Assembly (NCBI RefSeq): GCF_021653975.1
Contig: NZ_JAJKFK010000012.1
Coordinates: 124,001-188,000 of the forward strand
Origin: Amycolatopsis sp. GM8
Lineage (GTDB): Bacteria; Actinomycetota; Actinomycetes; Mycobacteriales; Pseudonocardiaceae
Length of the DNA: 64,000 bases
Direction: 5' to 3'
Each line of letters starts with the position of its first letter. Position 1 is the first letter of the stretch. Shown one piece after another: positions 1 to 64,000 of this stretch. The position numbers were made by a program, and so were the translations under genes. Below the pieces are notes generated by a model, which saw nothing but the letters and a program-made list of their open reading frames with translations, was not told the origin of the DNA and made no database searches.

Positions 1-172
1 TCTCCGGCCGGTAGATCGCGGCTCCCGCGCTGGCGGACGTCAGCGCGACCGTGATCGTGCTGCCGGCGAAACGGTCGGACTGGATGATCACCGCGTAACG
101 CCGGCCTTGCTGCTCATTGCCGCGAGTGCCGGGGAGAGCCTTGATCTCGTAGATCGCCCCCCGGAAGATCAC
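1..172 (-). CDS. MazF/PemK-family mRNA interferase toxin (3' end outside window)
   Basis: The 57 visible codons start at a GTG that overlaps the antitoxin stop by 4 bases (GTGA). The protein opens with IFRGAIYEIKALPGTRGNEQ and then RRYAVIIQSDRF, the usual MazF/PemK opening: a basic G-x-I-Y strand followed by the R-x-[YV]-V-I-[IV]-Q-x-D strand. Such toxins are ribosome-independent endoribonucleases that cut mRNA and are held inactive by the upstream-encoded antitoxin. The order (antitoxin first, toxin second, overlapping) agrees. The C-terminal half is missing, so family membership rests on the N-terminal motif and the context. Confidence 0.82.
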   Translation of the reverse strand, partial: MIFRGAIYEIKALPGTRGNEQQGRRYAVIIQSDRFAGSTITVALTSASAGAAIYRPE

Positions 173-390
173 TCGGCAACACCCATGAACCGCTGGATCG
201 CCAGCATCTCGGCCTGGTCGCCGGGATCGGCGTTGAGCCGCTCGGCGTCCTGCCGCGCCTGCTCGATCAGCGTTTCCCGATAGGTTCGAAGAATGGCATA
301 ACGCACCGCCTCCGAGCGGCTGCCGTGCCGCTCGGTCAGGGCTTCGAGAGCGTGCTCCAGTGCTTCGTCAGTCCGCACGTTCAACGTCAT
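169..390 (-). CDS. Ribbon-helix-helix antitoxin (MazE/CopG-like)
   Basis: A 73-residue protein. The N-terminal TLNVRTDEALEHALEAL followed by GSRSEAVRYAILRTYRE is a typical ribbon-helix-helix DNA-binding fold: beta strand, helix, turn with S-R-S-E-A, second helix. Residues about 45-73 are acidic and flexible, as expected for the segment that wraps the toxin. It overlaps the toxin gene by 4 bases. The ATG sits 6 bases downstream of a TACACT hexamer, so the transcript is probably leaderless, and a palindrome (399-419) covers that promoter, which fits autoregulation by the antitoxin. The gene lies 24 bases beyond the histidine kinase stop codon in the same direction, so some read-through co-transcription is possible. 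Confidence 0.85.
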   Translation of the reverse strand: MTLNVRTDEALEHALEALTERHGSRSEAVRYAILRTYRETLIEQARQDAERLNADPGDQAEMLAIQRFMGVAE

Positions 391-396
391 GAACCG

Positions 397-419
397 AGTG
401 TAACACGTCTCGTATTACA
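397..419 (-). promoter_or_regulatory. Candidate promoter and autoregulatory operator of the RHH/MazF module
   Basis: On the minus strand a TACACT hexamer (402-397) lies 6 bases before the antitoxin ATG. Overlapping it is an inverted repeat, TGTAACACG (399-407), spacer TCT, CGTATTACA (411-419), with 8 of 9 positions paired. The distal arm covers the stop codon of the histidine kinase gene (415-417). An RHH antitoxin binding here would block its own promoter. Confidence 0.55.
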
Positions 420-1659
420 TGGCCGGCAGCGCCAGTTCGAAGATCGCGCCGCCCTCGTCGGCGTTGTAGACGTTCAGCGTGCCGCCATGAATCTGGGCGA
501 CCCAGCGCACGATGGACAGCCCGAGCCCGGTCGAGCCGCTGCCGGTGCGGAACCGGTCCAGCAGGTCGTCGGCGATTCCCGGATCGACGCCCGGCCCGTG
601 GTCGGCGACGGTGACCCGGCCGCCCGCGACGGTGACGTGCACGATGGCGGGCTGGCCCGGGTAGTGCCCGTGGTGCAGCGCGTTGTCCACCAGGTTCCCG
701 ATCGCCCGCCGGATCAGTGACGCGTCCGCCCGCACCTGCGACGGCGCCGCCGTCACCGTCACGATCGCGCCGTCGTCCGGGGTGTTCTCGACGACGTCGG
801 TCACCAGCTGATCGAGCATCACCGGCTCGATCGTCAGCTCGCGCAGCCCGGCCGCGAGACGCGCACGCATGAGCTGGCTTTCGATGATCCCGCCCATCTG
901 CGCTGCCAGCGCCACCGTGCGCGGGAGCAGCTCCGCCTGCTGATCGGGGTTGTGCAACGCGGTCTCGGCCAGCGCGCGCAGCGCCGCGACCGGGGTGCGC
1001 AGATCGTGCGCGGTCTCGTCGAGCAGGGTCTGCTGCTGCTCCAGCGCGTCGGCGGCGGGTTTGATCGCGCGGCTCGACAGGAGGTGCCCGGCCAGCGCTA
1101 GTACCGCGATCAGCACGACACTGCCGCCCGTCACGAGCAGCGTGAACCGGGTGTGCGCCGCCTGCGTGGGCCCGGCGTCGGCGACCACGACGATCGCCCC
1201 GATGTACTGGCCCGAGTTGTTGCGGAACGGTTCGGCCCGCACGCGCGCGACCCCGCCGCCCACGTCGACGTTCCCGTACTGCACCCGCCCACTCTGCGCC
1301 GCGTCGTGCGCGAGGCCGCCCAGCACCGCCGGGTCCGCGGCGATGCAGGCCCGCGCGCTGTAGTAGCTCGGGAAGCTCCCCGCACCCCCTTGCAGGACGG
1401 CGAACTGCGGGCACTGATCGTTGATCGGATCAGCGCTCACGTAGGCCGTGACCAGGGTCGCGTCGTACTGGATCAGCCGGGCCACGGTCGAGGTCACCAC
1501 CTGGTTCCCGCCGTCGAGACGCTGCTCCCCCTGCCTTGCGTCCGCCGTGACCGCGAGCCACGCGAAGACGATCAACCCGGCGGCGTTGACGGCCGTGAAC
1601 AACCACGTGAGCAGGCGCCGCAGCCGGCGCAGCCGGTCGGCGGCCGAGCGGGCCTTCAC
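415..1659 (-). CDS. Membrane sensor histidine kinase
   Basis: A 414-residue HisKA-type sensor kinase. The GTG start overlaps the response regulator stop by 4 bases (GTGA), which decides the start. Membrane segments lie at about 18-38 and 172-192; the extracytoplasmic domain between them has two cysteines (C83, C105) that could pair. The H-box is ETAHDLRTPVAALRAL with phospho-acceptor H218, the N-box is NLVDNALHHG, and the G-boxes are DHGPGVD and GSTGLGLSIV, so the catalytic ATP-binding domain is complete. HAMP linker features are weak. The partner is the OmpR-family regulator immediately upstream. The signal is unknown; the divergent neighbour is an EccE-like gene. Confidence 0.93.
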   Translation of the reverse strand: MKARSAADRLRRLRRLLTWLFTAVNAAGLIVFAWLAVTADARQGEQRLDGGNQVVTSTVARLIQYDATLVTAYVSADPINDQCPQFAVLQGGAGSFPSYYSARACIAADPAVLGGLAHDAAQSGRVQYGNVDVGGGVARVRAEPFRNNSGQYIGAIVVVADAGPTQAAHTRFTLLVTGGSVVLIAVLALAGHLLSSRAIKPAADALEQQQTLLDETAHDLRTPVAALRALAETALHNPDQQAELLPRTVALAAQMGGIIESQLMRARLAAGLRELTIEPVMLDQLVTDVVENTPDDGAIVTVTAAPSQVRADASLIRRAIGNLVDNALHHGHYPGQPAIVHVTVAGGRVTVADHGPGVDPGIADDLLDRFRTGSGSTGLGLSIVRWVAQIHGGTLNVYNADEGGAIFELALPAM

Positions 1660-2336
1660 GAGGACATCAGCCGGTAGCCCGCGCCCCGCACCGCGTGCAC
1701 CAGATCGGGCTCCCGTAGTTTGCGGCGCAACCGCCTGATCACCACATCGACCACATTGGACATCGGGTCGGCCTCCTCGTCCCAGCAGTGCTCGATCAGC
1801 TCGGTCCGCGACACCACCTGATCCGGATGCACCATCAGGTACTCCAGCACTGCGAACTCCTTGGCGGACAACGTAAGCAACACACCACCCCGGCGCGTTT
1901 CCCGCCGCGCGCAGTCGAGCACGACGTCGGCGTAACGCAGGATCGGCGGCCGGCCATCGTCCCCTCGCCGGCACAGCACCCGCACGCGGGCCACCAGCTC
2001 GGCCATCGCGAACGGTTTCACCAGGTAGTCGTCGCCGCCGTGGTCGAAGCCCGCGATCCGGTCGGCCACGGTGTCCCGCGCGGTCAGGAACAGCACCGGC
2101 GTGGGGTAACCGGCGAGGCGGCGGTCGCGCACGAGGGTGACCGCGTCCCCGTCCGGAAACATCCGATCCAGGACCAGGCAGGCGAAAACGCCGTTCTCGA
2201 TCGCAGCGGCCGCCGTCGCGAGGTCCGCCGCGGAGGTCACCTCGAGACCGGCCGCCTCGAGCTCGGTGCCCACCGCGGTCCGCAGGTTCTCGTCGTCCTC
2301 GGCCACCAGTACCCGCACGCCGCGTTTCCCTGTCAT
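1656..2336 (-). CDS. OmpR-family response regulator
   Basis: A 226-residue regulator. The receiver domain has the acidic pair in VAEDDENL, phospho-acceptor D57 (LVLDRMFPDGD), T in FLTARD and K in YLVKPFAMAEL. The C-terminal winged helix (about 130-226) ends in the usual VRGAGYRL. The ATG at 2336 is chosen because GAGGA lies 5 bases upstream and the receiver fold begins at once; a longer reading to 2552 only adds low-complexity residues and runs into the divergent gene. It is translationally coupled to the kinase. The orphan regulator at 4622-5281 is a close paralogue. Confidence 0.93.
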   Translation of the reverse strand: MTGKRGVRVLVAEDDENLRTAVGTELEAAGLEVTSAADLATAAAAIENGVFACLVLDRMFPDGDAVTLVRDRRLAGYPTPVLFLTARDTVADRIAGFDHGGDDYLVKPFAMAELVARVRVLCRRGDDGRPPILRYADVVLDCARRETRRGGVLLTLSAKEFAVLEYLMVHPDQVVSRTELIEHCWDEEADPMSNVVDVVIRRLRRKLREPDLVHAVRGAGYRLMSS

Positions 2337-2427
2337 CGAATCCTCATGTTCCGGGTGATCGTATTCGGTCACCGGCCACTCCGGTGGCGGGTTGGCCGGA
2401 ACGGGCCAGGTCTCTCGGGAGGTGAAT

Positions 2428-3537
2428 GTGGACACTCGCGAACGCCGGTCACTGGTGGTGTCGGTCGCGGCCCGGCCGCACGCGGCGCCATCCGCGGCGG
2501 TCCCGATGGCGGCTCCCGTCGTGGCGCAACCGCGGCCTCGGCGATTCCGCAAGCCCGTCCCGGGCCAGATCCTGTGCTGGCAGATCGCGATCGTGCTCGC
2601 GACGATGGCCGCACGCCAGCCGTGGCCGACCGCGGCGCTCGCGGTCGCCGGCGCGGGCGTGCTGGTCGCCGCGAGCGTCGCCCGCTACCGCGGCCGGCGG
2701 CTCTACCAGGTGATGCTCCTGCAGTGCCGGTCCGTGCTGCGTGCCCGGCGGCACCGGGTCCCCGACGGCAGCGGCCTGCTCCGCCTGCTGATGCCCGGGT
2801 CGGTCGCGCGCGACGTCGAGACCGGGCAGGGTCCGGTGGTGACGATCAGCCACGTCGAGGGGCTGACCGCGATCCTCCGTCCCCGGACCGTCACCAAGCT
2901 GCTGCTCTCGTCCTTCCCAGCGCCCGGCGAACTGCTGGCCGCGGCCGGCGTGCCGTGGTGCGAGGTCCAGACCGTGTTCCACGCCCCGGCGCGGCACGAC
3001 CGGGCGGCCGGGATCTGGCTGGCGGTGAGCATCGCCCGGACCCCCGGGATGGCGACCGACGACGAGCTGATCCTGTTGCTGCACAAGGGATTGCATCGCA
3101 TCCAGCAGGTGCTGGAGCGGTCCGGTGTACGGACCGGGCCGATGGATTCGGGCGCGGCGCTCACCGCGATCACCGGGCTCGCCCACATCGGCGGCGGCCG
3201 CCAGGAGCTGCGCCAGTCCTGGCGTCTCGTGCGGACCCGGGGCGTCGTCCAGGCGTGTTTCCTGCTGGACGGGCAGGACCGGGCCGACCTGCAACGGCTG
3301 GTCGGCACCCTGCTCACCCGCTACCCGGGCGTCGCCGTCACCGCCACCCGCTCGGCACGCGCCGGCGAGACCTCGACACTGCTGCGCCTGGCGGCCGCGA
3401 CCGAGACCGCGGTCGACGCCGCCGCCACGCACGCGGCCCATTTGCTGTCCCCCACCGGTATCCACCTCACGCGGCTCGACGGCGCCCAGCTCGCCGGGCT
3501 CGCCGCGTCCCTTCCGATCGGAGGTTTCCCGCGATGA
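2428..3537 (+). CDS. EccE-like type VII secretion membrane protein
   Basis: A 369-residue protein with an N-terminal disordered basic stretch, RPRRFRKPVPGQIL, then two close hydrophobic segments (about 48-62 and 67-85), then a basic YRGRRLYQ region and a cytoplasmic domain. This order matches actinobacterial EccE, a peripheral component of the ESX membrane complex. The GTG start is supported by GGGAGG 6 bases upstream; an upstream TTG (2392) has no ribosome binding site. Its stop overlaps the next gene (ATGA), so the two are coupled. EccD lies 1.7 kb downstream on the other strand. Sequence divergence from mycobacterial EccE is large, so the assignment rests on topology and the EccD neighbour. 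Confidence 0.65.
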   Translation: MDTRERRSLVVSVAARPHAAPSAAVPMAAPVVAQPRPRRFRKPVPGQILCWQIAIVLATMAARQPWPTAALAVAGAGVLVAASVARYRGRRLYQVMLLQCRSVLRARRHRVPDGSGLLRLLMPGSVARDVETGQGPVVTISHVEGLTAILRPRTVTKLLLSSFPAPGELLAAAGVPWCEVQTVFHAPARHDRAAGIWLAVSIARTPGMATDDELILLLHKGLHRIQQVLERSGVRTGPMDSGAALTAITGLAHIGGGRQELRQSWRLVRTRGVVQACFLLDGQDRADLQRLVGTLLTRYPGVAVTATRSARAGETSTLLRLAAATETAVDAAATHAAHLLSPTGIHLTRLDGAQLAGLAASLPIGGFPR

Positions 3538-4133
3538 CAACGATTCTGATCGCAGAGCGCCGCCCGACCACCGACGCGCTGCTCGCCACGGCCGCAGCCG
3601 AAGTGCTGGTGCTGACCAGCCGCGTGTTCGTGCCGCGCGCCGCGGACTACCGGAACCTGCGCCGAGGCGTGCGTTACCGGGTGCTCGCGCCGGCGTTCAC
3701 GACGCAGCTGCGGAAGCTCGCCCTCGCCGGTGCGGAGGTCCGCACGGTGCCGGCGATCAGCACCGACGCCGTCGTGATCGACCGGACCACGGCGGTGTAC
3801 CCGGCCGAGCACGGCGCCGCCCCGTTCCGGTTGCTCGGCGTCGTCACCACCGCCGTCGAGCATTTCCAGCGGCTGTGGGCCACGGCGATCCCGGCGCAGT
3901 CGGAATTCGGGGACCGGGAACGGGAACTGCTGTCGCTGCTCGCCGCCGGACACACCGACGCGGCCGCGGCGGAAGAACTCGGGGTGTCGGTCCGCACGGT
4001 CCGGCGTTCCGTCGCCGACCTCATGAACCGCCTCGGCGCGCGGAGCCGCTTCATGGCCGGCGCCAAGGCCGCTCACCACGGCTGGCTCAGCGAATCCGGC
4101 TCGACCGAGCCGGCTGGAAGGAAGGTGGCATGA
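3534..4133 (+). CDS. LuxR-type HTH regulator with TrmB/PLD-like sensor domain
   Basis: A 199-residue protein. Residues about 1-115 (MTTILIAERRPT..., TSRVFVPRAADYR, RGVRYRVLAPAF) resemble the phospholipase-D-like or TrmB-type ligand domain often found before a C-terminal LuxR helix-turn-helix in actinomycetes. Residues about 125-185 carry the HTH, FGDRERELLSLLAAGHTD then EELGVSVRTVRRSV and LMNRLGARSR. It overlaps the EccE-like gene by 4 bases (ATGA) and is followed one base later by a small membrane protein, so the three form an operon. It has no receiver aspartate and is not a response regulator. Confidence 0.75.
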   Translation: MTTILIAERRPTTDALLATAAAEVLVLTSRVFVPRAADYRNLRRGVRYRVLAPAFTTQLRKLALAGAEVRTVPAISTDAVVIDRTTAVYPAEHGAAPFRLLGVVTTAVEHFQRLWATAIPAQSEFGDRERELLSLLAAGHTDAAAAEELGVSVRTVRRSVADLMNRLGARSRFMAGAKAAHHGWLSESGSTEPAGRKVA

Positions 4134-4134
4134 C

Positions 4135-4557
4135 ATGACAACACCCGCACCGAAGGCCCTGCGCTCCGCGACTTTCGCGCTGTACGGCCAATCCCTGCTC
4201 GGTATCGCCGGCGGGGTGATCATCCTGGTGCTGATCGGCTCGGTCCACATGACGGAGGAGGACGGCGCGGGCCAACTGCGCTTCGTCGCCGTGGTGGGCC
4301 TCGTGATCGGCGTGATCCAGTTCGTGGGCGCGATCCTGCTCCGCCGCGGCCTGCGGTGGGTCCGGGTCACGGTCCTGGTCATCGAGTTCGCCAACGTGGC
4401 GCTCGGTCTGGAGGCCATCATCCAGCTGAGCACCGCGGGCGAGTCGTTCCAGCCGACCTCGGTCATCTCGCTCGTGCTCAGCTTCCTCGTGATCCAGCCG
4501 CTGCTGCGGCCCGAGGTCCGCAGCTGGTTCGCCGGGGACCTGACGCCCCAGCGATAA
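4135..4557 (+). CDS. Small four-helix membrane protein, unknown function
   Basis: A 140-residue protein with four predicted membrane helices at about 18-38, 48-68, 75-95 and 108-126 and few charged residues outside the ends. It is the third gene of the eccE-like operon, one base after the regulator stop. No catalytic motif is visible. Proteins of this type are common in Pseudonocardiaceae and annotated only as hypothetical membrane proteins. A strong hairpin follows the stop codon. The function is not recognised; a link to the secretion apparatus rests only on position. Confidence 0.75.
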   Translation: MTTPAPKALRSATFALYGQSLLGIAGGVIILVLIGSVHMTEEDGAGQLRFVAVVGLVIGVIQFVGAILLRRGLRWVRVTVLVIEFANVALGLEAIIQLSTAGESFQPTSVISLVLSFLVIQPLLRPEVRSWFAGDLTPQR

Positions 4558-4570
4558 AACACCCACCATC

Positions 4571-4605
4571 GCGCCCCGTCCCGCAGCTGCTGTGGGGCGG
4601 GGCGC
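4571..4605 (+). terminator. GC-rich terminator hairpin
   Basis: GCGCCCCGTCCC (4571-4582) pairs with GGGGCGGGGCGC (4594-4605), one G-T pair, 11-base loop. It lies 13 bases after the stop of the membrane protein and would end the eccE-like operon before the orphan regulator. No U-tract follows, which is usual in this group. Confidence 0.7.
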
Positions 4606-4607
4606 AT

Positions 4608-4621
4608 TACACTCCGCACTC
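4608..4621 (+). promoter_or_regulatory. -10 element, leaderless start of orphan regulator
   Basis: TACACT (4608-4613) lies 8 bases before the GTG at 4622. No Shine-Dalgarno sequence is present, so transcription probably begins at or next to the start codon. Confidence 0.45.
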
Positions 4622-5281
4622 GTGCGGGTACTGATCACCGAAGACGACGCCGATCTTCGGGTCGCGATCAGTGTTTCCCTTCGCGGCGCCGGGCTCGCCG
4701 TCGACGCGGTCGCGGATCTTCCCGGCGCCGACGAGGCGCTCGCGGTGAACACCTATGACTGCGCCGTCTTCGACCGGATGCTGCCCTCCGGCGACTCCCT
4801 GCCTTTCGTCGGCGCCCAGCGGCGCGCCGGATCGCGGGTGCCGGTGCTGTTCCTGACCGCCCGCGACGCCGTCGCCGACCGCATCGCAGGACTCGAACAC
4901 GGCGACGACTACCTCGTCAAACCGTTCGCCATGGCGGAGTTGATCGCCCGGGTGTACAGCCTGTGCCGCCGCACCCCGGCCCGCCCGCCCGCGAAACTCG
5001 TCTGCGGCGACGTGGAACTCGACACCGGACGCCACGAGGCGCGCCGGGGCGGCGTCCTGCTTACCTTGACCAGCAAGGAATTCGCCGTCCTCGAACTGCT
5101 GATCTCGCAGCAGGGTCAGCCGGTTTCCCGTGCCGACCTCATCGCGCGCTGCTGGGACGCCGAACTGGAACCGCGGTCGAACCTGCTGGACGTCCTGATC
5201 GCGCAGCTGCGCCGCAAACTTCGCGCGCCGGCAGTGATTCACACCGTCCGCGGGGTCGGATACCGCATCGATCCGGGCTGA
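4622..5281 (+). CDS. Orphan OmpR-family response regulator
   Basis: A 219-residue regulator with acidic pair in ITEDDADL, phospho-acceptor D51 (CAVFDRMLPSGD), T in FLTARD, K in YLVKPFAMAEL and a C-terminal winged helix ending VRGVGYRI. It is closely similar to the regulator at 1656-2336 through the receiver and the DNA-binding domain, but no kinase gene is next to it. One glycine is missing in the EHGDDYLVK loop compared with FDHGGDDYLVK in the paralogue. The GTG start is chosen because the receiver fold starts there and a TANNNT hexamer precedes it. It may be phosphorylated by the kinase at 415-1659, but this is inference. Confidence 0.9.
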   Translation: MRVLITEDDADLRVAISVSLRGAGLAVDAVADLPGADEALAVNTYDCAVFDRMLPSGDSLPFVGAQRRAGSRVPVLFLTARDAVADRIAGLEHGDDYLVKPFAMAELIARVYSLCRRTPARPPAKLVCGDVELDTGRHEARRGGVLLTLTSKEFAVLELLISQQGQPVSRADLIARCWDAELEPRSNLLDVLIAQLRRKLRAPAVIHTVRGVGYRIDPG

Positions 5282-5283
5282 GC

Positions 5284-6573
5284 TCAGTACAGGCCGAGCA
5301 CCGCGCAGATCGCGGGAACGACCGCCAGCAAACAAAACAGTTCGAGCAGGTCGTATCCGCCCGGGCGCGGATCACGGTCACGGAGCCGGAATTGCAGTCC
5401 TGCCAACACGATCAGCGCGGCCACCCCGACCAGTACCGGTCCCGCGAGCGACAACCAGCCCGGCCGGTGAGTCAACAGCGGGTCGGCGGCCAGGCACGCC
5501 GCGCCGCAACCGGCCGCAGCCAGCAACGCCAGTCGCCGCGCGACGTTGTGCTGTAGCCGGGCCCGCAGCATGAATCCCGCGGTCAGCATCGCGACGAGGA
5601 TCAGGGCCGCCGTGTCACCACTGCGAACCAGCACCAGCTGGCACAGCAGCACCACCGCGGCGATCCCGGCAACCAGGCCGGTGTGCACATCGTCGGCTCG
5701 CACGACAGGCGCCGAGATCGCGGATCGTGGCATCGGCGGGACCGGAAACGCGAGCCGGCCGAGCCTCTTCGACCACGACTCGATCAACGGCGACACTGCC
5801 AGCCCCGCCCCAGCGACGACTGCTGCCGCCTGGCCCGTCCACGCGGTCAACCCAGCCGTGACCACGGTAAGCAGGCCCACGGTCGCGCCGGCGACGAGTA
5901 CCGCCACCCGGCCCGCCCCGACGAGCGCGCCCGTCACGGACGCCACCAGCAACGCCAGCCCCGCGCCCAGCACACTGTCCTGAGGCCAGACGAGTCCACC
6001 GCCGGTGACCGCGCAGGCGAGCGCGACGGTCGCGTAGACGCTGCCGGCCACGGCATCGCGCAGGCCACGGGTCAGCGCGACACCGATGGCCAGGGCCAGT
6101 CCGGCGAGGCCGAGCGCCCACCACGCCGGGCCGTGTCCCGGCCATCCGGATCGCGTGACGCCGAGCAGGCACAGCAGAATCGTCGTGGCGCCGGCCGCGA
6201 GCCCGGTCCACTCGGTGTGCCGCGGGCCCCAGACCCCGCGCGGCTGCGCGGGGCCGATCTCGGTCGGGTCGGCGGCGGGCCGCGGTGGGTCCTCGGTTTC
6301 GTGCTCGGGCCAGTCGGTCCGGGTGGGCAGCAGGCTCAGCACCTCACCGTCGGCCACCTCGTGCGCGGCCAGCGTGCCGTCCGGTTCGAGCACCGTGCCG
6401 TCCGCGCGGCGAAGGGTCCAACCGCTGGTGAGGACCCCCCGGTCGGCGACGTGATCGCCGGCGCCGAGCAGGTCCGGCAGGATCTCGGCGAGCGGGGAGC
6501 CGTCGGGCACGGCGAGCTCGACCCGCCGCCCCGGCGCGGCGATGGTCACCCGGACGAGTCTGGTGGTACTCAT
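5284..6573 (-). CDS. eccD: EccD, type VII secretion integral membrane protein
   Basis: A 429-residue protein with the EccD architecture. An N-terminal ubiquitin-like domain (about 1-85: TRLVRVTIAAPGRRVELAVP, then GWTLRRADGTVLEP and ADGEVLSLLP) is followed by an acidic linker and about eleven hydrophobic membrane segments. EccD forms the central membrane barrel of the ESX secretion complex with EccB, EccC and EccE. Only an EccE-like gene is present nearby. It is slightly shorter than mycobacterial EccD. AAGGA lies 5 bases before the ATG. It is divergent from the kinase homologue at 6647. Confidence 0.88.
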   Translation of the reverse strand: MSTTRLVRVTIAAPGRRVELAVPDGSPLAEILPDLLGAGDHVADRGVLTSGWTLRRADGTVLEPDGTLAAHEVADGEVLSLLPTRTDWPEHETEDPPRPAADPTEIGPAQPRGVWGPRHTEWTGLAAGATTILLCLLGVTRSGWPGHGPAWWALGLAGLALAIGVALTRGLRDAVAGSVYATVALACAVTGGGLVWPQDSVLGAGLALLVASVTGALVGAGRVAVLVAGATVGLLTVVTAGLTAWTGQAAAVVAGAGLAVSPLIESWSKRLGRLAFPVPPMPRSAISAPVVRADDVHTGLVAGIAAVVLLCQLVLVRSGDTAALILVAMLTAGFMLRARLQHNVARRLALLAAAGCGAACLAADPLLTHRPGWLSLAGPVLVGVAALIVLAGLQFRLRDRDPRPGGYDLLELFCLLAVVPAICAVLGLY

Positions 6574-6634
6574 AGGATCCTTCCCGCGACGGCAACAAGC
6601 TGCCTACACCGGCCCGCGAACCGGGCGCCGGAAT

Positions 6635-6646
6635 TACGATCGCAGC
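6635..6646 (+). promoter_or_regulatory. -10 element, leaderless start of the kinase homologue
   Basis: TACGAT (6635-6640) is 6 bases before the ATG at 6647. No ribosome binding site is visible. It lies in the 73-base gap between divergent eccD and the kinase homologue. Confidence 0.5.
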
Positions 6647-7990
6647 ATGAGCGCGGTCGAGGAACACGTTCGGCAGCTAGCGGACACGGGGGCGAAGGTG
6701 ACGATCTCCGGCGAGCCGGTCGCACATGGACCGGTGGCGACCGTCTACTCCGTACTCCGCGACGGCAAACCCGTGATACTCAAGGTGTTTCCCGCGAAGC
6801 TCGACCGGAAGACGCTCGCGGCCGTCGAGCGCGAGCAGCAGCAGCTACGCGCCCTGGCCGCGTCGGCGCCGATCCTGCCCGCCGAAGCCGTCGAGCAGAC
6901 CGGCGACGGGCGGCACGCGCTGCGGATGACGCGGTACGCGCAGTCCCTGACCGGGCTCGTCGAACAGGTCGGCGCGCTGCCGCCCGAGGATGTGGTGGTG
7001 CTGGGCTACGCGCTCGCCCTCGCGCTTTCGGCGGCGCACGAAGCCAGGATCCTGCATGGCGGCATCAGTCCGGACAATGTGCTGTTCCACGCGTCCGGCG
7101 AACCCGTGCTCGCCGACTTCGGCGTCCCGCTCCGGGAGGCGTTCCCGCGCGATCCGTTGCACGCCATCGAATGCGTACCGCCGGAAACGCTTCGCACCGG
7201 GATCGTCGACGAGCGCACGGATCTGTACGGGCTGGGCGCCGTGCTGCACTACGCGCTCACCGGCAGCTCACCGCACCCCGGCAAGCTCGGCGAGCAACCG
7301 GGCGAGCGGGTGCTCCGCGTGTTGCGCAGTCCCGTGCCGGCGATCAACCGCGCCGACGTCCCCATTGGACTGTCCACAGTGGTGGCCAGGCTGCTCGCGC
7401 CGGACGCCGCGAACCGCCCGTCCGGCGCCGCCTGGGTGGCGGAACAACTGGCCGGGATGCTGCCGGCCGACCCGTCGCCGAGTATTTCCGGTGCCGCGCC
7501 GGTCGCCCCCGAGTTCGACGATTTCGTTGTGCCCGCTGATGATCCGGTCCAGCGGCCGACGCGGTCACGGCGCCCGTACTTCCTCGCCGGAGCGGCCGTC
7601 GTGGCGGCGGGACTCGTCGGGGCCGCCGTCCTGTTGGCACAGCAGGGTTCCGGCGAGTTGCACACCACGCCCCGGCTGCCGCCGCCCCCGGCGCAGGAAA
7701 CGCCGTCGTCCGCCGCGGCACCCGTGCGGCTGAACCTGGCCGACCCGGTCGACCTCGGCAACCAGGCGCAGCTGAGCTGGACCGTCGAGGGCGAGCAGGT
7801 GCTCGACTACGCCGTGATCGTGGCCGGCGAGGGTGAGCCCAACCGAACACTGCTCGCGCAACGGAACCACAGCCTGACCGTCCCGATCGACCCGGTGCGC
7901 AAGTACTGCTTCGAACTCCAGGCCACCGACAGCAACCAGGTCTGGACCGCGCCCCCGAAAGCGATCCGCGGCGCGACCTGTCACCAGTAG
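6647..7990 (+). CDS. Membrane-anchored Ser/Thr kinase homologue, probable pseudokinase
   Basis: A 447-residue protein. Residues 1-280 have the protein kinase fold: K46 in VILKVFPAK (VAIK lysine), S-P-D-N in HGGISPDNVLF (residues 137-147), D157-F-G in LADFG, and PPETL / DERTDLYGLGAVLHYALTG for the C-lobe. The catalytic loop reads H-G-G-I-S-P-D-N: the HRD aspartate is Gly139 and the following KP lysine is Ser141, and the glycine-rich loop is degenerate (AHGPVATVY). Catalysis by the usual route is unlikely, so a pseudokinase is proposed. One membrane helix lies at about 308-330. The extracellular part (about 355-447) looks like a fibronectin-III type domain (LSWTVEG..., YCFELQATDSNQ). It is divergent from eccD, a common context for kinase-like regulators of type VII systems. 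Confidence 0.82.
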   Translation: MSAVEEHVRQLADTGAKVTISGEPVAHGPVATVYSVLRDGKPVILKVFPAKLDRKTLAAVEREQQQLRALAASAPILPAEAVEQTGDGRHALRMTRYAQSLTGLVEQVGALPPEDVVVLGYALALALSAAHEARILHGGISPDNVLFHASGEPVLADFGVPLREAFPRDPLHAIECVPPETLRTGIVDERTDLYGLGAVLHYALTGSSPHPGKLGEQPGERVLRVLRSPVPAINRADVPIGLSTVVARLLAPDAANRPSGAAWVAEQLAGMLPADPSPSISGAAPVAPEFDDFVVPADDPVQRPTRSRRPYFLAGAAVVAAGLVGAAVLLAQQGSGELHTTPRLPPPPAQETPSSAAAPVRLNLADPVDLGNQAQLSWTVEGEQVLDYAVIVAGEGEPNRTLLAQRNHSLTVPIDPVRKYCFELQATDSNQVWTAPPKAIRGATCHQ

Positions 7991-7993
7991 GGG

Positions 7994-8293
7994 TCAACGG
8001 GTCTGCGCGACTCCCAGCAGAACCAGGAACACCGGCAGCGCCCACAACAACACCTGGTAGAACGGCCGGCTGCGGCGCCAGGCGATGAGGTACGTGATGG
8101 GCGTCCCGATCAGCAGGACGACGGCCAGCTGCGGGCCGACGGTGAAGTACAATGCGTCCCCGTCCGGCGGGCCGAACGCGATGGCGCCGAAGATCAGGAA
8201 CGCGGCCTCCCACGACAGCATCGCGCCGAAGGAGAACAGCCAGCCACGGCCACGTCCCCGCGGCCGGTGCGCCTTCCCACCAGGAGTCGTCAT
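7994..8293 (-). CDS. Small membrane protein, unknown function
   Basis: A 99-residue protein. A basic N-terminus (GGKAHRPRGRGRG) is followed by three hydrophobic segments: FSFGAMLSWEAAFLIFGAIAF, VGPQLAVVLLIGTPITYLIAW and VLLWALPVFLVLLG. The ATG at 8293 is preferred over a longer reading to 8383 that adds only Arg-rich residues; GGAG lies 11 bases upstream of the start region. It is convergent with the kinase homologue, with stop codons 3 bases apart. No functional motif was recognised. Confidence 0.7.
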   Translation of the reverse strand: MTTPGGKAHRPRGRGRGWLFSFGAMLSWEAAFLIFGAIAFGPPDGDALYFTVGPQLAVVLLIGTPITYLIAWRRSRPFYQVLLWALPVFLVLLGVAQTR

Positions 8294-8354
8294 GGCCCCG
8301 AAGGTAGGGCCACCGGCACGGGACCGGTCCCGGTTGCGTGGGCGGACCGGCCGC

Positions 8355-8594
8355 TCAACCCCTGAACACCTGGACGACCACACCGTCGTCGACGACCAGG
8401 TGCACGCGACTGCTGATCCAGGTGAGAGTCCTCGGCTGGTGCTCGCGGCCGTCCACGATCTCGGCGTCGAAACCCTGGTGGCTCAGGTCGATCAGCGCTC
8501 GCCGGATGGGCAGGCCGACGACGTCTTCCGGCCGGAAACCGGGCGTCCGGGCCGGGCCGCCGTCACGAATCCCTTTATGCCCCACACCAGGCAC
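8355..8594 (-). CDS. Small protein, possibly I78-like inhibitor fold
   Basis: A 79-residue protein from a GTG. The pattern PEDVVGLPIRRALIDL ... LTWISSRVHLVVDDGVVVQVFRG recalls the potato-inhibitor-I-like I78 family (a G-x-x-x-x-x-A helix, then a R-h-x-L-x-x-D-D-G-x-V-x-x-V C-terminal strand), but the family cysteines are absent. It lies alone between a membrane protein on the same strand and the divergent ABC exporter. The start is uncertain because the first 15 residues are not conserved-looking. Weak call; it may also be an uncharacterised small protein. Confidence 0.5.
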   Translation of the reverse strand: MPGVGHKGIRDGGPARTPGFRPEDVVGLPIRRALIDLSHQGFDAEIVDGREHQPRTLTWISSRVHLVVDDGVVVQVFRG

Positions 8595-8654
8595 GATACC
8601 GCCTGAAACCGCCGTGAAACCGTGGCGAAGGCGGGGCCCGCCAGGCTTCGGGGC

Positions 8655-9602
8655 ATGTCATCCACAGCGAACGGACCAGCCATCGAGGCGGCCGGGCTCA
8701 GGAAGGCGTTCGGGGATCACGTGGTGCTCGACGGCATCGATCTGCAGGTTCCCCAGGGGACGATCTTCTCACTGCTCGGGCCGAACGGGGCCGGCAAAAC
8801 CACCACCGTGCACATCCTGTCCACGCTCATCGGATCCGACGGGGGCCGGGTCCGGGTCGGGGGCCACGATCCGGCCACCGAGCCCGACGGCGTCCGCGCG
8901 GCGATCGGGGTCACGGGGCAGTTCTCCGCCGTCGACGGGTTGCTCACCGGCGAGGAGAACCTCCTCCTGATGGCCGATCTGCACCATCTCGGCCGCCGGA
9001 CGGGCAAGCAGCGCGCGGCCGGACTCCTGGAGCAGTTCGACCTCGTCGAGGCCGCCCGCAAGACCGCCGCCACCTACTCCGGTGGCATGAAACGGCGGCT
9101 CGACCTCGCGATGAGCCTCATCGGCGAACCACGGATCATCTTCCTCGACGAACCGACCACCGGCCTCGATCCACGCAGCCGCCGCACGATGTGGCAGATC
9201 ATCCGCGACCTGGTGAACCGCGGCGTGACCATCTTCCTCACCACCCAGTACCTCGACGAGGCCGACGAGCTGGCCAACCGGATCGCCGTGCTGGACAACG
9301 GAAAGATCGTCGCCGAGGGCACGCCGGCCGAGCTGAAGGGGCAGATCCCCGGCGGCCACATCGCACTGCGCTTCACCGACGCGCACGAGCTCGCCAAGGC
9401 CGTTCGCGAACTCGGCGGCCAGCGCGACGACGAGGCGCTCACGCTGCAGATTCCCGGCGACGGCGGGGTGAAGGCGCTGCGCGTGCTGCTCGACCGGCTC
9501 GACGCGGCCTCGATCGAGGTCGAGGAGCTGTCCGTGCACACACCCGATCTCGACGACGTTTTCCTTGCCCTCACCGGAACTTCGAAGGTGCCGACATCAT
9601 GA
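8655..9602 (+). CDS. ABC exporter ATP-binding subunit (DrrA-like)
   Basis: A 315-residue ATPase. Walker A GPNGAGKTTT (42-51), Q-loop in GVTGQFSAVDGLLTGEENL, signature YSGGMKRRLDLA, Walker B IIFLDEPTTGLD and switch His replaced by Gln in LTTQYLDEADELANR, as is typical of DrrA-type drug resistance ATPases. The C-terminal extension ends VHTPDLDDVFLALTG, also a DrrA mark. It is likely to power efflux of a hydrophobic compound or lipid with the permease that overlaps it by 4 bases (ATGA). The ATG at 8655 is chosen over an in-frame upstream codon at 8622 because the domain starts here. Confidence 0.93.
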   Translation: MSSTANGPAIEAAGLRKAFGDHVVLDGIDLQVPQGTIFSLLGPNGAGKTTTVHILSTLIGSDGGRVRVGGHDPATEPDGVRAAIGVTGQFSAVDGLLTGEENLLLMADLHHLGRRTGKQRAAGLLEQFDLVEAARKTAATYSGGMKRRLDLAMSLIGEPRIIFLDEPTTGLDPRSRRTMWQIIRDLVNRGVTIFLTTQYLDEADELANRIAVLDNGKIVAEGTPAELKGQIPGGHIALRFTDAHELAKAVRELGGQRDDEALTLQIPGDGGVKALRVLLDRLDAASIEVEELSVHTPDLDDVFLALTGTSKVPTS

Positions 9603-10378
9603 CGTACGCACTGACCGATTCGGCGACGATGCTGCGCCGGAACCTCAAGCGCATGCTCCGCTACCCGAGCATGACCGTCCAACTCGCGGGCATGCCGGTG
9701 CTCTTCCTGCTGCTGTTCGTGTACGTCTTCGGCGGCACGCTCGGCAACGGCCTCGGCGGATCCGGCGGCCGCGGTGCCTACGTCGACTACGTGGTGCCGG
9801 GGATCATGCTGATGTCCATCGGCCTCGCGGCGACCGGCACCGCGGTCTCCGTCGCGATGGACATGACCGAGGGGATCATCGCCCGCTTCCGCACGATGGC
9901 CATCTCGCGCGGCTCGGTGCTGACCGGGCACGTGGTCGGCAGCACGATCCAGACGCTGATCAGCCTGGTCGTGCTGCTCGCGGTGGCACTGCTGATCGGC
10001 TTCCGGCCCACCGCGTCCCCGCTCGAATGGCTGGCGGCGATCGGCGTGATCGTGCTGATCACGTTCGCGCTCACCTGGCTCTCGGTCGCGCTCGGCCTGG
10101 TGGCCAAGACGGTGGAAAGCGCCAGCAACATGCCGATGCCGCTGACCTTCCTGCCGTTCCTCGGCAGCGGGTTCGTGCCGACCGATTCGATGCCGGACGG
10201 GTTGCGCCAGTTCGCCGAGTACCAGCCGTTCACGCCGTTCATCGAAACCATCCGGGGCCTGCTGCTCGGCACGCCGATCGGCAACAGCGCGATCATGGCC
10301 GTCGGCTGGGCCGTGGCGATCGCGGTATTCGGCTACCTCTGGGCGATGAAGTTGTTCAACCGCGATCCCGCACGGTAG
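9599..10378 (+). CDS. ABC-2 type exporter permease (DrrB-like)
   Basis: A 259-residue membrane protein with six hydrophobic segments and the ABC-2 transporter layout: an amphipathic N-terminal region (MLRRNLKRMLRYPSMTVQL), then TM segments around 35-52, 65-85, 110-135, 145-170, 180-195 and 232-250. It contains ARFRTMAISRGSVLTG after TM2 and the P-F-T-P-F-I-E-T loop before the last helix, as in DrrB relatives. It is translationally coupled to the ATPase. Its 3' end overlaps the convergent AfsR-like gene by 23 bases. The substrate cannot be told from sequence. Confidence 0.92.
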   Translation: MTYALTDSATMLRRNLKRMLRYPSMTVQLAGMPVLFLLLFVYVFGGTLGNGLGGSGGRGAYVDYVVPGIMLMSIGLAATGTAVSVAMDMTEGIIARFRTMAISRGSVLTGHVVGSTIQTLISLVVLLAVALLIGFRPTASPLEWLAAIGVIVLITFALTWLSVALGLVAKTVESASNMPMPLTFLPFLGSGFVPTDSMPDGLRQFAEYQPFTPFIETIRGLLLGTPIGNSAIMAVGWAVAIAVFGYLWAMKLFNRDPAR

Positions 10379-13300
10379 CCAGCGCGACGGCGTGAAGTTC
10401 CGCCGCACCGAGGCCGGCGTACGACGACACCGCGTCGTCGTACGCCGGTTTGTCGGCTTGTTCGGCGGCCTCTCGGGCCCGCACCAGCGACATCGTCGGC
10501 TGGAACTGGCGCAGGTAGCGCAGCCGTTCGGCCAGCGCGATGAGCCGCGCGCCCGGGGCGGTCCGGTCGAGCGCGAGGTCCGCCATGCCGAGCGCCAGGA
10601 AAAGCGCGCCGCACAGGGGAAATCCGGTCAGGTACGACGGCTGGGCGAGGTCCAGACCACTGAGCAACGACGACAACTCGCCTGGCAGGTCGCGCACGAC
10701 GTCCTCGACGAGATCGAGCCGGCCCAGCCGCGCGTGCGCGACCACCATCACGGACTTGACCTCCAACTCCCACGGCGTCCGGCCCGGCTCGGCCTGCTCG
10801 ACCGGCACCTCCACCCTGGTCGCGGCCAGCGCCCGCCGCCACGACGCGAGTCCGGAGTCGATCTCACCGCGCGCGAGTGCCAGCTCGGCCCGGACAGCGA
10901 GGTCGAAAGAGTGGTAGGCGAACCGCTCGTCGGTGATACCGGGCGGCGCGCCGTCGAACCAGCGCTCCGCGTCGGCGACCGAACCGGCCTGCAGGGACAC
11001 CAGCGCCATCGACCACCGGAAGCCCGGTTCGTCCACCCACACGCCCAGCTCAACCTGCAGATCCCAGGCCTTTCGCAGGTACGGCAACGCTTCCGCGCCC
11101 TCACCGAGGTGCATGTGGATCTCGCCGAGCCGGAACAGCGCGATGATCCGCATCCAGGGGTACTCGGCCGTGTCGAAGACCTCGAACGTCCGCTGGGCCG
11201 CGACGCGTGCACCCGGCAGGTCGCCGGTGTTCTCCAGCAGATAACTGAACACCGCGTTCGCGTAGCCCGCGAGCAGGGGTTCCGGGCTGTCGCACAGTTC
11301 GGCCAGCCGGTCGATCCGGATGAGCGCGGCGGCCGCGGCCCGGATCAGCGTGTCCGGTGGCGCGGGCGGAAGCTTGTGCAGGACCAGCAGCGTGCGCATC
11401 GCACGCGGGCCGTGCAGGGTGAACGCGTACGCGGTGCACAGGGCCGCCGCCGTCCGCGTGACCTCGACGAATTCGGGCGCCGGACGGTAGTGCGACAGGA
11501 CGTGACCGACGCCCCCGAGGAACGTCATCATCCGCAGGTAGTTCGTCTCGAACGTCCACAGCACGACGATCACCGCGACGACGGCGGCGACCGTGTCACC
11601 GTCTTCCCGATCGAGCGCGTACCGCAGTGCCTGCACGAGGTTGTCCTGCTCGGCACGGATCAATCCGGTCGTCGCCCCGGGGTCGGGGCCGAGCGGGCCG
11701 TCGTAGTGCGCGAGCCCGAATTCCCTTGCCCAGCCGAGGAAATCGTCGATGGCCCGGTCGTCCGTGCGCTGGGCGGCGCTGAACTCGCGCACGGTTTCGA
11801 GCATCCGGAAGCGAGTGCCCGTCGGCGTTTCCACGACCTTCAGCAGCGACTGGTCGACCAGTTCGTCCACACTCGCGCCGACACGCAGCGCGGCGTCGGC
11901 GGTGAACCCGTCGGGGAACACCGACAGCGCGCGCATCGCGTCGCGCCCGCTCGGGTCGAGGAGGTGCCAGCTCCACTCGACGACGGCTTGCAGCGTGCGA
12001 TGTCGTTCGGGGGCGTCGCGCGCGCCGCCGCGCAACAAGGCGAAGCGGTCGTTGAGCCGGCGGCCGATCTCGGCGATCGACATCGTCCGGACCCGCGCGG
12101 CGGCCAGTTCGACCGCGAGCGGTAGGCCGTCGAGATGGCGGCAAAGCTCCTCGACGGTGTCCGAGGGAAGGTCCGCACCCGGCCGCGCGGCACGGGCGCG
12201 CTGCGTGAACAGCTCGACCGACGTCGGCAGGTCCAGCTCCGGCAGGAGGTACCCGGATTCCGAGGAAAGCCCCAGCGGGGCCCGGGTCGTGGTCAGTATC
12301 CGCAGGTCGCGGGTCATGGACACGAGCGCGCGCACGAGATCCGCGACGCCGGTGACGACGTGCTCGCAGTTGTCGAGCACCAGCAGCGCGGGGCCGGCGA
12401 CCTGCGCGATCCCGGCGACGACGCCCGCCGTGACCAGCCGGGTTTCACCGACGCCGAGCACCGACGCGACCTCGCCCGCGACGTCCTCGTCGCGCGAAAC
12501 TCCGGCGAGGGCAACGAAATGCACGACGCGTTGGTCGGCCTCCCGGGCGACCGCGTGCGCGAGCCGGGTCTTGCCGAGGCCGCCGGGTCCGACGACCGAC
12601 ACGACCCGCGCCGCGCGCAGCAGGCCGAGGACCGCGGCGACGTCGTCTTCGCGGCCGAGGAGCGGGTTGGGCTCGTGCTGGATGCCGTGCCGGACCGAGG
12701 GTTGCAGCAACCGCTGGTGGAGGGTTTGCAGGTCGGGACCCGGATCGGTGCCGAGCTCGTCACGCAGCGCGCGGCGGTACTGCTCGTATCTGGCCAGCGC
12801 GGCGGAATCGCCCGCGGTCGCCGCCTCGCTGCGAAGGAGTTCGAGCAGCACCTCCTCGTCACGCGGGCGGTCGCGGAAGACCTCGGTCAGCGCGTCGACG
12901 GCCTCGGCGTGCCGACCGAGGCGAGCCAGGGCGAGCGCGCGGGCCCGCCTCAGGGTCTGGTGCGCCGAGGCGCGTTCCGCGCGCAGCTCGGCGAGCGGGT
13001 CGTCACCGGTCTCGACCCCGCCTTCCCACAGCGCGAGGCCGGTTTCGGCCTGGCGCAAGGCCGCGGCGGGGTCCTGTTCTTGGGAGGCGGCCGACGCGTA
13101 CCGCAGGACCGCGGCGGCGTCGACCTGGTCGTCGGTGAGGGACAGCCGGTACCCGGCCGGGGTGCGGACGATGATGTCCGGGCCGAGCTGGGCGCGGACC
13201 CGGGAGATGAGGATCTGCAGCGCCTTGGCCGGGTTCTCGGGCTTCTCGTCCGGCCACAGCCCGTCCACGAGGCGGGCCGTGCCGCAGCCCGTGTGCAGGT

Positions 13301-13397
13301 CGGCGGCCAGTAGCGCGAGCAGGTTCCGCAGGCGCGGACCGGTGATCTCCTGACCGCGAAACGCCACGCGGGACAGCAGGATCAACTCGGTGCTCAC
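10356..13397 (-). CDS. AfsR/SARP-family regulator with NB-ARC ATPase and TPR-like region
   Basis: A 1013-residue regulator. Order: OmpR-type winged helix (1-95; RVAFRGQEITGPRLRNLLALLAAD, ILISRVRAQLG, RTPAGYRL), bacterial transcriptional activation domain (about 97-245), an AAA/NB-ARC nucleotide-binding module from about 260 (Walker A VVGPGGLGKTRLAHAVA; Walker B LLVLDNCEHV; DLPTSVELFTQRA; CRHLDGLPLAVELAAARV), then helical repeats to the C-terminus. This matches AfsR-like activators of secondary metabolism. The GTG at 13397 starts the winged helix directly; upstream residues to 13481 lack fold features. It is divergent from the LuxR-type gene and convergent with the ABC exporter, a possible target. 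Confidence 0.92.
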   Translation of the reverse strand: MSTELILLSRVAFRGQEITGPRLRNLLALLAADLHTGCGTARLVDGLWPDEKPENPAKALQILISRVRAQLGPDIIVRTPAGYRLSLTDDQVDAAAVLRYASAASQEQDPAAALRQAETGLALWEGGVETGDDPLAELRAERASAHQTLRRARALALARLGRHAEAVDALTEVFRDRPRDEEVLLELLRSEAATAGDSAALARYEQYRRALRDELGTDPGPDLQTLHQRLLQPSVRHGIQHEPNPLLGREDDVAAVLGLLRAARVVSVVGPGGLGKTRLAHAVAREADQRVVHFVALAGVSRDEDVAGEVASVLGVGETRLVTAGVVAGIAQVAGPALLVLDNCEHVVTGVADLVRALVSMTRDLRILTTTRAPLGLSSESGYLLPELDLPTSVELFTQRARAARPGADLPSDTVEELCRHLDGLPLAVELAAARVRTMSIAEIGRRLNDRFALLRGGARDAPERHRTLQAVVEWSWHLLDPSGRDAMRALSVFPDGFTADAALRVGASVDELVDQSLLKVVETPTGTRFRMLETVREFSAAQRTDDRAIDDFLGWAREFGLAHYDGPLGPDPGATTGLIRAEQDNLVQALRYALDREDGDTVAAVVAVIVVLWTFETNYLRMMTFLGGVGHVLSHYRPAPEFVEVTRTAAALCTAYAFTLHGPRAMRTLLVLHKLPPAPPDTLIRAAAAALIRIDRLAELCDSPEPLLAGYANAVFSYLLENTGDLPGARVAAQRTFEVFDTAEYPWMRIIALFRLGEIHMHLGEGAEALPYLRKAWDLQVELGVWVDEPGFRWSMALVSLQAGSVADAERWFDGAPPGITDERFAYHSFDLAVRAELALARGEIDSGLASWRRALAATRVEVPVEQAEPGRTPWELEVKSVMVVAHARLGRLDLVEDVVRDLPGELSSLLSGLDLAQPSYLTGFPLCGALFLALGMADLALDRTAPGARLIALAERLRYLRQFQPTMSLVRAREAAEQADKPAYDDAVSSYAGLGAAELHAVALATVRDRG

Positions 13398-13544
13398 CGG
13401 ATCAGGGTAATGGCTCGCCCGGCAACCGGGAATGCGGAACTCGCGCGGCGGGAACCGGGGACCCGCGGAGCGACTGTCCACTTCAGACCCGTTTGAGGGT
13501 CACCCGGACGGCTCGTACATGATCAACAAGGGTCGTCCGGCCGT

Positions 13545-13557
13545 TAGAGTCCGCGCG
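13545..13557 (+). promoter_or_regulatory. -10 element, leaderless start of LuxR-type gene
   Basis: TAGAGT (13545-13550) lies 7 bases before the GTG at 13558. No ribosome binding site precedes either this GTG or the alternative ATG at 13519, which favours the leaderless GTG. Confidence 0.5.
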
Positions 13558-14043
13558 GTGATCGCACTCGGAGTGAGTTACCTCGGTGACCACGCCCATC
13601 ACGAGCTGTTCGCGCGCTCGCTCGCGGCATCCGATTCTTCCTTGCGCTGGGCGGGTTCGGCGGCGGACGCGGATATCGTCCTGATCGACCGGCTGTCCAC
13701 TGTGGTCAGTGGCGCGTTTCTGGTCAGCTGCCCGTTCGAAGAGCCGCCGGCAGCGCTTCCGGCGGGCATCCGCGGTGTCCTCAACTGCGCGGCCACGACG
13801 CCGGTGCAGTTGCTCGCGCTCGCGACGGAGATCAGCCAGGCGCTCGGCCCGCGCCTGACCCCGATCGAGATCGAGGTGCTGACCTGCGCCGCGGCCGGGA
13901 TGACGATCGAGGACACCGCCCAGCGCCTAGACCTCACCACGAGCGGCGGCCGGTCCATAATGGACTCCGCCAGGCGCAAGCTCGGCGCCCGCACCCGCGC
14001 GAACGCCGTCGCACTCGCATTCCGCCACGGGCTGGTGCGCTGA
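13558..14043 (+). CDS. LuxR-type HTH transcriptional regulator
   Basis: A 161-residue protein from the chosen GTG. The N-terminal part (VIALGVSYLGDHAHHELFARSL, ADADIVLIDRLSTVVSG) has an alternating strand/helix pattern without receiver signature residues. The C-terminal LuxR helix-turn-helix is clear: LTPIEIEVLTCAAAGMTIEDTAQRLDLTTSGG then RKLGARTRANAVALAFRHGL. It could start 13 codons earlier (ATG 13519). It is divergent from the AfsR-like gene. The target is unknown; the general layout is like the regulator at 3534-4133. Confidence 0.75.
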   Translation: MIALGVSYLGDHAHHELFARSLAASDSSLRWAGSAADADIVLIDRLSTVVSGAFLVSCPFEEPPAALPAGIRGVLNCAATTPVQLLALATEISQALGPRLTPIEIEVLTCAAAGMTIEDTAQRLDLTTSGGRSIMDSARRKLGARTRANAVALAFRHGLVR

Positions 14044-14077
14044 AAGCGCTGTCAGCACACCAGCCGCGTCCCCGCGG

Positions 14078-16618
14078 TCACACCTCCGCGAGCTGGACCT
14101 CGATGCGCAGTTCCTCGCCGTCCGGTGAGAACTCCAGCGCCTCGACGTTGCCGGCCGCGCGGAGGTCGCCGCCGATCGAGGTGAGTGTCTCGACCTGGCC
14201 GGCCGGGCCGGCGATCCGCACCGTCTCGACCGGGGAGCGCATCGAGCGCTTCGCGTCGCTCTTCGCCTTGCGGATCGCGCTGATCGCGGTGCTGGCCAAG
14301 GTGATCACGTCCGCGTCGGAGTCGACGCCCGCCGGCACCGGCCAGTTCGCGGTGTGCACCGACGAGTCGTGCCACCACGACCACGCCTCTTCCGTGCTGT
14401 ACGGCACGAACGGCGCGAACAACCGCTGCAAGGAGGAAAGCGCTTTCCGCAACGCGAGCCGGGCCGACTGCGTCGCCGCGCCGCCCTCCTCGTCGTACGC
14501 CCGCTGCTTGATCAGCTCCAGGTAGTCGTCGCAGAAGAACCAGAAGAACCGCTCGATCCGCTCGAGCGCGGTGGTGTACTCGAACGCCTCCAGCGCCTCG
14601 GTCGCGGTCCGGATGACATCGTCCAAAGCGGACAGCATCGCCTCGTCGAGCGCTTCGGTGATCCGCGCGTCCGCGGACGGCTCCGGGAAGCTCAGCGCGA
14701 ACTTGCTGGCGTTCAACAACTTCGTCGCCAGCCGGCGGCCGATCTTCATCTGCCCCTGGTCGAACGCCGTGTCCGTGCCGGGACGGCCGTTCGCGGCCCA
14801 GTACCGGACCGCGTCCGGGCTGAACTCCTCCAAGAGCCCCACCGGGGTGACGACGTTGCCCTTGGACTTGCTCATCTTCTTGCGGTCCGGGTCGAGGATC
14901 CAGCCTGACAGCGCCGCGTGGTACCAGGGCAGCGAGCCGTTCTCCAGCTGCGCGCGCAGCACGGTCGCGAACAGCCAGGTGCGGATGATGTCGTGCGCCT
15001 GCGGGCGCAGGTCCATCGGGAACGTCTGCGCGAACAACTCCTCGTCCTCCTCCCAGCCGCACGCGATCTGCGGCGTGAGCGAGGACGTGGCCCAGGTGTC
15101 CATGATGTCCGGGTCGCCGGTGAAGCCGCCGGGCTGGTTGCGCTGCTCGGCGGTGTACCCGGGCGGGGTGTCCGACGACGGGTCGATCGGCAGGATGTCC
15201 TCGCCCGGCAGGATCGGCGCGGAGTAGTCCGGCTCGCCGGAGGAGTCCACCGGGTACCACAGCGGGAACGGCACGCCGAAGAACCGCTGGCGGCTGACCA
15301 GCCAGTCACCGTTGAGACCGCGCACCCAGTCGTCGTAGCGGGCCTTCATGTACGCCGGGTGCCACTGCAGCTCGGCGCCACGCTCCAGCATGACGTCCTG
15401 GTGCTCGATCGACTTGATGAACCACTGCCGGCTGGACACGATCTCCAGCGGCTTGTCGCCCTTTTCGTAGAACTTGACCGGGCGCACGGTCTTCTTCGGC
15501 TCGCCGTCGAGATCGCCGGACTCGCGCAGCATGACGACGACCCGTTCGCGGGCGGTGTGCACGGTCGCGCCGACCAGCTCCGCGTACGCCTTGCGGCCCG
15601 CCTCGCCGTCCAGCCCCGCAGGCGCGTCGGCGAGGATCCGGCCGTCGCGGCCGATGATCGTGCGCGTCGGCAGCTTCAGCTCACGCCACCACTGCACGTC
15701 GGTCAGGTCACCGAAGGTGCAGCACATCGCGATCCCGGCGCCGCGGTCCATCTCGGCGGCCGGATGCGCGACCACCGGCACCTCGACCCCGAACACCGGC
15801 GAGGTCACGGTGGAACCGAACAGGTCCTGGTAACGCTCGTCGTCCGGGTGCGCGATCAGCGCGACACACGCCGGCAACAGCTCCGGCCGGGTGGTCTCGA
15901 TGTACACCGGCTCGCCGCCGGGCTTGTGGAACGCGATCCGGTGCCAGGCGCCGGCGAACTCGCGGTCCTCCAGCTCGGCCTGCGCGACGGCGGTGCGGAA
16001 CCCGACATCCCACAGCGTCGGCGCCTCGGCCTGGTACGCCTCGCCGCGACCGAGCAGCCGCAGGAAGGCGCGCTGCGACACGCGCTGGGCATGCTGCCCG
16101 ATCGTGGTGTACGTGCGCGACCAGTCCACCGACAGGCCGAGCCGCTTCCAGGTCTGCTCGAAGGCCTTCTCGTCCTCGGCGGTCAGCAGCTCGCACAGCT
16201 CGATGAAGTTGCGGCGCGACAGGTTCTGGACCGGTCGCTCGCCCTTCTTCACCATCGGCTCCGGCGCGACGAAGTCCGGGTCGTAGGGCAGCGACGGCTC
16301 GCAGCGGACGCCGTAGTAGTTCTGCACCCGGCGCTCGGTGGGCAGGCCGTTGTCGTCCCAGCCCATCGGGTAGAACACCTGCTTGCCGCGCATCCGCTGG
16401 AAACGGGCGACGATGTCGGTGTGCGTGTAGGAGAAGACGTGGCCTACGTGCAGGGAACCGCTGACGGTCGGCGGCGGTGTGTCAATGGAGAACACCGCGG
16501 CTCGCGTACCAGGAGCGCGGAACCGGTAGACACCGGTCTGCTCCCACTGGTCCGCCCACTTGGCATCCAGACCGTCCAGCACTGGCCGGTCGGGCACGTT
16601 CGGCGTGGTCTCGGACAC
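14078..16618 (-). CDS. valS: Valyl-tRNA synthetase, archaeal/rickettsial-type
   Basis: An 846-residue class I synthetase that charges tRNA-Val. The HIGH motif is PPPTVSGSLHVGHVFSYTHT and the KMSKS motif is DRKKMSKSKGN. The CP1 editing domain (about 190-390) and anticodon-binding domain are present; the C-terminal coiled-coil arm of ordinary bacterial ValS is absent. The forms GWDDNGLPTERRVQNYYGVRC and SYTHTDIVARFQRMRG are those of the archaeal/rickettsial clade, while ordinary actinobacterial ValS has GSLHLGHAF. The GTG at 16618 is preceded by GATGAGGTGG 8 bases upstream; a longer reading to 16732 runs through a direct repeat. It is divergent from the oxoacid dehydrogenase operon. Whether this is the only ValS of the organism cannot be told here. 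Confidence 0.95.
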   Translation of the reverse strand: MSETTPNVPDRPVLDGLDAKWADQWEQTGVYRFRAPGTRAAVFSIDTPPPTVSGSLHVGHVFSYTHTDIVARFQRMRGKQVFYPMGWDDNGLPTERRVQNYYGVRCEPSLPYDPDFVAPEPMVKKGERPVQNLSRRNFIELCELLTAEDEKAFEQTWKRLGLSVDWSRTYTTIGQHAQRVSQRAFLRLLGRGEAYQAEAPTLWDVGFRTAVAQAELEDREFAGAWHRIAFHKPGGEPVYIETTRPELLPACVALIAHPDDERYQDLFGSTVTSPVFGVEVPVVAHPAAEMDRGAGIAMCCTFGDLTDVQWWRELKLPTRTIIGRDGRILADAPAGLDGEAGRKAYAELVGATVHTARERVVVMLRESGDLDGEPKKTVRPVKFYEKGDKPLEIVSSRQWFIKSIEHQDVMLERGAELQWHPAYMKARYDDWVRGLNGDWLVSRQRFFGVPFPLWYPVDSSGEPDYSAPILPGEDILPIDPSSDTPPGYTAEQRNQPGGFTGDPDIMDTWATSSLTPQIACGWEEDEELFAQTFPMDLRPQAHDIIRTWLFATVLRAQLENGSLPWYHAALSGWILDPDRKKMSKSKGNVVTPVGLLEEFSPDAVRYWAANGRPGTDTAFDQGQMKIGRRLATKLLNASKFALSFPEPSADARITEALDEAMLSALDDVIRTATEALEAFEYTTALERIERFFWFFCDDYLELIKQRAYDEEGGAATQSARLALRKALSSLQRLFAPFVPYSTEEAWSWWHDSSVHTANWPVPAGVDSDADVITLASTAISAIRKAKSDAKRSMRSPVETVRIAGPAGQVETLTSIGGDLRAAGNVEALEFSPDGEELRIEVQLAEV

Positions 16619-16640
16619 GCGTTCTGCCACCTCATCAAGA

Positions 16641-16712
16641 AAGTTGCGCTGTAGTTGATTTGCGTACAGCTTAACGGGGCAAGTTCTGGAGCAAGTTGCG
16701 CCGTAGTTGATT
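16641..16712. repeat. 20-bp direct repeats upstream of valS
   Basis: A 20-base unit, AAGTTGCGCTGTAGTTGATT (16641-16660), recurs at 16693-16712 with one difference (T to C). The copies are 52 bases apart (start to start). The proximal copy ends about 10 bases upstream of the valS ribosome binding site, so it would lie in the 5' untranslated region or the promoter. Confidence 0.7.
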
Positions 16713-16770
16713 CTGGCAACTTGTCCAGTCATTGCTACCGATCACTGGCCAGATTGGGCAGATTGGCCAG
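16692..16770. promoter_or_regulatory. Candidate operators in the valS / oxoacid dehydrogenase divergent region
   Basis: Two inverted repeats are visible. CAAGTTGC (16692-16699) pairs with GCAACTTG (16716-16723), 16-base spacer, and CTGGCCA (16745-16751) pairs with TGGCCAG (16764-16770), 12-base spacer. Both lie between the divergent starts at 16618 and 16822. No T-box consensus was found. The regulator is unknown. Confidence 0.4.
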
Positions 16771-16821
16771 CGAAATCGAGCACTCTTGCCAGCCGCATCG
16801 GCTTCCCAGCAGTCTTTCTGT

Positions 16822-17784
16822 ATGGATCTCACCGAGCTGCACCGCCTCATGCTGGTGGCACGCCGGATCGACGAGGAGGCGATCGCCCTGCAGCGCCAGG
16901 GCGCGCTTCCCGGCTACGCGCCGACGAAGGGGCAGGAGGCGGCGCAGGTGGGCAGCGCCGCGGCGCTCGAAAAGACCCGTGACTTCGCCTTCCCCAACTA
17001 CCGTGACCTGGGCGTGGCCGTGGCGATGGGGGTCGACCTGGTCGGCTACCTCGCCACGCACCTGGGCACCTGGCACGGCGGGCTGTACGACCCGGCCGCC
17101 TCGCGGCTCGCGCCGTTCAACGCGGTCGTCGGCGGCACGGTGACGCATGCGGTCGGCTGGGCGATGGGCGCGAAGCTCGACGACACCGGCGGGGTCGCGA
17201 TCACCTACTTCGGTGACGGCGCCAGCTCGCAGGGCGACGTGCACGAGGCGATGAACTTCGCCGCGGTGTACCGGCTGCCGGTGGTGTTCTTCTGCCAGAA
17301 CAACGGCTGGGCGATCTCGGTGCCCACCGAACGGCAGGTCGCGGGCGGGTCCGTCGCCGCACGCGCCGCTGGGTACGGGATGGAAGGCGTCCAGGTCGAC
17401 GGCAACGACGTGCTCGCGGTGGTCGAGGCGACTCGCGAAGCGGTCGAGCGCGGTCGCGCGGGCGGCGGGCCGACGGTGATCGAGGCGATGACCTACCGGA
17501 TGGGGCCACACTCCACTTCGGACGATCCCGGCCGGTACCGCACGCTCGAAGAGGAACAGGCGTGGGCGGAGAAGGATCCGGTCGCCCGCGCGGCCGCCCA
17601 ACTGCCGCCCGAGGTGGTGGCCGACGCCGAACGTCATGCCGCGGAGGTCGTCCGCGAGGTCCGCGAAGGCGTGCTCGCGCTGGGCGACCGGCCCGGCGAG
17701 GAGCTGTTCTCGTTCGTCTACCGCGAGCCGACGAAGGCTCTGCTCGACCAGCAGCGCACCTGGCAGGAGTCGGCCGATGTCTGA
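16822..17784 (+). CDS. 2-oxoacid dehydrogenase E1 alpha subunit (acetoin/branched-chain type)
   Basis: A 320-residue thiamine diphosphate enzyme subunit. The ThDP motif is GDGASSQGDVHEAMNFAAVY with the closing QNN (about 131-160). The phosphorylation-loop-like region YRMGPHSTSDDPGRYR is conserved in the family. With E1 beta it decarboxylates a 2-oxoacid or cleaves acetoin and passes the acyl group to a lipoyl carrier. The ATG at 16822 is chosen because the fold starts at ELHRLMLVARRIDEEAIALQ; upstream in-frame codons to 16732 have no family similarity. It overlaps the beta gene by 8 bases. The lipoyl/hydrolase pair downstream suggests an acetoin-type complex. Confidence 0.88.
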   Translation: MDLTELHRLMLVARRIDEEAIALQRQGALPGYAPTKGQEAAQVGSAAALEKTRDFAFPNYRDLGVAVAMGVDLVGYLATHLGTWHGGLYDPAASRLAPFNAVVGGTVTHAVGWAMGAKLDDTGGVAITYFGDGASSQGDVHEAMNFAAVYRLPVVFFCQNNGWAISVPTERQVAGGSVAARAAGYGMEGVQVDGNDVLAVVEATREAVERGRAGGGPTVIEAMTYRMGPHSTSDDPGRYRTLEEEQAWAEKDPVARAAAQLPPEVVADAERHAAEVVREVREGVLALGDRPGEELFSFVYREPTKALLDQQRTWQESADV

Positions 17785-18766
17785 GTTTTCCTTGCAGCAA
17801 GCCCTGAATCTCGCGTTGCGGCACGCGTGCGAGGACGACGACCGGGTGCTGATCTTCGGTGAGGACGTCGGCAGGCTCGGCGGCGTGTTCCGGGTGACCG
17901 ACGGCCTGCAGGCGAAATTCGGCGAGCAGCGCGTGTTCGACACGCCGCTCGCCGAGTCCGGGATCATGGGCATGGCGGTCGGGCTCGCGATGGCCGGCTG
18001 GCGGCCGGTGCCGGAAATCCAGTTCGACGGGTTCAGCTATCCCGCGGTCGACCAGATCGTGAACCAGGTCGCGCGGATGCACTACCGCAGCCGCGGCACG
18101 CTGCCCATGCCGATCACCTTGCGGCTGCCCAGTTTCGGCGGTATCCGCGCGCCGGAGCACCACAGCGAGAGCATGGAGGCGTTGTTCGCGCACGTGCCCG
18201 GGCTCAAGGTGGTCTCGCCGTCGTCGCCGGCCGAGGGCTACCACCTGCTGCGCCAGTCGATCGCCGACCCGGACCCGGTGATCTTCATGGAACCGAAATC
18301 CCGGTACTGGCAACGGGAATCCTTCGACCCGGACGCGCCGGCCGAGCAGCTTCCGGTGGGCACGAGCCGCATTGTGCGGCCCGGCAAGCATGCGACGCTG
18401 ATCGCCTGGGGCGCCATGGTTTCGCGCTGCCTGCAGGTCGCCGAACTGGCCGCGGAGGACGGTGTCGAACTGGAGGTGCTGGACCTGCGCTGGCTCAAGC
18501 CGATCGACGCCGACGGGCTCGCCGAGTCGGTCTCGCGAACCCGCCGCGCCGTGGTCGTGCACGAGGCGCCGCTCACCGCGGGCCTCGGCGCCGAAGTGTC
18601 CACTGTGGTCACCGAACGTTGCTTCGACACGTTGCGCGCACCCGTCCAGCGGGTCACCGGGTTCGACGTGCCGTACCCGTCGGGCGCGCTCGAAGACGAG
18701 TACCTGCCGAGCATCGACCGGATCCTGACCGCCGTCCAGACCACTTTGGAGTATCGCCGTGGCTGA
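17777..18766 (+). CDS. 2-oxoacid dehydrogenase E1 beta subunit
   Basis: A 329-residue transketolase-fold subunit with the usual signatures GEDVGRLGGVFRVTDGL, FDTPLAESGIMGMAVGLAMAG, EIQFDGFSYPAVDQI and LPMPITLRLPSFGG, and the C-terminal domain from about 200 (ATLIAWGAMVSRCLQVA, EVLDLRWLKPID). Length is normal. It overlaps E1 alpha by 8 bases and the lipoyl gene by 8 bases, so the operon is tightly coupled. The substrate is not fixed by sequence: branched-chain oxoacids, pyruvate or acetoin are all possible, with acetoin favoured by the downstream genes. Confidence 0.9.
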   Translation: MSEFSLQQALNLALRHACEDDDRVLIFGEDVGRLGGVFRVTDGLQAKFGEQRVFDTPLAESGIMGMAVGLAMAGWRPVPEIQFDGFSYPAVDQIVNQVARMHYRSRGTLPMPITLRLPSFGGIRAPEHHSESMEALFAHVPGLKVVSPSSPAEGYHLLRQSIADPDPVIFMEPKSRYWQRESFDPDAPAEQLPVGTSRIVRPGKHATLIAWGAMVSRCLQVAELAAEDGVELEVLDLRWLKPIDADGLAESVSRTRRAVVVHEAPLTAGLGAEVSTVVTERCFDTLRAPVQRVTGFDVPYPSGALEDEYLPSIDRILTAVQTTLEYRRG

Positions 18767-19082
18767 AGTGACCGTTCCCCTGCCCGACCTCGGTGAGGGC
18801 CTGATCGGCGCGAAGGTGCTGGAGTGGCTGGTCGCCGAGGGCGACTGGGTCGAGCGCAACACGCCGCTGGTAGAGGTGGAGACGACCAAGTCCGCGGTGG
18901 AACTGCCGTCGCCGCAGTCGGGCCGGGTCACCCGCCTGCATGTCGAGGCCGACGAGGAGCTGGCGGTCGGCGAGCCGCTCGTCACGTTCACCGTCGACGA
19001 CGACCAGGCCGGTATCGTCGGCACGGTGCCGGCGGAGAAGAAGCCGTCCCGGCGGGTCCGCCTGTCCCTGCCGGAGGACTGA
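18759..19082 (+). CDS. Stand-alone lipoyl-domain protein (N-terminal part of a split E2)
   Basis: A 107-residue protein made of one lipoyl/biotinyl domain only: VTVPLPDLGEGL, VEGDW-type loop AEGDWVERNT, and the lipoyl-lysine hairpin VETTKSAVELPSP with K44. It has neither an E3-binding domain nor the CoA acyltransferase catalytic domain of E2. The stop TGA (19080-19082) is followed at once by the ATG of an alpha/beta hydrolase in the same reading frame. A lipoyl domain fused to an alpha/beta hydrolase is the known layout of AcoC-type acetoin dehydrogenase E2, so these two genes look like a split version of that protein. The GTG start overlaps the E1 beta stop. Confidence 0.85.
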   Translation: MAEVTVPLPDLGEGLIGAKVLEWLVAEGDWVERNTPLVEVETTKSAVELPSPQSGRVTRLHVEADEELAVGEPLVTFTVDDDQAGIVGTVPAEKKPSRRVRLSLPED

Positions 19083-19700
19083 ATGTTCGCCACCGCCGCC
19101 GACGGCACGAAGCTCTGGTACGAGCACGCACCCGGCCCGGCGCCGGTGTTGCTGCTGCACGGATTCGCGTCCGACAGTCGTCGCACGTGGGGTGACACGG
19201 GCTGGCTGCGCGCACTCGGCGAACTCGGCTACGTGACGATGGATCTGCGTGGCCACGGGCAGAGCGACAAGCCCGTCACCGGCTACTCGCCGGACGGCCT
19301 CGCCCAGGACGCGATCGCCGTCCTCGACGCCGCCGGATTGTCCACTGTGGATGTCGTGTCGTATTCGATGGGCGGGATCGTCGCGTGGCAGCTGGCGAAA
19401 CTCGGGCGGGTCCGGCGAATGGTGCTGGGCGGGATCGGATCAAAGCCCGCCGCACGCGAGGACCTGCTGCTGGTACAGGAAAAGCTGGGCGGCGAGGATC
19501 TCTCCGCCTGCGTCGACGGAATGGCGGGGAGCCGGATCGAGGGCACCGCACCGGTGCCGGTGCTGTTCGCCGCCGGGGATGACGACGAGTTCGCGGCCGG
19601 CGCGCCCGAACCATTCGTGTCCTTGGGCAAGCGCCACCACTTCAACGCCGTATCGAGCAGGGCCTTCAAACAGGCCGCACTGGAATTCTTCGGGAGCTGA
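19083..19700 (+). CDS. Alpha/beta hydrolase (C-terminal part of a split AcoC-like E2)
   Basis: A 205-residue hydrolase-fold protein. HGFASDSRRTW gives the oxyanion region, MDLRGHGQSDKP the second strand, and SYSMGGIVAWQLA the nucleophile elbow with Ser95. GDDDEF carries the likely acid and KRHHFNAV the histidine. It is shorter than usual (about 250-280), with a reduced cap. It begins directly after the lipoyl gene stop, in the same frame and with no ribosome binding site of its own, so it depends on coupling. By analogy with AcoC it may take the acyl group from the lipoyl arm; an independent esterase is the alternative. Confidence 0.8.
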   Translation: MFATAADGTKLWYEHAPGPAPVLLLHGFASDSRRTWGDTGWLRALGELGYVTMDLRGHGQSDKPVTGYSPDGLAQDAIAVLDAAGLSTVDVVSYSMGGIVAWQLAKLGRVRRMVLGGIGSKPAAREDLLLVQEKLGGEDLSACVDGMAGSRIEGTAPVPVLFAAGDDDEFAAGAPEPFVSLGKRHHFNAVSSRAFKQAALEFFGS

Positions 19701-19702
19701 TC

Positions 19703-20851
19703 ATGTATCCGCGTATCCGTGCCGCGCTCGACGACGTGCCGGCCTATGTCCCCGGACAATCCGCCGCGGGGCTGGTGAAGCTGTCCAGTAACGAAAATCC
19801 GTTCCCACCGCTGCCCGGCGTGCTGGAGCGGGCGACCGCCGCGGCGGCGACGCTGCACCGGTACCCGGATCTCGCCGCGACCGAGCTGACCGGAGAGCTC
19901 TCGGAATTCCTTTCCGTGCCAACGGATTTCATCGCGGTCGGCACCGGGAGCGTCGGTGTGCTCCAGCAGATCGTGCAGTCGGTCGCCTCGGTGGGCGACG
20001 AAGTCCTGTATCCGTGGCGGTCGTTCGAGGCGTACCCGATCACCACGCGGATCGCGGGCGCTTCGGTCGTCGAGGTACCGCTCGACGCGGAATCCCGGCT
20101 CGATCTGAAAGCGCTTACCAACGCGGTGACCGAGCGGACCACGCTGGTTTTGGTGTGCTCGCCCAACAATCCGACCGGGCCCGCCGTCCGGCGGGACGAG
20201 TTCGCGGCGCTGCTCGCGCGGGTGCCCGAGGACGTGCTCGTCGTGCTGGACGAGGCCTACGTCGAATTCGTCCGCGACCCCGACGCCGTCAACGGACTGG
20301 ACTTCCTTGCCGCACACCCGAATCTGTGCCTGCTGCGGACGTTCTCGAAAGCGTACGGGCTGGCCGGGCTCCGGGTCGGCTACGCGATCGCGCATCCCCC
20401 GGTCACGGCGGCGATCCGCAAATGCGCGGTGCCGTTCGGGGTGTCGTCAATCGCGCAGCTCGCCGCGATCGAGTCGCTGCACAGCCAGGATGCGATGCGC
20501 GAACGGGTCGACGCGGTCGTCGCGGAACGGACGCGCGTGCGCGACGCGCTGCTCGCGCAAGGCTGGCCGGTCCCGGAGACCGAGGCGAACTTCGTCTGGC
20601 TGCCCACGGGCGCCCGGACGATGGAGTTCGCGGCGGACTGCCGGCAGTCCGGGCTCCTCGTCCGCCCGTTCGACGACGACGGGTGCCGGGTCAGCATCGG
20701 CGAACCCGCGGAGAACGACCTGTTCCTCGCGGCCGCTCAGGCCGGCATCAGGTCGCGGCGCAGCAGGTCCTCCTCGGTTTCGCGGCGGACGAGCTCCCGC
20801 ACGATTCCGTCGCAGACACCGACCAGCGGCGGGCGGCCGACCAAGTTGTAG
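19703..20851 (+). CDS. Histidinol-phosphate/aromatic aminotransferase family protein
   Basis: A 382-residue class II PLP aminotransferase. KLSSNENPFPPLPGV opens the fold, YPDLAATELTGEL follows, VCSPNNPTGP and DEAYVEF bind the cofactor, and the Schiff-base lysine is K216 in RTFSKAYGLAGLRVG. It resembles the actinobacterial Pat/HisC group that transaminates phenylalanine or histidinol phosphate. The family end is near AAAQAGI; the last 34 residues (RSRRSRSSSVSRRTSSRT...) are antisense to the convergent lysA gene, giving a 115-base overlap. The ancestral stop seems to have been lost. It begins 2 bases after the hydrolase stop; GGGAG is 6 bases upstream. Confidence 0.88.
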   Translation: MYPRIRAALDDVPAYVPGQSAAGLVKLSSNENPFPPLPGVLERATAAAATLHRYPDLAATELTGELSEFLSVPTDFIAVGTGSVGVLQQIVQSVASVGDEVLYPWRSFEAYPITTRIAGASVVEVPLDAESRLDLKALTNAVTERTTLVLVCSPNNPTGPAVRRDEFAALLARVPEDVLVVLDEAYVEFVRDPDAVNGLDFLAAHPNLCLLRTFSKAYGLAGLRVGYAIAHPPVTAAIRKCAVPFGVSSIAQLAAIESLHSQDAMRERVDAVVAERTRVRDALLAQGWPVPETEANFVWLPTGARTMEFAADCRQSGLLVRPFDDDGCRVSIGEPAENDLFLAAAQAGIRSRRSRSSSVSRRTSSRTIPSQTPTSGGRPTKL

Positions 20852-22023
20852 TTGGACGCAAGGGCGTAGTGGTACGCGCCGGTGACCGGCACCGCGAGCA
20901 GATCGCCGGCGCGCACGTCATCGGGCAACTGCACGTCGCGCGCGAGGACGTCGCCCGCTTCGCAATGCCGGCCGACGACGGTGACCGTGTGGCGCGGCGC
21001 GCGTGAATGGCGGCCGACGAGGCGGGCGGTGTAGCGGGCGCCGTACAGGGCGGGGCGCGGGTTGTCGCTCATCCCGCCGTCCACGGCAATGAAGCCGGGC
21101 TTGACCGCGGCCACCCGGTAAACCGTGACCCCGGCGTTCGCGACCAGCGCGCGCCCGGGCTCGATCATCAGGCGGGGCACCGGAATCCGGTTGTGCTCGC
21201 ACTCGTAGCCGAGCGCGGCGTGCACCCGGTTCGCGAAACCGGTGAGGTCGAACGGCTGCTCGCCAGGGACGTAGGGCGCCGCGAAGCCGCCGCCGAGATC
21301 GAGCTGTTCGATCGGCAGGCCGAGCCCGATCACGCGGCGGACGGCCTCCTCGTACACCGACACGCAGGTGATCTGCGAGCCGAGGTGGCAGTGCAGGCCC
21401 GCCAGCCGCAGCCCAGCTTCCTCGACCCGCCGCACCGCCTCGGGGACCGCGTCCAGGGAGAAGCCGAACTTCTGGCCCTCGACCCCGGTCGTGATGGCGG
21501 GGTGGGTGTGCGCGTCGACGCCCGGCGTGACGCGGATCAGCACCCGCTGCCCGGGGACCAGCTGGGCGATCTCGTCGAACGAGTCGAGCACGATCCGGCC
21601 CACGCCGTAGGACAGCGCGGCTTTGATGTCCTCGGCGGTCTTCACGTTGCCGTGCAAGACAATCCGGTCGGCGGGGAAGCCGGCCTTGCGGGCCGCGGCC
21701 AGCTCACCGGCCGAGCACACGTCCAGCGACAGGCCCTCCTCGGCAAGCCAGCGGAACACCGAGCCGCACGGCAGCGACTTGCCCGCGAACACCACCTCGG
21801 CCTCGGGCAGGGCGTGCCGGAACGCGCGGGCCCGCGCGCGGACCTCGGTCTCGTCGAGCAACTGAAAGGGGGTACCGAAGCGGGCGGCCAGCCTGGTCAG
21901 GGGAACACCGCCGATCTCCAGATCCCCCTGGGGCAGCAGCTTCGTGCCGGCCGGCCACAGATGTTTTTCCAACGGCGGCTCCGCACAGGCGCCGACGCTC
22001 GGCAACAGCTCAACCAATGTCAT
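20737..22023 (-). CDS. lysA: Diaminopimelate decarboxylase
   Basis: A 428-residue fold III PLP decarboxylase that makes lysine from meso-diaminopimelate. The PLP lysine is K82 in VVFAGKSLPCGSV; LHGNVKTAEDI, GQKFGFSLDAVPEAV, LHCHLGSQI, LDLGGGFAAPY, IEPGRALVANAG and GRHCEAGDVLARD are all family motifs, including the Cys of the active site contributed by the partner subunit. The ATG at 22023 has GAGG nearby; a longer reading to 22077 is possible. Its 3' end overlaps the convergent aminotransferase by 115 bases. It stands alone, not with thrA or hom as in many actinobacteria, so it may be a second copy. Confidence 0.88.
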   Translation of the reverse strand: MTLVELLPSVGACAEPPLEKHLWPAGTKLLPQGDLEIGGVPLTRLAARFGTPFQLLDETEVRARARAFRHALPEAEVVFAGKSLPCGSVFRWLAEEGLSLDVCSAGELAAARKAGFPADRIVLHGNVKTAEDIKAALSYGVGRIVLDSFDEIAQLVPGQRVLIRVTPGVDAHTHPAITTGVEGQKFGFSLDAVPEAVRRVEEAGLRLAGLHCHLGSQITCVSVYEEAVRRVIGLGLPIEQLDLGGGFAAPYVPGEQPFDLTGFANRVHAALGYECEHNRIPVPRLMIEPGRALVANAGVTVYRVAAVKPGFIAVDGGMSDNPRPALYGARYTARLVGRHSRAPRHTVTVVGRHCEAGDVLARDVQLPDDVRAGDLLAVPVTGAYHYALASNYNLVGRPPLVGVCDGIVRELVRRETEEDLLRRDLMPA

Positions 22024-22108
22024 GGCCTCACGATCGGCCACGCCCGACGCCGGGAAGTGGGACGCGGACGCGATCATGACACCCGAGATGGGGCTTATTG
22101 CCGGGATT

Positions 22109-22136
22109 TTGACGGTTCGGTGATGTCGGTCATGCT
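22109..22136 (+). promoter_or_regulatory. Candidate promoter of the OsmC gene
   Basis: TTGACG (22109-22114), 16-base spacer, CATGCT (22131-22136), then 6 bases to the ATG at 22143. No ribosome binding site is seen, so the transcript may be leaderless. Confidence 0.45.
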
Positions 22137-22142
22137 GGCGGC

Positions 22143-22646
22143 ATGGACAGCACAGAACTGCGGCAGCTGCAGGCGCCGCTGAAGGACCGGTACCGGGAGA
22201 CCCCGGAAACCGCCGTGGTCACCATGAAATCCGAGGCCGACCTGTCCGGCACCGCGGTGTCGTGCAAGGTGCGGACGGGTCAGGCGCTGGTCGAGGCCGG
22301 TCTGCACCCGGCGGCCGGCGGCGACGGCACGCTGGCCTGCTCGGGCGACATGCTGCTGGACGCGCTGGTGGCGTGCGCCGGCGTGACCCTGCGCGCCGTC
22401 GCGACTTCGCTCGGCGTCGAGGTGCGCGGCGGCATCGTCCACGCCGAAGGCGATCTGGACTTCCGCGGCACACTCGGCGTGGACAAGCTCGCGCCGGTGG
22501 GCTTCCGCGCGATCCGGCTGGCCTTCGAGCTGGACACCGACGCGGGCGCCGAGCAGCTCGCGACGCTCGAGAAGCTGACCGAGCGCTATTGCGTGGTCTT
22601 CCAGACCCTGCGCAACGCGACCGAGATCAGCACGAACTTCGGGTGA
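22143..22646 (+). CDS. OsmC-family peroxiredoxin-like protein
   Basis: A 167-residue OsmC/Ohr-fold protein. The two conserved cysteines are C78 in LDALVACAGVTLRAVA and C150 in LTERYCVVFQTLRN, at the positions used for organic peroxide reduction. The family form LACSGDMLLDAL replaces the canonical P-E-x-L. It acts in the cytoplasm on hydroperoxides with thiol reductants. It is divergent from lysA and convergent with the VOC gene; a terminator hairpin follows the stop. Substrate not known. Confidence 0.88.
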   Translation: MDSTELRQLQAPLKDRYRETPETAVVTMKSEADLSGTAVSCKVRTGQALVEAGLHPAAGGDGTLACSGDMLLDALVACAGVTLRAVATSLGVEVRGGIVHAEGDLDFRGTLGVDKLAPVGFRAIRLAFELDTDAGAEQLATLEKLTERYCVVFQTLRNATEISTNFG

Positions 22647-22681
22647 CGGAGGCGACCCTCCCCCTGCGAAGGCCGCCTCCG
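22647..22681. terminator. Bidirectional terminator hairpin
   Basis: CGGAGGCG (22647-22654) pairs perfectly with CGCCTCCG (22674-22681) across a 19-base loop, directly between the stop codons of two convergent genes. Confidence 0.6.
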
Positions 22682-22687
22682 CGGGGT

Positions 22688-23089
22688 TCACCGCACCTGC
22701 GTCGCGTCCATGTACACGGCTTCCCAGGCGTGACCGTCGAGGTCGTGGAAGCTGCGGCTGTACATGAAGTCCATCTCGATGGGCGGCTTCGCCACCGTGC
22801 CACCGGCCGCGAGCGCCTTGTCGACCAGCTGGTCGACCTCGTCGCGGGTGTCGGCGCTCAGCGCGTTGATCACCTCGATGCCGCGCGCCGCGTCGATGAT
22901 GGTCTTGCCGGTGAAGGTTGCGAAGAACGGCTCGGTCAGCAACATCACGTAGATCTCCTCGCTGATCACCACACAGCCGCCGTTGTCGTCGGTGAACTTC
23001 GGGTTCACCGAGTAGCCCAGCTCCGTGTAGAAGTGCAGCGATTTGGTCAGGTCCTTGACCGCCAGGTTGACGAAGATCTTCGTGGACAT
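22688..23089 (-). CDS. VOC-family (glyoxalase/bleomycin resistance-like) protein
   Basis: A 133-residue protein starting STKIFVNLAVKDLTKSLHFYTELGYSVNPKF, the first beta-alpha-beta-beta-beta unit of the vicinal oxygen chelate fold, and ending FHDLDGHAWEAVYMD, the second unit with the metal-binding pattern D-x-D-G-x-x-W-E. Length and pattern match the widespread group annotated as glyoxalase or PhnB-like. Function beyond fold is not known. The ATG at 23089 is preceded by AGGAGAC about 6 bases upstream. It is followed by convergent osmC. Confidence 0.85.
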   Translation of the reverse strand: MSTKIFVNLAVKDLTKSLHFYTELGYSVNPKFTDDNGGCVVISEEIYVMLLTEPFFATFTGKTIIDAARGIEVINALSADTRDEVDQLVDKALAAGGTVAKPPIEMDFMYSRSFHDLDGHAWEAVYMDATQVR

Positions 23090-23148
23090 CAGGGGTCTCC
23101 TTCGTTGTAGGTAGTGGAGAGACCCCCGCTGTCCGCGAAACTCATCGG

Positions 23149-23769
23149 TCAGCAGTAGTTGAGCATGTCCGTCAGCGCCGCCTTCTCCGCGTCGGTGACG
23201 GTCAGCTGGTAGTAGTGCTTGACCGTGATCCAGTCCGTCGCATAGGTGCACCAGTCCGATTTGAGCCCCGGGCGCCACTCGTCGGGCGCCCGGTCACCCT
23301 TGGCCTGGTTGACGTTGTCCGTAACGGCGCGCAGCTGCGGGCGGACGAGATCGTTCGCGAACTCCTTGCGGTGCTCGGTGGTCCACGAGGCCGCGCCGCT
23401 TTCCCAGGCCTGGCCCAGCGGAACGGTGTGATCGATGTCCACATCGGACGCTTTGGTCCAGGTGCCACCGTCGTACGGGCTGTGCCAGGTGCCCGACGTC
23501 GGGCGGCACTCCTTGTCCGTCGTGACGTCCTGGCCGTCGCGCTTCAGCACCGTCTCGCGGGTGTCACAGGCTCCCGAAACCGTTGCCCAGTGCGGAAACT
23601 TCTCACGCGAGTAACCGCCCATCCCGCTGCGCGGCTTGATCACCAGTTCCGCCAGCTGCGCGCCCGCGGGCGCCGCGTTCGCCGGCGGCGCCTGCGTTTT
23701 CAGCATCCCCGGCTGGCAGGCCGACACCAGCACCGTCACCGCGACCAGCGGCAACCAGGTCTTCTTCAC
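23149..23769 (-). CDS. Secreted HNH-family nuclease lipoprotein (DUF1524/GmrSD C-terminal type)
   Basis: A 206-residue protein. The signal peptide KKTWLPLVAVTVLVSAC has a lipobox with Cys18, so it is a cell-surface lipoprotein. The nuclease domain has DVDIDHTVPLGQAWESGA (D-x-D-H, metal-binding His), LRAVTDNVNQAKGDRAPDEW (N...K) and YATDWITVKHYYQL, the His-Asn-His arrangement of actinomycete extracellular HNH nucleases. It probably degrades extracellular DNA; the substrate is inferred from the family. The GTG start shares one base with the stop of the MFS gene (TAGTG), so the two are coupled. Confidence 0.85.
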   Translation of the reverse strand: MKKTWLPLVAVTVLVSACQPGMLKTQAPPANAAPAGAQLAELVIKPRSGMGGYSREKFPHWATVSGACDTRETVLKRDGQDVTTDKECRPTSGTWHSPYDGGTWTKASDVDIDHTVPLGQAWESGAASWTTEHRKEFANDLVRPQLRAVTDNVNQAKGDRAPDEWRPGLKSDWCTYATDWITVKHYYQLTVTDAEKAALTDMLNYC

Positions 23770-25046
23770 TACGCACCCTTCGGGGCTCGGACCGGGAGCA
23801 CGGCGGCCAGCCCGGCGATGAGAACGACGACGATTCCGGCCATGCCCGCGCGCTGCGTGCCGAACAGGCCGATGAAACCGCTGAACATGAGCGGCCCGAG
23901 GAACGACACCGCGCGCCCGGTGGTCGCGTACAAGCCGAACGCCTCGCCTTCGCGTTCGGGCGCGACGATGCGGGCCAGGAACGTCCGGCTCGCGGACTGC
24001 GCCGGGCCGACGAACGCGGCGAGCGCGAGCCCGCACACCCAGAACGTCGCCTTCCCCGGCAGCACCGAAAGCGCGATGCCGAGCACGACGAGTGCCGCCA
24101 GTGACGCGACGATGACGGTCTTGGGCCCGATGCGGTCGTCCAGCCGGCCGCCGAGCAACGCGCCGAGGCCGGCCGTGAGGTTGGCCGCGATCGCGAAGAT
24201 CACCACCTCGCTGGCGCTGAACCCGAACGTGCCGGCCGCGACGACGCCACCGAACGTGAAGATCGCCGCGAGGCCGTCGCGGTAGAGCGCGCTCGCGATC
24301 AGGAACCACAGCGTGTGCCGTTCGGTGCGCCACATGTGCGCGAGTCGTTTGGCGAGCACGACGTAGCTCGCGAAGAAGTTGCGGCGGACCGGCTCGCCGG
24401 ACGCGGGCGCCTCCGGCACGAACAGGAACAGCGGCAAGGCGAACAGGGCGAACCACACCGCGGAGAAGAGCGCTACGACGCGGATGTTCAGTCCGCCTTG
24501 CGAGGTGACGCCGAACAGCCCGATGTCGGGCTGGACGAACGCGAACAGCACGATCGTGAGCGCGATCAGGCCGCCGAAATACCCCATGGACCAGCCGAAA
24601 CCGGAGATCCGGCCGACATTCTGGCGGGTCGAGACCTGCACCAGCATCGCGTTGTAGTTGACGCCCGCGAACTCGACGAACACGCTGCCGACCGAGATCA
24701 GCACGATGCCCAGCAGGAGATACGACGGGCTGTCACGGACGAAGAACAGCCCGACCATGCTCAGCACGACGATCACCGTGTGCACGCCGAGCCAGAGCTT
24801 GCGGCGGCCGCCGGCGTCGCTGCGCTGGCCGGTGACGGGCGCGAGCAGCGCGATCGCGACGCCCGCGATGGTCAGCCCCACCCCGAGGTCCGCGGAACCG
24901 CTGTCCGGGTCCGGCGCGACGGCTTTCGTGAGGTAGACGGTGAAGACGAAGGTGAGAATGATGGCGTTGAAGGCCGACGAGCCCCAGTCCCAGAACGCCC
25001 AGCTGATCACCCGGCGCCGGCTCGGCGCTTTCTCGGCTGTGGTCAC
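23769..25046 (-). CDS. MFS transporter, UMF1/Atg22-like family
   Basis: A 425-residue protein with about twelve hydrophobic segments. ISWAFWDWGSSAFNAIILTFVF near the start and GQRSDAGGRRKLWLG after TM3 are the marks of the UMF1 (unknown major facilitator 1) family; RISGFGWSMGYFGGL follows. The GTG at 25046 is chosen because family members start near the W-A-x-W-D-W-G-S motif; upstream residues to 25160 are unlike the family. Efflux of amino acids or small metabolites is possible but unproven. It is coupled to the nuclease lipoprotein. Confidence 0.85.
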   Translation of the reverse strand: MTTAEKAPSRRRVISWAFWDWGSSAFNAIILTFVFTVYLTKAVAPDPDSGSADLGVGLTIAGVAIALLAPVTGQRSDAGGRRKLWLGVHTVIVVLSMVGLFFVRDSPSYLLLGIVLISVGSVFVEFAGVNYNAMLVQVSTRQNVGRISGFGWSMGYFGGLIALTIVLFAFVQPDIGLFGVTSQGGLNIRVVALFSAVWFALFALPLFLFVPEAPASGEPVRRNFFASYVVLAKRLAHMWRTERHTLWFLIASALYRDGLAAIFTFGGVVAAGTFGFSASEVVIFAIAANLTAGLGALLGGRLDDRIGPKTVIVASLAALVVLGIALSVLPGKATFWVCGLALAAFVGPAQSASRTFLARIVAPEREGEAFGLYATTGRAVSFLGPLMFSGFIGLFGTQRAGMAGIVVVLIAGLAAVLPVRAPKGA

Positions 25047-25100
25047 GGCGAAATAAGACCTCACGGCCCCCGCGGTGATCAAGGCGGGGGTGCCTGCCTC

Positions 25101-25130
25101 TTGACTTCCCTCCGGCCCCGTCTGCACACT
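25101..25130 (+). promoter_or_regulatory. Candidate promoter of the 25187 gene
   Basis: TTGACT (25101-25106), 18-base spacer, CACACT (25125-25130). A leader of about 50 bases and GAGGAG before the ATG would follow. Confidence 0.35.
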
Positions 25131-25186
25131 TGGGTTCACTGAATGGCACAGCGGTTTCAATTACCCCTGAGTGCGAGGAGACGGTG

Positions 25187-26188
25187 ATGGCTGTCGGATT
25201 CCGGTCTTTTCTGCATGTCACGCCCGGTCAGCAGCTGCTCGGCACCGTCATCGAACACCTCGTCAGGTGGCTCGCGACGAAGGAGATCCACCTCGAGGCC
25301 GGCCGCGCGGGGCAGTACGTGCTGGATCACGACGATCTGGTCACGGTGCTGAACAGCCGGGCCGGTGGGGGGCAGCTGTACCAGTGGCGGCGGCAGCACC
25401 CGGACGCGCAGCCGCGGGATGTCTGGCGCACCACGATTTCCGTGCTGGAGCGGCCGGATTCGCCGGGCTGGATCTGGACCGAGATCGAGACACGGGACGA
25501 CGGCACGGGGCTCGGCGAGGCCCCGTTCAACCGGTGCATGTCGGTGCCGAGCGTGTTGCGCGGGCTACTCGGGGAGCTGGAGGTGTGCGACGGCCGGACC
25601 GAGGTGACGCCGAGCCCGCAGTGGGTCGCACTCGGCCACTTGCCCGACCTGATGGACTACCTGGCCGACGAGACCCGCCGCGGGCCGGTGTACATGCTCA
25701 GCCAGGGGCACCAGCCGCGCGAGGAATTCGAGCGGTGGGCGCGGGAAGTGACGTGGCACCTGGTCGGGATGGGCAGCGCTTTCCTGCTCGACCCGGCCGT
25801 CGAGGCGGGCTTCAACGAGATGGTGGGCGCGGCGCACGCGGTCCCGCCGGGGACGATGCGCACCTACCTGCCGGACGTGGACCTCGACAACCCGGAAGAC
25901 CCGCTGCGGCACCGGATCCTGGGCCGCACCCGGATCACGGCGACCGATACCCGGCAGCTGGCCCGCATGCTGGGCCGCGCCGAACGCGACCGCGCCGCCC
26001 GCCAGCCGATCCCACTCGAAGCACGGGAACTGATGCACACCTACGAGCCGACGCCGCTCCCGGTGTCCTGGCGCGACCAGCAGCGCCTGGTGATGGACCT
26101 CCAAGCGGAAAACGAACGCCTCCGCGAGGCCCTCCTCGCGCGGCCCCACCTCCACGTCGCCCGCCACCCCGAACTCACGGCCTCGTAA
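25187..26188 (+). CDS. Conserved-looking protein of unknown function
   Basis: A 333-residue soluble protein. The ATG has GAGGAG 6 bases upstream. It has an even mix of charged and hydrophobic residues, no signal peptide and no membrane helix. Recognisable stretches are FLHVTPGQQLLGTVIEHLVRWL at the N-terminus, ISVLERPDSPGWIWTEIETRDD (a beta-rich segment) and a C-terminal likely coiled coil WRDQQRLVMDLQAENERLREAL. I do not recognise a family. It is divergent from the MFS gene. The stop is followed at once by a 21-bp tandem repeat array. Confidence 0.75.
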   Translation: MAVGFRSFLHVTPGQQLLGTVIEHLVRWLATKEIHLEAGRAGQYVLDHDDLVTVLNSRAGGGQLYQWRRQHPDAQPRDVWRTTISVLERPDSPGWIWTEIETRDDGTGLGEAPFNRCMSVPSVLRGLLGELEVCDGRTEVTPSPQWVALGHLPDLMDYLADETRRGPVYMLSQGHQPREEFERWAREVTWHLVGMGSAFLLDPAVEAGFNEMVGAAHAVPPGTMRTYLPDVDLDNPEDPLRHRILGRTRITATDTRQLARMLGRAERDRAARQPIPLEARELMHTYEPTPLPVSWRDQQRLVMDLQAENERLREALLARPHLHVARHPELTAS

Positions 26189-26193
26189 CGCCC

Positions 26194-26505
26194 GGCGAGT
26201 CCGACACTCACGACGCCGAGTCCGACACTCACGCCAGTGAGTTTGCTTGCCACGACGCCGAGTTTGCCTGCTGCGTCGGTGAGTTTGCGCGCCGCGTTGG
26301 CGACTTTGCCTGCCACGTCGGCGAATTTGCGCGCCACGTCGGCGAGTTGCGCGCCGCGCCGCTGAGTTTGCGCGCCGCGTCGCCGAATTTGCTTGCCACG
26401 ACACCGAGTTTGCGCGCTGCGTCGCCGAATTTGCGCCCTGCGTCGGTCAGTTTGCTCGCCACGTCGGCGAGTTTGCCTGCCACGTCGGCGAGTTGCGCGC
26501 CGCGC
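26194..26505. repeat. 21-bp tandem repeat array (minisatellite)
   Basis: About fifteen degenerate copies of a 21-base unit fill nearly all of the 355-base gap between the unknown gene and hicB. Early units read close to CGAGTCCGACACTCACGACGC and the rest close to GAGTTTGC(C/G)(T/C)GCC(A/G)CGTCGGC. Two units lack one base, which shifts every long reading frame across the array. On the minus strand, frames give heptads such as KLADVAS, KFGDAAR and KLGVVAS. No promoter, ribosome binding site or intact ORF through the array supports a gene. Confidence 0.85.
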
Positions 26506-26543
26506 GGCGGCGCAGCGTTGGTTTACTTGGAGCCGCCAGTGGA

Positions 26544-27041
26544 TCAGCGTCCCGCGGCAGGCTTTTTCTGCTGGCCGGTGCGGCCCGCCTTGGTCACGGC
26601 TGCTCGGGCGACGACCTGACCGCCGCGTACGGCCTTGGCCGCCGCCGCTGTCGAGGACGAGCCGATCAGCTGGCTGACGCGTTGCGGAGTCAGGCCGAGC
26701 ACCACCGCGATTTCGCGCCCGGACAAACCGGTTCGCTCCAGGTTCCTGGCCACCTCACGTTGTTTCGCGGCCGCCTCGCGCTGCTGACGTTCCGCATCTT
26801 TGACCTGGGCACGGGCAATCCTGACCTGCTCCGCCAATTCGTCGTCGAGCTGCGGCACGACGTGCACGTCGAAAGCCTTCTCGTCGTCGAGATCGAGCGC
26901 GAACGCGATGTACTCCCGTGCGGTGGTTTCCGCTTTGGACAAGGACGCGGTCTGCGTGACGCCGACACCCTCGATGTGAAGTTCCCAGCCGCGTGCCCAG
27001 CGCTTGGCAACGACGGTGTAAGTATCGGTCACTGTAACCAT
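26544..27041 (-). CDS. hicB: HicB-family antitoxin with C-terminal HTH
   Basis: A 165-residue protein. The N-terminus (TDTYTVVAKRWARGWELHIEGVG, then QTASLSKAETTAREYIAFAL) is the partial RNase-H fold of HicB. A charged helix (EQVRIARAQVKDAERQQREAAAKQREVARNLE) leads to a helix-turn-helix, LSGREIAVVLGLTPQRVSQLI. The last 35 residues are basic and low in complexity. It neutralises HicA and represses the operon. The ATG at 27041 overlaps the hicA 3' end by 13 bases. Longer than a minimal HicB because of the central helix and basic tail. Confidence 0.85.
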   Translation of the reverse strand: MVTVTDTYTVVAKRWARGWELHIEGVGVTQTASLSKAETTAREYIAFALDLDDEKAFDVHVVPQLDDELAEQVRIARAQVKDAERQQREAAAKQREVARNLERTGLSGREIAVVLGLTPQRVSQLIGSSSTAAAAKAVRGGQVVARAAVTKAGRTGQQKKPAAGR

Positions 27042-27238
27042 CCCTCCGGCAGGCAGTCCAGCTTCTTGATGATGTCCCGGATGACTCCGGGCGAGACGAT
27101 GGTGTGGTTCGGGACGATCGCCTGATGCTTTCCGCACGGACACAGCCACTTCTCGTGACTTCCGCGAGTTCCCTTGTGCCCGGCGCCCTGATCGAGGAGC
27201 GCCCGCTGCACCTCCCGACACCTCATCGCCTTCACCAT
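27029..27238 (-). CDS. hicA: HicA-family mRNA interferase toxin
   Basis: A 69-residue double-stranded-RNA-binding-fold toxin. MRCREVQRALLDQGAGHKGTRGSHEKWLCPCGKHQAIVP has the HicA pattern G-S-H-x-x-W with the catalytic histidine, and NHTIVSPGVIRDIIKKL the C-terminal helix. It cleaves mRNA when HicB is lost. The gene contains a TTA leucine codon near its end (TGG TTA CAG TGA), rare in this window. The ATG (27238) is 7 bases after TAGATT, so the start is probably leaderless, and a 39-base palindrome lies over the promoter. Toxin precedes antitoxin, the usual hicAB order. Confidence 0.88.
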   Translation of the reverse strand: MVKAMRCREVQRALLDQGAGHKGTRGSHEKWLCPCGKHQAIVPNHTIVSPGVIRDIIKKLDCLPEGWLQ

Positions 27239-27245
27239 GCAATGT

Positions 27246-27286
27246 AATCTAGGGCGTCTAGACGCGCAACGTCTAGACGCCCTAGA
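27246..27286 (-). promoter_or_regulatory. hicAB promoter and long perfect palindrome operator
   Basis: Arms 27248-27264 and 27270-27286 (17 bases each) are perfect inverted repeats around a 5-base spacer, CGCAA. Each arm contains the palindrome CGTCTAGACG, so the site offers two tandem dimer sites. The proximal end overlaps TAGATT (minus strand, 27251-27246), the -10 element 7 bases before the hicA ATG. The HTH of HicB is the likely ligand. Confidence 0.75.
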
Positions 27287-27317
27287 TGACTTTACCCGGA
27301 CCGGTGAAAACCGCGGC

Positions 27318-28232
27318 TCAACGGCGCTTCGGCATGCTGACCCGGCTCAGGTCGGCGGCCACTACGACCTCGCCGCCGAAGATTTCTCTTGCTTCTTCGT
27401 AGAACTTGGTCGGGTCGTCGTAGCGTTGCGAGAAATGGGTGAGCACCAGTTTGCCCACCTTGCTCTCCGCCGCGACCCGCGCCGCCTGGCGGGCCGTCAG
27501 GTGGCCGTACTCCTCCGCCAAGGCGGCGTCTTCGTCGAGGAAGGTCGACTCGATCACCAGCAGGTCCGCCCGGTCCGCCAGCTCGTACACCCCGTCGCAC
27601 AGCCGCGTGTCCATCACGAACGCGAACCGCTGGCCGCGGCGGACCACGCTGACCTGCTCGACCGACACCGTCCGGCTGCCGAACCGCAACGAGCCCGCCC
27701 GCTGCAGCTCGCCCACCTCCGGGCCGGTGATTCCGAAGCGCGCCAGCAACTCCGGCATCATCCGCCGCCCGCCCGGTTCGACCAGCTGGTACCCGAACGA
27801 CTCCACCGGATGGTCCAGCCGCCGCGCCCGCAGCTCACCGAACTCACCCGTCGCGATCACGCCGTCGGCCGAAACCGGCTCCTCGACGATCGAAGCCGTC
27901 TCGTGGAACACGCTCGCATGCCGCAGCCGGTCGAAGAACACCTGTCCCGACAACGGGTAGTGCGCGTGCACCGGATGCGACACCCCGTCCAGCGACAGCC
28001 GTTGCACCACGCCGGGCAGCCCCAGGCAGTGATCGCCGTGAAAATGGCTCAGGCAGATCCGGGTGATCGCCGACGCCGGCACCCCCGCGAACAGCATCTG
28101 CCGCTGCGTGCCCTCGCCGGGGTCGAACAGGAACCCCTCCCCGTCCCAGCGCAGCAGATAACCGTTGTGGTTTCGGGTACGGCCGGGCACCTGACTAGCG
28201 GTCCCCAGCACAACCAGCTCGCGGACGGACAC
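27318..28232 (-). CDS. rnz: Ribonuclease Z (tRNA 3' processing endonuclease)
   Basis: A 304-residue metallo-beta-lactamase-fold enzyme. [22 protein letters not shown] begins the fold, the metal site is SHFHGDH (H63, H65, D67, H68) and VMDTRLCDG and [10 protein letters not shown] give further ligands. The loop [11 protein letters not shown] carries the conserved His before the last motif. It matures tRNA 3' ends in the cytoplasm. The GTG at 28232 starts directly at the fold; longer readings cross into the divergent DGPF gene. Normal length for the long bacterial form. Confidence 0.92.
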
Positions 28233-28283
28233 CTGACCAACCGTAGTCGGTCCGGGGTGTGCCGAGAAAAATCTTGAAGGACG

Positions 28284-28310
28284 TGTCGATCCGGCCCCTG
28301 CTCGTTCGAC
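28284..28310 (+). promoter_or_regulatory. ECF42-type promoter of the DGPF gene
   Basis: TGTCGA (28284-28289), 17-base spacer, CGAC (28307-28310), 43 bases before the ATG. This agrees with the -35 TGTCGA and -10 CGA(T/C)-like sequences described for ECF42 sigma factors, which act on DGPF genes. The sigma gene is the next but one feature downstream. Confidence 0.7.
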
Positions 28311-28353
28311 GCTCCAGGTGAAGGCACAAGCTACGAGTTCGAGGAGCGAGACG

Positions 28354-28782
28354 ATGCGATTCATGGTCCTGATCAAGGCCACCGCCGAGTCCGAAGCCGG
28401 CGTGATGCCCAGCGCGGAGTTGCTCGAGGCGATGGGCCAATACAACGAAGAGCTGGTCAAGGCGGGCGTGATGCTCGCCGGCGACGGGTTGCACGCCAGC
28501 TCGAAGGGCGCCCGGGTGCGGTTCGAGGGCGACCAGCGCACGGTCATCGACGGGCCGTTCGCGGAGACGAAGGAACTGCTCGCGGGCTTCTGGATCCTCG
28601 ACGTCAAGTCGCGCGAAGAGGCGATCGAGTGGGTCAAGCGCATCCCGAACGACCCGATCGGGCGAGGCGAGACGACCGAGGTCGAGATCCGTCAGGTCGT
28701 CGAGGCCGAGGACTTCACCGACGTCACGCCGGACATCCTGGCCCAGCAGAAGCGGCTGCGTGAGCAGCTCGGCGGTAACTGA
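28354..28782 (+). CDS. YCII-related DGPF-domain protein (ECF42 partner)
   Basis: A 142-residue protein of the YCII/DGPF family: [60 protein letters not shown]. The D-G-P-F motif names the family. Members are strictly linked to ECF42 sigma genes and are their target; the biochemical role is not settled. AGGAGCGAGACG precedes the ATG. The sigma gene follows about 38 bases later on the same strand. Confidence 0.9.
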
Positions 28783-28820
28783 CTTGCCCGATTCGTCCGG
28801 AGGTGGTGTGCTCGGGGGCC

Positions 28821-30050
28821 GTGACGGCCTCCGACACCCACCGGACGATCGACGCGGTCTGGCGCATCGAGTCGGCGAAGATCATCGGTGCGCTCACCCG
28901 CATGCTGCGCGACATCGGCCTGGCCGAGGAGCTGGCGCAGGACGCGCTGGTCGCCGCGCTCGAACAGTGGCCCGAGTCCGGCGTCCCGCAGAACCCGGGC
29001 GCGTGGCTGATGACGACCGCCAAGCGCCGCGCCATCGACCGCATTCGCCGCGACAAGACGCTGGAACGCAAGCAGGAGGAGCTGGGCCGCGACCTGCCTG
29101 TCCAGGAGCCCGGGCACGAGCCGGACGAAGTCGACGACGACGTGCTGCGCCTGATGTTCACCGCCTGCCACCCGGTGCTGTCGACCGAGGCGCGCGTCGC
29201 GCTCACCCTGCGGCTGCTCGGCGGCCTCACCACCGACGAGATCGCCCGCGCCTATCTCGTCACGGAATCGACTGTGGCGCAACGGATCGTGCGCGCCAAA
29301 CGCAGTCTCGCCAAGGCGAAGGTACCGTTCGAGGTACCTAGTGGCGACGAGCTCGCGCCCCGGCTTTCGTCGGTGCTCGAAGTCGTCTACCTGATCTTCA
29401 ACGAGGGCTACTCGGCGACCGCGGGCGACGACTGGATGCGCCCAGGCCTGTGTGAGGACGCGATGCGGCTCGGCCGGATCCTCGCCGCGCTGGAGCCGAG
29501 GCAAGCCGAGGTGCACGGACTGGTCGCACTGATGGAGATCCAGGCGTCCCGCTCGCGTGCCCGGTCCGGCCCGGACGGCGAGCCCATCCTGTTGCTGGAG
29601 CAGAACCGCGCGTTGTGGGACCGGCTGCTGATCGGGCGCGGGCTGCGGGCGCTCGCGCGGGCCGAGGAACTCGGCGGCGGCCCGTACACCGTGCAGGCCG
29701 CGATCGCCGCTTGTCACGCCCGCGCGGCCAAGCCCGAGGACACCGATTGGGTGCGGATTTCGGCGCTGTACGAGGCGTTGGGTCGGCTGATGCCGTCACC
29801 GGTCGTCGAGCTGAACCGGGCGGTCGCGGTGTCCATGGCGTTCGGCCCGATCGTGGCCCTGAAACTCGTCGAGGAGCTGGCCGACGAGCCGTCGATGCGG
29901 CAGTACCACCTGCTGCCGAGCGTCCGCGGCGACCTGCTCGCGAAGCTCGACCGCCCGGCGGAAGCCCGCGCCGAGTTCGAACGGGCCGCGTCGATGACCC
30001 GTAACGCCCGTGAGCGGGAGCTGCTGCTCAAACGCGCTGCCGAGTGCTAA
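28821..30050 (+). CDS. ECF42-group RNA polymerase sigma factor with TPR-like extension
   Basis: A 409-residue sigma factor. Region 2 (VWRIESAKIIGALTRMLRDIGLAEELAQDALVAALEQWP ... PGAWLMTTAKRRAIDRIRR) and region 4 (ARVALTLRLLGGLTTDEIARAYLVTESTVAQRIVRAKRSL) are followed by a 200-residue C-terminal extension with LYEALGRLMPSPVVELNRAVAVSMAFGP, the SnoaL-free TPR-like tail of the ECF42 group. No anti-sigma gene is near. It probably drives the DGPF gene through the promoter at 28284-28310. The GTG start is not certain: GTG at 28803 and 28806 are alternatives with GGAGG nearby. Confidence 0.92.
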   Translation: MTASDTHRTIDAVWRIESAKIIGALTRMLRDIGLAEELAQDALVAALEQWPESGVPQNPGAWLMTTAKRRAIDRIRRDKTLERKQEELGRDLPVQEPGHEPDEVDDDVLRLMFTACHPVLSTEARVALTLRLLGGLTTDEIARAYLVTESTVAQRIVRAKRSLAKAKVPFEVPSGDELAPRLSSVLEVVYLIFNEGYSATAGDDWMRPGLCEDAMRLGRILAALEPRQAEVHGLVALMEIQASRSRARSGPDGEPILLLEQNRALWDRLLIGRGLRALARAEELGGGPYTVQAAIAACHARAAKPEDTDWVRISALYEALGRLMPSPVVELNRAVAVSMAFGPIVALKLVEELADEPSMRQYHLLPSVRGDLLAKLDRPAEARAEFERAASMTRNARERELLLKRAAEC

Positions 30051-30078
30051 CGCCAGCCCCTCGCCCGACCACCGCCCC

Positions 30079-30741
30079 TCATTGAGGCGCTTCGCGCCGC
30101 GGTATTTCCGGCCTGTCGATGAGCGTCGTCGCGCCGGTCTCGACGGTCTTCTTCGGCCGCCGCTCGCGGAACAGCCAGCCGCCCACCACACCGGCGATGA
30201 ACCCGAACAGGTGAGCCTGCCAGCCGATGCCCTCGCCCGCGGGGATCAGCAGGGAGAACTGGTAGGCGAAGCACAGGGCCATCACCAGCCCGATCACGAG
30301 GTCGATCGGCCGCCGGTCGAACAGCCCGCGCACGATGATGTAGCCGAAGTAGCCGAACACGACGCCGCTCGCGCCCGCCCCGACCGTGCCCGCGCCGGCG
30401 GTGAACCACGCGCCGAGCCCGCTGCTGATCACGATCAGCGTGGTCACCCCGAGGAATTTCTTCACGCCCCGGTAGGCGGCGAGGAAGCCGAAGATGAACA
30501 GCGGGCCGGAGTTGCCCTCGATGTGTGCCCAGCTGAAGTGCAGGAACGGGGCGCTCAGGATCTCCGGGAGGGAACCGATCTCCCGTGCGCGGATGCCGTA
30601 TTCGAAGCTCAGCTCGTACCCGAGCGCGGCGTTGACGATCTGCACGATCCACAGCACGACCAGGATGCCGACCATGACCCACAGCGCCTTGCGGGCCTCG
30701 GCAAGCAACGCTTCGGCGTCCTCGCCGCGCGGCATGCTCAT
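30079..30741 (-). CDS. Rhomboid-family intramembrane serine protease
   Basis: A 220-residue membrane protein with six hydrophobic segments. The catalytic serine is S125 in GAGASGVVFG and the catalytic histidine H177 in WQAHLFGFIAGVVGG. HFSWAHIEGNS supplies H73 and N77 of the oxyanion region. It cleaves membrane proteins within the bilayer; the substrates are unknown. AGGGCGA lies just upstream of the ATG. It is convergent with the sigma gene and divergent from the S33 peptidase. Confidence 0.92.
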   Translation of the reverse strand: MSMPRGEDAEALLAEARKALWVMVGILVVLWIVQIVNAALGYELSFEYGIRAREIGSLPEILSAPFLHFSWAHIEGNSGPLFIFGFLAAYRGVKKFLGVTTLIVISSGLGAWFTAGAGTVGAGASGVVFGYFGYIIVRGLFDRRPIDLVIGLVMALCFAYQFSLLIPAGEGIGWQAHLFGFIAGVVGGWLFRERRPKKTVETGATTLIDRPEIPRREAPQ

Positions 30742-30819
30742 TCGCCCTCCCGTGTCCGGTTTCGGTCAGGGTAACGGACATACCTACTTCCGGCGGGTCC
30801 CGATCGGGAGGATCCGGGC

Positions 30820-30833
30820 TACCGTTGCGCCGC
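30820..30833 (+). promoter_or_regulatory. -10 element, leaderless start of S33 peptidase
   Basis: TACCGT (30820-30825) lies 8 bases before the GTG at 30834. GGGAGGAT further upstream (30806-30813) is too far for ribosome binding at this start. Confidence 0.45.
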
Positions 30834-32333
30834 GTGAAGCGTCTCGTGGCCCTCGCGGCGTCCGCACTGACCGTGGCTTCGATCGTGACGGCGGCGCCCG
30901 CCGTCGCGGCCGCGGAATCCATCACCTGGGGTCCGTGCACGGATCCGACCCTCGTCGCCGCCGGTGGCGAATGCGGTTACCTGTCCGTCCCGGTGGACTA
31001 CGACCACCCTGGCGGCAAGAAGATCCAGCTCGCCGTCGGCCGGGTCAAGCACAAGGTGCCCGACTCGCAGTACCAAGGTGTCATGCTCACCAATCCCGGT
31101 GGGCCCGGCGGTTCTGGTCTGTACCTCGCGGCGCGGGGCGGGAACCTGCCGAACCACGCCGGCGACGCCTACGACTGGATCGGCTTCGATCCGCGGGGTG
31201 TCGGCTCGAGCAAGCCCGCGCTCTCGTGTGATCCGCTGTACATGGACTACAACCGGCCGAACTACCTGCCGATCACGCCGAACCTGGAGCAAACTTGGCT
31301 CCAGCGCTCGAAATCCTATGCGGATGCGTGCGCGCAGAAGAACGATCCGGCGTTGTTGCAGCACATGAAGACCGTCGACACCGTCAAGGACATGGACTCG
31401 ATCCGCGCGGCGCTCGGCGTCCAGCAGGCCAGTTTCTATGGATACTCCTACGGCACCTATCTCGGGCAGGTGTACGGCACGCTGTTCCCGAACCGGGTGC
31501 GGCGCATGGTTCTCGACAGCAATGTGGACCCGCGTTATGTTTTTTATCAAGCTAATCTGAACCAGGATCTCGGTTTCGATCGCAATATCCAGATCTGGTC
31601 CGACTGGGTCGCCAAATACGATTCGGTTTACCATCTGGGTACTACTGGTACCGCCGTGAAGCATTTGTTCGACGAGCAACTGGCAAAGCTTTCGTTCCAG
31701 CCGGCGGGCGGCGTGATCGGGCCGGACGAATGGCTCGACGTTTTCCTGCAGGCTTCGTACTATCAGCTACGGTGGACGACGCTCGGCGACGCCTTCTCGA
31801 AGTTCGTCAACAATGGTGACTGGCAGACGATGAAGTCACTGTTCGAGTCTTTCGGCGGCCGAGGCGACGACAATGGGTTCGCGGTATATTTGGCGGTGCA
31901 GTGCACCGATGTACAGTGGCCGACGAACTGGAACCAGTGGCGTTTCGACAACTGGCGCACGTTCGAGCAGGCGCCATACTTCACCTGGATGAACGCGTGG
32001 TACAACGCGCCCTGCATATACTGGCCGGCGAAGGCGGGCAAGCCGGTGAACGTCAATGGCAGCAAGGTGCACAATGTGCTGCTGATCGACGAAACCCTTG
32101 ACGCCCCAACACCTTACGAAGGCAGCCTCGAAGTCCGGAAACGCTTCCCCGGTGCGGTCCTCATCGCCGAGCCGGGCGGTACCAGCCACGCAATCACCCC
32201 ACGCGGCAACGCCTGCGTGGACGACAAGATCGCGGATTACCTACTCACCGGAAACCTCCCCGCACGAAAACCGGGAAACAAGGCAGACGTCCTATGTGAC
32301 CCATTGCCACAACCGGTGCCGAAGGCGCCGTAA
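30834..32333 (+). CDS. Secreted S33-family tripeptidyl aminopeptidase-like protein
   Basis: A 499-residue alpha/beta hydrolase. The signal peptide (KRLVALAASALTVASIVTAAPAVAA) is followed by mature protein from about 28. LTNPGGPGGSGLYL forms the oxyanion hole, DWIGFDPRGVGSSKP precedes the nucleophile elbow FYGYSYGTYLGQVYG with Ser205; D423 in IDETLDAPTPYEG and H452 in GGTSHAI complete the triad. It resembles Streptomyces SlpD/SlpE and Tap peptidases that release N-terminal tripeptides. The stretch 31500-31990 uses more A/T-ending codons than its neighbours. A palindromic repeat element starts 29 bases after the stop. Confidence 0.9.
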   Translation: MKRLVALAASALTVASIVTAAPAVAAAESITWGPCTDPTLVAAGGECGYLSVPVDYDHPGGKKIQLAVGRVKHKVPDSQYQGVMLTNPGGPGGSGLYLAARGGNLPNHAGDAYDWIGFDPRGVGSSKPALSCDPLYMDYNRPNYLPITPNLEQTWLQRSKSYADACAQKNDPALLQHMKTVDTVKDMDSIRAALGVQQASFYGYSYGTYLGQVYGTLFPNRVRRMVLDSNVDPRYVFYQANLNQDLGFDRNIQIWSDWVAKYDSVYHLGTTGTAVKHLFDEQLAKLSFQPAGGVIGPDEWLDVFLQASYYQLRWTTLGDAFSKFVNNGDWQTMKSLFESFGGRGDDNGFAVYLAVQCTDVQWPTNWNQWRFDNWRTFEQAPYFTWMNAWYNAPCIYWPAKAGKPVNVNGSKVHNVLLIDETLDAPTPYEGSLEVRKRFPGAVLIAEPGGTSHAITPRGNACVDDKIADYLLTGNLPARKPGNKADVLCDPLPQPVPKAP

Positions 32334-32362
32334 AGGCGGCAGGCAGCGAAAGCCGACGGGCC

Positions 32363-32518
32363 GAGTTGGGTGGTCATCCCGTCGCCTGAAACAGGAACGA
32401 TCACTTTTCGTCAGGGCCGCAACATCCCTGCACGGCGTGCAGCCGAGAACACAAAGCTTGCGGCCCTGAGGAAAAGTGATATTCGTAAACCGCAGGCGAC
32501 GGGATGACCACCCAACTC
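32363..32518 (+). repeat. Interspersed palindromic element, copy 1, arm module
   Basis: Perfect inverted arms of 26 bases at 32363-32388 and 32493-32518 enclose further pairing: the segment ending GTCAGGGCCGCAA near 32422 pairs with TTGCGGCCCTGAGG near 32459. The loop between about 32423 and 32457 is variable. The same module occurs at 50102-50255 and, inverted, at 61860-62004. It could fold into a long hairpin of about 156 bases in RNA or single-stranded DNA. It has no ORF. Confidence 0.9.
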
Positions 32519-32838
32519 AACCACCCACCCAAGGTGAGATCCCCTGGGCCCCCTCATCCCGGAGCCAGCCCGCCGGCGAGGCATCTTTTTCTTTTGTCTT
32601 TGACTTTTGGGTCTTTCGGGTGCCCTGCCGGGCTGTGTGGGAACCGGGCGCAAGGCGCCCTCGACCCAGCGTGGGCCCTCCCCCGCCCCGATCTTTTAGT
32701 GTTCGCGGATGGAGGAGTTCGTCAAGGCGGGAAAGAGTACCTTGACGAACTCCTCCATCCGCAAGGGCGGCTTGGGATCGGGGTGGGGGAGGGAGTGGGC
32801 GGTGTTGGTGGCTGGGTTGTGGTGCCGGGTGCCGGTTG
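32519..32838 (+). repeat. Interspersed element, copy 1, spacer and second hairpin
   Basis: After the arm module comes a conserved spacer (GGGCCCCCTCATCCCGGAGC and CCCGCCGGCGAGGCATCTTT), shared with copy 3 and, diverged, with copy 2. Then follows a nested hairpin: outer arms 32678-32693 and 32776-32791 (one G-T pair), inner perfect 23-base arms 32705-32727 and 32740-32762, 12-base loop CGGGAAAGAGTA. Similarity to copy 2 runs to about 32838. No gene is supported in 32334-32892; short ORFs here are chance. Confidence 0.88.
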
Positions 32839-32855
32839 TGAAAGGAAGGAAACGC

Positions 32856-32885
32856 TTGACTGTTACCCGGGGTCACAGTTACTTT
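32856..32885 (+). promoter_or_regulatory. Promoter of the ephD-like gene with operator in the spacer
   Basis: TTGACT (32856-32861) and TACTTT (32880-32885), 18 bases apart, 7 bases before the ATG. The spacer holds an imperfect palindrome, TGTTACC CGG GGTCACA (32861-32877; 6 of 7 pairs), well placed for a repressor such as a TetR protein. No ribosome binding site is seen, so the mRNA is probably leaderless. Confidence 0.6.
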
Positions 32886-32892
32886 CGGTAGC

Positions 32893-34572
32893 ATGAGAAC
32901 GGTGGTGTCCGGCGGGGTCCGGCTCGCGGTGTTCGAAGAGGGGCCGTTGGACGCGCCCACGGTGTTGCTCGTGCACGGTTATCCGGACACGCACACGGTG
33001 TGGGACGACGTCGCCGCCGTGCTGGCGGACCGCTTTCATGTGGTCCGCTACGACGTTCGGGGCGCTGGGCAGTCCGATGTGCCGCGCGACCAGGCGGCGT
33101 ACCGACTCGAGCATTTGTCCGACGACCTGTTCGCTGTCGCCGACGCGGTGAGCCCGAACCAGCCGGTACACATCGTGGCCCACGACTGGGGATCGATCCA
33201 GTCCTGGGAGGCGGTCACCGAGCCAGGCGCACACGAGCGGATCGCGTCGTTCACCTCGATCTCCGGGCCATGCCTGGACCACGTGGCCTACTGGATGCGG
33301 CGACGCCCGACGCCTCGACATCTCCGGAAGGTGCTCAGCCAGCAGTTGCATTCCTGGTACATCATGGCATTCCAAGTGCCAGTACTGCCAGAACTGTTGT
33401 GGCGCACCGTCCTCACGAAGCGCTGGCCATTGTTCCTCAGCGCACTCGAAAACGTACCGCCCCGCGCAGGGCATCCCGCACCAACTATGGCATCCGACGC
33501 CGCGCACGGGGTTTCCTTGTACCGCGCCAACTTCCGGCCCCGGCTGAGCCACCCGCGCGAACGGCACACGCAGGTCCCGGTGCAGGTAATAATGCCAACC
33601 GCCGACCGCTACGCCACCCCGGCGCTGGCCGAGGGTCTCGAACGATGGGTGCCGCGCCTATGGCGCCGGCGCCTCCACGCCGGGCACTGGTCCGCACTGC
33701 TGCGCGACGGAGCCCAGGTCGCGCGGATGGTCACCGAACTGATCGACCACCTCGGCGGAGCGCCCGAGACCCGAAGCCTGAGCCGCGCCCGCACGGAAAC
33801 CCCGCCGCTCGTGGTGGTCACCGGCGCGGGCAGCGGGATCGGACGGGCCACCGCGCAAGCGTTCGCGGCGACCGGCGCGGAGGTCGTCGTCTGCGACATC
33901 GACGAGGAAGCCGCGAAAGCCACGGGCGGGCACGCGTACCAGGTCGACGTGTCCGACGAGGCGGCCATGCGCAAGTTCGCCGACGAGGTCGTCGCGCGGC
34001 ACGGCGTGCCGGACATCGTGGTGAACAACGCCGGCATTGGGCACGCGGGCAGTTTCCTTGCCACCACAACGGAAGAGTGGCACCGCGTGCTCGACGTGAA
34101 CCTGTGGGGCGTGATCCACGGATGCCAGGTGTTCGGGCGGCTGATGGCCGAGCGCGGCGAGGGCGGGCACATCGTGAACGTCGCGTCCGCGGCCGCCTAC
34201 CTGCCGGTGAAGTCGCTGGCCGCGTACTCGACGAGCAAGGCCGCGGTGCTGATGCTGTCGGACTGCCTGCGCGCCGAGGTGAGCGCCCGCGGGATCGGAG
34301 TCTCGACCATCTGCCCCGGCCTGATCACCACGAACATCACCCGCACCACCACGTTTTCCGGCGTCGACGCGGCCGAACAGGAACGCAAGCGGGCCGGCGC
34401 GACGAAGGCCTACCAGCGCCGCAACTTCGGCCCGGAGAAGGTGGCGGCGCAGATCCTGCGCGCGGTCGCCACCGGAAAGGCGACCGTCCCGGTCACCCCC
34501 GAGGCCAAAGCAGGCCTCGTACTGGCCCGGCTTTCGCCCGCGACGCTAAGGGCGGCGGTGCGCCACAGCTAG
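32893..34572 (+). CDS. ephD: EphD-type alpha/beta hydrolase - short-chain dehydrogenase fusion
   Basis: A 559-residue two-domain protein. Residues 1-290 are an epoxide-hydrolase-like alpha/beta hydrolase: LLVHGYPDTHTVW, RYDVRGAGQSD, VAHDWGSIQSWEA with nucleophile Asp in H-D-W-G, and RLHAGHWSAL with the catalytic His. Residues about 298-559 are an SDR reductase: VVTGAGSGIGRATAQAFAATG (NADP-binding), NNAGIGHAG, NVASAAAYLPVKSLAAYSTSKAA (Ser, Tyr, Lys of the catalytic set). This order matches mycobacterial EphD, which is linked to lipid epoxide metabolism. Length fits (about 590 in mycobacteria). It is convergent with the RHS gene, 13 bases between stops. Confidence 0.9.
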   Translation: MRTVVSGGVRLAVFEEGPLDAPTVLLVHGYPDTHTVWDDVAAVLADRFHVVRYDVRGAGQSDVPRDQAAYRLEHLSDDLFAVADAVSPNQPVHIVAHDWGSIQSWEAVTEPGAHERIASFTSISGPCLDHVAYWMRRRPTPRHLRKVLSQQLHSWYIMAFQVPVLPELLWRTVLTKRWPLFLSALENVPPRAGHPAPTMASDAAHGVSLYRANFRPRLSHPRERHTQVPVQVIMPTADRYATPALAEGLERWVPRLWRRRLHAGHWSALLRDGAQVARMVTELIDHLGGAPETRSLSRARTETPPLVVVTGAGSGIGRATAQAFAATGAEVVVCDIDEEAAKATGGHAYQVDVSDEAAMRKFADEVVARHGVPDIVVNNAGIGHAGSFLATTTEEWHRVLDVNLWGVIHGCQVFGRLMAERGEGGHIVNVASAAAYLPVKSLAAYSTSKAAVLMLSDCLRAEVSARGIGVSTICPGLITTNITRTTTFSGVDAAEQERKRAGATKAYQRRNFGPEKVAAQILRAVATGKATVPVTPEAKAGLVLARLSPATLRAAVRHS

Positions 34573-34585
34573 CGCACGGTCCCGG

Positions 34586-37500
34586 TTACCACCGACGCCC
34601 GTAGACGTTGGAACTGCTGCTGTTGGAGTATCCACCGCCCCCCGAGCTGCTGTTGCTGCGCCCGAATGACGGGTAGGGCTGATAACCGGAACTGCTCGAC
34701 TGCCTGCGAATCGGCCCGGGCCCCGAAGGCGTATAGGCGGTCGGCGGCCGGTACGACGACGGCGGGTAGTACCTCGACGACGAGGAGGACGAGGCCGGTG
34801 GCCGCGTCGACGAGGACGGGGGCGGCACCTTCTCCCACGACGACCAGGGCCCACCCTGGCTGCTGAAGCCCGGGTCCTGACGATCCCAGTAGCTGCGGTG
34901 CCCACCGGAGCTGGGCCCGGGGCTCGTGTAGCGCGGCTCGCTGGCACCGCTCGCGTCCGAGCGCCCGCGGTCTTCGATGCCGTGGTAGGTGCTGGTCTCC
35001 CGGTTGTGCGAGAAGTTGCTCGCCCGGGTCTGGTCCATCCCGCCGGTGTTCCAGTGTGTGCTCGCGGACGGCTCGTGGCCGAGCACACCGCTGGAGTGAC
35101 CGGTGATGATGCCGGTGTCCGATCCGCCCGGGGTGGTCGCGCGGAATCGCCGGTTGGGGTCCATCAGCCAGTCCCGCTGCTCGGTCCGGCTCAGGTTCGG
35201 CGGCTCGGGTGACACCGCCGCGCGCTGCCACAACGGCAGCATCGCACTGTGACTGTGTGACGGGTTGTCGTATCCCGCGGCATGCCGGCGATTGGCACCG
35301 GCGTACGCCCCGCCCGGCGGGCGCGCCTCGTAGACGGATCCGCCGGGCGACGTCTCACGCCGCGCCAGCGACGGGGTCGTGCCGCTGCCGGTGTTGCGCC
35401 GCCGGCGGCCGCTGCTGCTGCCACTGCTGCTGTTGCCACAGCCCTTCAGCCCCAGCGGGTCCATCGCCACCAGGGGGTTGCTGACGTAGGCCTGGGGATC
35501 CGGCCCGCCGGTCAGCCCGAGCGGGTCGGAGCTGAGGTACCGCGCGAGCGACGGGTCGTAGTAGCGGTGGAAGTTGTAGTGCAGCCCGGTCTCGGCGTCG
35601 AAATACTGTCCCGGGTAGCGCAGCGGAATGTCCGCTCCGGCCACGTTCTCCCCCACCGTCGAGCCGAAGAGGCTCATCCGGGCGAGCGGCACGACACCGC
35701 CCTGCTCGTCCAGCAGCTCCGCCGGCGCCCCCGACGAGTCGACGACGACGGCGTGGAACCGCTCCTCCGTCCACTGTGGACCGCCGCGGTTCGCGCGCTG
35801 CCGCTGCAGCATCGGGCTGACACCGTCGAGCTCGTAGTCCCACACCGTGATCTCGGTGCCCTCCGGGCCCGAGCGAATCTCCTCGACGAGCGTCTGGTCG
35901 TCCCACACGAAGTCGACGCGGCCCACGACGGTCGCTCCGTCGCGCGCGACGTGCTCCTTGCGGACGCGCCGGCCGAGCGGGTCGTAGGTGTAGCGCCACT
36001 CGTCGCCCTCGGGGGTGCGCACCGCGACGAGGTGATCGTGCGCGTCCCACCGGTAGTGCCAGGTGGCGCCGTTCTCGTGCTCGCGCCGGATCAGCCGGCC
36101 GTTGCCGTCGTGCGTGTAGCGCTCCCGGCCCGCGGCCGTCACCAGCGCCCCCGACATCGTGCGCGCGCCACGGGTGTCCGCGGTGGTCTGCGACGGCCAC
36201 TCCGCCCCGGCGATCCGGCCCGCGGCGTCGTAGGCGTACTGCTCGGTCCACTGCGGCGTCCACACATCGGTGACGCGGCCGAGCTCGTCGAGCCCGAACT
36301 CGCGCGGGCCCGCCAGCCGGTCGTGCACGTGGGTGGGCAGGCCGTCGCCGCGGTAGAGGTAGGTCCGTTCCTGCCGCAGGTCACCCGCCGCGCCGCGCAC
36401 GGCCTGCGTCGCGATCTGCCCGCCCGGCGTCCATGACTGCGTCAGCGCGGCACCGGAACCCAGCACCCGGCGGGTCTCGCGGCCCGCGAGGTCGTGCTCG
36501 AAGCGCAGCGAACGAGCGCCCGCGCGGACGACCGAGGGCAGCCCGGCGTCGTCGTATTCCCAGGTGGTCTCCGCGCCCGCGGGGGTCACCCGCCGCACGC
36601 GGCGGCCGGCCGCGTCGTACTCCGAGTGCACCGTGCGGCCGTTGACGGACTCGGCCAGCACCCGGCCGGTCAGGTCACGCCGGTACTCGACGCGGGTGGT
36701 CCCGTCGTCCACCGACAGCAGATGTCCCCCGGCGTCGTAGGCGAACCGGGTGCGCACCCCGCCGGCGACGGACTCGACGACCTCGCCGAGCGCGTTGCGG
36801 GTGAACGCGATGGTCTCGCCCGCACCGTTGGTGACCTGGCTCAGCTGCCCGGCGGCGTCATAGCGGTAGCTCAGGGTGACGCCCGAGAAGTCGGTCTCGG
36901 ACACGAGATTGCCCGCCGGGTCGTACTCGTAACGCCAGACCTCGCCGGTCTCGTTGGTCACCGAGGTGAGCCGCAGCTGCTGGTCGTAGCTGAACCCGAC
37001 CTGGCTGCCATCCGGGTTGACCTGGCTCGACGGCAGGTCGAAGTGCGTCGGCTCGGCGCGGGTCACCGCACCGACACGGCCGGCGTGCACCCGGTTGTTG
37101 CCCTCGCCGTCGTAGATCCACCGCTCGACGGTGCCGTCGGCGTGCTGGTGCCAGGCCGGCAGGCCGTCCGGGGTGTAGCCGAAACGCTCGACGGCGCCGG
37201 TCGGCTCGCCGACCGCGGCGAGGCGGCCCAGCGCGTCGCGCTCGTACCGCGTCGTCGCGCCGCCGGCGTCGGTGACGGCGATCGGCAGCCCGGCCGCGTC
37301 GCAGGCGACCGTCTGGGTAACCCCGGCCGGGTCGGTGACCGCGGCGAGGTGCCCCAGGCCGTCGTACTCGTAGGTGGTGGTGGCGCCATCCGGTTCGGTC
37401 CGGCTCAGCACGTTGCCGCGGTCGTCGTACTGCCACGTCACCACGACACCGGGGGCCTCGACCATGCGCACCGGGAGGCCGAACGTGTCGCGCTCGATCT

Positions 37501-39532
37501 CGATCCGGTGGCCGTCCGGGCGCAGCACCGCCACCACGTTGCCCAGCTCGTCGTAGGTGAACGAGGTGCTGCGGCCGAGCGGGTCGGTCTCCCGCAGCAG
37601 CCGGTCGTGCGCGTCCCACTCGTACGCCGTCGCGTGGCCGAGCTCGTTCACCTCGCGCACCACCTGGTTGCGGGCGTTGAGGTGGAACTGTTTGGTGTGC
37701 CCCAACGCATCGGTGGTGCGGGTGATCCGGTTCGCGGTGTCGTATTCGAGCGTGCCGGTGAGCGCGTCGCCGGAGCCCTCGGTGCGCACGACCCGGCCGC
37801 GCTCGTCGTAGTGGTAGCGGTACCACTCGCCGTTGCGGTCGACCCATTCCACGATCCGGCCGCGGCGGTCGTAGTGGTAGTGGAACGGAATGCCCGAGGG
37901 GTTGGTGACCTCGGTGAGGTTCCCGTCGGTGTAGCCGTAGGAGACGAGCTTCAGTTCCTCGCCGTCGGGGGCGACGGCGTACAGCGCGGTGATGCGGCCG
38001 TCCTCGATGTCGAAGCGCACCCGGTGCCCGCCGCTGTGCCAGATCTCGCGCGGCGTCCCGTCGTCGTCGCGCACGAAGGCGTAGTGGTTGCCGTTGCGGT
38101 CCGACACCGACGCGAGTGGCAGCACGCCGTTGCCCGGCGCGAAGTACAGCACCCGCCCGAGGTCGCGGTCCTCGATGACATAGCCGCCGTCGGGGGTGCG
38201 CGCGAGCGCCCGCGTAGCCCCGTACTCCGGCAGGACCCAGTTGTCGTCCGCCGGCCACGCGAACTGCTGGATCGTGCCGTCCGCCGCCGCGAAGGCGATG
38301 CCGCCCGGGTACACCTCGAGCCGCTGGTCGGCGGTGGACATCCAGGCACCGCCGAGGAGACGGCCCGCGCGGTGACCGGAGAAGTGCGTGCGCTCGAACA
38401 CCAGCGGCAGCACGCCAGCGAGTTCGGCGTCGATCTCGCTGAAGACGAGCTGCCCGGTGGACACGTCGATGGGGTCGAACTCGCATTTGACGTTGTCGGG
38501 GGAGCGCGGGTTGCCACCTTCGTCGGCAAGCGAGCGCGAGTTGGTGGCGCCGCGCGTACCCGCGCCGGACGGTGTGGTCGGCGCGTCGTCGAGACCCCGC
38601 GACGCGGTACCACCCGGCACGGTTCCGGTGGGCACGTCGTCGACGCCGCGCGCCCCGCTCGGGGTGGCGCCGCCGCCCGGGCTCGGCGGTTCGTCGATCG
38701 ATTTCGCACCGGACGGCACGGTGTCCGATTTCGCGCCGGAAGGCAGCGTGTCGATCTTGCTCGGGGTCGTCTTCGCGCTGGGCTTGATGCCTTTCAGCGC
38801 CTTCCCGGCGTCGGCGAACAGCTTGCTCGCCTTACCCAGCAGCTCGCCCAGGGCCTTGAGCGCCTTGGTGAGGTTCTTGATCAGCTCGGCGAGCTGCTTG
38901 GCGGTCTTCGCCACCAGGCTGACCACCTGGGGCACCACCCAGATCAGGCCGATGCCGAGGGTGAACAGCACCTGCAGCGCCCAGGACACCATGTGGCCGA
39001 CGACCTGCGCGATGATGTCGCGCACCAGCATGCGGACGGCGGCCACGACCTCACCGGCGGTCTTCACCCCGCTCGCGGCGCCCTCACAGGCCTGCGCCGT
39101 ACCCGCCAGCGTCTTGGCGACTTCCTCGGCCTGCTTGCGGTAGGCATCCGCGCCCGGCCCGGTCCAGGACTGCACATCGGCTTTGACCTGGTTCGCAAGG
39201 TCCGTGGAGACGTCGCCGACTTCCTTGGCGATGTTCTTCCAGGTCTCCGAATGCGCCGTGATCTGATCCGGATCGCCGGCCAGCGCGTCGAGCGCCTCCT
39301 TCAACGGGCCGACGTGCTCCATCAGCCAGCCGACGCCCGCGGCGAGGATCGACCCGAACGGGTCCGCGACGGCCGCGATCGCGTCCAGCCCCACACCCAC
39401 GGCGCCCATCGCGACCGAAGCCCAGTCACCGGACTCGATCCCGTCCTTGATGGCCTGCCCGCCTTCGAGGAACGTGATTCCCGAAAGTGCCGTCGTTGAG
39501 TCCTGTTTCTGCGCCACCAACGGATTCGACAT
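34586..39532 (-). CDS. WXG-type RHS/YD-repeat polymorphic toxin
   Basis: A 1648-residue protein. The N-terminal 220 residues have a WXG-like helical hairpin ([20 protein letters not shown], W123-T-G125) and a hydrophobic helix pair (about 165-210), as in type VII-exported LXG/WXG toxins. A Gly/Ser/Thr/Pro-rich linker (about 240-345) is followed by the RHS start [15 protein letters not shown] and about twenty-five YD repeats (for example [18 protein letters not shown]). The core ends at [31 protein letters not shown] and [11 protein letters not shown] (about 1335-1358). The C-terminal 290 residues are the effector: [24 protein letters not shown], then a Ser/Tyr/Pro/Gly-rich tail (about 1560-1648). 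The effector family is not recognised. No immunity gene adjoins it. Confidence 0.9.
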   Translation of the reverse strand: [1648 protein letters not shown]

Positions 39533-39678
39533 ACGGGCACCACCTCATCGCGTTACACCCTGATTCAACCGGGTGTAGAAGTAACGGAACATCACTCAGT
39601 AGCGGGCAAGAGTAACTGCTCGTTCGCGGGCTCCCGCAAGCGGCCCGACCGAACGATCTGTCTCGTCCACGCCGTGCC

Positions 39679-39690
39679 TAGGATGAGCGA
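39679..39690 (+). promoter_or_regulatory. -10 element, leaderless start of purC
   Basis: TAGGAT (39679-39684) is 6 bases before the purC ATG at 39691. The other 39533-39670 bases of the gap hold no gene; CACCCTGATTCAACCGGGTG (39556-39575) is a weak hairpin near the RHS start. Confidence 0.5.
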
Positions 39691-40521
39691 ATGGAGCATG
39701 TGCACGCGGGCAAGGTTCGCGACCTCTATCGCGATGGCGACGACATCCTGCTCGTGGCGTCAGACCGGATCTCGGTCTACGACGTGGTGCTGCCCACGCC
39801 GGTGCCCGGCAAGGGCGCGCTACTCACCCAGCTGTCGAACTGGTGGTTTGAGTACTTCCGCGACGTCGTGCCCAATCACGTGCTGTCCACGACGGACGTT
39901 CCCGAGGAGTTCGCCGGCCGCGCGGTCCGGTGCCGGCCGCTGAAGATGGTGCAGGTCGAATGCATCGCGCGCGGCTACCTGGCCGGACTCGGCCTGCGCG
40001 AGTACCAGAAGTACGGCACCGTTTCCGGTGTCGCGCTGCCGCCCGGGCTCGAAGAGGGCAGCAAGCTGCCGGAGCCGATCTTCACGCCGACCACGAAGGC
40101 GAGCGAGGGGCACGACGAGTTCATCACGTTCGACGACGTGGTGAAACAGGAAGGCCAGGAGACCGCCGAGCGGCTGCGTGCACTGACCCTGGACATCTAC
40201 CGTCGCGGCGCCGAGCACGCGGCGGGTCGCGGGATCATCGTCGCGGACACGAAACTGGAGTTCGGCTGGGATTCCGCGGGGGTGCTGACCCTCGGCGACG
40301 AGGTGCTCACGTCCGACTCGTCACGGTTCTGGCCGGCGGACCAGTGGGAGCCGGGACGCCCGCAGTACGCGTTCGACAAGCAGTTCGTCCGGGAGTGGGC
40401 GACGGGAACGGGCTGGGACAAGACCGAACCCGGCCCGGAAATCCCGGCGGACGTCGTCGAAGCGACGCGGCGCCGGTACACGGAAGCCTACGAGCGGATC
40501 ACCGGCCGCACCTGCTCGTAA
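39691..40521 (+). CDS. purC: Phosphoribosylaminoimidazole-succinocarboxamide synthase
   Basis: A 276-residue SAICAR synthetase, the step that joins aspartate to CAIR in purine synthesis with ATP. EHVHAGKVRDLYRDGDDILLVASDRISVYDVVLPTPVPGKG is the ATP-binding start, IARGYLAGLG and LPEPIFTPTTKASEGHDEFI are substrate loops, and IIVADTKLEFGWD and LGDEVLTSDSSRFWP are conserved C-terminal signatures. Length is normal for actinobacteria. purC stands alone here rather than beside purB or purS. A terminator follows the stop. Confidence 0.97.
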   Translation: MEHVHAGKVRDLYRDGDDILLVASDRISVYDVVLPTPVPGKGALLTQLSNWWFEYFRDVVPNHVLSTTDVPEEFAGRAVRCRPLKMVQVECIARGYLAGLGLREYQKYGTVSGVALPPGLEEGSKLPEPIFTPTTKASEGHDEFITFDDVVKQEGQETAERLRALTLDIYRRGAEHAAGRGIIVADTKLEFGWDSAGVLTLGDEVLTSDSSRFWPADQWEPGRPQYAFDKQFVREWATGTGWDKTEPGPEIPADVVEATRRRYTEAYERITGRTCS

Positions 40522-40536
40522 CTGGTCCTAAAAGGA

Positions 40537-40571
40537 CGGGGCTGCCCCGGAGAACATCCGAGGCAGCCCCG
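40537..40571. terminator. Bidirectional terminator hairpin between purC and the LGFP gene
   Basis: CGGGGCTGCC (40537-40546) pairs perfectly with GGCAGCCCCG (40562-40571), 15-base loop. It lies between convergent stop codons (40521 and 40580). Confidence 0.8.
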
Positions 40572-40579
40572 AAACCCGA

Positions 40580-43500
40580 TCACCGGTAGGTGTCGACCAC
40601 CGCGCCGTTGGAGAACCAGAACGTGATCCACCCGTGCACGAAGTCGTTCCGGCGCCCGCCGTCGATGCCGTACTCATCGGACGTCGGGTAGCCGAGCCGG
40701 CCCGCCTCCCAGCCCAGCGCCGCCCACTTCTGCCGGATCAGACCGTAGATCGCCGAGGCAGGCGTGCTCGGGCTCCAGTAGATCGAACCCTGCTTGCTGA
40801 AGTGGTTGTACCGGCCGATGCCGTCCGGCGTGGTCGACTCGTCGGTCACCGGGTACCCGAGCGGGCCCGCCTCCCAGCCGGTCGCCGCCCACTTGTCCCG
40901 GATCGCACCGTGGATCGACCACGGGCCGTTCGCCGGCGTCCAGTAGATCGAGCCGTTGTTGCTGAAGTGGTTGTACCGGCCCACCCCGTCCGGCGTGCCC
41001 TGTTCGTCGGTCACCGGATAGCCGAGCGGACCCGTCTCCCAGCCCAGCGCCGCCCACTTGGCCCGGATCTGACCCTGGATGGAATGCGCCCCGGTGTTCG
41101 GCGTCCAATAGATCGACGCACCGTCCGCCCGCGAGAAGTGGTTGAACCTCCCGACCCCATCCGGAGTCGTCAGCTCATCGGTCACCGGATAGCCGAGCGG
41201 ACCCGTCTCCCAGCCCAGCGCCGCCCACTTGGCCCGGATCTGACCCTGGATGGAATGCGCCCCGGTGTTCGGCGTCCAGTAGATCGACGCACCGCCCCCG
41301 CCCGTGAAGTGGTTGTACCGGCCGACTCCGTCCGGCGTGCCCTGTTCGTCGGTGACCGGGTAGCCCAGGCTGCTCGCCGGGCCACCGACCGCCTTGTACT
41401 CGGTCAGAATCGCGCCCATCACCACATGCGGGCCGGTGGCCGCGGACCAGTAGATGGTGCCACCGCGGAAGTCCTGCGCCTCGCCGCCGTTGGCCGTCGG
41501 GTACTGCGCCGACACCGGGTCGCTCAGCACCGAACCGCGCGCACCACCGAGCTGGTTGTAGTAGTCGGTGATCGGGTCCGTGTTTCCTTGCAGGGTCACG
41601 TATTGCGCGCTCTGGCCGTCGTCGGCCGTGACCTCGTACGTCGCCGTCGCCGGGTTGGCGTCGGTCGGTGTGAAGGTCACGCTCTGCTGCAGCGAATCAC
41701 CCGCCGAGATCGGCTGTCCCTCACCGAGCGGGCTCGCGCTGGAGAACACCCCTGCCGGCGCCTTCGCCTTCAGGATCTGCAACGGGATCGTGCCGGTGTT
41801 CGACACGGTGAACGACAGCGTCACCGACTGTCCAACCGGGACGGTGTGGAAGTCCAGCACCGCCGGTTCGAGCGTCAGATGCGCCTGCCCCGTCAAGGCG
41901 ATACCGGTGACGGGCACCGTCACCGAACCCTGGTCGCTCGACACGACAAGCTGCGAACTGTTGACGGTCCCGGTGTCGGTGCCGTTGACCGGGGTGTAGG
42001 TGACCGGGATCGTCACGGACGCGCCCGCGGCCAGCACCGTGCCGGAGGCCGGCACATTGTCCACAGTGAACGGACCGGTCGGCGAAGTCACGCCGGTGAT
42101 CGTCTCGGATGTCGTGCCCGTGTTGAGAATGTTGACGCTCAGTTCCTTCGCCGCGCCGGTGCGGACCTGTTGGAAGTCCAGCGACGCAGGTGTTGCGCCG
42201 AGACCGGGCTGGGTGCCCTGGCCGTGCAGGTCCATCGCGGTGTCACCGACGTTCGTGTGGAACGTCAGGCTGCCCGTCGACCCACCCCAAGTCGTTGGCG
42301 TGTAAGAGATCGGCACGTTCAGGGTCTGGCCCTTGACCAGGCTCACCGGCGTGGTGAGCGAGGACGTGAACGGCGCGTCCGCGGACACGCTGTTCACCGT
42401 GAGGTTCTGGTTCGCGGTGACCGTGACGGACGCGTTCGCCGTGCTGCCGACCGCGGCCGAGCCGAAGTCGTACGGTTTCGTCACCAGTGGTGAGGTGGTC
42501 GGCCGGCCGAAGCCGAGGACCTTGCCGTCGCGCGTGCCGACGTACACACGGCCGTTGTCGGTCGCGGGCACGGCGAACTTCACGGCCGTGCCGATCGGCG
42601 CGGAGTAGCGCATCTTCAGCACCCCGTTGACCGGCACCGGGTCATACGCGCGCAGCTGGGCGTTCGCGCCGTTCGGGCCGGTGCTGTAGATGACCCACAC
42701 GAGCGCCGAGCCCGACGTGGTGCCGGTCGAGGTGACCACCGGCGAGCCCGAGGTGTAGCCGAAGTTGTCGCTCGTCGTGCCGACGGAGGTCAGCGACGGG
42801 CCGGTCGACGAGTACTTCAGCGCCCGCAACGGTCCGTTGCTGCCGACGACGTAGACGTAACCGCCGTCGCCGCCCCAGAAACCGGGGCGCCCCCACACGC
42901 CCTGGAACGGGCCTGCCATGTCGACGACCGCGTCGCCGCCGTTCGGCCCCTGCCCCGCCCCGCCGAGGTGATCGGCGTCGAGCAGGTAGATCCGGCCGTC
43001 CTTGCCGACCTGGACGACGAGGTGGGGATGCGCGCTGGTGCCGAAGTTCGACGGCAGCGCCATCGGGCCGCCCGAGCCCAGATCGGCGTCGTCCTGGTTG
43101 AGCTTGGTGCTGTCGTGCGGGCTGAAGAAGCTTTGCGGGGTAAGGGATCCGTCACTGTTGACCGCCAGCCGCACGACCGACTCACCGAGCGTCGCCGGCG
43201 GGGTGTCGCCGGGACCCGGCGCGGGTGCGATGCCGTTGCCGGTCGCGACGATGATGCGGCCGGACCCGTCGGACGTCAGGCCCGAGCCGGACTGCCAAAT
43301 CCCGCCTTCGTCGGACGCGGCGGCCTCGGTGGCCCACATGGTGGTCTGGACCCCGCTCGACGCGTTGACACCCACGATGTAGCCGACGTACGGCGTGTAG
43401 TCGCAGTGGCTGGCGAACCCGGCGTAGACGACCCCGTCGAGCAACAGCAGGCCGGGGCGCTGCATCGCGGTCATCGGGTTGAACGGCACGTTCGGGTTGT

Positions 43501-44056
43501 TGGTCGGCGCGCCCTTGATCGTGGTCGGGAAGCCCGCTCGCTCGGCACCGGTCTTCGCGTCCAGCGCGTGCAGGTACCAGTGCGGGTGCTGGGGATCGGG
43601 CCCGTCGTTGACCTTCGAGGTCAGGTAGACGGTGCCGGTCGACGGGTCGTACACGGGCGTCGCACTGACACCGATCGTCGGCACGAGGTCACCGCAGTTG
43701 ACGGTGGACACCGGCCACGCGGGTCCGAAGTTGACGCTCCAGCGCTGCGCGCCGGTCACCGCGTCGAGGCCGTAGACCTTGTTGTTCTCGGTCGCGGTGA
43801 TCACGATGCCACCGGCCACCACCGGCTGGGCATAGACCTGACCGTCCACGCTCGCGGAGAACAGCTGGCCGAAGTCGGCGGCGCTCACCTGAGAGGGCAC
43901 CAAGCCGGCTTCGTCGCTGTCCCAGCCGGTGCGCAGCGAGTCGTGCGCCGCCGTCGTGTTGTCGGCGAGGGCGCTGGGCGCGACGCACAACGCAACAAGA
44001 AGAGAAATTACGGAGAGTAGAAGAATCCGGACAGCACGACGAGACCGGATGAACAA
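40580..44056 (-). CDS. Secreted beta-propeller protein with Ig-like domains and LGFP repeats
   Basis: An 1158-residue exported protein. The TTG start at 44056 is chosen for GGAGG 5 bases upstream. The signal peptide (about 1-31) is RRAVRILLLSVISLLVALCVAPSALA. Residues about 40-540 are a PQQ-like beta-propeller (YAQPVVAGGIVITATENNKVYGLDAVTGAQRW; GRVYVGTRDGKVLGFG). Residues about 540-870 are three to four Ig-like 'choice-of-anchor' domains (PYDFGSAAVGSTANASVTVTA; LDFQQVRTGAAKELSVNI; LDFHTVPVGQSVTLSFTV). The C-terminus has about five LGFP repeats (LGYPVTDE, TPDGVGRYNHF, SIYWTP), which bind the cell wall in related actinobacteria. Two of these repeats are identical at DNA level but for one base. 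Substrate of the propeller unknown. Confidence 0.85.
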   Translation of the reverse strand: MFIRSRRAVRILLLSVISLLVALCVAPSALADNTTAAHDSLRTGWDSDEAGLVPSQVSAADFGQLFSASVDGQVYAQPVVAGGIVITATENNKVYGLDAVTGAQRWSVNFGPAWPVSTVNCGDLVPTIGVSATPVYDPSTGTVYLTSKVNDGPDPQHPHWYLHALDAKTGAERAGFPTTIKGAPTNNPNVPFNPMTAMQRPGLLLLDGVVYAGFASHCDYTPYVGYIVGVNASSGVQTTMWATEAAASDEGGIWQSGSGLTSDGSGRIIVATGNGIAPAPGPGDTPPATLGESVVRLAVNSDGSLTPQSFFSPHDSTKLNQDDADLGSGGPMALPSNFGTSAHPHLVVQVGKDGRIYLLDADHLGGAGQGPNGGDAVVDMAGPFQGVWGRPGFWGGDGGYVYVVGSNGPLRALKYSSTGPSLTSVGTTSDNFGYTSGSPVVTSTGTTSGSALVWVIYSTGPNGANAQLRAYDPVPVNGVLKMRYSAPIGTAVKFAVPATDNGRVYVGTRDGKVLGFGRPTTSPLVTKPYDFGSAAVGSTANASVTVTANQNLTVNSVSADAPFTSSLTTPVSLVKGQTLNVPISYTPTTWGGSTGSLTFHTNVGDTAMDLHGQGTQPGLGATPASLDFQQVRTGAAKELSVNILNTGTTSETITGVTSPTGPFTVDNVPASGTVLAAGASVTIPVTYTPVNGTDTGTVNSSQLVVSSDQGSVTVPVTGIALTGQAHLTLEPAVLDFHTVPVGQSVTLSFTVSNTGTIPLQILKAKAPAGVFSSASPLGEGQPISAGDSLQQSVTFTPTDANPATATYEVTADDGQSAQYVTLQGNTDPITDYYNQLGGARGSVLSDPVSAQYPTANGGEAQDFRGGTIYWSAATGPHVVMGAILTEYKAVGGPASSLGYPVTDEQGTPDGVGRYNHFTGGGGASIYWTPNTGAHSIQGQIRAKWAALGWETGPLGYPVTDELTTPDGVGRFNHFSRADGASIYWTPNTGAHSIQGQIRAKWAALGWETGPLGYPVTDEQGTPDGVGRYNHFSNNGSIYWTPANGPWSIHGAIRDKWAATGWEAGPLGYPVTDESTTPDGIGRYNHFSKQGSIYWSPSTPASAIYGLIRQKWAALGWEAGRLGYPTSDEYGIDGGRRNDFVHGWITFWFSNGAVVDTYR
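41007..41294. repeat. Near-identical 117-bp LGFP repeat copies inside the gene
   Basis: 41007-41123 and 41178-41294 are the same length and differ at one position, 171 bases (57 codons, one LGFP repeat) apart. The other LGFP repeats of the gene differ much more, so this pair is a recent duplication or conversion. Confidence 0.85.
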
Positions 44057-44178
44057 AGTGCCTCCATGGCGCCATTGGGACGCAACGGTCGCGTCACCCT
44101 GCAACAGACACTTCGACGGATCACTCGATCGTGTTACAGGTCAAGATCACCGATGGGTAACGACTATCGGCGAACGGT

Positions 44179-44190
44179 TAGCCTGGAGCC
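44179..44190 (+). promoter_or_regulatory. -10 element, leaderless start of mycoredoxin-like gene
   Basis: TAGCCT (44179-44184) is 6 bases before the ATG at 44191. Confidence 0.5.
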
Positions 44191-44478
44191 ATGACCACTG
44201 CGCACGAAACCGCCGTCGAGTTCTACTGGCGGCCCGGCTGCGGGTTCTGCATGATGCTGCGCGCCCACCTCAAGCGCGCCGGCCTTCCCTTGCACGAGGT
44301 CAACATCTGGGAGGACAAGGCGGCTGCGACGCGTGTCCGCGAGGTCGCGGACGGCAACGAGACCGTGCCGACGGTGTTCGTCGGACCGGTCGCGATGGTC
44401 AACCCGGACATCGACCAGGTGCTCACCGCCGTCCGCGAGCACGCACCCGCGCTCCTCGAGGCTCACACGAACGGGTAA
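44191..44478 (+). CDS. Mycoredoxin / glutaredoxin-like protein
   Basis: A 95-residue thioredoxin-fold protein with the active site RPGCGFCMML (C17, C20) and the cis-proline loop ETVPTVFVG, then NPDIDQVLTAV. This matches actinobacterial mycoredoxin, which reduces mycothiol mixed disulfides; E. coli-type glutaredoxin has C-P-Y-C. It stands alone and is divergent from the LGFP propeller gene. The cytoplasmic role in redox repair is inferred from the family. Confidence 0.9.
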   Translation: MTTAHETAVEFYWRPGCGFCMMLRAHLKRAGLPLHEVNIWEDKAAATRVREVADGNETVPTVFVGPVAMVNPDIDQVLTAVREHAPALLEAHTNG

Positions 44479-44607
44479 CCCTGGACCCGCACTCCACCGT
44501 TTGCCCCAACGGGCACTACACCGGTTGCGGAAGGTCGCGAAAACCGGCGCCTAACGATGTTCAGCGATACGGTCAGTGATTTTCCGCGTCTTTTCCACCC
44601 CTGACCA

Positions 44608-44636
44608 TTGACGGACGGCCGGGCTGCGCTACAAAT
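44608..44636 (+). promoter_or_regulatory. Candidate promoter of the 44674 membrane protein gene
   Basis: TTGACG (44608-44613), 16-base spacer, TACAAA (44630-44635). A leader of about 30 bases with AAAGG precedes the GTG. The rest of the 44479-44673 gap shows no gene. Confidence 0.5.
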
Positions 44637-44673
44637 ACCGTGGCGCTTTCCCTCCGTTCGAAAGGTATGTCCG

Positions 44674-45213
44674 GTGAACGACGAAGTGTCGGTGGCCGCA
44701 CTGCTCGAACGAGAGGGCTGGGAAGAGCCGCGCCGCAGGCCGAACGGCCGCATGCGGATGACGGCGGTGATGCTCGCGGTCGTGCTCGGCTGCGGTCTCG
44801 CGGCGCTGCTGGTCCACTTCGGATCGCAGAGTTCGGAGGCGGACTCACCGTCCGTGTTCAACCTGCCACACCCGCCGACCGGCGGCCTCGCGGGCGGCGG
44901 GGTGCCTTCCGCACCAGGCGCTTCCGAGGTGACCGCGACCAACACGACGGTCGTGGTGACCAACCAGGCGCCGGGCGGGGTCGTCGCCGGGATCAACGAG
45001 AATCCCAGACGTTCCCGGACCACCACCAGCGAGACGACGACCGTCACCGTGACCGACTCCACCGATCCGGGCGTCGGCGATCCGGCCGCCACCGGCCCCT
45101 CGGTCACCACGACGCCGGCCACCAGCGGTCAGGCCTCGAATTCGGCACCCCATTCGACGAGCCCAACCAGGACTTCGCCAACGTGCATTCTGTTCCTTCT
45201 CTGCACGCGCTAA
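44674..45213 (+). CDS. Single-pass membrane protein with Ser/Thr-rich extracellular part
   Basis: A 179-residue protein. The cytoplasmic N-terminus begins VNDEVSVAALLEREGWEEPRRR, a motif seen at the start of several Pseudonocardiaceae membrane proteins. One membrane helix (about 30-52, MTAVMLAVVLGCGLAALLVHF) is followed by a low-complexity Thr/Ser/Pro region (TTVVVTNQAPGG, TTTSETTTVTVTDS). The GTG at 44674 has AAAGG 9 bases upstream. It ends CILFLLCTR, which may be a short hydrophobic tail. No function is recognised. Confidence 0.7.
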   Translation: MNDEVSVAALLEREGWEEPRRRPNGRMRMTAVMLAVVLGCGLAALLVHFGSQSSEADSPSVFNLPHPPTGGLAGGGVPSAPGASEVTATNTTVVVTNQAPGGVVAGINENPRRSRTTTSETTTVTVTDSTDPGVGDPAATGPSVTTTPATSGQASNSAPHSTSPTRTSPTCILFLLCTR

Positions 45214-45378
45214 TTCCGGATAGCGCTTTCAAAAATCCGCGCGTCGCGCCTCGGCCAAATCTGTTGGTCAATTACTCACTAATACATCGCACGTCGAGGA
45301 AAATCACGACTAGGTAACCGTGGGCAACGAAACCCCCTTATCGGGCGAAAAGAGGTAAGGCACCCAAAAGGGGGATAC

Positions 45379-48213
45379 ATGCACAGACAGTGGTTCCGAC
45401 GTGCCACGGGCGCGGCGTTCGCCGCGTTGCTCGTGAGCGTGGCCGGCGTGGCAGCCGCGCCGCAGGCCAGCGCCGCACCCACCATTCCAACCGGGTTCGT
45501 CATCCGCGACCAGCCGTCCGGCCAGGGCCCGTACGATCTGACCGACTTCGGCTATCTGCCCGACGGCAGCATCCTCACCACGGCGAAGAGCGGGAAGATC
45601 ACCTGGATCTCCGCCACCGGCGCGGTCAAGACCATCACGACGCTCCCGGTCAACAGCGACGGCGACCTCGGCCTCGTCGGCCTCGCGATCGCGCCCGACT
45701 ACGCGAGTTCGCACAACGTCTACCTCACCAGGGCCATCAGGAACGGCAACGGTTCCTCGACTTTCCGGCTGGCGCGCTTCACCGTCACCGGCTCCCCCGA
45801 CCCGACCGGCATCGGCGGCGAACAGGTGCTGCTCGACGCTCCGGTGAGCGCCGGCTCCAACGTGCACGGCATGACCGGCATCATCGCCGCGGACGACGGC
45901 ACCGTCTGGGTCTCCATGGGAGACAACTCCAGTTTCGCGCCCGGCGTCACCGACCCGAACGCCCTGCGCACCCAGGATCTCAACCTGCCGTACGGCAAGA
46001 TCATGCACCTCACCTCGAACGGCGCCGGCGTACCCGGCAACCCGTTCTACGACGCGGCGAACCCGAACTCCGTGCGCAGCAAGGTGTTCGCGAACGGGTT
46101 CCGCAGCCCGTTCCGGCTCGCACTCGACCCGAGCAGCGGGCTGCCGGTGGTCGGCGACGTCGGCTGGGACACCTGGGAAGAGCTGGACGTCGTCCAGCCG
46201 GGTCGCAACTACGCCTGGCCCTGCTGGGAAGGCAACCACCAGACCCCGTACGCCGGCGCCTTCCTCGCCCAGTGCGGCCCGGTGTCGAACACTGCGCCGT
46301 TCTGGGAGTACCACCACGGCAGCGGCGTCGACCAAGGCAACAGCATCACCGGCGGCTTCGTCTACACCGGAACCAGCTACCCCAGCCAGTACCAGGGCAC
46401 CTACTTCTTCGGCGATTACGCGGCCGGGAAGATCTGGACGGCGCGTTACGACAACACCGGCAAGCTGACCCAGGCGCCGCAGAGCCCGCCGTGGGCGACG
46501 GGAGTCGGCGGTCCCGTCGAGTTCGCCGCCGCGCCCAACGGGGACGTGGTGTTCGCGGACCTGCTGTCCGGCAACATCAGGCGGATCAGCTACCAGCAGG
46601 GCAACATCGCGCCGATCGCGGGCGCGACCAGCACCACCGACGCCGACACCCGCACGGTCACGTTCGACGGGTCCGACTCGGTCGACTACGACGGCGACCC
46701 GATCACGTACAGCTGGAATTTCGGTGACGGCACAACGGGAACCGGCAAGACCGTCGCCCACACTTACACGCCCGGCACGGACCGGTTCACCGCGACCCTG
46801 ACCGTGACGGACCCACTCGGCGCGACCGGCAGCACGACCCTCGTCGTGGCGCCGTCCAACCACTCGCCGGAGCTGACCCTCAGCACGCCGCCGAGCGATC
46901 TCTACGGTGTGGGCGATCCGGTCAGCCTGTCCGCGACGGCGACCGACGCCGAGGACGGCGCACTGCCGGTCACCTGGACGAGCCGCGAGCTGCACTGCCC
47001 GGAGGCGGCGACCTGCCACTCGCATCCCGGCACCGGCGCGACGGGTTCGACCTTCACGGCACCGTTCCCCGACCATCCCGACACGCAGTACCTGATCACC
47101 GCGACGGTCACCGACAGCGTGGGCGTGCAGGCGAGCAAGACCTACATCGCCTCGCCGCGGCAGCACCGGCTGACGCTGGTCTCGAACGTGCCCGCGTCGT
47201 TGCGGATTCCCTCCGAGAACAACGCGAACACGGCCATGGTGACCGACGGCGTGACGCTCGACGTGATCGCGTCGCCGACCGCGACCGACGGCGCTTCGAA
47301 GTTCGCCGCCTGGGCGGACGGGCCGGCCACGGCGACCCGCACACTCCAGATGCCGTCGTCGGATCTGACGCTGACCGCGAACTACACCACGGCGATCGAC
47401 CAGCGGTACAACTCCGACCCCGCGCTGGCGCAGACGCTCGGCGCACCGACCGGGCCCGAGGTCGCCGACGGCGGCGTGCGGTACCGGGTGTACGAGCACG
47501 GCCGGCTGTACTGGTCGCAGCAGACCGGGGTGCACGCGCTCTGGGGCCTGATCCTGGGCAAGTACCTCGAACTCGGTGGGCACACGAAGTTCGGCGCGCC
47601 GACGACCGACGAGTCGACGACGCCGGACGGGATCGGTAAGTACAACCACTTCATCGGCACGCCCGGGACACTCACGGCGTCGATCTACTTCACGCCGGGC
47701 ACCGGGGCGCACGCGATCTGGGGCCTGATCCGGGACCGGTGGTCCCAGCTCGACTGGGAGAAGGGCCCGCTGGGCTATCCGACCACCGATGAGCTGACCA
47801 CACCGGACGGAGTGGGGCGCTACAACCACTTCAGCAAGGCGGCCTCGATCTACTGGACCCCGGCGACCGGCGCGCACGGCGTCTGGGGCCTGATCCGGCA
47901 GACGTGGCAGGCGACCGGGTGGGAGCTGGGACCGATGGGCTATCCGACCACCGATGAGCTGATCACGCCGGACGGAGTGGGGCGGTACAACCATTTCAGC
48001 AAGGACGCGTCGATCTATTTCAGCCCGGCGACGGGTGCGCACGAGATCTACGGTGCGATCCGGGCGCGGTGGGCGACGCTCGGCTGGGAGCGGTCGTATC
48101 TGGGCTATCCGCGGTCGGGCGAGTTCGACTTCGATGGCGGGCGGCGCAACGACTTCCAGTTCGGGTTCATCCAGTGGTACCCGAACGGCCGGGTGATCGA
48201 CGGCCGCTGGTGA
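45379..48213 (+). CDS. Secreted PQQ-type sugar dehydrogenase domain protein with PKD and LGFP repeats
   Basis: A 944-residue exported protein. Signal peptide about 1-33 (FAALLVSVAGVAAAPQASA). Residues about 35-410 match the glucose/sorbosone dehydrogenase six-bladed propeller: LPDGSILTTAKSGKITWI, SDGDLGLVGLAIAPDY, VWVSMGDNSSFAPG, FRSPFRLALDPSSGLPVVGDVGWDTWEELDVV, NYAWPCWEGN. Residues about 415-500 form a PKD domain (VTFDGSDSVDYDGDPITYSWNFGDGTTG). The C-terminal 290 residues carry about five LGFP repeats (LGYPTTDE, TPDGVGRYNHFS, SIYWTP) and end in the same form as the protein at 40580. GGGGG lies 7 bases before the ATG. Substrate and cofactor are inferred from the fold only. Confidence 0.87.
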   Translation: MHRQWFRRATGAAFAALLVSVAGVAAAPQASAAPTIPTGFVIRDQPSGQGPYDLTDFGYLPDGSILTTAKSGKITWISATGAVKTITTLPVNSDGDLGLVGLAIAPDYASSHNVYLTRAIRNGNGSSTFRLARFTVTGSPDPTGIGGEQVLLDAPVSAGSNVHGMTGIIAADDGTVWVSMGDNSSFAPGVTDPNALRTQDLNLPYGKIMHLTSNGAGVPGNPFYDAANPNSVRSKVFANGFRSPFRLALDPSSGLPVVGDVGWDTWEELDVVQPGRNYAWPCWEGNHQTPYAGAFLAQCGPVSNTAPFWEYHHGSGVDQGNSITGGFVYTGTSYPSQYQGTYFFGDYAAGKIWTARYDNTGKLTQAPQSPPWATGVGGPVEFAAAPNGDVVFADLLSGNIRRISYQQGNIAPIAGATSTTDADTRTVTFDGSDSVDYDGDPITYSWNFGDGTTGTGKTVAHTYTPGTDRFTATLTVTDPLGATGSTTLVVAPSNHSPELTLSTPPSDLYGVGDPVSLSATATDAEDGALPVTWTSRELHCPEAATCHSHPGTGATGSTFTAPFPDHPDTQYLITATVTDSVGVQASKTYIASPRQHRLTLVSNVPASLRIPSENNANTAMVTDGVTLDVIASPTATDGASKFAAWADGPATATRTLQMPSSDLTLTANYTTAIDQRYNSDPALAQTLGAPTGPEVADGGVRYRVYEHGRLYWSQQTGVHALWGLILGKYLELGGHTKFGAPTTDESTTPDGIGKYNHFIGTPGTLTASIYFTPGTGAHAIWGLIRDRWSQLDWEKGPLGYPTTDELTTPDGVGRYNHFSKAASIYWTPATGAHGVWGLIRQTWQATGWELGPMGYPTTDELITPDGVGRYNHFSKDASIYFSPATGAHEIYGAIRARWATLGWERSYLGYPRSGEFDFDGGRRNDFQFGFIQWYPNGRVIDGRW

Positions 48214-48214
48214 G

Positions 48215-49024
48215 TCAGAAGTAGAAGCCGAACGGGAGGTCGTCCTCCGGGCCGTGGTCACCACGCCGGAGGGCGACCTCCCTTGCCAATGCCTGCGCCA
48301 GCGCGGCGAGCGCCGTGAGCGAGCGCGAATTGCCCACTCCGGCCGTCTCCGCGAACAACGCCGCATGCGCGTGCTCCACCAGCGGGGACGCCGGATTGTC
48401 TGTCAGGGCAACGACTTGCACGCCGTGCTCGCGGGCGTACTCGGCGGTGCGGACCGTGTCGGCCGCGTAGCGCCGGACGGAGACCGCGACCAGCACACCG
48501 GACAGTTCACGGACTTCGTCGGGCAGTGAATCGCCGAGCCGGCGCGCGTGCAGCCGGCGGGACAGCAGGTCCGCGATCGGCCGGCTTTCGCGCAACCCGA
48601 GGACGTGCACCGTGTCGGCGTTGGCGAGCAAGGCGACGGCGTGCAGCCAGGTCGTGCGATCGAGCCGGGTGAACGTGCGTGCCAGATTGGTCTGTTCCTG
48701 TTCGAGGATCGCGGAAAGCGTGCCGCCCGGCGGTGGGTGACCGTTGTTGTCCGCGCGCCGGGCGACTTGTGCTTGTTCGGCGAGCCAGCTCCGGCACAGC
48801 TCCATGATGGCCGGATACCCTGACAGGCCAAGGGAATTCGCGAACCGCGCGACGGACGACTCGGGGACTTCGGCGAGCCGGGCGGCGTCGGAGATGCCAC
48901 GGTGGGCGGTGCCCTCCGGGTCGGCCAGCACCAGATGCGCGATCCGCAGCCGCCCCGCGGCCAGTTTCGGCAATCGGCTGCGGAGAAGTTCGGTCAGCTC
49001 CTGATAACTGCCCGGTGGGGTCAC
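48215..49024 (-). CDS. MurR/RpiR-family transcriptional regulator
   Basis: A 269-residue regulator. The N-terminal HTH of the RpiR type has RIAHLVLADPEG, then SDAARLAEVPESSVARFANSLGLSGYPAIMEL. The SIS domain (about 120-250) has ADTVHVLGLRESRPIADLLSRRL and GVLVAVSVRRYAADTVRTAEYAREHGVQVVALTDNPASPL, which bind phosphosugars in the family. The GTG start overlaps the alcohol dehydrogenase stop by 4 bases, so both are in one operon and the regulator may act on it. It is convergent with the sugar dehydrogenase gene, one base between stops. Confidence 0.9.
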   Translation of the reverse strand: MTPPGSYQELTELLRSRLPKLAAGRLRIAHLVLADPEGTAHRGISDAARLAEVPESSVARFANSLGLSGYPAIMELCRSWLAEQAQVARRADNNGHPPPGGTLSAILEQEQTNLARTFTRLDRTTWLHAVALLANADTVHVLGLRESRPIADLLSRRLHARRLGDSLPDEVRELSGVLVAVSVRRYAADTVRTAEYAREHGVQVVALTDNPASPLVEHAHAALFAETAGVGNSRSLTALAALAQALAREVALRRGDHGPEDDLPFGFYF

Positions 49025-50064
49025 GGTATCGGCAGCTCCACCACCGTGACGCCGGCCCGTGCCGGTACCGGTTCGTCCATTTCGGACAGTGCGATGGGTG
49101 CTTCGTCGAGCCCGATGCGGCGGCCGATCAGGCGGGCAAGGTCCATTCCGGACCGGGCGACGAACTCCAGCATCGCCGGGTACTCGTGGGCCTGGAGGCC
49201 GTGGCTGCCCAGGATCCGGAGTTCGTCGGCGATGACCCGGTGCATCGGGATCGGTGGTACACCTTGTTCGGGCGGCATCAACCCGACCTGCACGTGCCGC
49301 CCGCGTTTGCGCAGGCTCGCGACGGACGACGCGCAGGTCACGGGCAGGCCGACGCAGTCGACGGACAGGTGCGCGCCACCGCCGGTCAGCTCGCGGACCT
49401 CCTCGACGGGTTCGGTGCTGTGCACAATAGCCTCGGCACCGAGCCGCTTCGCCACCGTGAGCGCGTCGGGCGAGAGGTCCACTGCGACGACCCTCGCGCC
49501 GGCCGCGACCGCGAGCATGATCGCGGACATGCCCGCGCCGCCGCAGCCGTACACCGCGACCCACTCGCCGGCGCGCACCTCGCCCTGCCGCGACACAGCG
49601 CGGTACGCGGTGCCGAACCGGCACCCGAGCGCGGCGGCGGTCACCGAGTCGAGGCTGTCGGGAAGCGGCACGAGGTTCACGTCGGCGTGGTCCAATGCGA
49701 CGTACTCCGCGAACGAACCCCAGCCGGTGAATCCGGGCTGCGACTGGAAATCACAGATCTGCTGATTGCCGGTCGCACATTGCGGGCAGACCCCACAAGC
49801 ACAGACGAACGGAACCGTCACCCGCTCCCCGACGCGATGCCGCTGAACGAGAGGCCCGACGGCCATTATCCGTCCGGCGAGCTCATGCCCAGGTACGTGC
49901 GGAAGCTTGACGTCGGCGTCATGCCCGCGCCAGGCATGCCAATCACTACGGCACACCCCGGTCGCCTCGACCGCGACCACCACCCCATCCGGCGCAGGCA
50001 CCGGATCCGCAACCTCCACGACCTGCGGAACCACACCGAACTCGGAGAACAAGACAGCACGCAC
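49021..50064 (-). CDS. Zinc-dependent medium-chain alcohol dehydrogenase
   Basis: A 347-residue MDR enzyme. Catalytic zinc ligands are C38 (GVCRSDWHAW), H60 with E61 (PHVPGHELAG) and the Cys in AAALGCRFGTAYRA. Structural zinc ligands are C90, C93, C96 and C104 (CACGVCPQCATGNQQIC). The Rossmann fold has VYGCGGAGMSAI and VVAVDLSPDALTVA, the Asp favouring NAD. It resembles alcohol dehydrogenases acting on small alcohols. The GTG at 50064 follows TATCGT by 6 bases; no Shine-Dalgarno sequence. It is coupled to the RpiR regulator. Confidence 0.92.
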   Translation of the reverse strand: MRAVLFSEFGVVPQVVEVADPVPAPDGVVVAVEATGVCRSDWHAWRGHDADVKLPHVPGHELAGRIMAVGPLVQRHRVGERVTVPFVCACGVCPQCATGNQQICDFQSQPGFTGWGSFAEYVALDHADVNLVPLPDSLDSVTAAALGCRFGTAYRAVSRQGEVRAGEWVAVYGCGGAGMSAIMLAVAAGARVVAVDLSPDALTVAKRLGAEAIVHSTEPVEEVRELTGGGAHLSVDCVGLPVTCASSVASLRKRGRHVQVGLMPPEQGVPPIPMHRVIADELRILGSHGLQAHEYPAMLEFVARSGMDLARLIGRRIGLDEAPIALSEMDEPVPARAGVTVVELPIP

Positions 50065-50076
50065 CCAACCACGATA
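50065..50076 (-). promoter_or_regulatory. -10 element, leaderless start of the alcohol dehydrogenase gene
   Basis: On the minus strand TATCGT (50076-50071) is 6 bases before the GTG. It lies 25 bases from the end of repeat copy 2. Confidence 0.45.
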
Positions 50077-50101
50077 CGGGTAAAAATGCCGACACAAGTG
50101 T

Positions 50102-50255
50102 GAGTTGGGTGGTCATCCCGTCGCCTGAAACAGGCACGATCACTTTTCGTCAGGGCCGCAACCTGCGCTGGGTCCGGCGGCCGAAAGACCAAAGCTTGCG
50201 GCCCTGAGGAAAAGTGATACTCGAAACCGCAGGCGACGGGATGACCACCCAACTC
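50102..50255 (+). repeat. Interspersed palindromic element, copy 2, arm module
   Basis: Perfect 26-base arms at 50102-50127 and 50230-50255, identical to those of copy 1, with the same inner pairing (GTCAGGGCCGCAA with TTGCGGCCCTGAGG). The loop around 50162-50197 is unlike copy 1. Orientation is the same as copy 1. Confidence 0.9.
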
Positions 50256-50562
50256 AACCACCCAAGGTGAGATCCCTTTGGGCCCGGCCATCCTGGAGCC
50301 TGCCCGCCGGCGAGGCAATCTTTTGATCTTTTGCCTTTTGCTTTCGGCAAGTGCCCTGCCGGGCTCGGGGAACCGGGCGCGGAGCGCCCTCGTCCCAGCG
50401 TCGGCCCTCCCCCGCCCCGATCGTTGAGTGTTCGCGGATGGGGGAGTTCGTCAAGGCGGGAAAGAGTACCTTGACGAACTCCCCCATCCGCAAGGGCGGC
50501 TTGGGATCGGGGCGGGGGAGGGAGTGGGCGGTGTTGGGGGTTGGGTTGTGTTGCCGTGTGCG
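50256..50562 (+). repeat. Interspersed element, copy 2, spacer and second hairpin
   Basis: Diverged copy of 32519-32838. The outer arms 50407-50422 and 50505-50520 (16 bases) and inner arms 50434-50456 and 50469-50491 (23 bases) are both perfect. Compared with copy 1, the inner stem has GGGGGAG/CTCCCCC for GGAGGAG/CTCCTCC, a change on both sides that keeps pairing. The 12-base loop CGGGAAAGAGTA is unchanged. It ends 22 bases beyond the LLM stop codon. The 50065-50584 gap holds no gene. Confidence 0.88.
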
Positions 50563-50584
50563 GTTTTTGTTGCTGTGTAGGTGC

Positions 50585-51385
50585 TTATCCCCGCAGGGCC
50601 TCGATGACTCTGGCGAATTGGTCCAGGTAGCCCGAGTTCACCGTGACGTAGGAGATTCCCAGGTCTGACCGCCAGCGCTGGAGGGTTTCCGCCGCCTGTT
50701 CTGGCGTTCCGGGTAGTACGGTCACCGCGCCGGCGGCGGCCAGGTCGGTCACGCTGGCGCCGATGAACTTCTCCAGCCATGGTGCCGGTTCATCGCCGAC
50801 GGCAAGGAGGTTCACGGCCAGCTCGACCTCGTCCACCCGGTCGCCGGCAGCCCGGAAAGTGTCCACCATGGACTGTGCCTCAGCCTCAGTGGTGCGTGGC
50901 ATCCACGCCATGGTCGCGATATCGGCCTCGCGCGCGGCGAGGGCCAGCATTTTCGGGCCGCCCGGGGCCAGCAACAAGGGCGGCCGATCGTCCTGCTTCT
51001 TCAGGAACTCAATGGTCTCGACCAAGTGTGAGTACCGATGGTCCCAGGTACCCCCGAGAGCGGCCACCTTGGCGGCGGCGTCCGGGCGGCCGGTGCCGAG
51101 GCCCAGCTCGAAACGTCCCCCCGTGAACTGGTGCAGCGACCGTGACTGCCAGTCCAGCAAACGCCGGTCCCGGAACTTGTCGACGGCCACGAAAGTCCCG
51201 ACATGCAGGGTCTCGGTCACCGCCGCAGCAGCCGACATGATCGTGAACGGGTCGATGTCGACCTGGGGGTCAGGCGAAACCAGGGTGTCATAACCGGCAG
51301 CTTCGGCGCGACGGGCGACGTCGGTCCAGGTGGCGAGGTCGGTGCCGGTGCCGACCACGCCGAACCGGAAAGCTCGATCAGTCAT
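50585..51385 (-). CDS. LLM-class F420-dependent oxidoreductase
   Basis: A 266-residue TIM-barrel protein of the luciferase-like monooxygenase family, F420 subgroup. FRFGVVGTGTDLATWTDVARRAEAAGYDTL opens the barrel; HVGTFVAVDKFRDRRLLDWQSRSLHQFTGGRFELGLGTGRPD and LLLAPGGPKMLALAAREADI are signatures of the group. It probably carries out a hydride transfer with coenzyme F420; substrate unknown. The ATG has GGTGG 2 bases upstream, a weak site. Repeat copy 2 lies directly after the stop. Confidence 0.88.
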   Translation of the reverse strand: MTDRAFRFGVVGTGTDLATWTDVARRAEAAGYDTLVSPDPQVDIDPFTIMSAAAAVTETLHVGTFVAVDKFRDRRLLDWQSRSLHQFTGGRFELGLGTGRPDAAAKVAALGGTWDHRYSHLVETIEFLKKQDDRPPLLLAPGGPKMLALAAREADIATMAWMPRTTEAEAQSMVDTFRAAGDRVDEVELAVNLLAVGDEPAPWLEKFIGASVTDLAAAGAVTVLPGTPEQAAETLQRWRSDLGISYVTVNSGYLDQFARVIEALRG

Positions 51386-51453
51386 GCCACCGATCCTGAC
51401 CCCTCAGCCCCAGTGAAGCATCCACCGGGAAGCGGCACCTCGCAGTACGCGCC

Positions 51454-52140
51454 TCAATGTACGGCGACGCTCAACGCCTGCGCGATCTCCTTGCCCAGCG
51501 CATGCGTCGTCACCGTGGGCGGCGCCCCGATCTTCACCACGAGCGGCCCCCCGAACGGCTGCCGCTCGACGACCTCGATCCGCTCACCGATCCCGATCTC
51601 ATGCTCCGACAGGTACCGCAGCATGTTCGGGTCCGTGTCCCAGACTCGCACGATCTGGCCGACCGCCCCCGGCTCCAGCTCGTCGAGCAGCCGCGTCGCC
51701 AACTCCTCGACACTGCCGTCAGCCGCCGGGATCGGGTCGCCATGGGGATCGCGAACCGGGTGGCCGAGCTTCGCCGAGATACGTTCGATCAGCCGGTCGG
51801 ACACGGCATGCTCGAGTGCGTCCGCTTCCAGGTGCACCTCGTCCCACGTGTAGCCGAGCTCCTGCACGAGGTACGTCTCGATCAGCCGGTGCCGCCGCAG
51901 CACCCCGCGCGCGAGCACCCGGCCGGCCGGGGTCAGCTCGATACCCCGGTACGGCACATGCTCGACCAAACCCTGCTGCGAAAGCTTCGTGACCATGCCG
52001 GATGCCGACGAAGGGCTGACCTCGAGACGCCCCGCGAGGGTCGTGTTCGTGACCGGCTCACCGCGCTCCACCAGGCCATAGATCACCCGGATGTAGTCCT
52101 CGATAGAGGAAGACGACGAGCGACTGGGGCTGTCCGACAT
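51454..52140 (-). CDS. DtxR/MntR-family metal-dependent repressor
   Basis: A 228-residue regulator with the DtxR order: winged HTH (about 10-70; IEDYIRVIYGLVERGEPVTNTTLAGRLEVSPSSASGMVTKL), dimerisation domain with metal ligands (RRHRLIETYLVQELGYTWDEVHLEADALEHAVSD) and a C-terminal SH3-like FeoA domain (PGAVGQIVRVWDTDPNMLRYLSEHEIGIGERIEVVERQPFGGPLVVKIG). This form fits the manganese/iron regulator MntR/SirR. The ATG follows TAGAGT by 6 bases. Target genes are not in the window. Confidence 0.92.
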   Translation of the reverse strand: MSDSPSRSSSSSIEDYIRVIYGLVERGEPVTNTTLAGRLEVSPSSASGMVTKLSQQGLVEHVPYRGIELTPAGRVLARGVLRRHRLIETYLVQELGYTWDEVHLEADALEHAVSDRLIERISAKLGHPVRDPHGDPIPAADGSVEELATRLLDELEPGAVGQIVRVWDTDPNMLRYLSEHEIGIGERIEVVERQPFGGPLVVKIGAPPTVTTHALGKEIAQALSVAVH

Positions 52141-52152
52141 ATGTCAACTCTA
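52141..52152 (-). promoter_or_regulatory. -10 element, leaderless start of the DtxR-family gene
   Basis: On the minus strand TAGAGT (52152-52147) is 6 bases before the ATG at 52140. Confidence 0.5.
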
Positions 52153-52182
52153 CGACGTGTTCCGCCGCCAAGTAAGGATCGG

Positions 52183-52620
52183 CTAAGTCCAGCGGTACTT
52201 GATCCACCCCGAAACGGACACCGCGCCCAGCTGCTTGTAGAACGCCGCCGCCTTCTCGTTGCCCTCTTGCATCTCCCACTCGACCCTTCCGCTGGTGCGC
52301 GCCCGCAGCGCTTCGAGCAGCTCACCGCCGAGCCCGTACCGCCGGTGTTCGGGCCGGATGAACAGGTCGTCGAGCCAGATCCCCGGCTGCCCCGACCAGG
52401 TCGAGAAGTTCCACGAGCAGAACGCGAACCCCGCGACCACGCCGGGCCGCCCGGGCGACTCCGCGATCAGCACCCACGCCTTCGGTTCCGGGCCGAACAG
52501 GTGTTTCGTCATCTCGGCACGGTCCAGGACCAGGCTGTCGTTCCCCTCGTAGCGCGCGTGCTCCTCGATGAGCGCGCAGATCTCTTCGGCATCGGCGACT
52601 TCGGCGTCACGCACCGGCAT
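52183..52620 (-). CDS. GNAT-family N-acetyltransferase
   Basis: A 145-residue acetyltransferase. VRDAEVADAEEICALIEEHARYEG is the first helix pair; IWLDDLFIRPEHRRYGLGGELLEAL carries the acetyl-CoA pyrophosphate loop R-R-Y-G-L-G; WEMQEGNEKAAAFYKQLGA is the last conserved helix. It resembles diamine acetyltransferase-like GNATs (L-D-D-L-F-V-x-P). Overlaps the upstream amidohydrolase by 14 bases, so the two are probably co-transcribed. Substrate not known. Confidence 0.9.
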   Translation of the reverse strand: MPVRDAEVADAEEICALIEEHARYEGNDSLVLDRAEMTKHLFGPEPKAWVLIAESPGRPGVVAGFAFCSWNFSTWSGQPGIWLDDLFIRPEHRRYGLGGELLEALRARTSGRVEWEMQEGNEKAAAFYKQLGAVSVSGWIKYRWT

Positions 52621-54208
52621 CGGTCATCCCCCTCTCGTAGGCCAGCGTGCCACCGACAACCGTCGCCAGCACGCTCGCGTCCTGCACGTTCGTGGTCGGA
52701 TCCGCCGACAGCGCCACAAAATCCGCCAGACATCCAACGTCCAACGTTCCCACCTCGTGCTCGCGGAAGGCGGCGTACGCCGAGCCGTACGTATACGCGC
52801 GTAGGGCCTCCATAGGCGTCAGACGCTCAGCCGCGCCGAGCAGGTAGCCGTTGGACGTACGACGTTGCACCATGTCGACCAGACCCAGCAGCGGCGCCCC
52901 GTTCACCACCGGCCGGTCAGAACTGCCGGGCAGGACACAGCCCGCTTCGACGAATGAGCGCTGCCGGTAGCACCAGTCCTCCCGGGCCGGCCCGAGCGCG
53001 GCGGCCATCCCGTCGCCGATCTCGCTGATGAACCGGCCCTGCGGCACGGGCACCAGCGCCAGCGCCGCGATCCGGGCGAGTTCCTCCGGCGAAACGACCG
53101 CGCAGTGCTCGATCCGGTGCCGGTGATCGGCGCGCGGATGAGCCTTCAGCGCCGCCTCGTACGCGTCCACGATCGTCGAAATCGCCCGGTCCCCGATCGC
53201 GTGCGTCGCGATCTGCCAGCCGGCCGTGTGCGCGCGCAAGATCGTGTCCGCCAGCTCTTCCTCGGGCTGCTGGAAGTACCCGCGGTTACCGGGCTCGTTC
53301 GCGTAGTCCTCGTGCATCGCGGCGGTCCGCCCGATGAGCGAACCGTCCGCGAACAGCTTCATCGGCCCGATCCGCAGCCACTCGTCGCCCATCCCGGTGC
53401 GCAACCCCAGATCCAGCCCGAAACCGGCGCCATCGGGCAGCTCGTGCAGCATCGCCGAGGACACCATCAGCGTGCCGCGTACCCGCAGCACCCCGCGCTC
53501 CCGCGCGAGCTGGTACGCCAGCACCTCCGCCGGCGACTGACCGGCCAGCCCGCCGCCGACCCCGGCCTCCTGCACACTCGTGATGCCCTCCGCCAGGTAC
53601 CGCTCGCCGGCCCGGTCGATCGCCCGGACCAGCGTGTCCAGCGGGGTCGGGTAGATCAGCGGCCGCAGCAGCAACTGTGCCTGTTCGCGCAGCAATCCCG
53701 TCGGCGAACCGTCCTCGTCGAGCACGACGTCCCCGCCCACGGGCACCTTCGCCAGGTCCAGCCGGTCGAGGACGTTGGAGCTGACCACGACCATGTGCCG
53801 CGAGTTGTGCTGGAGCCGCACGAGGTGGTCCGGCGCGACGCGGTCGAGCCCGTGCCGGGTCGGATGCCCGCCGATCAGGCGGTTCTGGTCGTAGCCGCTG
53901 CCGACGATCCAACCGCCGCGCGGCACCTCGGCCGCCCGCCCGGCGATCGCCGCGTACACCTCGTCGACGTGCTTGCACTCGCCCAGCGGCACCTCGTCGA
54001 GGGTCATCCCGAACATGGCCATGTGGTTGTGCGCGTCATGGAACCCGGGCACGACGAACGCGCCGCCGAGGTCGACGCGCTTCGCCGTGGACAGGGATTC
54101 CGCGTCCTCGCCGAGCGCGACGATCCGCCCGTGCAGCACGGCCACCGCCGAAGTCCACGACGAGCCGGTGAACACCCGTGCGTTCTCGTACACCGCGTCT
54201 ACCCGCAT
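52607..54208 (-). CDS. Amidohydrolase, YtcJ-like
   Basis: A 533-residue metal-dependent hydrolase of the amidohydrolase_3 / YtcJ group. VVPGFHDAHNHM has the first metal histidines, GITSVQEAGVGGGL and LKLFADGS-like MKLFADGSLIG the middle ligand lysine region, TAGWQIATHAIGDRAISTIVDAYE the third His, HRIEHCAVVSPEEL the fourth and VLPGSSDRPVV the last Asp. It probably cleaves an amide or ester; the physiological substrate is not known. Normal length. The ATG follows TAGTCT by 6 bases. It is divergent from the enoyl-CoA hydratase gene. Confidence 0.9.
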   Translation of the reverse strand: MRVDAVYENARVFTGSSWTSAVAVLHGRIVALGEDAESLSTAKRVDLGGAFVVPGFHDAHNHMAMFGMTLDEVPLGECKHVDEVYAAIAGRAAEVPRGGWIVGSGYDQNRLIGGHPTRHGLDRVAPDHLVRLQHNSRHMVVVSSNVLDRLDLAKVPVGGDVVLDEDGSPTGLLREQAQLLLRPLIYPTPLDTLVRAIDRAGERYLAEGITSVQEAGVGGGLAGQSPAEVLAYQLARERGVLRVRGTLMVSSAMLHELPDGAGFGLDLGLRTGMGDEWLRIGPMKLFADGSLIGRTAAMHEDYANEPGNRGYFQQPEEELADTILRAHTAGWQIATHAIGDRAISTIVDAYEAALKAHPRADHRHRIEHCAVVSPEELARIAALALVPVPQGRFISEIGDGMAAALGPAREDWCYRQRSFVEAGCVLPGSSDRPVVNGAPLLGLVDMVQRRTSNGYLLGAAERLTPMEALRAYTYGSAYAAFREHEVGTLDVGCLADFVALSADPTTNVQDASVLATVVGGTLAYERGMTDAGA

Positions 54209-54254
54209 TTGGCGAGACTATCGATCGATCGATCGGGCCGCTAGGCTCGGTCAG
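54209..54254. promoter_or_regulatory. Divergent leaderless promoters flanking a GATC tandem
   Basis: Minus strand: TAGTCT (54220-54215), 6 bases before the ATG at 54208. Plus strand: TAGGCT (54242-54247), 7 bases before the ATG at 54255. Between them CGATCGATCGATCG (54222-54235) is a self-complementary tandem of GATC. Confidence 0.5.
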
Positions 54255-54986
54255 ATGAGCACCGTGGAAGTCTCGATCGACGACGGCGTGGCCCGGATCT
54301 GGCTCAACAGGCCGGAACGGCTCAACGCCGTGGCCCCCGCGCTGGTGGACGACCTGCTCGCCGCGCTGGACACCGTGGCCGGCTCCACCGCGGGCGCCGT
54401 CGTGCTCGCCGGCCGGGGCCGGGCCTTCTGCGCCGGGCACGACCTCAAGGAACCCGCTCCCGGCGGCGATTCCCGCGCCCGGCTGGAGCGGCTGCAGGAC
54501 GTGACGCGGCGCCTGCGCGCGCTGCGGCAGCCGGTGATCGCCGCCGTGCACGGGTACGCGATCGGCGCGGGTGCGGAGTTCGCCCTGGGCTGTGACCTGA
54601 TCCTCGCCGCCGAGGACGCGGTGTTCGCCTTCCCCGAGGCCGGTCTCGGGCTCAGCGTCACCGGCGCCGCCTCGCGATTGCTGCCGCAGCTCGTCGGCCC
54701 GCTCAAGGCGAAGGAACTCGTGCTGCTCGGCGAACGCATCGGCGCGGCGAAGGCCCTCGAACTCGGCCTGGTCAACGCGGTCGTGCCCGACGTCCACGCG
54801 ACCGCGAGCGACTGGGCGAAGCGCATCGCGGAACGTCCGCACGGCGCGGTTTCGCTTGCCAAACGCGCTCTCGACGCGAGCATCGACCTGGAAGCGGCGC
54901 TCGAACTGGAGGTCAGCCACGCGCTGATCACCGAGCACACACCCGAGGTCGCGCGGTCGGCCGAAGCGTTCCGGAGCCGCGGATGA
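54255..54986 (+). CDS. Enoyl-CoA hydratase/isomerase family protein
   Basis: A 243-residue crotonase. VARIWLNRPERLNAVAPALVDDL opens the fold; GRGRAFCAGHDLKEPAPGG forms the first oxyanion loop; AAVHGYAIGAGAEFALGCDLILAAEDAVFAFPEAGLGL contains the second oxyanion glycine. In the catalytic-residue positions, E of A-E-F and E of P-E-A are present. It hydrates or isomerises a CoA thioester. The gene heads an operon with an acyl-CoA ligase (4-base overlap) and a TetR gene, which points to degradation of a carboxylic acid. Start ATG 54255 is leaderless. Confidence 0.92.
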   Translation: MSTVEVSIDDGVARIWLNRPERLNAVAPALVDDLLAALDTVAGSTAGAVVLAGRGRAFCAGHDLKEPAPGGDSRARLERLQDVTRRLRALRQPVIAAVHGYAIGAGAEFALGCDLILAAEDAVFAFPEAGLGLSVTGAASRLLPQLVGPLKAKELVLLGERIGAAKALELGLVNAVVPDVHATASDWAKRIAERPHGAVSLAKRALDASIDLEAALELEVSHALITEHTPEVARSAEAFRSRG

Positions 54987-56509
54987 TCCCGCTCGAAGAC
55001 GTCGACGACCTCGCGACGCTGGTCCGCCGGGCCGCCGAGCTGTGGCCGGACCGCGACGCGTGGATCTTCGACGAGACCGGTGCCCGCTACACGTTCGCCG
55101 ACGTCGAACGGGACAGCACCCGGTTCGCGCTCGCGCTGCTCGAACTGGGCCTCGAACCCGGCGACCGGGTGGCCGTGATGCTGCGCAACCAGCCGGAGTT
55201 CCCGTTGCTGTGGCTGGCATTGGCGAAGATCGGCGCGATGCTGGTGCCGGTGAACATCAACTACCGGGAGCTCGACGGCGCACACGTACTGCGACATTCG
55301 GGCGCCCGGTTCGCCGTCGCCGCACCGGAATTCGCCGGGCTGCTCACCAGGATCGCCCCGGACACGAAGCTCGAACGCGTGCTCACCCCGGCCGAGCTGA
55401 GCGCGGAATCCAGTGCGGCGGCACGGTTCGACGTGCCCGGCGAGCTGCCCTCGAACATCCAGTACACGTCGGGCACCACCGGCGCCCCCAAGGGCTGCGT
55501 GCTGCCGCAGCGGTACTGGCTGACGATCGCCCGCGACCTGGCCACCAGCTTTCCCGCCATCTCCGACGAAGACAGAATCCTTACCGCGCAACCGTTCCAC
55601 TACATCGATCCACAATGGAACGTCGCGTTGGGACTGGCCTCCGGCGCGACACTCGTGGTGCTCGACCGCTTCCACCCGTCGACGTTCTGGGCCAAGATCC
55701 GCGAACACGAGATCACTTGGTTCTACTGCCTCGGCCTGATGCCGGCGCTACTGTTGCGGCAACCGGAGTCCACCTTGGACCGGGCGCACAGCGTACGGGC
55801 GATCCACGCCTCCGCGATCCCCCGCGACCTGCAGGCCCAGCTCGAACAGCGGTGGGGCGTGCGGTGGTTCGAAGCGTTCGGGATGACCGAAACCGGCAGC
55901 GACATCCGGCTTTCGGAGACCGACCACGACGAGTTCGTCGGCACCGGCTGCCTCGGCCGGCCGAACCGGACGCGCGAGGCGATGATCGTCGACGACGCGG
56001 GCCACCCGGTGCCGCGCGGCGAACCCGGCGAGCTGGTGTTGCGCGGGCTCGGCATGATGCACGGATACCACGATGATCCCGAGGCGACCGCGCGTGCGTT
56101 CTCGGGCGGCTGGTTCCACACCGGCGATCTGGCCACAATGGACCATCAGGGCCGGATCTTCTACGTGGGCCGGACCAAGGACATGATCCGCCGTAGCGGT
56201 GAGAACATCTCGGCCGACGAGGTCGAGCGGGCGCTGATGTCGCATCCGGCGGTGGAACTGGCCGCGGTGATCGCGGTGCCGGATGAACTGCGCGGCGAAG
56301 AGATCAAAGCTTTCGTCGTGCTGTCAACGGAAACAACGCCGGATGAACTCACGGAGTTCTGCGCGGCCAAGCTCGCCTACTTCAAGGTGCCGCGATTCTG
56401 GTCCATCGCCGATTCCCTGCCGTTGACTCCGTCCGAACGGGTCGCGAAGGGTGAGCTGCGCCGGATCGAGCTGCCCACCTACGACCGGGTGGCCCGCGAG
56501 TGGCGCTGA
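54983..56509 (+). CDS. Acyl-CoA ligase (AMP-binding)
   Basis: A 508-residue ANL superfamily enzyme. Motif A3 is IQYTSGTTGAPKGCVL; A5 is FEAFGMTETGSD; A7 is GGWFHTGDLATMDHQGRIFYVGRTKDMIRRSGENISADEVE; A10 lysine is in TPSERVAKGELR. It activates a carboxylic acid to its CoA thioester via the acyl-adenylate. FHYIDPQWNVALGLASGATLVVLDRF resembles crotonobetaine/carnitine or caiC-like ligases. The start overlaps the hydratase stop (ATGA). Substrate unknown. Confidence 0.93.
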   Translation: MIPLEDVDDLATLVRRAAELWPDRDAWIFDETGARYTFADVERDSTRFALALLELGLEPGDRVAVMLRNQPEFPLLWLALAKIGAMLVPVNINYRELDGAHVLRHSGARFAVAAPEFAGLLTRIAPDTKLERVLTPAELSAESSAAARFDVPGELPSNIQYTSGTTGAPKGCVLPQRYWLTIARDLATSFPAISDEDRILTAQPFHYIDPQWNVALGLASGATLVVLDRFHPSTFWAKIREHEITWFYCLGLMPALLLRQPESTLDRAHSVRAIHASAIPRDLQAQLEQRWGVRWFEAFGMTETGSDIRLSETDHDEFVGTGCLGRPNRTREAMIVDDAGHPVPRGEPGELVLRGLGMMHGYHDDPEATARAFSGGWFHTGDLATMDHQGRIFYVGRTKDMIRRSGENISADEVERALMSHPAVELAAVIAVPDELRGEEIKAFVVLSTETTPDELTEFCAAKLAYFKVPRFWSIADSLPLTPSERVAKGELRRIELPTYDRVAREWR

Positions 56510-57141
56510 CGACCGAGCAACGGGTCCGCCGGGCCGCGGTGAAACTGTTCGCCAGCAAGGGATTCCACGGCACCGGCATCCGGGATCTCGCCCAGGAGGC
56601 CGGGATCTCCTCGGCGAGCCTGTACCACTACATGGGCACCAAAGAGGACCTGCTCGCCGGGATCATGCGCGAATGCCTGGAACGTCTCCTGCTCGCCGCG
56701 CGCCAGGCGACGGACGGCGTCACGGATCCGCGGCAGCGCCTCGCCACGCTGGTCGCGCTGCATGTCCGCGCACACGCACAACAGCCCGCGGAAACGCGTG
56801 TTGTCGACAACGAGGTGCAGGTGCTTTCCCGAGCCACCCGGCGACGTATCGTCGAGTTACGCGACGAATACGAGCAGTTCTGGGCGGACGCGATCGAAGA
56901 CGGTATCCAGCAGGGTGTCTTCGCCACCGAAGAACCGGCCGTGACCAGGCTCGCACTGGTGGAAATGTGCAACGGTGTCACGCGCTGGTATTCGCCGCGC
57001 GGGCCGCTCGGATTGGACCACTTGGCGCGCCATTACGCGGGCCTGGCGCTGCGGATGCTCGACAGCGGCGGGGAAGACTGCCCGGCCGCGCTCGACACCG
57101 CTCGCCGGGTGGTATCCACGGTGTGGGGAACAACCCTCTAG
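56500..57141 (+). CDS. TetR-family regulator, KstR2-like
   Basis: A 213-residue regulator. The HTH is RVRRAAVKLFASKGFHGTGIRDLAQEAGISSASLYHYMGTKEDLL, then a ligand-binding domain with EVQVLSRATRRRIVELRDEYEQFW. This form is near KstR2-type repressors of CoA-thioester catabolism, which sense acyl-CoA. The GTG start overlaps the ligase by 10 bases, and it probably controls its own operon. No operator palindrome was recognised in the divergent region apart from the GATC tandem. Confidence 0.88.
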   Translation: MALTTEQRVRRAAVKLFASKGFHGTGIRDLAQEAGISSASLYHYMGTKEDLLAGIMRECLERLLLAARQATDGVTDPRQRLATLVALHVRAHAQQPAETRVVDNEVQVLSRATRRRIVELRDEYEQFWADAIEDGIQQGVFATEEPAVTRLALVEMCNGVTRWYSPRGPLGLDHLARHYAGLALRMLDSGGEDCPAALDTARRVVSTVWGTTL

Positions 57142-57198
57142 CTGGGGATCCTCGGGCAATACCTTGCCGCGGCGGCTCACTTGAGGGACCCTCGAACT

Positions 57199-57522
57199 GT
57201 GAGTGAGCAGACGATCCATCTGGAACTGAACGACTCAGGCCTCGCTCCGGGGCTTCCGGTTCCGGCAAACCCTCGCGATCAGGTTCAGGACGTGCCCTAC
57301 CGCCCCGTCGAATTCCGTGACGACGATCTCGCTTCCGCGCTGGAACGGTGCGCGGCCTGGCTGCGAACCGCACAGGAGTGGCTGGGTGAGCCGCTCGATG
57401 TGCTGGCGCTTCACCTCGACTACGACGACCGGGAAGGCGCCCCGTACTACGACGTCAAGTTGCTCTGCAACGAAGAGGATCTCGCCGGCGCACCGCTGGC
57501 CATGCGCGCCCAGTCCACGTAG
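57199..57522 (+). CDS. Hypothetical protein, 107 residues
   Basis: A soluble acidic protein, MSEQTIHLELNDSGLAPGLPVP..., with DDDLASALERCAAWLRTAQEWLGEPLDVLALHLDYDDREG and PYYDVKLLCNEEDLAGAPLA. The GTG at 57199 is preferred to a TTG at 57181. No family is recognised; no signal peptide or membrane helix is seen. The tidy use of high-GC third positions supports a real gene. It lies alone between the TetR gene and the membrane protein; a hairpin follows. Confidence 0.65.
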   Translation: MSEQTIHLELNDSGLAPGLPVPANPRDQVQDVPYRPVEFRDDDLASALERCAAWLRTAQEWLGEPLDVLALHLDYDDREGAPYYDVKLLCNEEDLAGAPLAMRAQST

Positions 57523-57555
57523 CGGCCCGAAGCCGGGTAAGAGGGCGTTTCTTCC

Positions 57556-57577
57556 CCGGGAAGCCCCTCTTTCCCGG
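57556..57577 (+). terminator. Possible terminator hairpin
   Basis: CCGGGAA (57556-57562) pairs with TTCCCGG (57571-57577), 8-base loop, 34 bases after the 107-residue gene. Confidence 0.45.
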
Positions 57578-57635
57578 CTGATCTTCACCTCGTAAGCTGG
57601 CCCCCCTTTCCCCACCCGGCACCAGGGGGCCCGCG

Positions 57636-59831
57636 ATGCGCGCTCTGGCGTGGAGCGCTGTGCTCTTCGCGTGGCTCGGGGTGCACCTGGGCACCGGCAC
57701 CCCGGCGGCCGAACTGGCCCAATGGGCGCTCGCCGTCGTGCCCGGCCTTCTGCTGCCCGGTTTCGCCCTCGTGCGTGCCGTTCGCGCCGCGACCGCGCCG
57801 CTGCTCGAAGATCTGGCCTGGGCCACGGTCGCCGGCTGCCTGACCGGGATGCTCGGCTGGTTCCTCGATGTTGTCCTGCCGTGGGCACCGCCGCCATGGC
57901 TCGTCGGCCCGGTGTTCACGTTGGTGTTGCTGGCCTTTCCGGTCACCCGCCGGCGAATCCTCGCGCGGCCGGCACCGGGCTGGGGCACCGCGGCGAACCT
58001 GTGGCTGGCCGGCGCGATGGCCGTCGCGATCGCCTGGATGACGACCGACTACCTGCGGTTCAACCCGCTCGACCCCGGTCCGGGCGGCCGGATTTACTAC
58101 TACGACACGACTTTCCAGGTCGCCGTCATGGGCGAGCTGCGCCACACGCTGTGGCCCGGCTACCCACTGGTCCACGGCGAACCGTACTCGTACCACTGGT
58201 TCCTGCACGCGATCACCGCGCACCTGACCACCGGCACCGGCGTCGACCCGTTCGACTCGATGCTGCGGCTGGTGCCGACGACACTGTTCCCGGCGGTGGT
58301 GCTGCTGGCGGCCGTGGTGGCGCGGCGGGTCGCGGACAGCGTGCGCGCGGGCGTGGTCTGCGCCGGGCTGCTGACCGTCACCGGGGCCACCGTCGCGACG
58401 GCGTGGTCCACGGACGGGGCGGCACCGTTCATGATCCAGACGTACTGGGCTTCCTCGCTGACGTCGGCGTTCGGCTGGTTGCCGACGGTCGCCGTCGCGG
58501 GGTGCGTGGTCGCGCTCCTGCGCCGTTCGGCGGCCGACCGCGCGGTGCCGGCCGGGTTGTTCGTGCCGCTGGTCCTCCTTGCCGCGGGGGCGAAATCCGC
58601 CGATCTCGCGGTGTTGCTCGGCGGCACGGTGCTCGCGCTGGGTGCGCTCCTCGTCTGTCGCAAGTGGATGGTCGTGCCGCAGGCGATCGCGGTGAACGTC
58701 TTCATCGGTGGGGTGCTGCTGCTGGCACGGTTCACGATGTACGGCACCGGGGACTACGGCTTGATGTTCGCGCCGTTCGGGGCGATCCGGCAGACCGCCA
58801 AGGAGATCTTCCCGAACGCCGTACAACCGAGCGGCAGCGATCTCTATCTGGCGCTGCCGCACGTTCCGCTAGCGCCGTTCCTCGCCACAACGACGCTCTA
58901 CCTGCTGCCACTGCTACCACGGCTCGCCGGGTTCGTGCCGCTGCTCCGGCGGCAGCCGCTCGACCCCGCGATGTGGCTCTTCCTCGGCACCACGATCGCC
59001 GGGTTCGGGGCCATGCTCACGTTCCGCCAGTCCGGGAACTCGAACATCTACTTCCTGGTCGCGGCGTATCCGGTCGGGGTGATCGGGTCGGCGTGGGGCA
59101 TCGCCCGGCTGCGCTGGACCCGTGCGACTGTCGCTTGTGGACTCGGGATCGGCCTGGCGATGACGCTCGTCATCACGTGGTTCGCCGGGGCGCACCCGCC
59201 GAAGTCGATCAGCGGCTGGCTGTTGCCGCTGATCGCGCTCGTAGCGGCGCTAGCCATTCTAGCTCTGCTCTCGCGGCGGTCGGCGGTCGTGATGTTCGCC
59301 GTGCTGGGCACCGGTCTGCTGTCGACGGGGCTGTACCTGACCCAGACCTCGACGAAGCCCAGCTACAACCTCTCCGCCACGCGGAACGACGGTGTCACGC
59401 TGCCCGTCACCCGGGACGAGCTGGCAGCCGGGCGCTGGCTGGACGCGCACGCCGGGCCGCGGGACGTGCTGGCGGTGAACCGGGTGTGCACGCAACAGTC
59501 GCCGGACGAGTGCACGGCGAAGCTGTTCGACCTGGGCGCGTTCGCGCAGCGCGAGGTGGACGTAGAAGGTTGGACGTACTCGTCGCGCAATCTGGACTCG
59601 GCATGGTCGAGCACGGTCTGGTACGCCGACCAGCCGTTCTGGGATCAGCAGCGGCTGGCGTCGGAGCTGGCCGCCTTCCGCGCCCCGACGCGAGCAGTGC
59701 TCGCCCGGCTGTCGGCGACCGGCGTCCACTGGCTGGTCGCCGACACCCGGGCGCCGGTCGACGCCGGCGCGCTCGATCACCTGATCCCGAGGGCCCTCAC
59801 GCTGCCCACGGTCATCGTCTGGCGGCTCTAG
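57636..59831 (+). CDS. Polytopic membrane protein, GT-C glycosyltransferase-like
   Basis: A 731-residue protein with about thirteen membrane segments and a C-terminal extracytoplasmic domain (about 575-731). An early loop has YYYDTTFQVAVMGELRHTLWPGYPLVHGEPYSYHWFLHAI, similar to the acidic first loop of GT-C enzymes that use lipid-linked sugars; the D-D or E-x-D catalytic pair is not certain. The C-terminal part has TRDELAAGRWLDAHAGPRDVLAVNRVC and VHWLVADTRAP, common in putative cell-envelope glycosyltransferases. The gene overlaps the convergent acyl-CoA dehydrogenase by 4 bases. Donor and acceptor are unknown. Confidence 0.8.
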   Translation: MRALAWSAVLFAWLGVHLGTGTPAAELAQWALAVVPGLLLPGFALVRAVRAATAPLLEDLAWATVAGCLTGMLGWFLDVVLPWAPPPWLVGPVFTLVLLAFPVTRRRILARPAPGWGTAANLWLAGAMAVAIAWMTTDYLRFNPLDPGPGGRIYYYDTTFQVAVMGELRHTLWPGYPLVHGEPYSYHWFLHAITAHLTTGTGVDPFDSMLRLVPTTLFPAVVLLAAVVARRVADSVRAGVVCAGLLTVTGATVATAWSTDGAAPFMIQTYWASSLTSAFGWLPTVAVAGCVVALLRRSAADRAVPAGLFVPLVLLAAGAKSADLAVLLGGTVLALGALLVCRKWMVVPQAIAVNVFIGGVLLLARFTMYGTGDYGLMFAPFGAIRQTAKEIFPNAVQPSGSDLYLALPHVPLAPFLATTTLYLLPLLPRLAGFVPLLRRQPLDPAMWLFLGTTIAGFGAMLTFRQSGNSNIYFLVAAYPVGVIGSAWGIARLRWTRATVACGLGIGLAMTLVITWFAGAHPPKSISGWLLPLIALVAALAILALLSRRSAVVMFAVLGTGLLSTGLYLTQTSTKPSYNLSATRNDGVTLPVTRDELAAGRWLDAHAGPRDVLAVNRVCTQQSPDECTAKLFDLGAFAQREVDVEGWTYSSRNLDSAWSSTVWYADQPFWDQQRLASELAAFRAPTRAVLARLSATGVHWLVADTRAPVDAGALDHLIPRALTLPTVIVWRL

Positions 59832-60997
59832 CCGAGGACGCCGGACACCTTCACGTGCCCCTTGAGCAGGTTGCGGGCGATCGTACGACGTTGGATCTCG
59901 TCGGTGCCCTCGTAGATCCGCAGCAGCCGCAGCTCGCGGTACCAGCGCTCGACCGGCAGCTCACGGGTGTAGCCCATGCCGCCGTGGATCTGCAGCACCC
60001 GGTCGACGATCTCGTTGGCCTTCTGGCCGCCGTACAGCTTGGCGATCGACTGCGCGTGCCGCGAGTCCATGCCCTGGTCGACCTGCCACGCGGCGTGCAG
60101 CACCAGCCAGCGCAGCGCCTCCAGCTCGACACCGGAGTCCGCGATCATCCACTGGATCGCCTGCCGCTCCGCGATCTTCTGCCCGAAGGTCTCCCGCGTG
60201 TTCGCGTGCTCGATCGCCATCGACAGCAGCCGCTCGCACGAGCCGATCGCGTGCGCCGGCAGGAGGTACCGGCCGCGGCCGATCCACTGCATCGCCAGCT
60301 CGAAACCTCGGCCGACCTCGCCGAGGATCTGGCTCTCCGGCACCCGGACGTCCTGGAAGACCAGCGACGCCGGGCCCCACTCGCCCATCGTGTCGATGTA
60401 CTCGGACTTCCAGCCCATCTCGCGGTCGACGAGGAAGCAGGTGACGCCGCCGTTCGCGCCCTTGGCCGAGTCGGTCACCGCGAAGACCATCACGAAGTCG
60501 GCCTCGTTCCCGCCGGTGATGAAGGTCTTCTCGCCGTTGATGATCCAGTCGGCGCCGTCCTTGCGGGCCGAGGTGCGGATCGCCTTGGCGTCCGATCCGG
60601 CGCCCGGCTCGGTGATCGCGAAGCAGGACTTGCGCTCGCCCGAGATCGTCGGGAGCAAGTAGCGCTCCTTCTGCTCGTCGTTGGCGTAGAACAAGATGTT
60701 GTCCGCGGAGCCACCGAACCGGAACGGCACGAACGTCCGGCCCAGCTCGGCTTCGAGCAGCGCCGTCATCACGGCGGACAGCCCCATGCCGCCGTACTCC
60801 GTGGGTGTCTGGACACCCCAGAAGCCGGACTCCTTCGCCTTGAGTTGCAGTTCCCTCAGCTCGTCGGCGGTGATGCCCGGCTGGCCCGCGCGTTCGCGGC
60901 GGAGCACCTCGGGCTCGAGCGGCATCAGCTCTCGCTGTACGAACGTGCGGACCCAGTCCCGCACTTCTCGCTCTTCCGTGCTGAGGGTGAAGTCCAT
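59828..60997 (-). CDS. Acyl-CoA dehydrogenase
   Basis: A 389-residue flavoprotein of fatty-acid or amino-acid beta-oxidation type. FAITEPGAGSDAKAIRTSA and FITGGNEADFVMVFA are the family N-terminal and middle signatures, RETFGQKIAERQAIQWMIAD and QIHGGMGYTRELPVERWYRELRLLRIYEGTDEIQRRTIARNLL the C-terminal ones. The catalytic base is E363 in IYEGT. The substrate is not fixed by sequence. CGGAGG lies 8 bases before the ATG. It is convergent with the membrane protein gene and divergent from the PPTase. Confidence 0.95.
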   Translation of the reverse strand: MDFTLSTEEREVRDWVRTFVQRELMPLEPEVLRRERAGQPGITADELRELQLKAKESGFWGVQTPTEYGGMGLSAVMTALLEAELGRTFVPFRFGGSADNILFYANDEQKERYLLPTISGERKSCFAITEPGAGSDAKAIRTSARKDGADWIINGEKTFITGGNEADFVMVFAVTDSAKGANGGVTCFLVDREMGWKSEYIDTMGEWGPASLVFQDVRVPESQILGEVGRGFELAMQWIGRGRYLLPAHAIGSCERLLSMAIEHANTRETFGQKIAERQAIQWMIADSGVELEALRWLVLHAAWQVDQGMDSRHAQSIAKLYGGQKANEIVDRVLQIHGGMGYTRELPVERWYRELRLLRIYEGTDEIQRRTIARNLLKGHVKVSGVLG

Positions 60998-61068
60998 TGT
61001 CTGTGCCTCCGCGTTATTAAGCGCTTGCTCACCTCAGGCTAGCGGATCGGGATGTGGGGAGAAACCGG

Positions 61069-61080
61069 TACGTTGGACGG
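61069..61080 (+). promoter_or_regulatory. -10 element, leaderless start of PPTase gene
   Basis: TACGTT (61069-61074) is 6 bases before the GTG at 61081. Confidence 0.5.
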
Positions 61081-61749
61081 GTGATCGAGTGTGAGGTCTG
61101 GTGGGCGCGGCCCTTGCCCGTGGAGACACGGCATCTGGATCTGCTGGACGAGCCCGAACGGGGGCGGTTCGAGGCATACCGGCGCGAGATCGACCGCAGG
61201 CGTTTCCTGACCGGGCGGGTGCTGGCAAAGACCTTGCTCGGTGCGCGGCGGGGCGTCGCGCCAGGCGATATCCGGTTCGACGCGACTTGCGAGGACTGCG
61301 GTAAACCCCATGGCAAACCGAAGCTGCCCGGTGTCGAATTCTCGATCTCGCATTCCGGCGAGCGTGTCGGCCTCGCGGTGACGACAGTGCCGGTCGGACT
61401 GGATGTCGAGGCGGACACCAGGCGTGCCGAGGACAGCCTGATCGAGTACGCGCTGAACGAGACCGAACAGGCCGCGCTGCGGGGGTTGGGTGCGGACGAG
61501 CGTGCAAGCGCTTTCTTCCAGTACTGGAGCCGGAAAGAGGCGCTGATGAAGGCGACGGGCCGTGGCCTGAAGATCCCGCTGCAAAGCATCACCCTCGACG
61601 GCGCCCGATTGGCCGCGTCGGCCGATGCGGCACTGAATCCTGAAGCGACCCACCTGGCGGACCTCAACCCCGGCGAGGGCTACCGCGCCGCGATCGCGTT
61701 CCTGACGACAGAGCCGGTGACGATCACCGAAAAGCCCTGGGAGATTTAG
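61081..61749 (+). CDS. Sfp-type 4'-phosphopantetheinyl transferase
   Basis: A 222-residue PPTase that adds the phosphopantetheine arm to carrier proteins of fatty acid, polyketide or nonribosomal peptide assembly lines. RFEAYRREIDRRRFLTGRVLAKTLLG and EFSISHSGERVGLAV are the substrate-binding part; GLDVEADTRR gives the metal ligands D and E; WSRKEALMKATGRGLKIPLQ the W-x-x-K-E-A motif. The GTG is leaderless. The first 9 residues of a longer reading are not conserved. It is convergent with isochorismate synthase, with repeat copy 3 between them. Confidence 0.92.
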   Translation: MIECEVWWARPLPVETRHLDLLDEPERGRFEAYRREIDRRRFLTGRVLAKTLLGARRGVAPGDIRFDATCEDCGKPHGKPKLPGVEFSISHSGERVGLAVTTVPVGLDVEADTRRAEDSLIEYALNETEQAALRGLGADERASAFFQYWSRKEALMKATGRGLKIPLQSITLDGARLAASADAALNPEATHLADLNPGEGYRAAIAFLTTEPVTITEKPWEI

Positions 61750-61782
61750 CCCCGGCGGGATTCTTGTCCGGGTTTAGGGATT

Positions 61783-62008
61783 AAAAGATGCCTCGCCGGC
61801 GGGCTGGCTCCGGGATGAGGGGGCCCAGGGGATCTTGCGTTTGGGTGGGTGGTCGGGGTGGGTTGTCATCCCGTCGCCTGCGGTCTGTGAATATCACTTT
61901 GAGTCAGCCGCGCAAGGTTTGTGCTGTCGGGCGGCGGTTGTGTTGTAGGTTGCGCGCCTGCCTCAAAGTGATGGTTCCGGTTTCAGGCGACGGGATGACA
62001 ACCCAAGC
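61783..62008 (-). repeat. Interspersed palindromic element, copy 3 (inverted)
   Basis: Arms at 61860-61880 and 61984-62004 (21 bases) are perfect inverted repeats. Compared with copies 1 and 2, one stem pair is T-A instead of G-C (GGGTTGTCATC / GATGACAACCC against GGGTGGTCATC / GATGACCACCC), changed on both sides. 61783-61840 is the reverse complement of the conserved spacer of copy 1 (AAAGATGCCTCGCCGGCGGG). The second hairpin is absent. It fills the 265-base gap between the convergent PPTase and isochorismate synthase genes and ends 10 bases beyond the latter's stop codon. Confidence 0.88.
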
Positions 62009-62014
62009 CCGGAC

Positions 62015-63139
62015 CTACAACTCCAACCCCATGGCCCGCAAAAAGGTCTGGAACTTCGCCGACGTTTCATCCAGCTCCGCCTTGGGATCCGAAGCCGGCA
62101 CGATCCCACCCCCGGCATACAACCGGAGCGACCGCGAATCCACTTCGGCGCAGCGGATCGACACCGCCCATTCGCCGTCACCCTCGGCGTTCATCCAGCC
62201 GACTGCACCGGCGTAATAACCGCGGTCGAACGGTTCCAGTTCACCGACCAGTTGCCGGGCGGCCTCGGTTGGGGTGCCGCAGATCGCGGGCGTCGGGTGG
62301 AGGGCGGCGGCAAGGCGCAGCGCCGTCACATCCCGGTCGGCCAGCTCGCCCGTGACGACCGTGCCGAGGTGCCACATCGTCGGCGTCGACACCAGGGACG
62401 GCTCGCGCGGGACATCGAGGCTGCGGCAGAACGGGCGCATCGTCTCGACGATCGCCTCGGTCAGGACCGCGTGCTCGATGTGGTCCTTGCGGGAAGCGGC
62501 CAGCGCGTCGGCGTTCTCCCGGTCCGTCACCGGGTCCGCGGAGCGTGGCATCGAACCGGCGTGCGGGTGCGAGATGACCTGCCCGCCGACGCGTGACAGC
62601 AACAGTTCCGGGGTGGCACCGATCAGCGTGCGACCACTCGGCAGGCCGGCCGCGTAGGTGTACGCACCGGCCTTGTCCTTGGCCAGGTTGTTCAGGATCG
62701 CCCGCGCGGGCACCTCGAAGTCGAACTCCAGGTCCAGCGCGCGGGCCAGCACGACCTTCCGCAGGCCGCCGTCCCGCAGGATCTTGATCGCCCGCGCCAC
62801 GGCCTCGACGTGCCGGACGGGCTCGGGCACGGCACGCACCGCGCTCGGCGCACCGACGGTCTTGCGCTCAACAGGCCGCGCGGGACCGGCGACACGCACG
62901 GTCTCCGGGACCACGATGTGTCCCGGGGTGTCCGTCGTGTCGAACGGCAGCACTCCCACGGCCAGCGAGCCGGATCCCGTGGCCAGCTCAGCCGACACGT
63001 GCTCGCTCAGCGCCACCACGTCGGCGTCGGTGAACGTCCGCTGGGGGCCGGATCCCAGGATCGTCCGCCGGGAAGTGCCGAAATAGAAATCTCCGGGCGT
63101 GTAGTCCTCGAGCAGTCCGTCGGCGTCCACGCCCTCCAT
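62015..63139 (-). CDS. Isochorismate synthase
   Basis: A 374-residue chorismate-binding enzyme of the EntC/DhbC/MenF group that makes isochorismate for salicylate, dihydroxybenzoate or menaquinone. KVVLARALDLEF, IGATPELLLSRVGGQVISHPHAGSMPRSADP, DHIEHAVLTEAIVETM, STPTMWHLGTVVTGEL, HPTPAICGTPTEAA and YAGAVGWMNAEGDGEWAVSIRCAE are the family motifs. The ATG has no clear Shine-Dalgarno sequence. The gene lies 65 bases downstream of mihF on the same strand. A PPTase is the convergent neighbour; a siderophore or menaquinone role cannot be decided here. Confidence 0.92.
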   Translation of the reverse strand: MEGVDADGLLEDYTPGDFYFGTSRRTILGSGPQRTFTDADVVALSEHVSAELATGSGSLAVGVLPFDTTDTPGHIVVPETVRVAGPARPVERKTVGAPSAVRAVPEPVRHVEAVARAIKILRDGGLRKVVLARALDLEFDFEVPARAILNNLAKDKAGAYTYAAGLPSGRTLIGATPELLLSRVGGQVISHPHAGSMPRSADPVTDRENADALAASRKDHIEHAVLTEAIVETMRPFCRSLDVPREPSLVSTPTMWHLGTVVTGELADRDVTALRLAAALHPTPAICGTPTEAARQLVGELEPFDRGYYAGAVGWMNAEGDGEWAVSIRCAEVDSRSLRLYAGGGIVPASDPKAELDETSAKFQTFLRAMGLEL

Positions 63140-63204
63140 TGTGGGCGCACTTCGGTGGGCACGTGGCGCGACGTGCGTGGCGTCACGTGCCCACCGGCGC
63201 CGGC

Positions 63205-63516
63205 TTACTTGAGCGCGTCGATCAGCGCTTCGCGCTGGCGCTCGCCGAGTCCGGCCGCGCGCCGGTCGGGGTCGATACCAGCCTGTTCGAGCAGGGCAGC
63301 CACCTTGACGGCACCGAGTCCGGGCACGGCCTTGAGCAGCTGCGTGACCTTCGTCTTGCCGATGGTCTTGTCCTCTTTGGCCTTCAGCAGCACCTTGTCG
63401 ATGCTCTGCTTGCCGGACTTGATCGACGCGAGCAGCTCGGAACGAGCCTTGCGAGCCTCGGCCGCCTTGGCCAGAGCCTCCTTGCGTTGCTCCGGAGTCA
63501 ACGTAGGCAGAGCCAA
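63205..63516 (-). CDS. mihF: Actinobacterial integration host factor (mIHF)
   Basis: A 103-residue nucleoid protein of the mIHF family. From the TTG at 63516 the protein reads ALPTLTPEQRKEALAKAAEARKARSELL, SIKSG, then IGKTKVTQLLKAVPGLGAVKVAALLEQAGIDPDRRAAGLGERQREALIDAL: a long N-terminal helix and a helix-two-turn-helix DNA-binding part. The match to the mIHF consensus fixes this start; AGGA lies about 9 bases upstream. mIHF usually stands next to gmk; here it precedes isochorismate synthase, so it may be a second copy. The 260-base gap to the ligase gene has a small hairpin GCTTGC-GCGA-GCAAGC (63579-63594). Confidence 0.92.
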   Translation of the reverse strand: MALPTLTPEQRKEALAKAAEARKARSELLASIKSGKQSIDKVLLKAKEDKTIGKTKVTQLLKAVPGLGAVKVAALLEQAGIDPDRRAAGLGERQREALIDALK

Positions 63517-63723
63517 CGTACTAATCCTTCCTGTTTCGGATATCCGCTCTCGCGGCGACGGCCGGGCACCCAGCTGGTGCTTGCGCGAGCAAGCGCTGGC
63601 CAGGCCGTCTGGTCCACGCGCCCAGTAAACGCCACCTGGGCCGATGCCGCGAAATCGACACGCGCGCACTCGCCCGGTCGGGGAGGGGCCACACGACTGT
63701 GGCGAGGCGCACTATCCAGGTCC

Positions 63724-63729
63724 TAGAGT
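63724..63729 (+). promoter_or_regulatory. Possible -10 element of the terminal acyl-CoA ligase gene
   Basis: TAGAGT lies about 48 bases before the ATG at 63778, giving a short leader with GGGAG 8 bases before the start. No clear -35 was seen. Confidence 0.3.
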
Positions 63730-63777
63730 CGCAATCAACCCCGTTTCACCGTCGAACGACCCGCCGGGAGTAGCCCC

Positions 63778-64000
63778 ATGCTCAGCACCATGCAGGACGG
63801 ACACCTCTCCATCGGCACGCTGCTGCGGTACGCCAGCACAGTGCACTCGAACAGCGAAGTCACCACCTGGACCGGGGCGGAAGCGCGCCGGGAAACGTTC
63901 GCCGACCTGGGCCGGAACTCGGCGAAGCTGGCGAACGCACTGCGCGGTCTCGGTATCACCGGTGATCAGCGGGTCGGCACGTTCATGTGGAACAACGCCG
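63778..64000 (+). CDS. Fatty acyl-CoA ligase, N-terminal fragment (cut by window end)
   Basis: The 74 visible residues, MLSTMQDGHLSIGTLLRYASTVHSN, EVTTWTGAEARRETFADLGRNSAKLANALRGLGI and GDQRVGTFMWNNA, match the start of actinobacterial long-chain fatty acid-CoA ligases (AMP-binding). GGGAG lies 7 bases upstream. The adenylation motifs lie beyond the window. Confidence 0.8.
   Translation, partial: MLSTMQDGHLSIGTLLRYASTVHSNSEVTTWTGAEARRETFADLGRNSAKLANALRGLGITGDQRVGTFMWNNA

Follow-up and report, generated by a model that had tools for sequence, protein, structure and literature searches.

The window, a 64 kb stretch of the genome of Amycolatopsis sp. GM8, contains three copies of a palindromic element. 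The first follows a gene for a TAP-like hydrolase and opens with a long hairpin, hp1 (32363..32518, plus strand), consisting of an outer helix of 26 bp, an inner helix of ~23 bp and a loop. Downstream lie a conserved tail (~32519-32625), which is U-rich at its end and contains the motif F′ (CATCCCGGAGCCAG, 32555..32568, plus strand), a near-copy of the 5′ arm core, and a second long hairpin, hp2 (32676..32793), placed on the minus strand, where the hp2 family prefers G.U pairs. Copy 2 has the same parts as copy 1, with hp1 at 50102..50255 (plus strand), F′ at 50289..50302 (plus strand) and hp2 at 50405..50522 (minus strand, outer limits set by eye), and its hp1 side meets the start of a zinc alcohol dehydrogenase gene on the minus strand. 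Copy 3 is inverted and of the TTGGGTTGTCATCC subtype, with hp1 at 61855..62009 and F′ at 61804..61817, both on the minus strand; it consists of hp1 and tail only. It lies behind a gene for a chorismate-binding enzyme and faces a phosphopantetheinyl transferase gene, the stop codon of which (61747-61749) is 55 nt from the tail motif.

A first-pass annotation of this DNA had reported palindromes at all three positions, and we located them there in the window sequence; the arm lengths of 26, 26 and ~21 bases and the second inner stem are likewise seen in copies 1-3. The annotation took the palindrome as the limit of the element and overlooked the tail, hp2, the orientation and the gene context of copy 2. 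The conserved tail follows in copies 1-3 and the second hairpin in copies 1 and 2. Nor are the loops unrelated, as had been proposed: ahead of the inner stem's right arm copy 1 reads CAGCCGAGAACACAAAGC and copy 2 CGGCCGAAAGACCAAAGC, and most copies in the genome are similar here. A position after a stop codon had been assigned to all three copies and does not hold for copy 2, where the stop belongs to an ORF with no Pfam match (49015-50103, plus strand) and the real gene is the zinc alcohol dehydrogenase, facing with its start.

The full element measures ~430 nt and comprises hp1 (~155 nt, two stacked helices), the conserved tail and often hp2. The tail lies 3′ of the right arm and carries a motif of the type CATCC.GGAGCC.GCCCG(T)CCGGCGAGG(A)C followed by the U-rich stretch. 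Folding of the copy 1 region gave a z score of -9.6, and a 132-nt piece with its hp2 (118 nt) folds at -96.9 kcal/mol (z -10.4). The tail alone folds no better than shuffles (159/200 fold as well).

Copy number and base pairing

A genome search identified 35 distinct copies of hp1 in the 8.16-Mb source genome with E values from 1.6e-76 to 2.5e-22, and a search with the arm core returned 35 forward and 35 reverse matches, one each per copy. Among 74 copies from 14 genomes, 96.9% of the cells in the hp1 helices are paired compared with at most 47.2% in any slid control, and 20 of the 49 hp1 pairs show changes on both sides. These include the replacement of G-C by T-A that had first been noted in a single copy, which we find at column pair 10/151 as G-C in 68/74 and T-A in 6/74 copies. 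Thirteen outer pairs never vary across the 74 copies, so the sequence of hp1 is constrained as well as its pairing, and core columns 13-23 are also invariant. A chance repeat is excluded by the 35 copies with low E values, the paired arm cores and the strong covariation. The proposal of a selected structure, made from the three copies in the window, is thereby upheld, as further copies exist and stem changes that preserve pairing far outnumber those that disrupt it. Copies with an arm spacing < 100 were left out of later comparisons, including the orthologue test described below.

Distribution

In a DNA search of 61 genomes hp1 was identified in 15, the source included, all of them within the genus (19 genus genomes). 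A covariance model extended this to 22 of 60 family genomes and 17 of 46 genera, own genus included, with 1-6 matches in most other genomes and 10 to 16 in two genomes of one genus, counts in which one palindrome may match on both strands. Of 35 loci inspected in other genera, 33 possess the core TCCCGTCG(A)CCTG together with the tail motif; L304 does not show both clearly, and at L342 the position read was probably not the right one. Of 101 genomes sampled from the order, 4 gave matches, all Pseudonocardiaceae, and the tail pattern met only 7 single chance-like matches besides the source genome in 296 genomes of the phylum. Judged from sequence comparison, this is a real structured RNA element of Pseudonocardiaceae, multiplied in Amycolatopsis, with related forms in other genera of the family and none outside it among the sampled genomes.

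In most of the loci L306-L315 (genomes G030 and G093) the element is followed by arrays of ~50-60-nt repeats (CGCGCCCCCGCTCTGAAGG...CCTCGAAAAC) that by eye have a motif in common with its loop. Elsewhere in other genera, L321, L298, L300 and L303 lie near RepSA, TIR, AbiV and SLFN_AlbA genes, which suggests that copies there are carried on integrative elements or defence islands. Integration beside tRNA genes in these genera was rejected, ARAGORN tRNAs occurring in only 1 of 28 loci.

Strand bias of G.U pairs

Each G.T mismatch on one strand of a DNA palindrome is an A.C mismatch on the other, and without selection on RNA the two should be equally common. We took as plus the strand on which the tail lies downstream of hp1, the left gene being on the hp1 side and the right gene on the hp2 side, and counted each mismatch as a distinct combination of pair, type and genome in 133 copies from 14 genomes, events that are not phylogenetically independent. 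On the plus strand hp1 has 41 G.U and 10 A.C (p 1.5e-5). In hp2, found in 82 of the 133 copies, there are 2 G.U and 27 A.C (p 1.6e-6), equivalent to G.U on the minus strand, and the opposite bias of the two hairpins gives a Fisher value of 7.6e-11. Outside the genus, with L304 and L342 excluded, hp1 has 54 G.U and 2 A.C (p 4e-14) in 33 copies of balanced base composition. The G.U excess in hp1 runs against the local base skew because its unpaired plus-strand bases are rich in A (.27) and poor in T (.10), which favours A.C; the hp2 bias likewise opposes the skew of its surroundings (T.19, A.09 on the plus strand). Other mismatches were 63 purine-purine and 8 pyrimidine-pyrimidine in hp1, with 13 and 15 in hp2.

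The strand-biased G.U argues for strand-specific selection at the RNA level, acting on hp1 in the left transcript, which is well supported, and more tentatively on hp2 in the right. It is reasonably supported that hp2, where present, would form an RNA hairpin of the opposite transcript from the right-hand gene. It has long been asked whether the interspersed palindromic repeats of bacteria are under selection as RNA or are only mobile DNA; in this element the ratio of G.U to A.C indicates the strand under selection, and its two hairpins point opposite ways.

The element might instead act as DNA, forming a cruciform or binding a protein in chromosome organisation or recombination, with correction of one arm by the other keeping the pairing. 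The invariance of core columns 13-23 would fit such a role, as would the near-perfect long stems of hp2 and the several changes from one Watson-Crick pair to another without a G.U step. Selection on DNA alone, however, predicts equal G.U and A.C, while hp1 and hp2 show strong biases in opposing directions, which disfavours a DNA-only structure as the sole constraint, and we consider this explanation very unlikely. Among the options that the first-pass annotation had offered for the structure, RNA is favoured over cruciform DNA by the strand-biased G.U, and a non-autonomous mobile origin is possible, presence varying between species.

Gene context

Gene calls were made with a simple script trained on 16 ORFs of the window. 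Both neighbours were resolved nearby for 76 of 133 copies, giving 54 convergent, 21 co-directional and 1 divergent arrangement; the remaining 57 lacked a gene call on at least one side, and the same place in several species was counted separately. Control gaps of at least 50 nt in 464 kb of the same genome comprised 25 convergent, 79 co-directional and 60 divergent cases of 164, a difference with p 5e-17 for convergent against the rest. The hp1 side faces a stop codon in 93 copies and a start codon in 16, the other 24 being unresolved or far, and the distance from stop codon to hp1 has a median of 29 nt (quartiles 22-38, n=93). A first tally of the 35 copies of the source genome, later replaced, had given 20 stop/stop, 8 mixed and 1 start/start with one side uncalled in 6. 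No transposase family was found among 33 distinct neighbouring ORFs (27 by Pfam, 10 by NCBIfam, 4 shared), many of them without any match.

The last 30 codons of genes flanking copies in the source genome show a third-base A frequency of 0.18-0.19 on both sides (19 genes each; for example 32240-32333 in the window), compared with 0.065-0.072 in 262 control gene ends. In other species the excess is not tied to occupancy and is highest in A. pithecellobii, and the idea that the element causes A-rich gene ends was discarded on this ground.

Concerted evolution and occupancy

We surveyed the 3′ ends of 18 genes beside copies of the source genome in six relatives, a total of 80 downstream regions. 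By script, 19 of these places are occupied (3 with one arm only), 2 hold remnants, 2 hold other repeats and 57 are without the element, some of the last having a different right-hand gene. At site L002 genome G006 retains tail and hp2 with hp1 missing, and in G010 and G017, which lack the element there, a plain terminator-like hairpin is visible by eye behind the same left gene. In A. pithecellobii, at L218 and L219 (sites L025 and L026), ~22-nt tandem repeats (GCGAGTTGAACGTTC...) replace the element behind the same left genes.

Orthologous copies do not resemble each other more than other copies of the same genomes do (24 pairs, mean difference -0.003, 12/24 positive, Wilcoxon 0.91), in a test that extends an earlier version with 17 pairs and includes three site labels assigned manually. 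Similarity is 0.80-0.95 within a genome and 0.76 between non-orthologous copies of different genomes. Copies within each genome evidently evolve in concert; since copies at the same place are not more alike, either they convert one another or places are refilled.

Patchy occupancy of this kind, with 57 of 80 orthologous places empty, and arm-core counts ranging from ~0 to 41 among genomes of the genus are also what would be expected of a REP- or MITE-like non-autonomous mobile element, the structure of which serves its own mobilisation and for which gene ends are tolerated landing sites. Like MITEs the element has long inverted repeats at its ends (26-bp arms) and no ORF, and the accessory-type neighbours in other genera (RepSA, AbiV, TIR, SLFN_AlbA) point the same way. 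We met no longer, transposase-bearing version, however: all 35 arm pairs of the source genome, to which this search was confined, are intact at a spacing of 117-120 bp. The strong placement rule behind stop codons and the selection on transcript RNA also speak against mobility as the purpose of the structure, which we regard as possible though doubtful. Aligned by eye, places without the element are too diverged, or have other right-hand neighbours, to display a target duplication.

The second hairpin

The hp2 core was found in 82 of 133 copies; some flanks stop at contig ends and other copies, such as copy 3, are without it. Its stems are long and near-perfect, and a script distinguished two classes in the source genome, A with 10 copies and B with 13. 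Copies with hp1 97% alike may have different hp2 classes, and the parts are therefore exchangeable separately. Solo hp2 copies occur at C1:887466 and C5:89961, and a tail with hp2 and no hp1 at C3:161539.

Degenerate repeats of ~21-24 nt, of the type GTGTTTGCCCGCTGCGCGGGC, lie after hp2 to the right of several class B copies of the source genome (L008, L018, L021). At its loci L003, L013 and L027, near contig ends, the hp2 loops are by eye interrupted by sequence which we take to resemble the start of an IS3-type element. In genome G002 a contig end lies a few hundred bases from hp1 at L278, L279, L282 and L283, 4 of its 6 regions. Short-read assemblies may break at hp2 and its repeats, so that copy numbers may be underestimates.

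A proposed role at 3′ ends

Covariation measured against slid controls, the strand bias of G.U, the convergent context, the terminator-like hairpin seen at L002 in two species that lack the element, and concerted evolution together lead us to favour a repeated, oriented 3′-end RNA element, with a probability of roughly one half. As described above, hp1 and its tail mostly lie ~29 nt behind a stop codon, in most resolved cases between convergent genes, with hp1 selected in the left transcript; under this proposal the full element would present two 3′ hairpins facing each other, hp2 belonging to the transcript of the right-hand gene. Both transcripts would thus acquire a structured end that may stop or protect them and limit antisense read-through, and the copies may be homogenised in each genome by recombination between them or replaced again and again at unchanged positions. 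We infer a role in ending transcripts or protecting their 3′ ends from the position and structure of the element. Against it, copy 1 has no canonical terminator of stem and U-run by consensus scan (by eye a weak GCC-GGCGA-GGC stem precedes AUCUUUU in the tail); the tail alone folds no better than shuffles; an hp2 core was recovered from only 82 of 133 copies; some copies come after an independent terminator-like hairpin, as seen by eye at L025 of the source genome and its orthologues; and copy 2 faces a start codon. If the proposal is true, one exchangeable 3′-end element is common to dozens of gene ends in each genome, many in convergent pairs; collision and antisense control of convergent genes then becomes testable, and the element offers candidate end parts for antibiotic-producing actinomycetes.

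Possible pairing of three strands within hp1 and tail

The 5′ arm core (F), the 3′ arm (R) and the tail motif F′ were all found in 164 of 166 copies, the other two being left out of what follows. F′ is F with the central TC replaced by GA in 76/164, has one further change in 74/164 and differs more in 14/164. A helix F′:R is possible with two central tandem G.A mismatches, and in G061 (Kutzneria viridogrisea) and G098 a TT centre in F′ can form Watson-Crick or G.U pairs with R. Riboswitches and attenuators have two mutually exclusive helices that share a strand; here F:R and F′:R would both be possible. When pieces were folded without F, R paired with F′ in the minimum-energy structure of 5/5 tail-containing pieces, partially in L322; piece L320 is without the tail and so stands outside this count.

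The element could accordingly be read as a three-strand RNA switch in which R pairs with F, or with F′ if F is occupied, so that the 3′UTR would respond to translation, a protein or another RNA. Besides these folds and the retention of all three motifs, with F′ in most copies F with a GA centre or one change away from this, such a reading draws on coordinated changes: one class has an extra base in both F and F′, and a G-to-C change common to F and F′ in L341 is accompanied by the matching change in R. F:R is however the longer helix and the ground state. A change common to F and F′ in L319, and likewise in L335, has no counterpart in R (U.G in one copy, U.U in the other), so that F may be coupled to F′ and not to R. 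In the 7 copies of G006 F′ has diverged and makes a poor partner for R, most cores are identical so that few independent changes are informative, and many changes in F′ are C to T and could stem from local base bias. Shuffles of copy 1 fold as well in 18 of 200 cases, with 0, 1, 3 and 2 of 200 for the other four pieces. We judge the switch unlikely. A wider proposal combines such family-wide 3′UTR switches, with two exclusive helices of which one has a tandem G.A core, with their multiplication to dozens of gene ends in one genus, where they would be joined face to face with a second hairpin for the opposite transcript; one cassette, uniform per genome, would then set the 3′ ends of two colliding transcripts. 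This combination we hold to be rather unlikely.

Comparison with known elements

Rfam 15 gave 0 matches at gathering scores in the window, and a search of 13 related loci at E 0.5 returned only three tRNAs, all in L320, and six matches below threshold, most of which were to animal miRNA models. We found no description of the element in the open-access literature searched, which is no proof of absence. Integron attC sites have outer boxes in the order RYYYAAC ... GTTRRRY and occur with an integrase; an attC site was rejected, the box order of copy 1 being reversed (GTTGGGT ... ACCCAAC). ERIC, BOX, NEMIS and bcr are repeated structured intergenic elements of ~100-250 nt, and in these general features the present element resembles them.

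In terminators of Bacillus cereus G.U is described as the commonest intermediate between stem pairs (PMC5381666). Such intrinsic terminators, as presented there, share with our element hairpins behind stop codons and G.U intermediates, whereas its hairpins are far longer, repeated and homogenised. REPs are described as interspersed palindromes 20-40 bp long, one end of which bears an unpaired GTAG or CGTC tag, located mainly between convergent or co-directional genes near 3′ ends and thought to act as RNA; the main text of that account names neither actinobacteria nor Amycolatopsis (PMC3733652). The element shares the 3′-end location in convergent or co-directional gaps. It differs in that hp1 measures ~155 nt, the CGTC of hp1 falls in paired columns 18-21 inside the helix, and a tail follows, often together with a further hairpin that is read on the opposite strand.

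REPs are known to serve as targets of some IS elements (PMC1525189), which find a parallel here in an insert at one tail base in 19 places of A. sacchari and in the three hp2 loops of the source genome that appear interrupted by eye, although the target in our case is the tail or hp2 loop of the element. The A. sacchari (G007) insert is ~215-230 nt long, has ends like CCAATACCGCTAAGTT and in all 19 places joins the tail at one and the same base, with exact junctions; its junction was absent from seven other genomes searched. Spread of the element by copying of one insert-bearing copy in A. sacchari was dropped as an explanation, both orientations indicating repeated targeting. The insert looks like an insertion element targeting the repeat, and occurs in both orientations among the loci read (L053, L066, L199 and L204).
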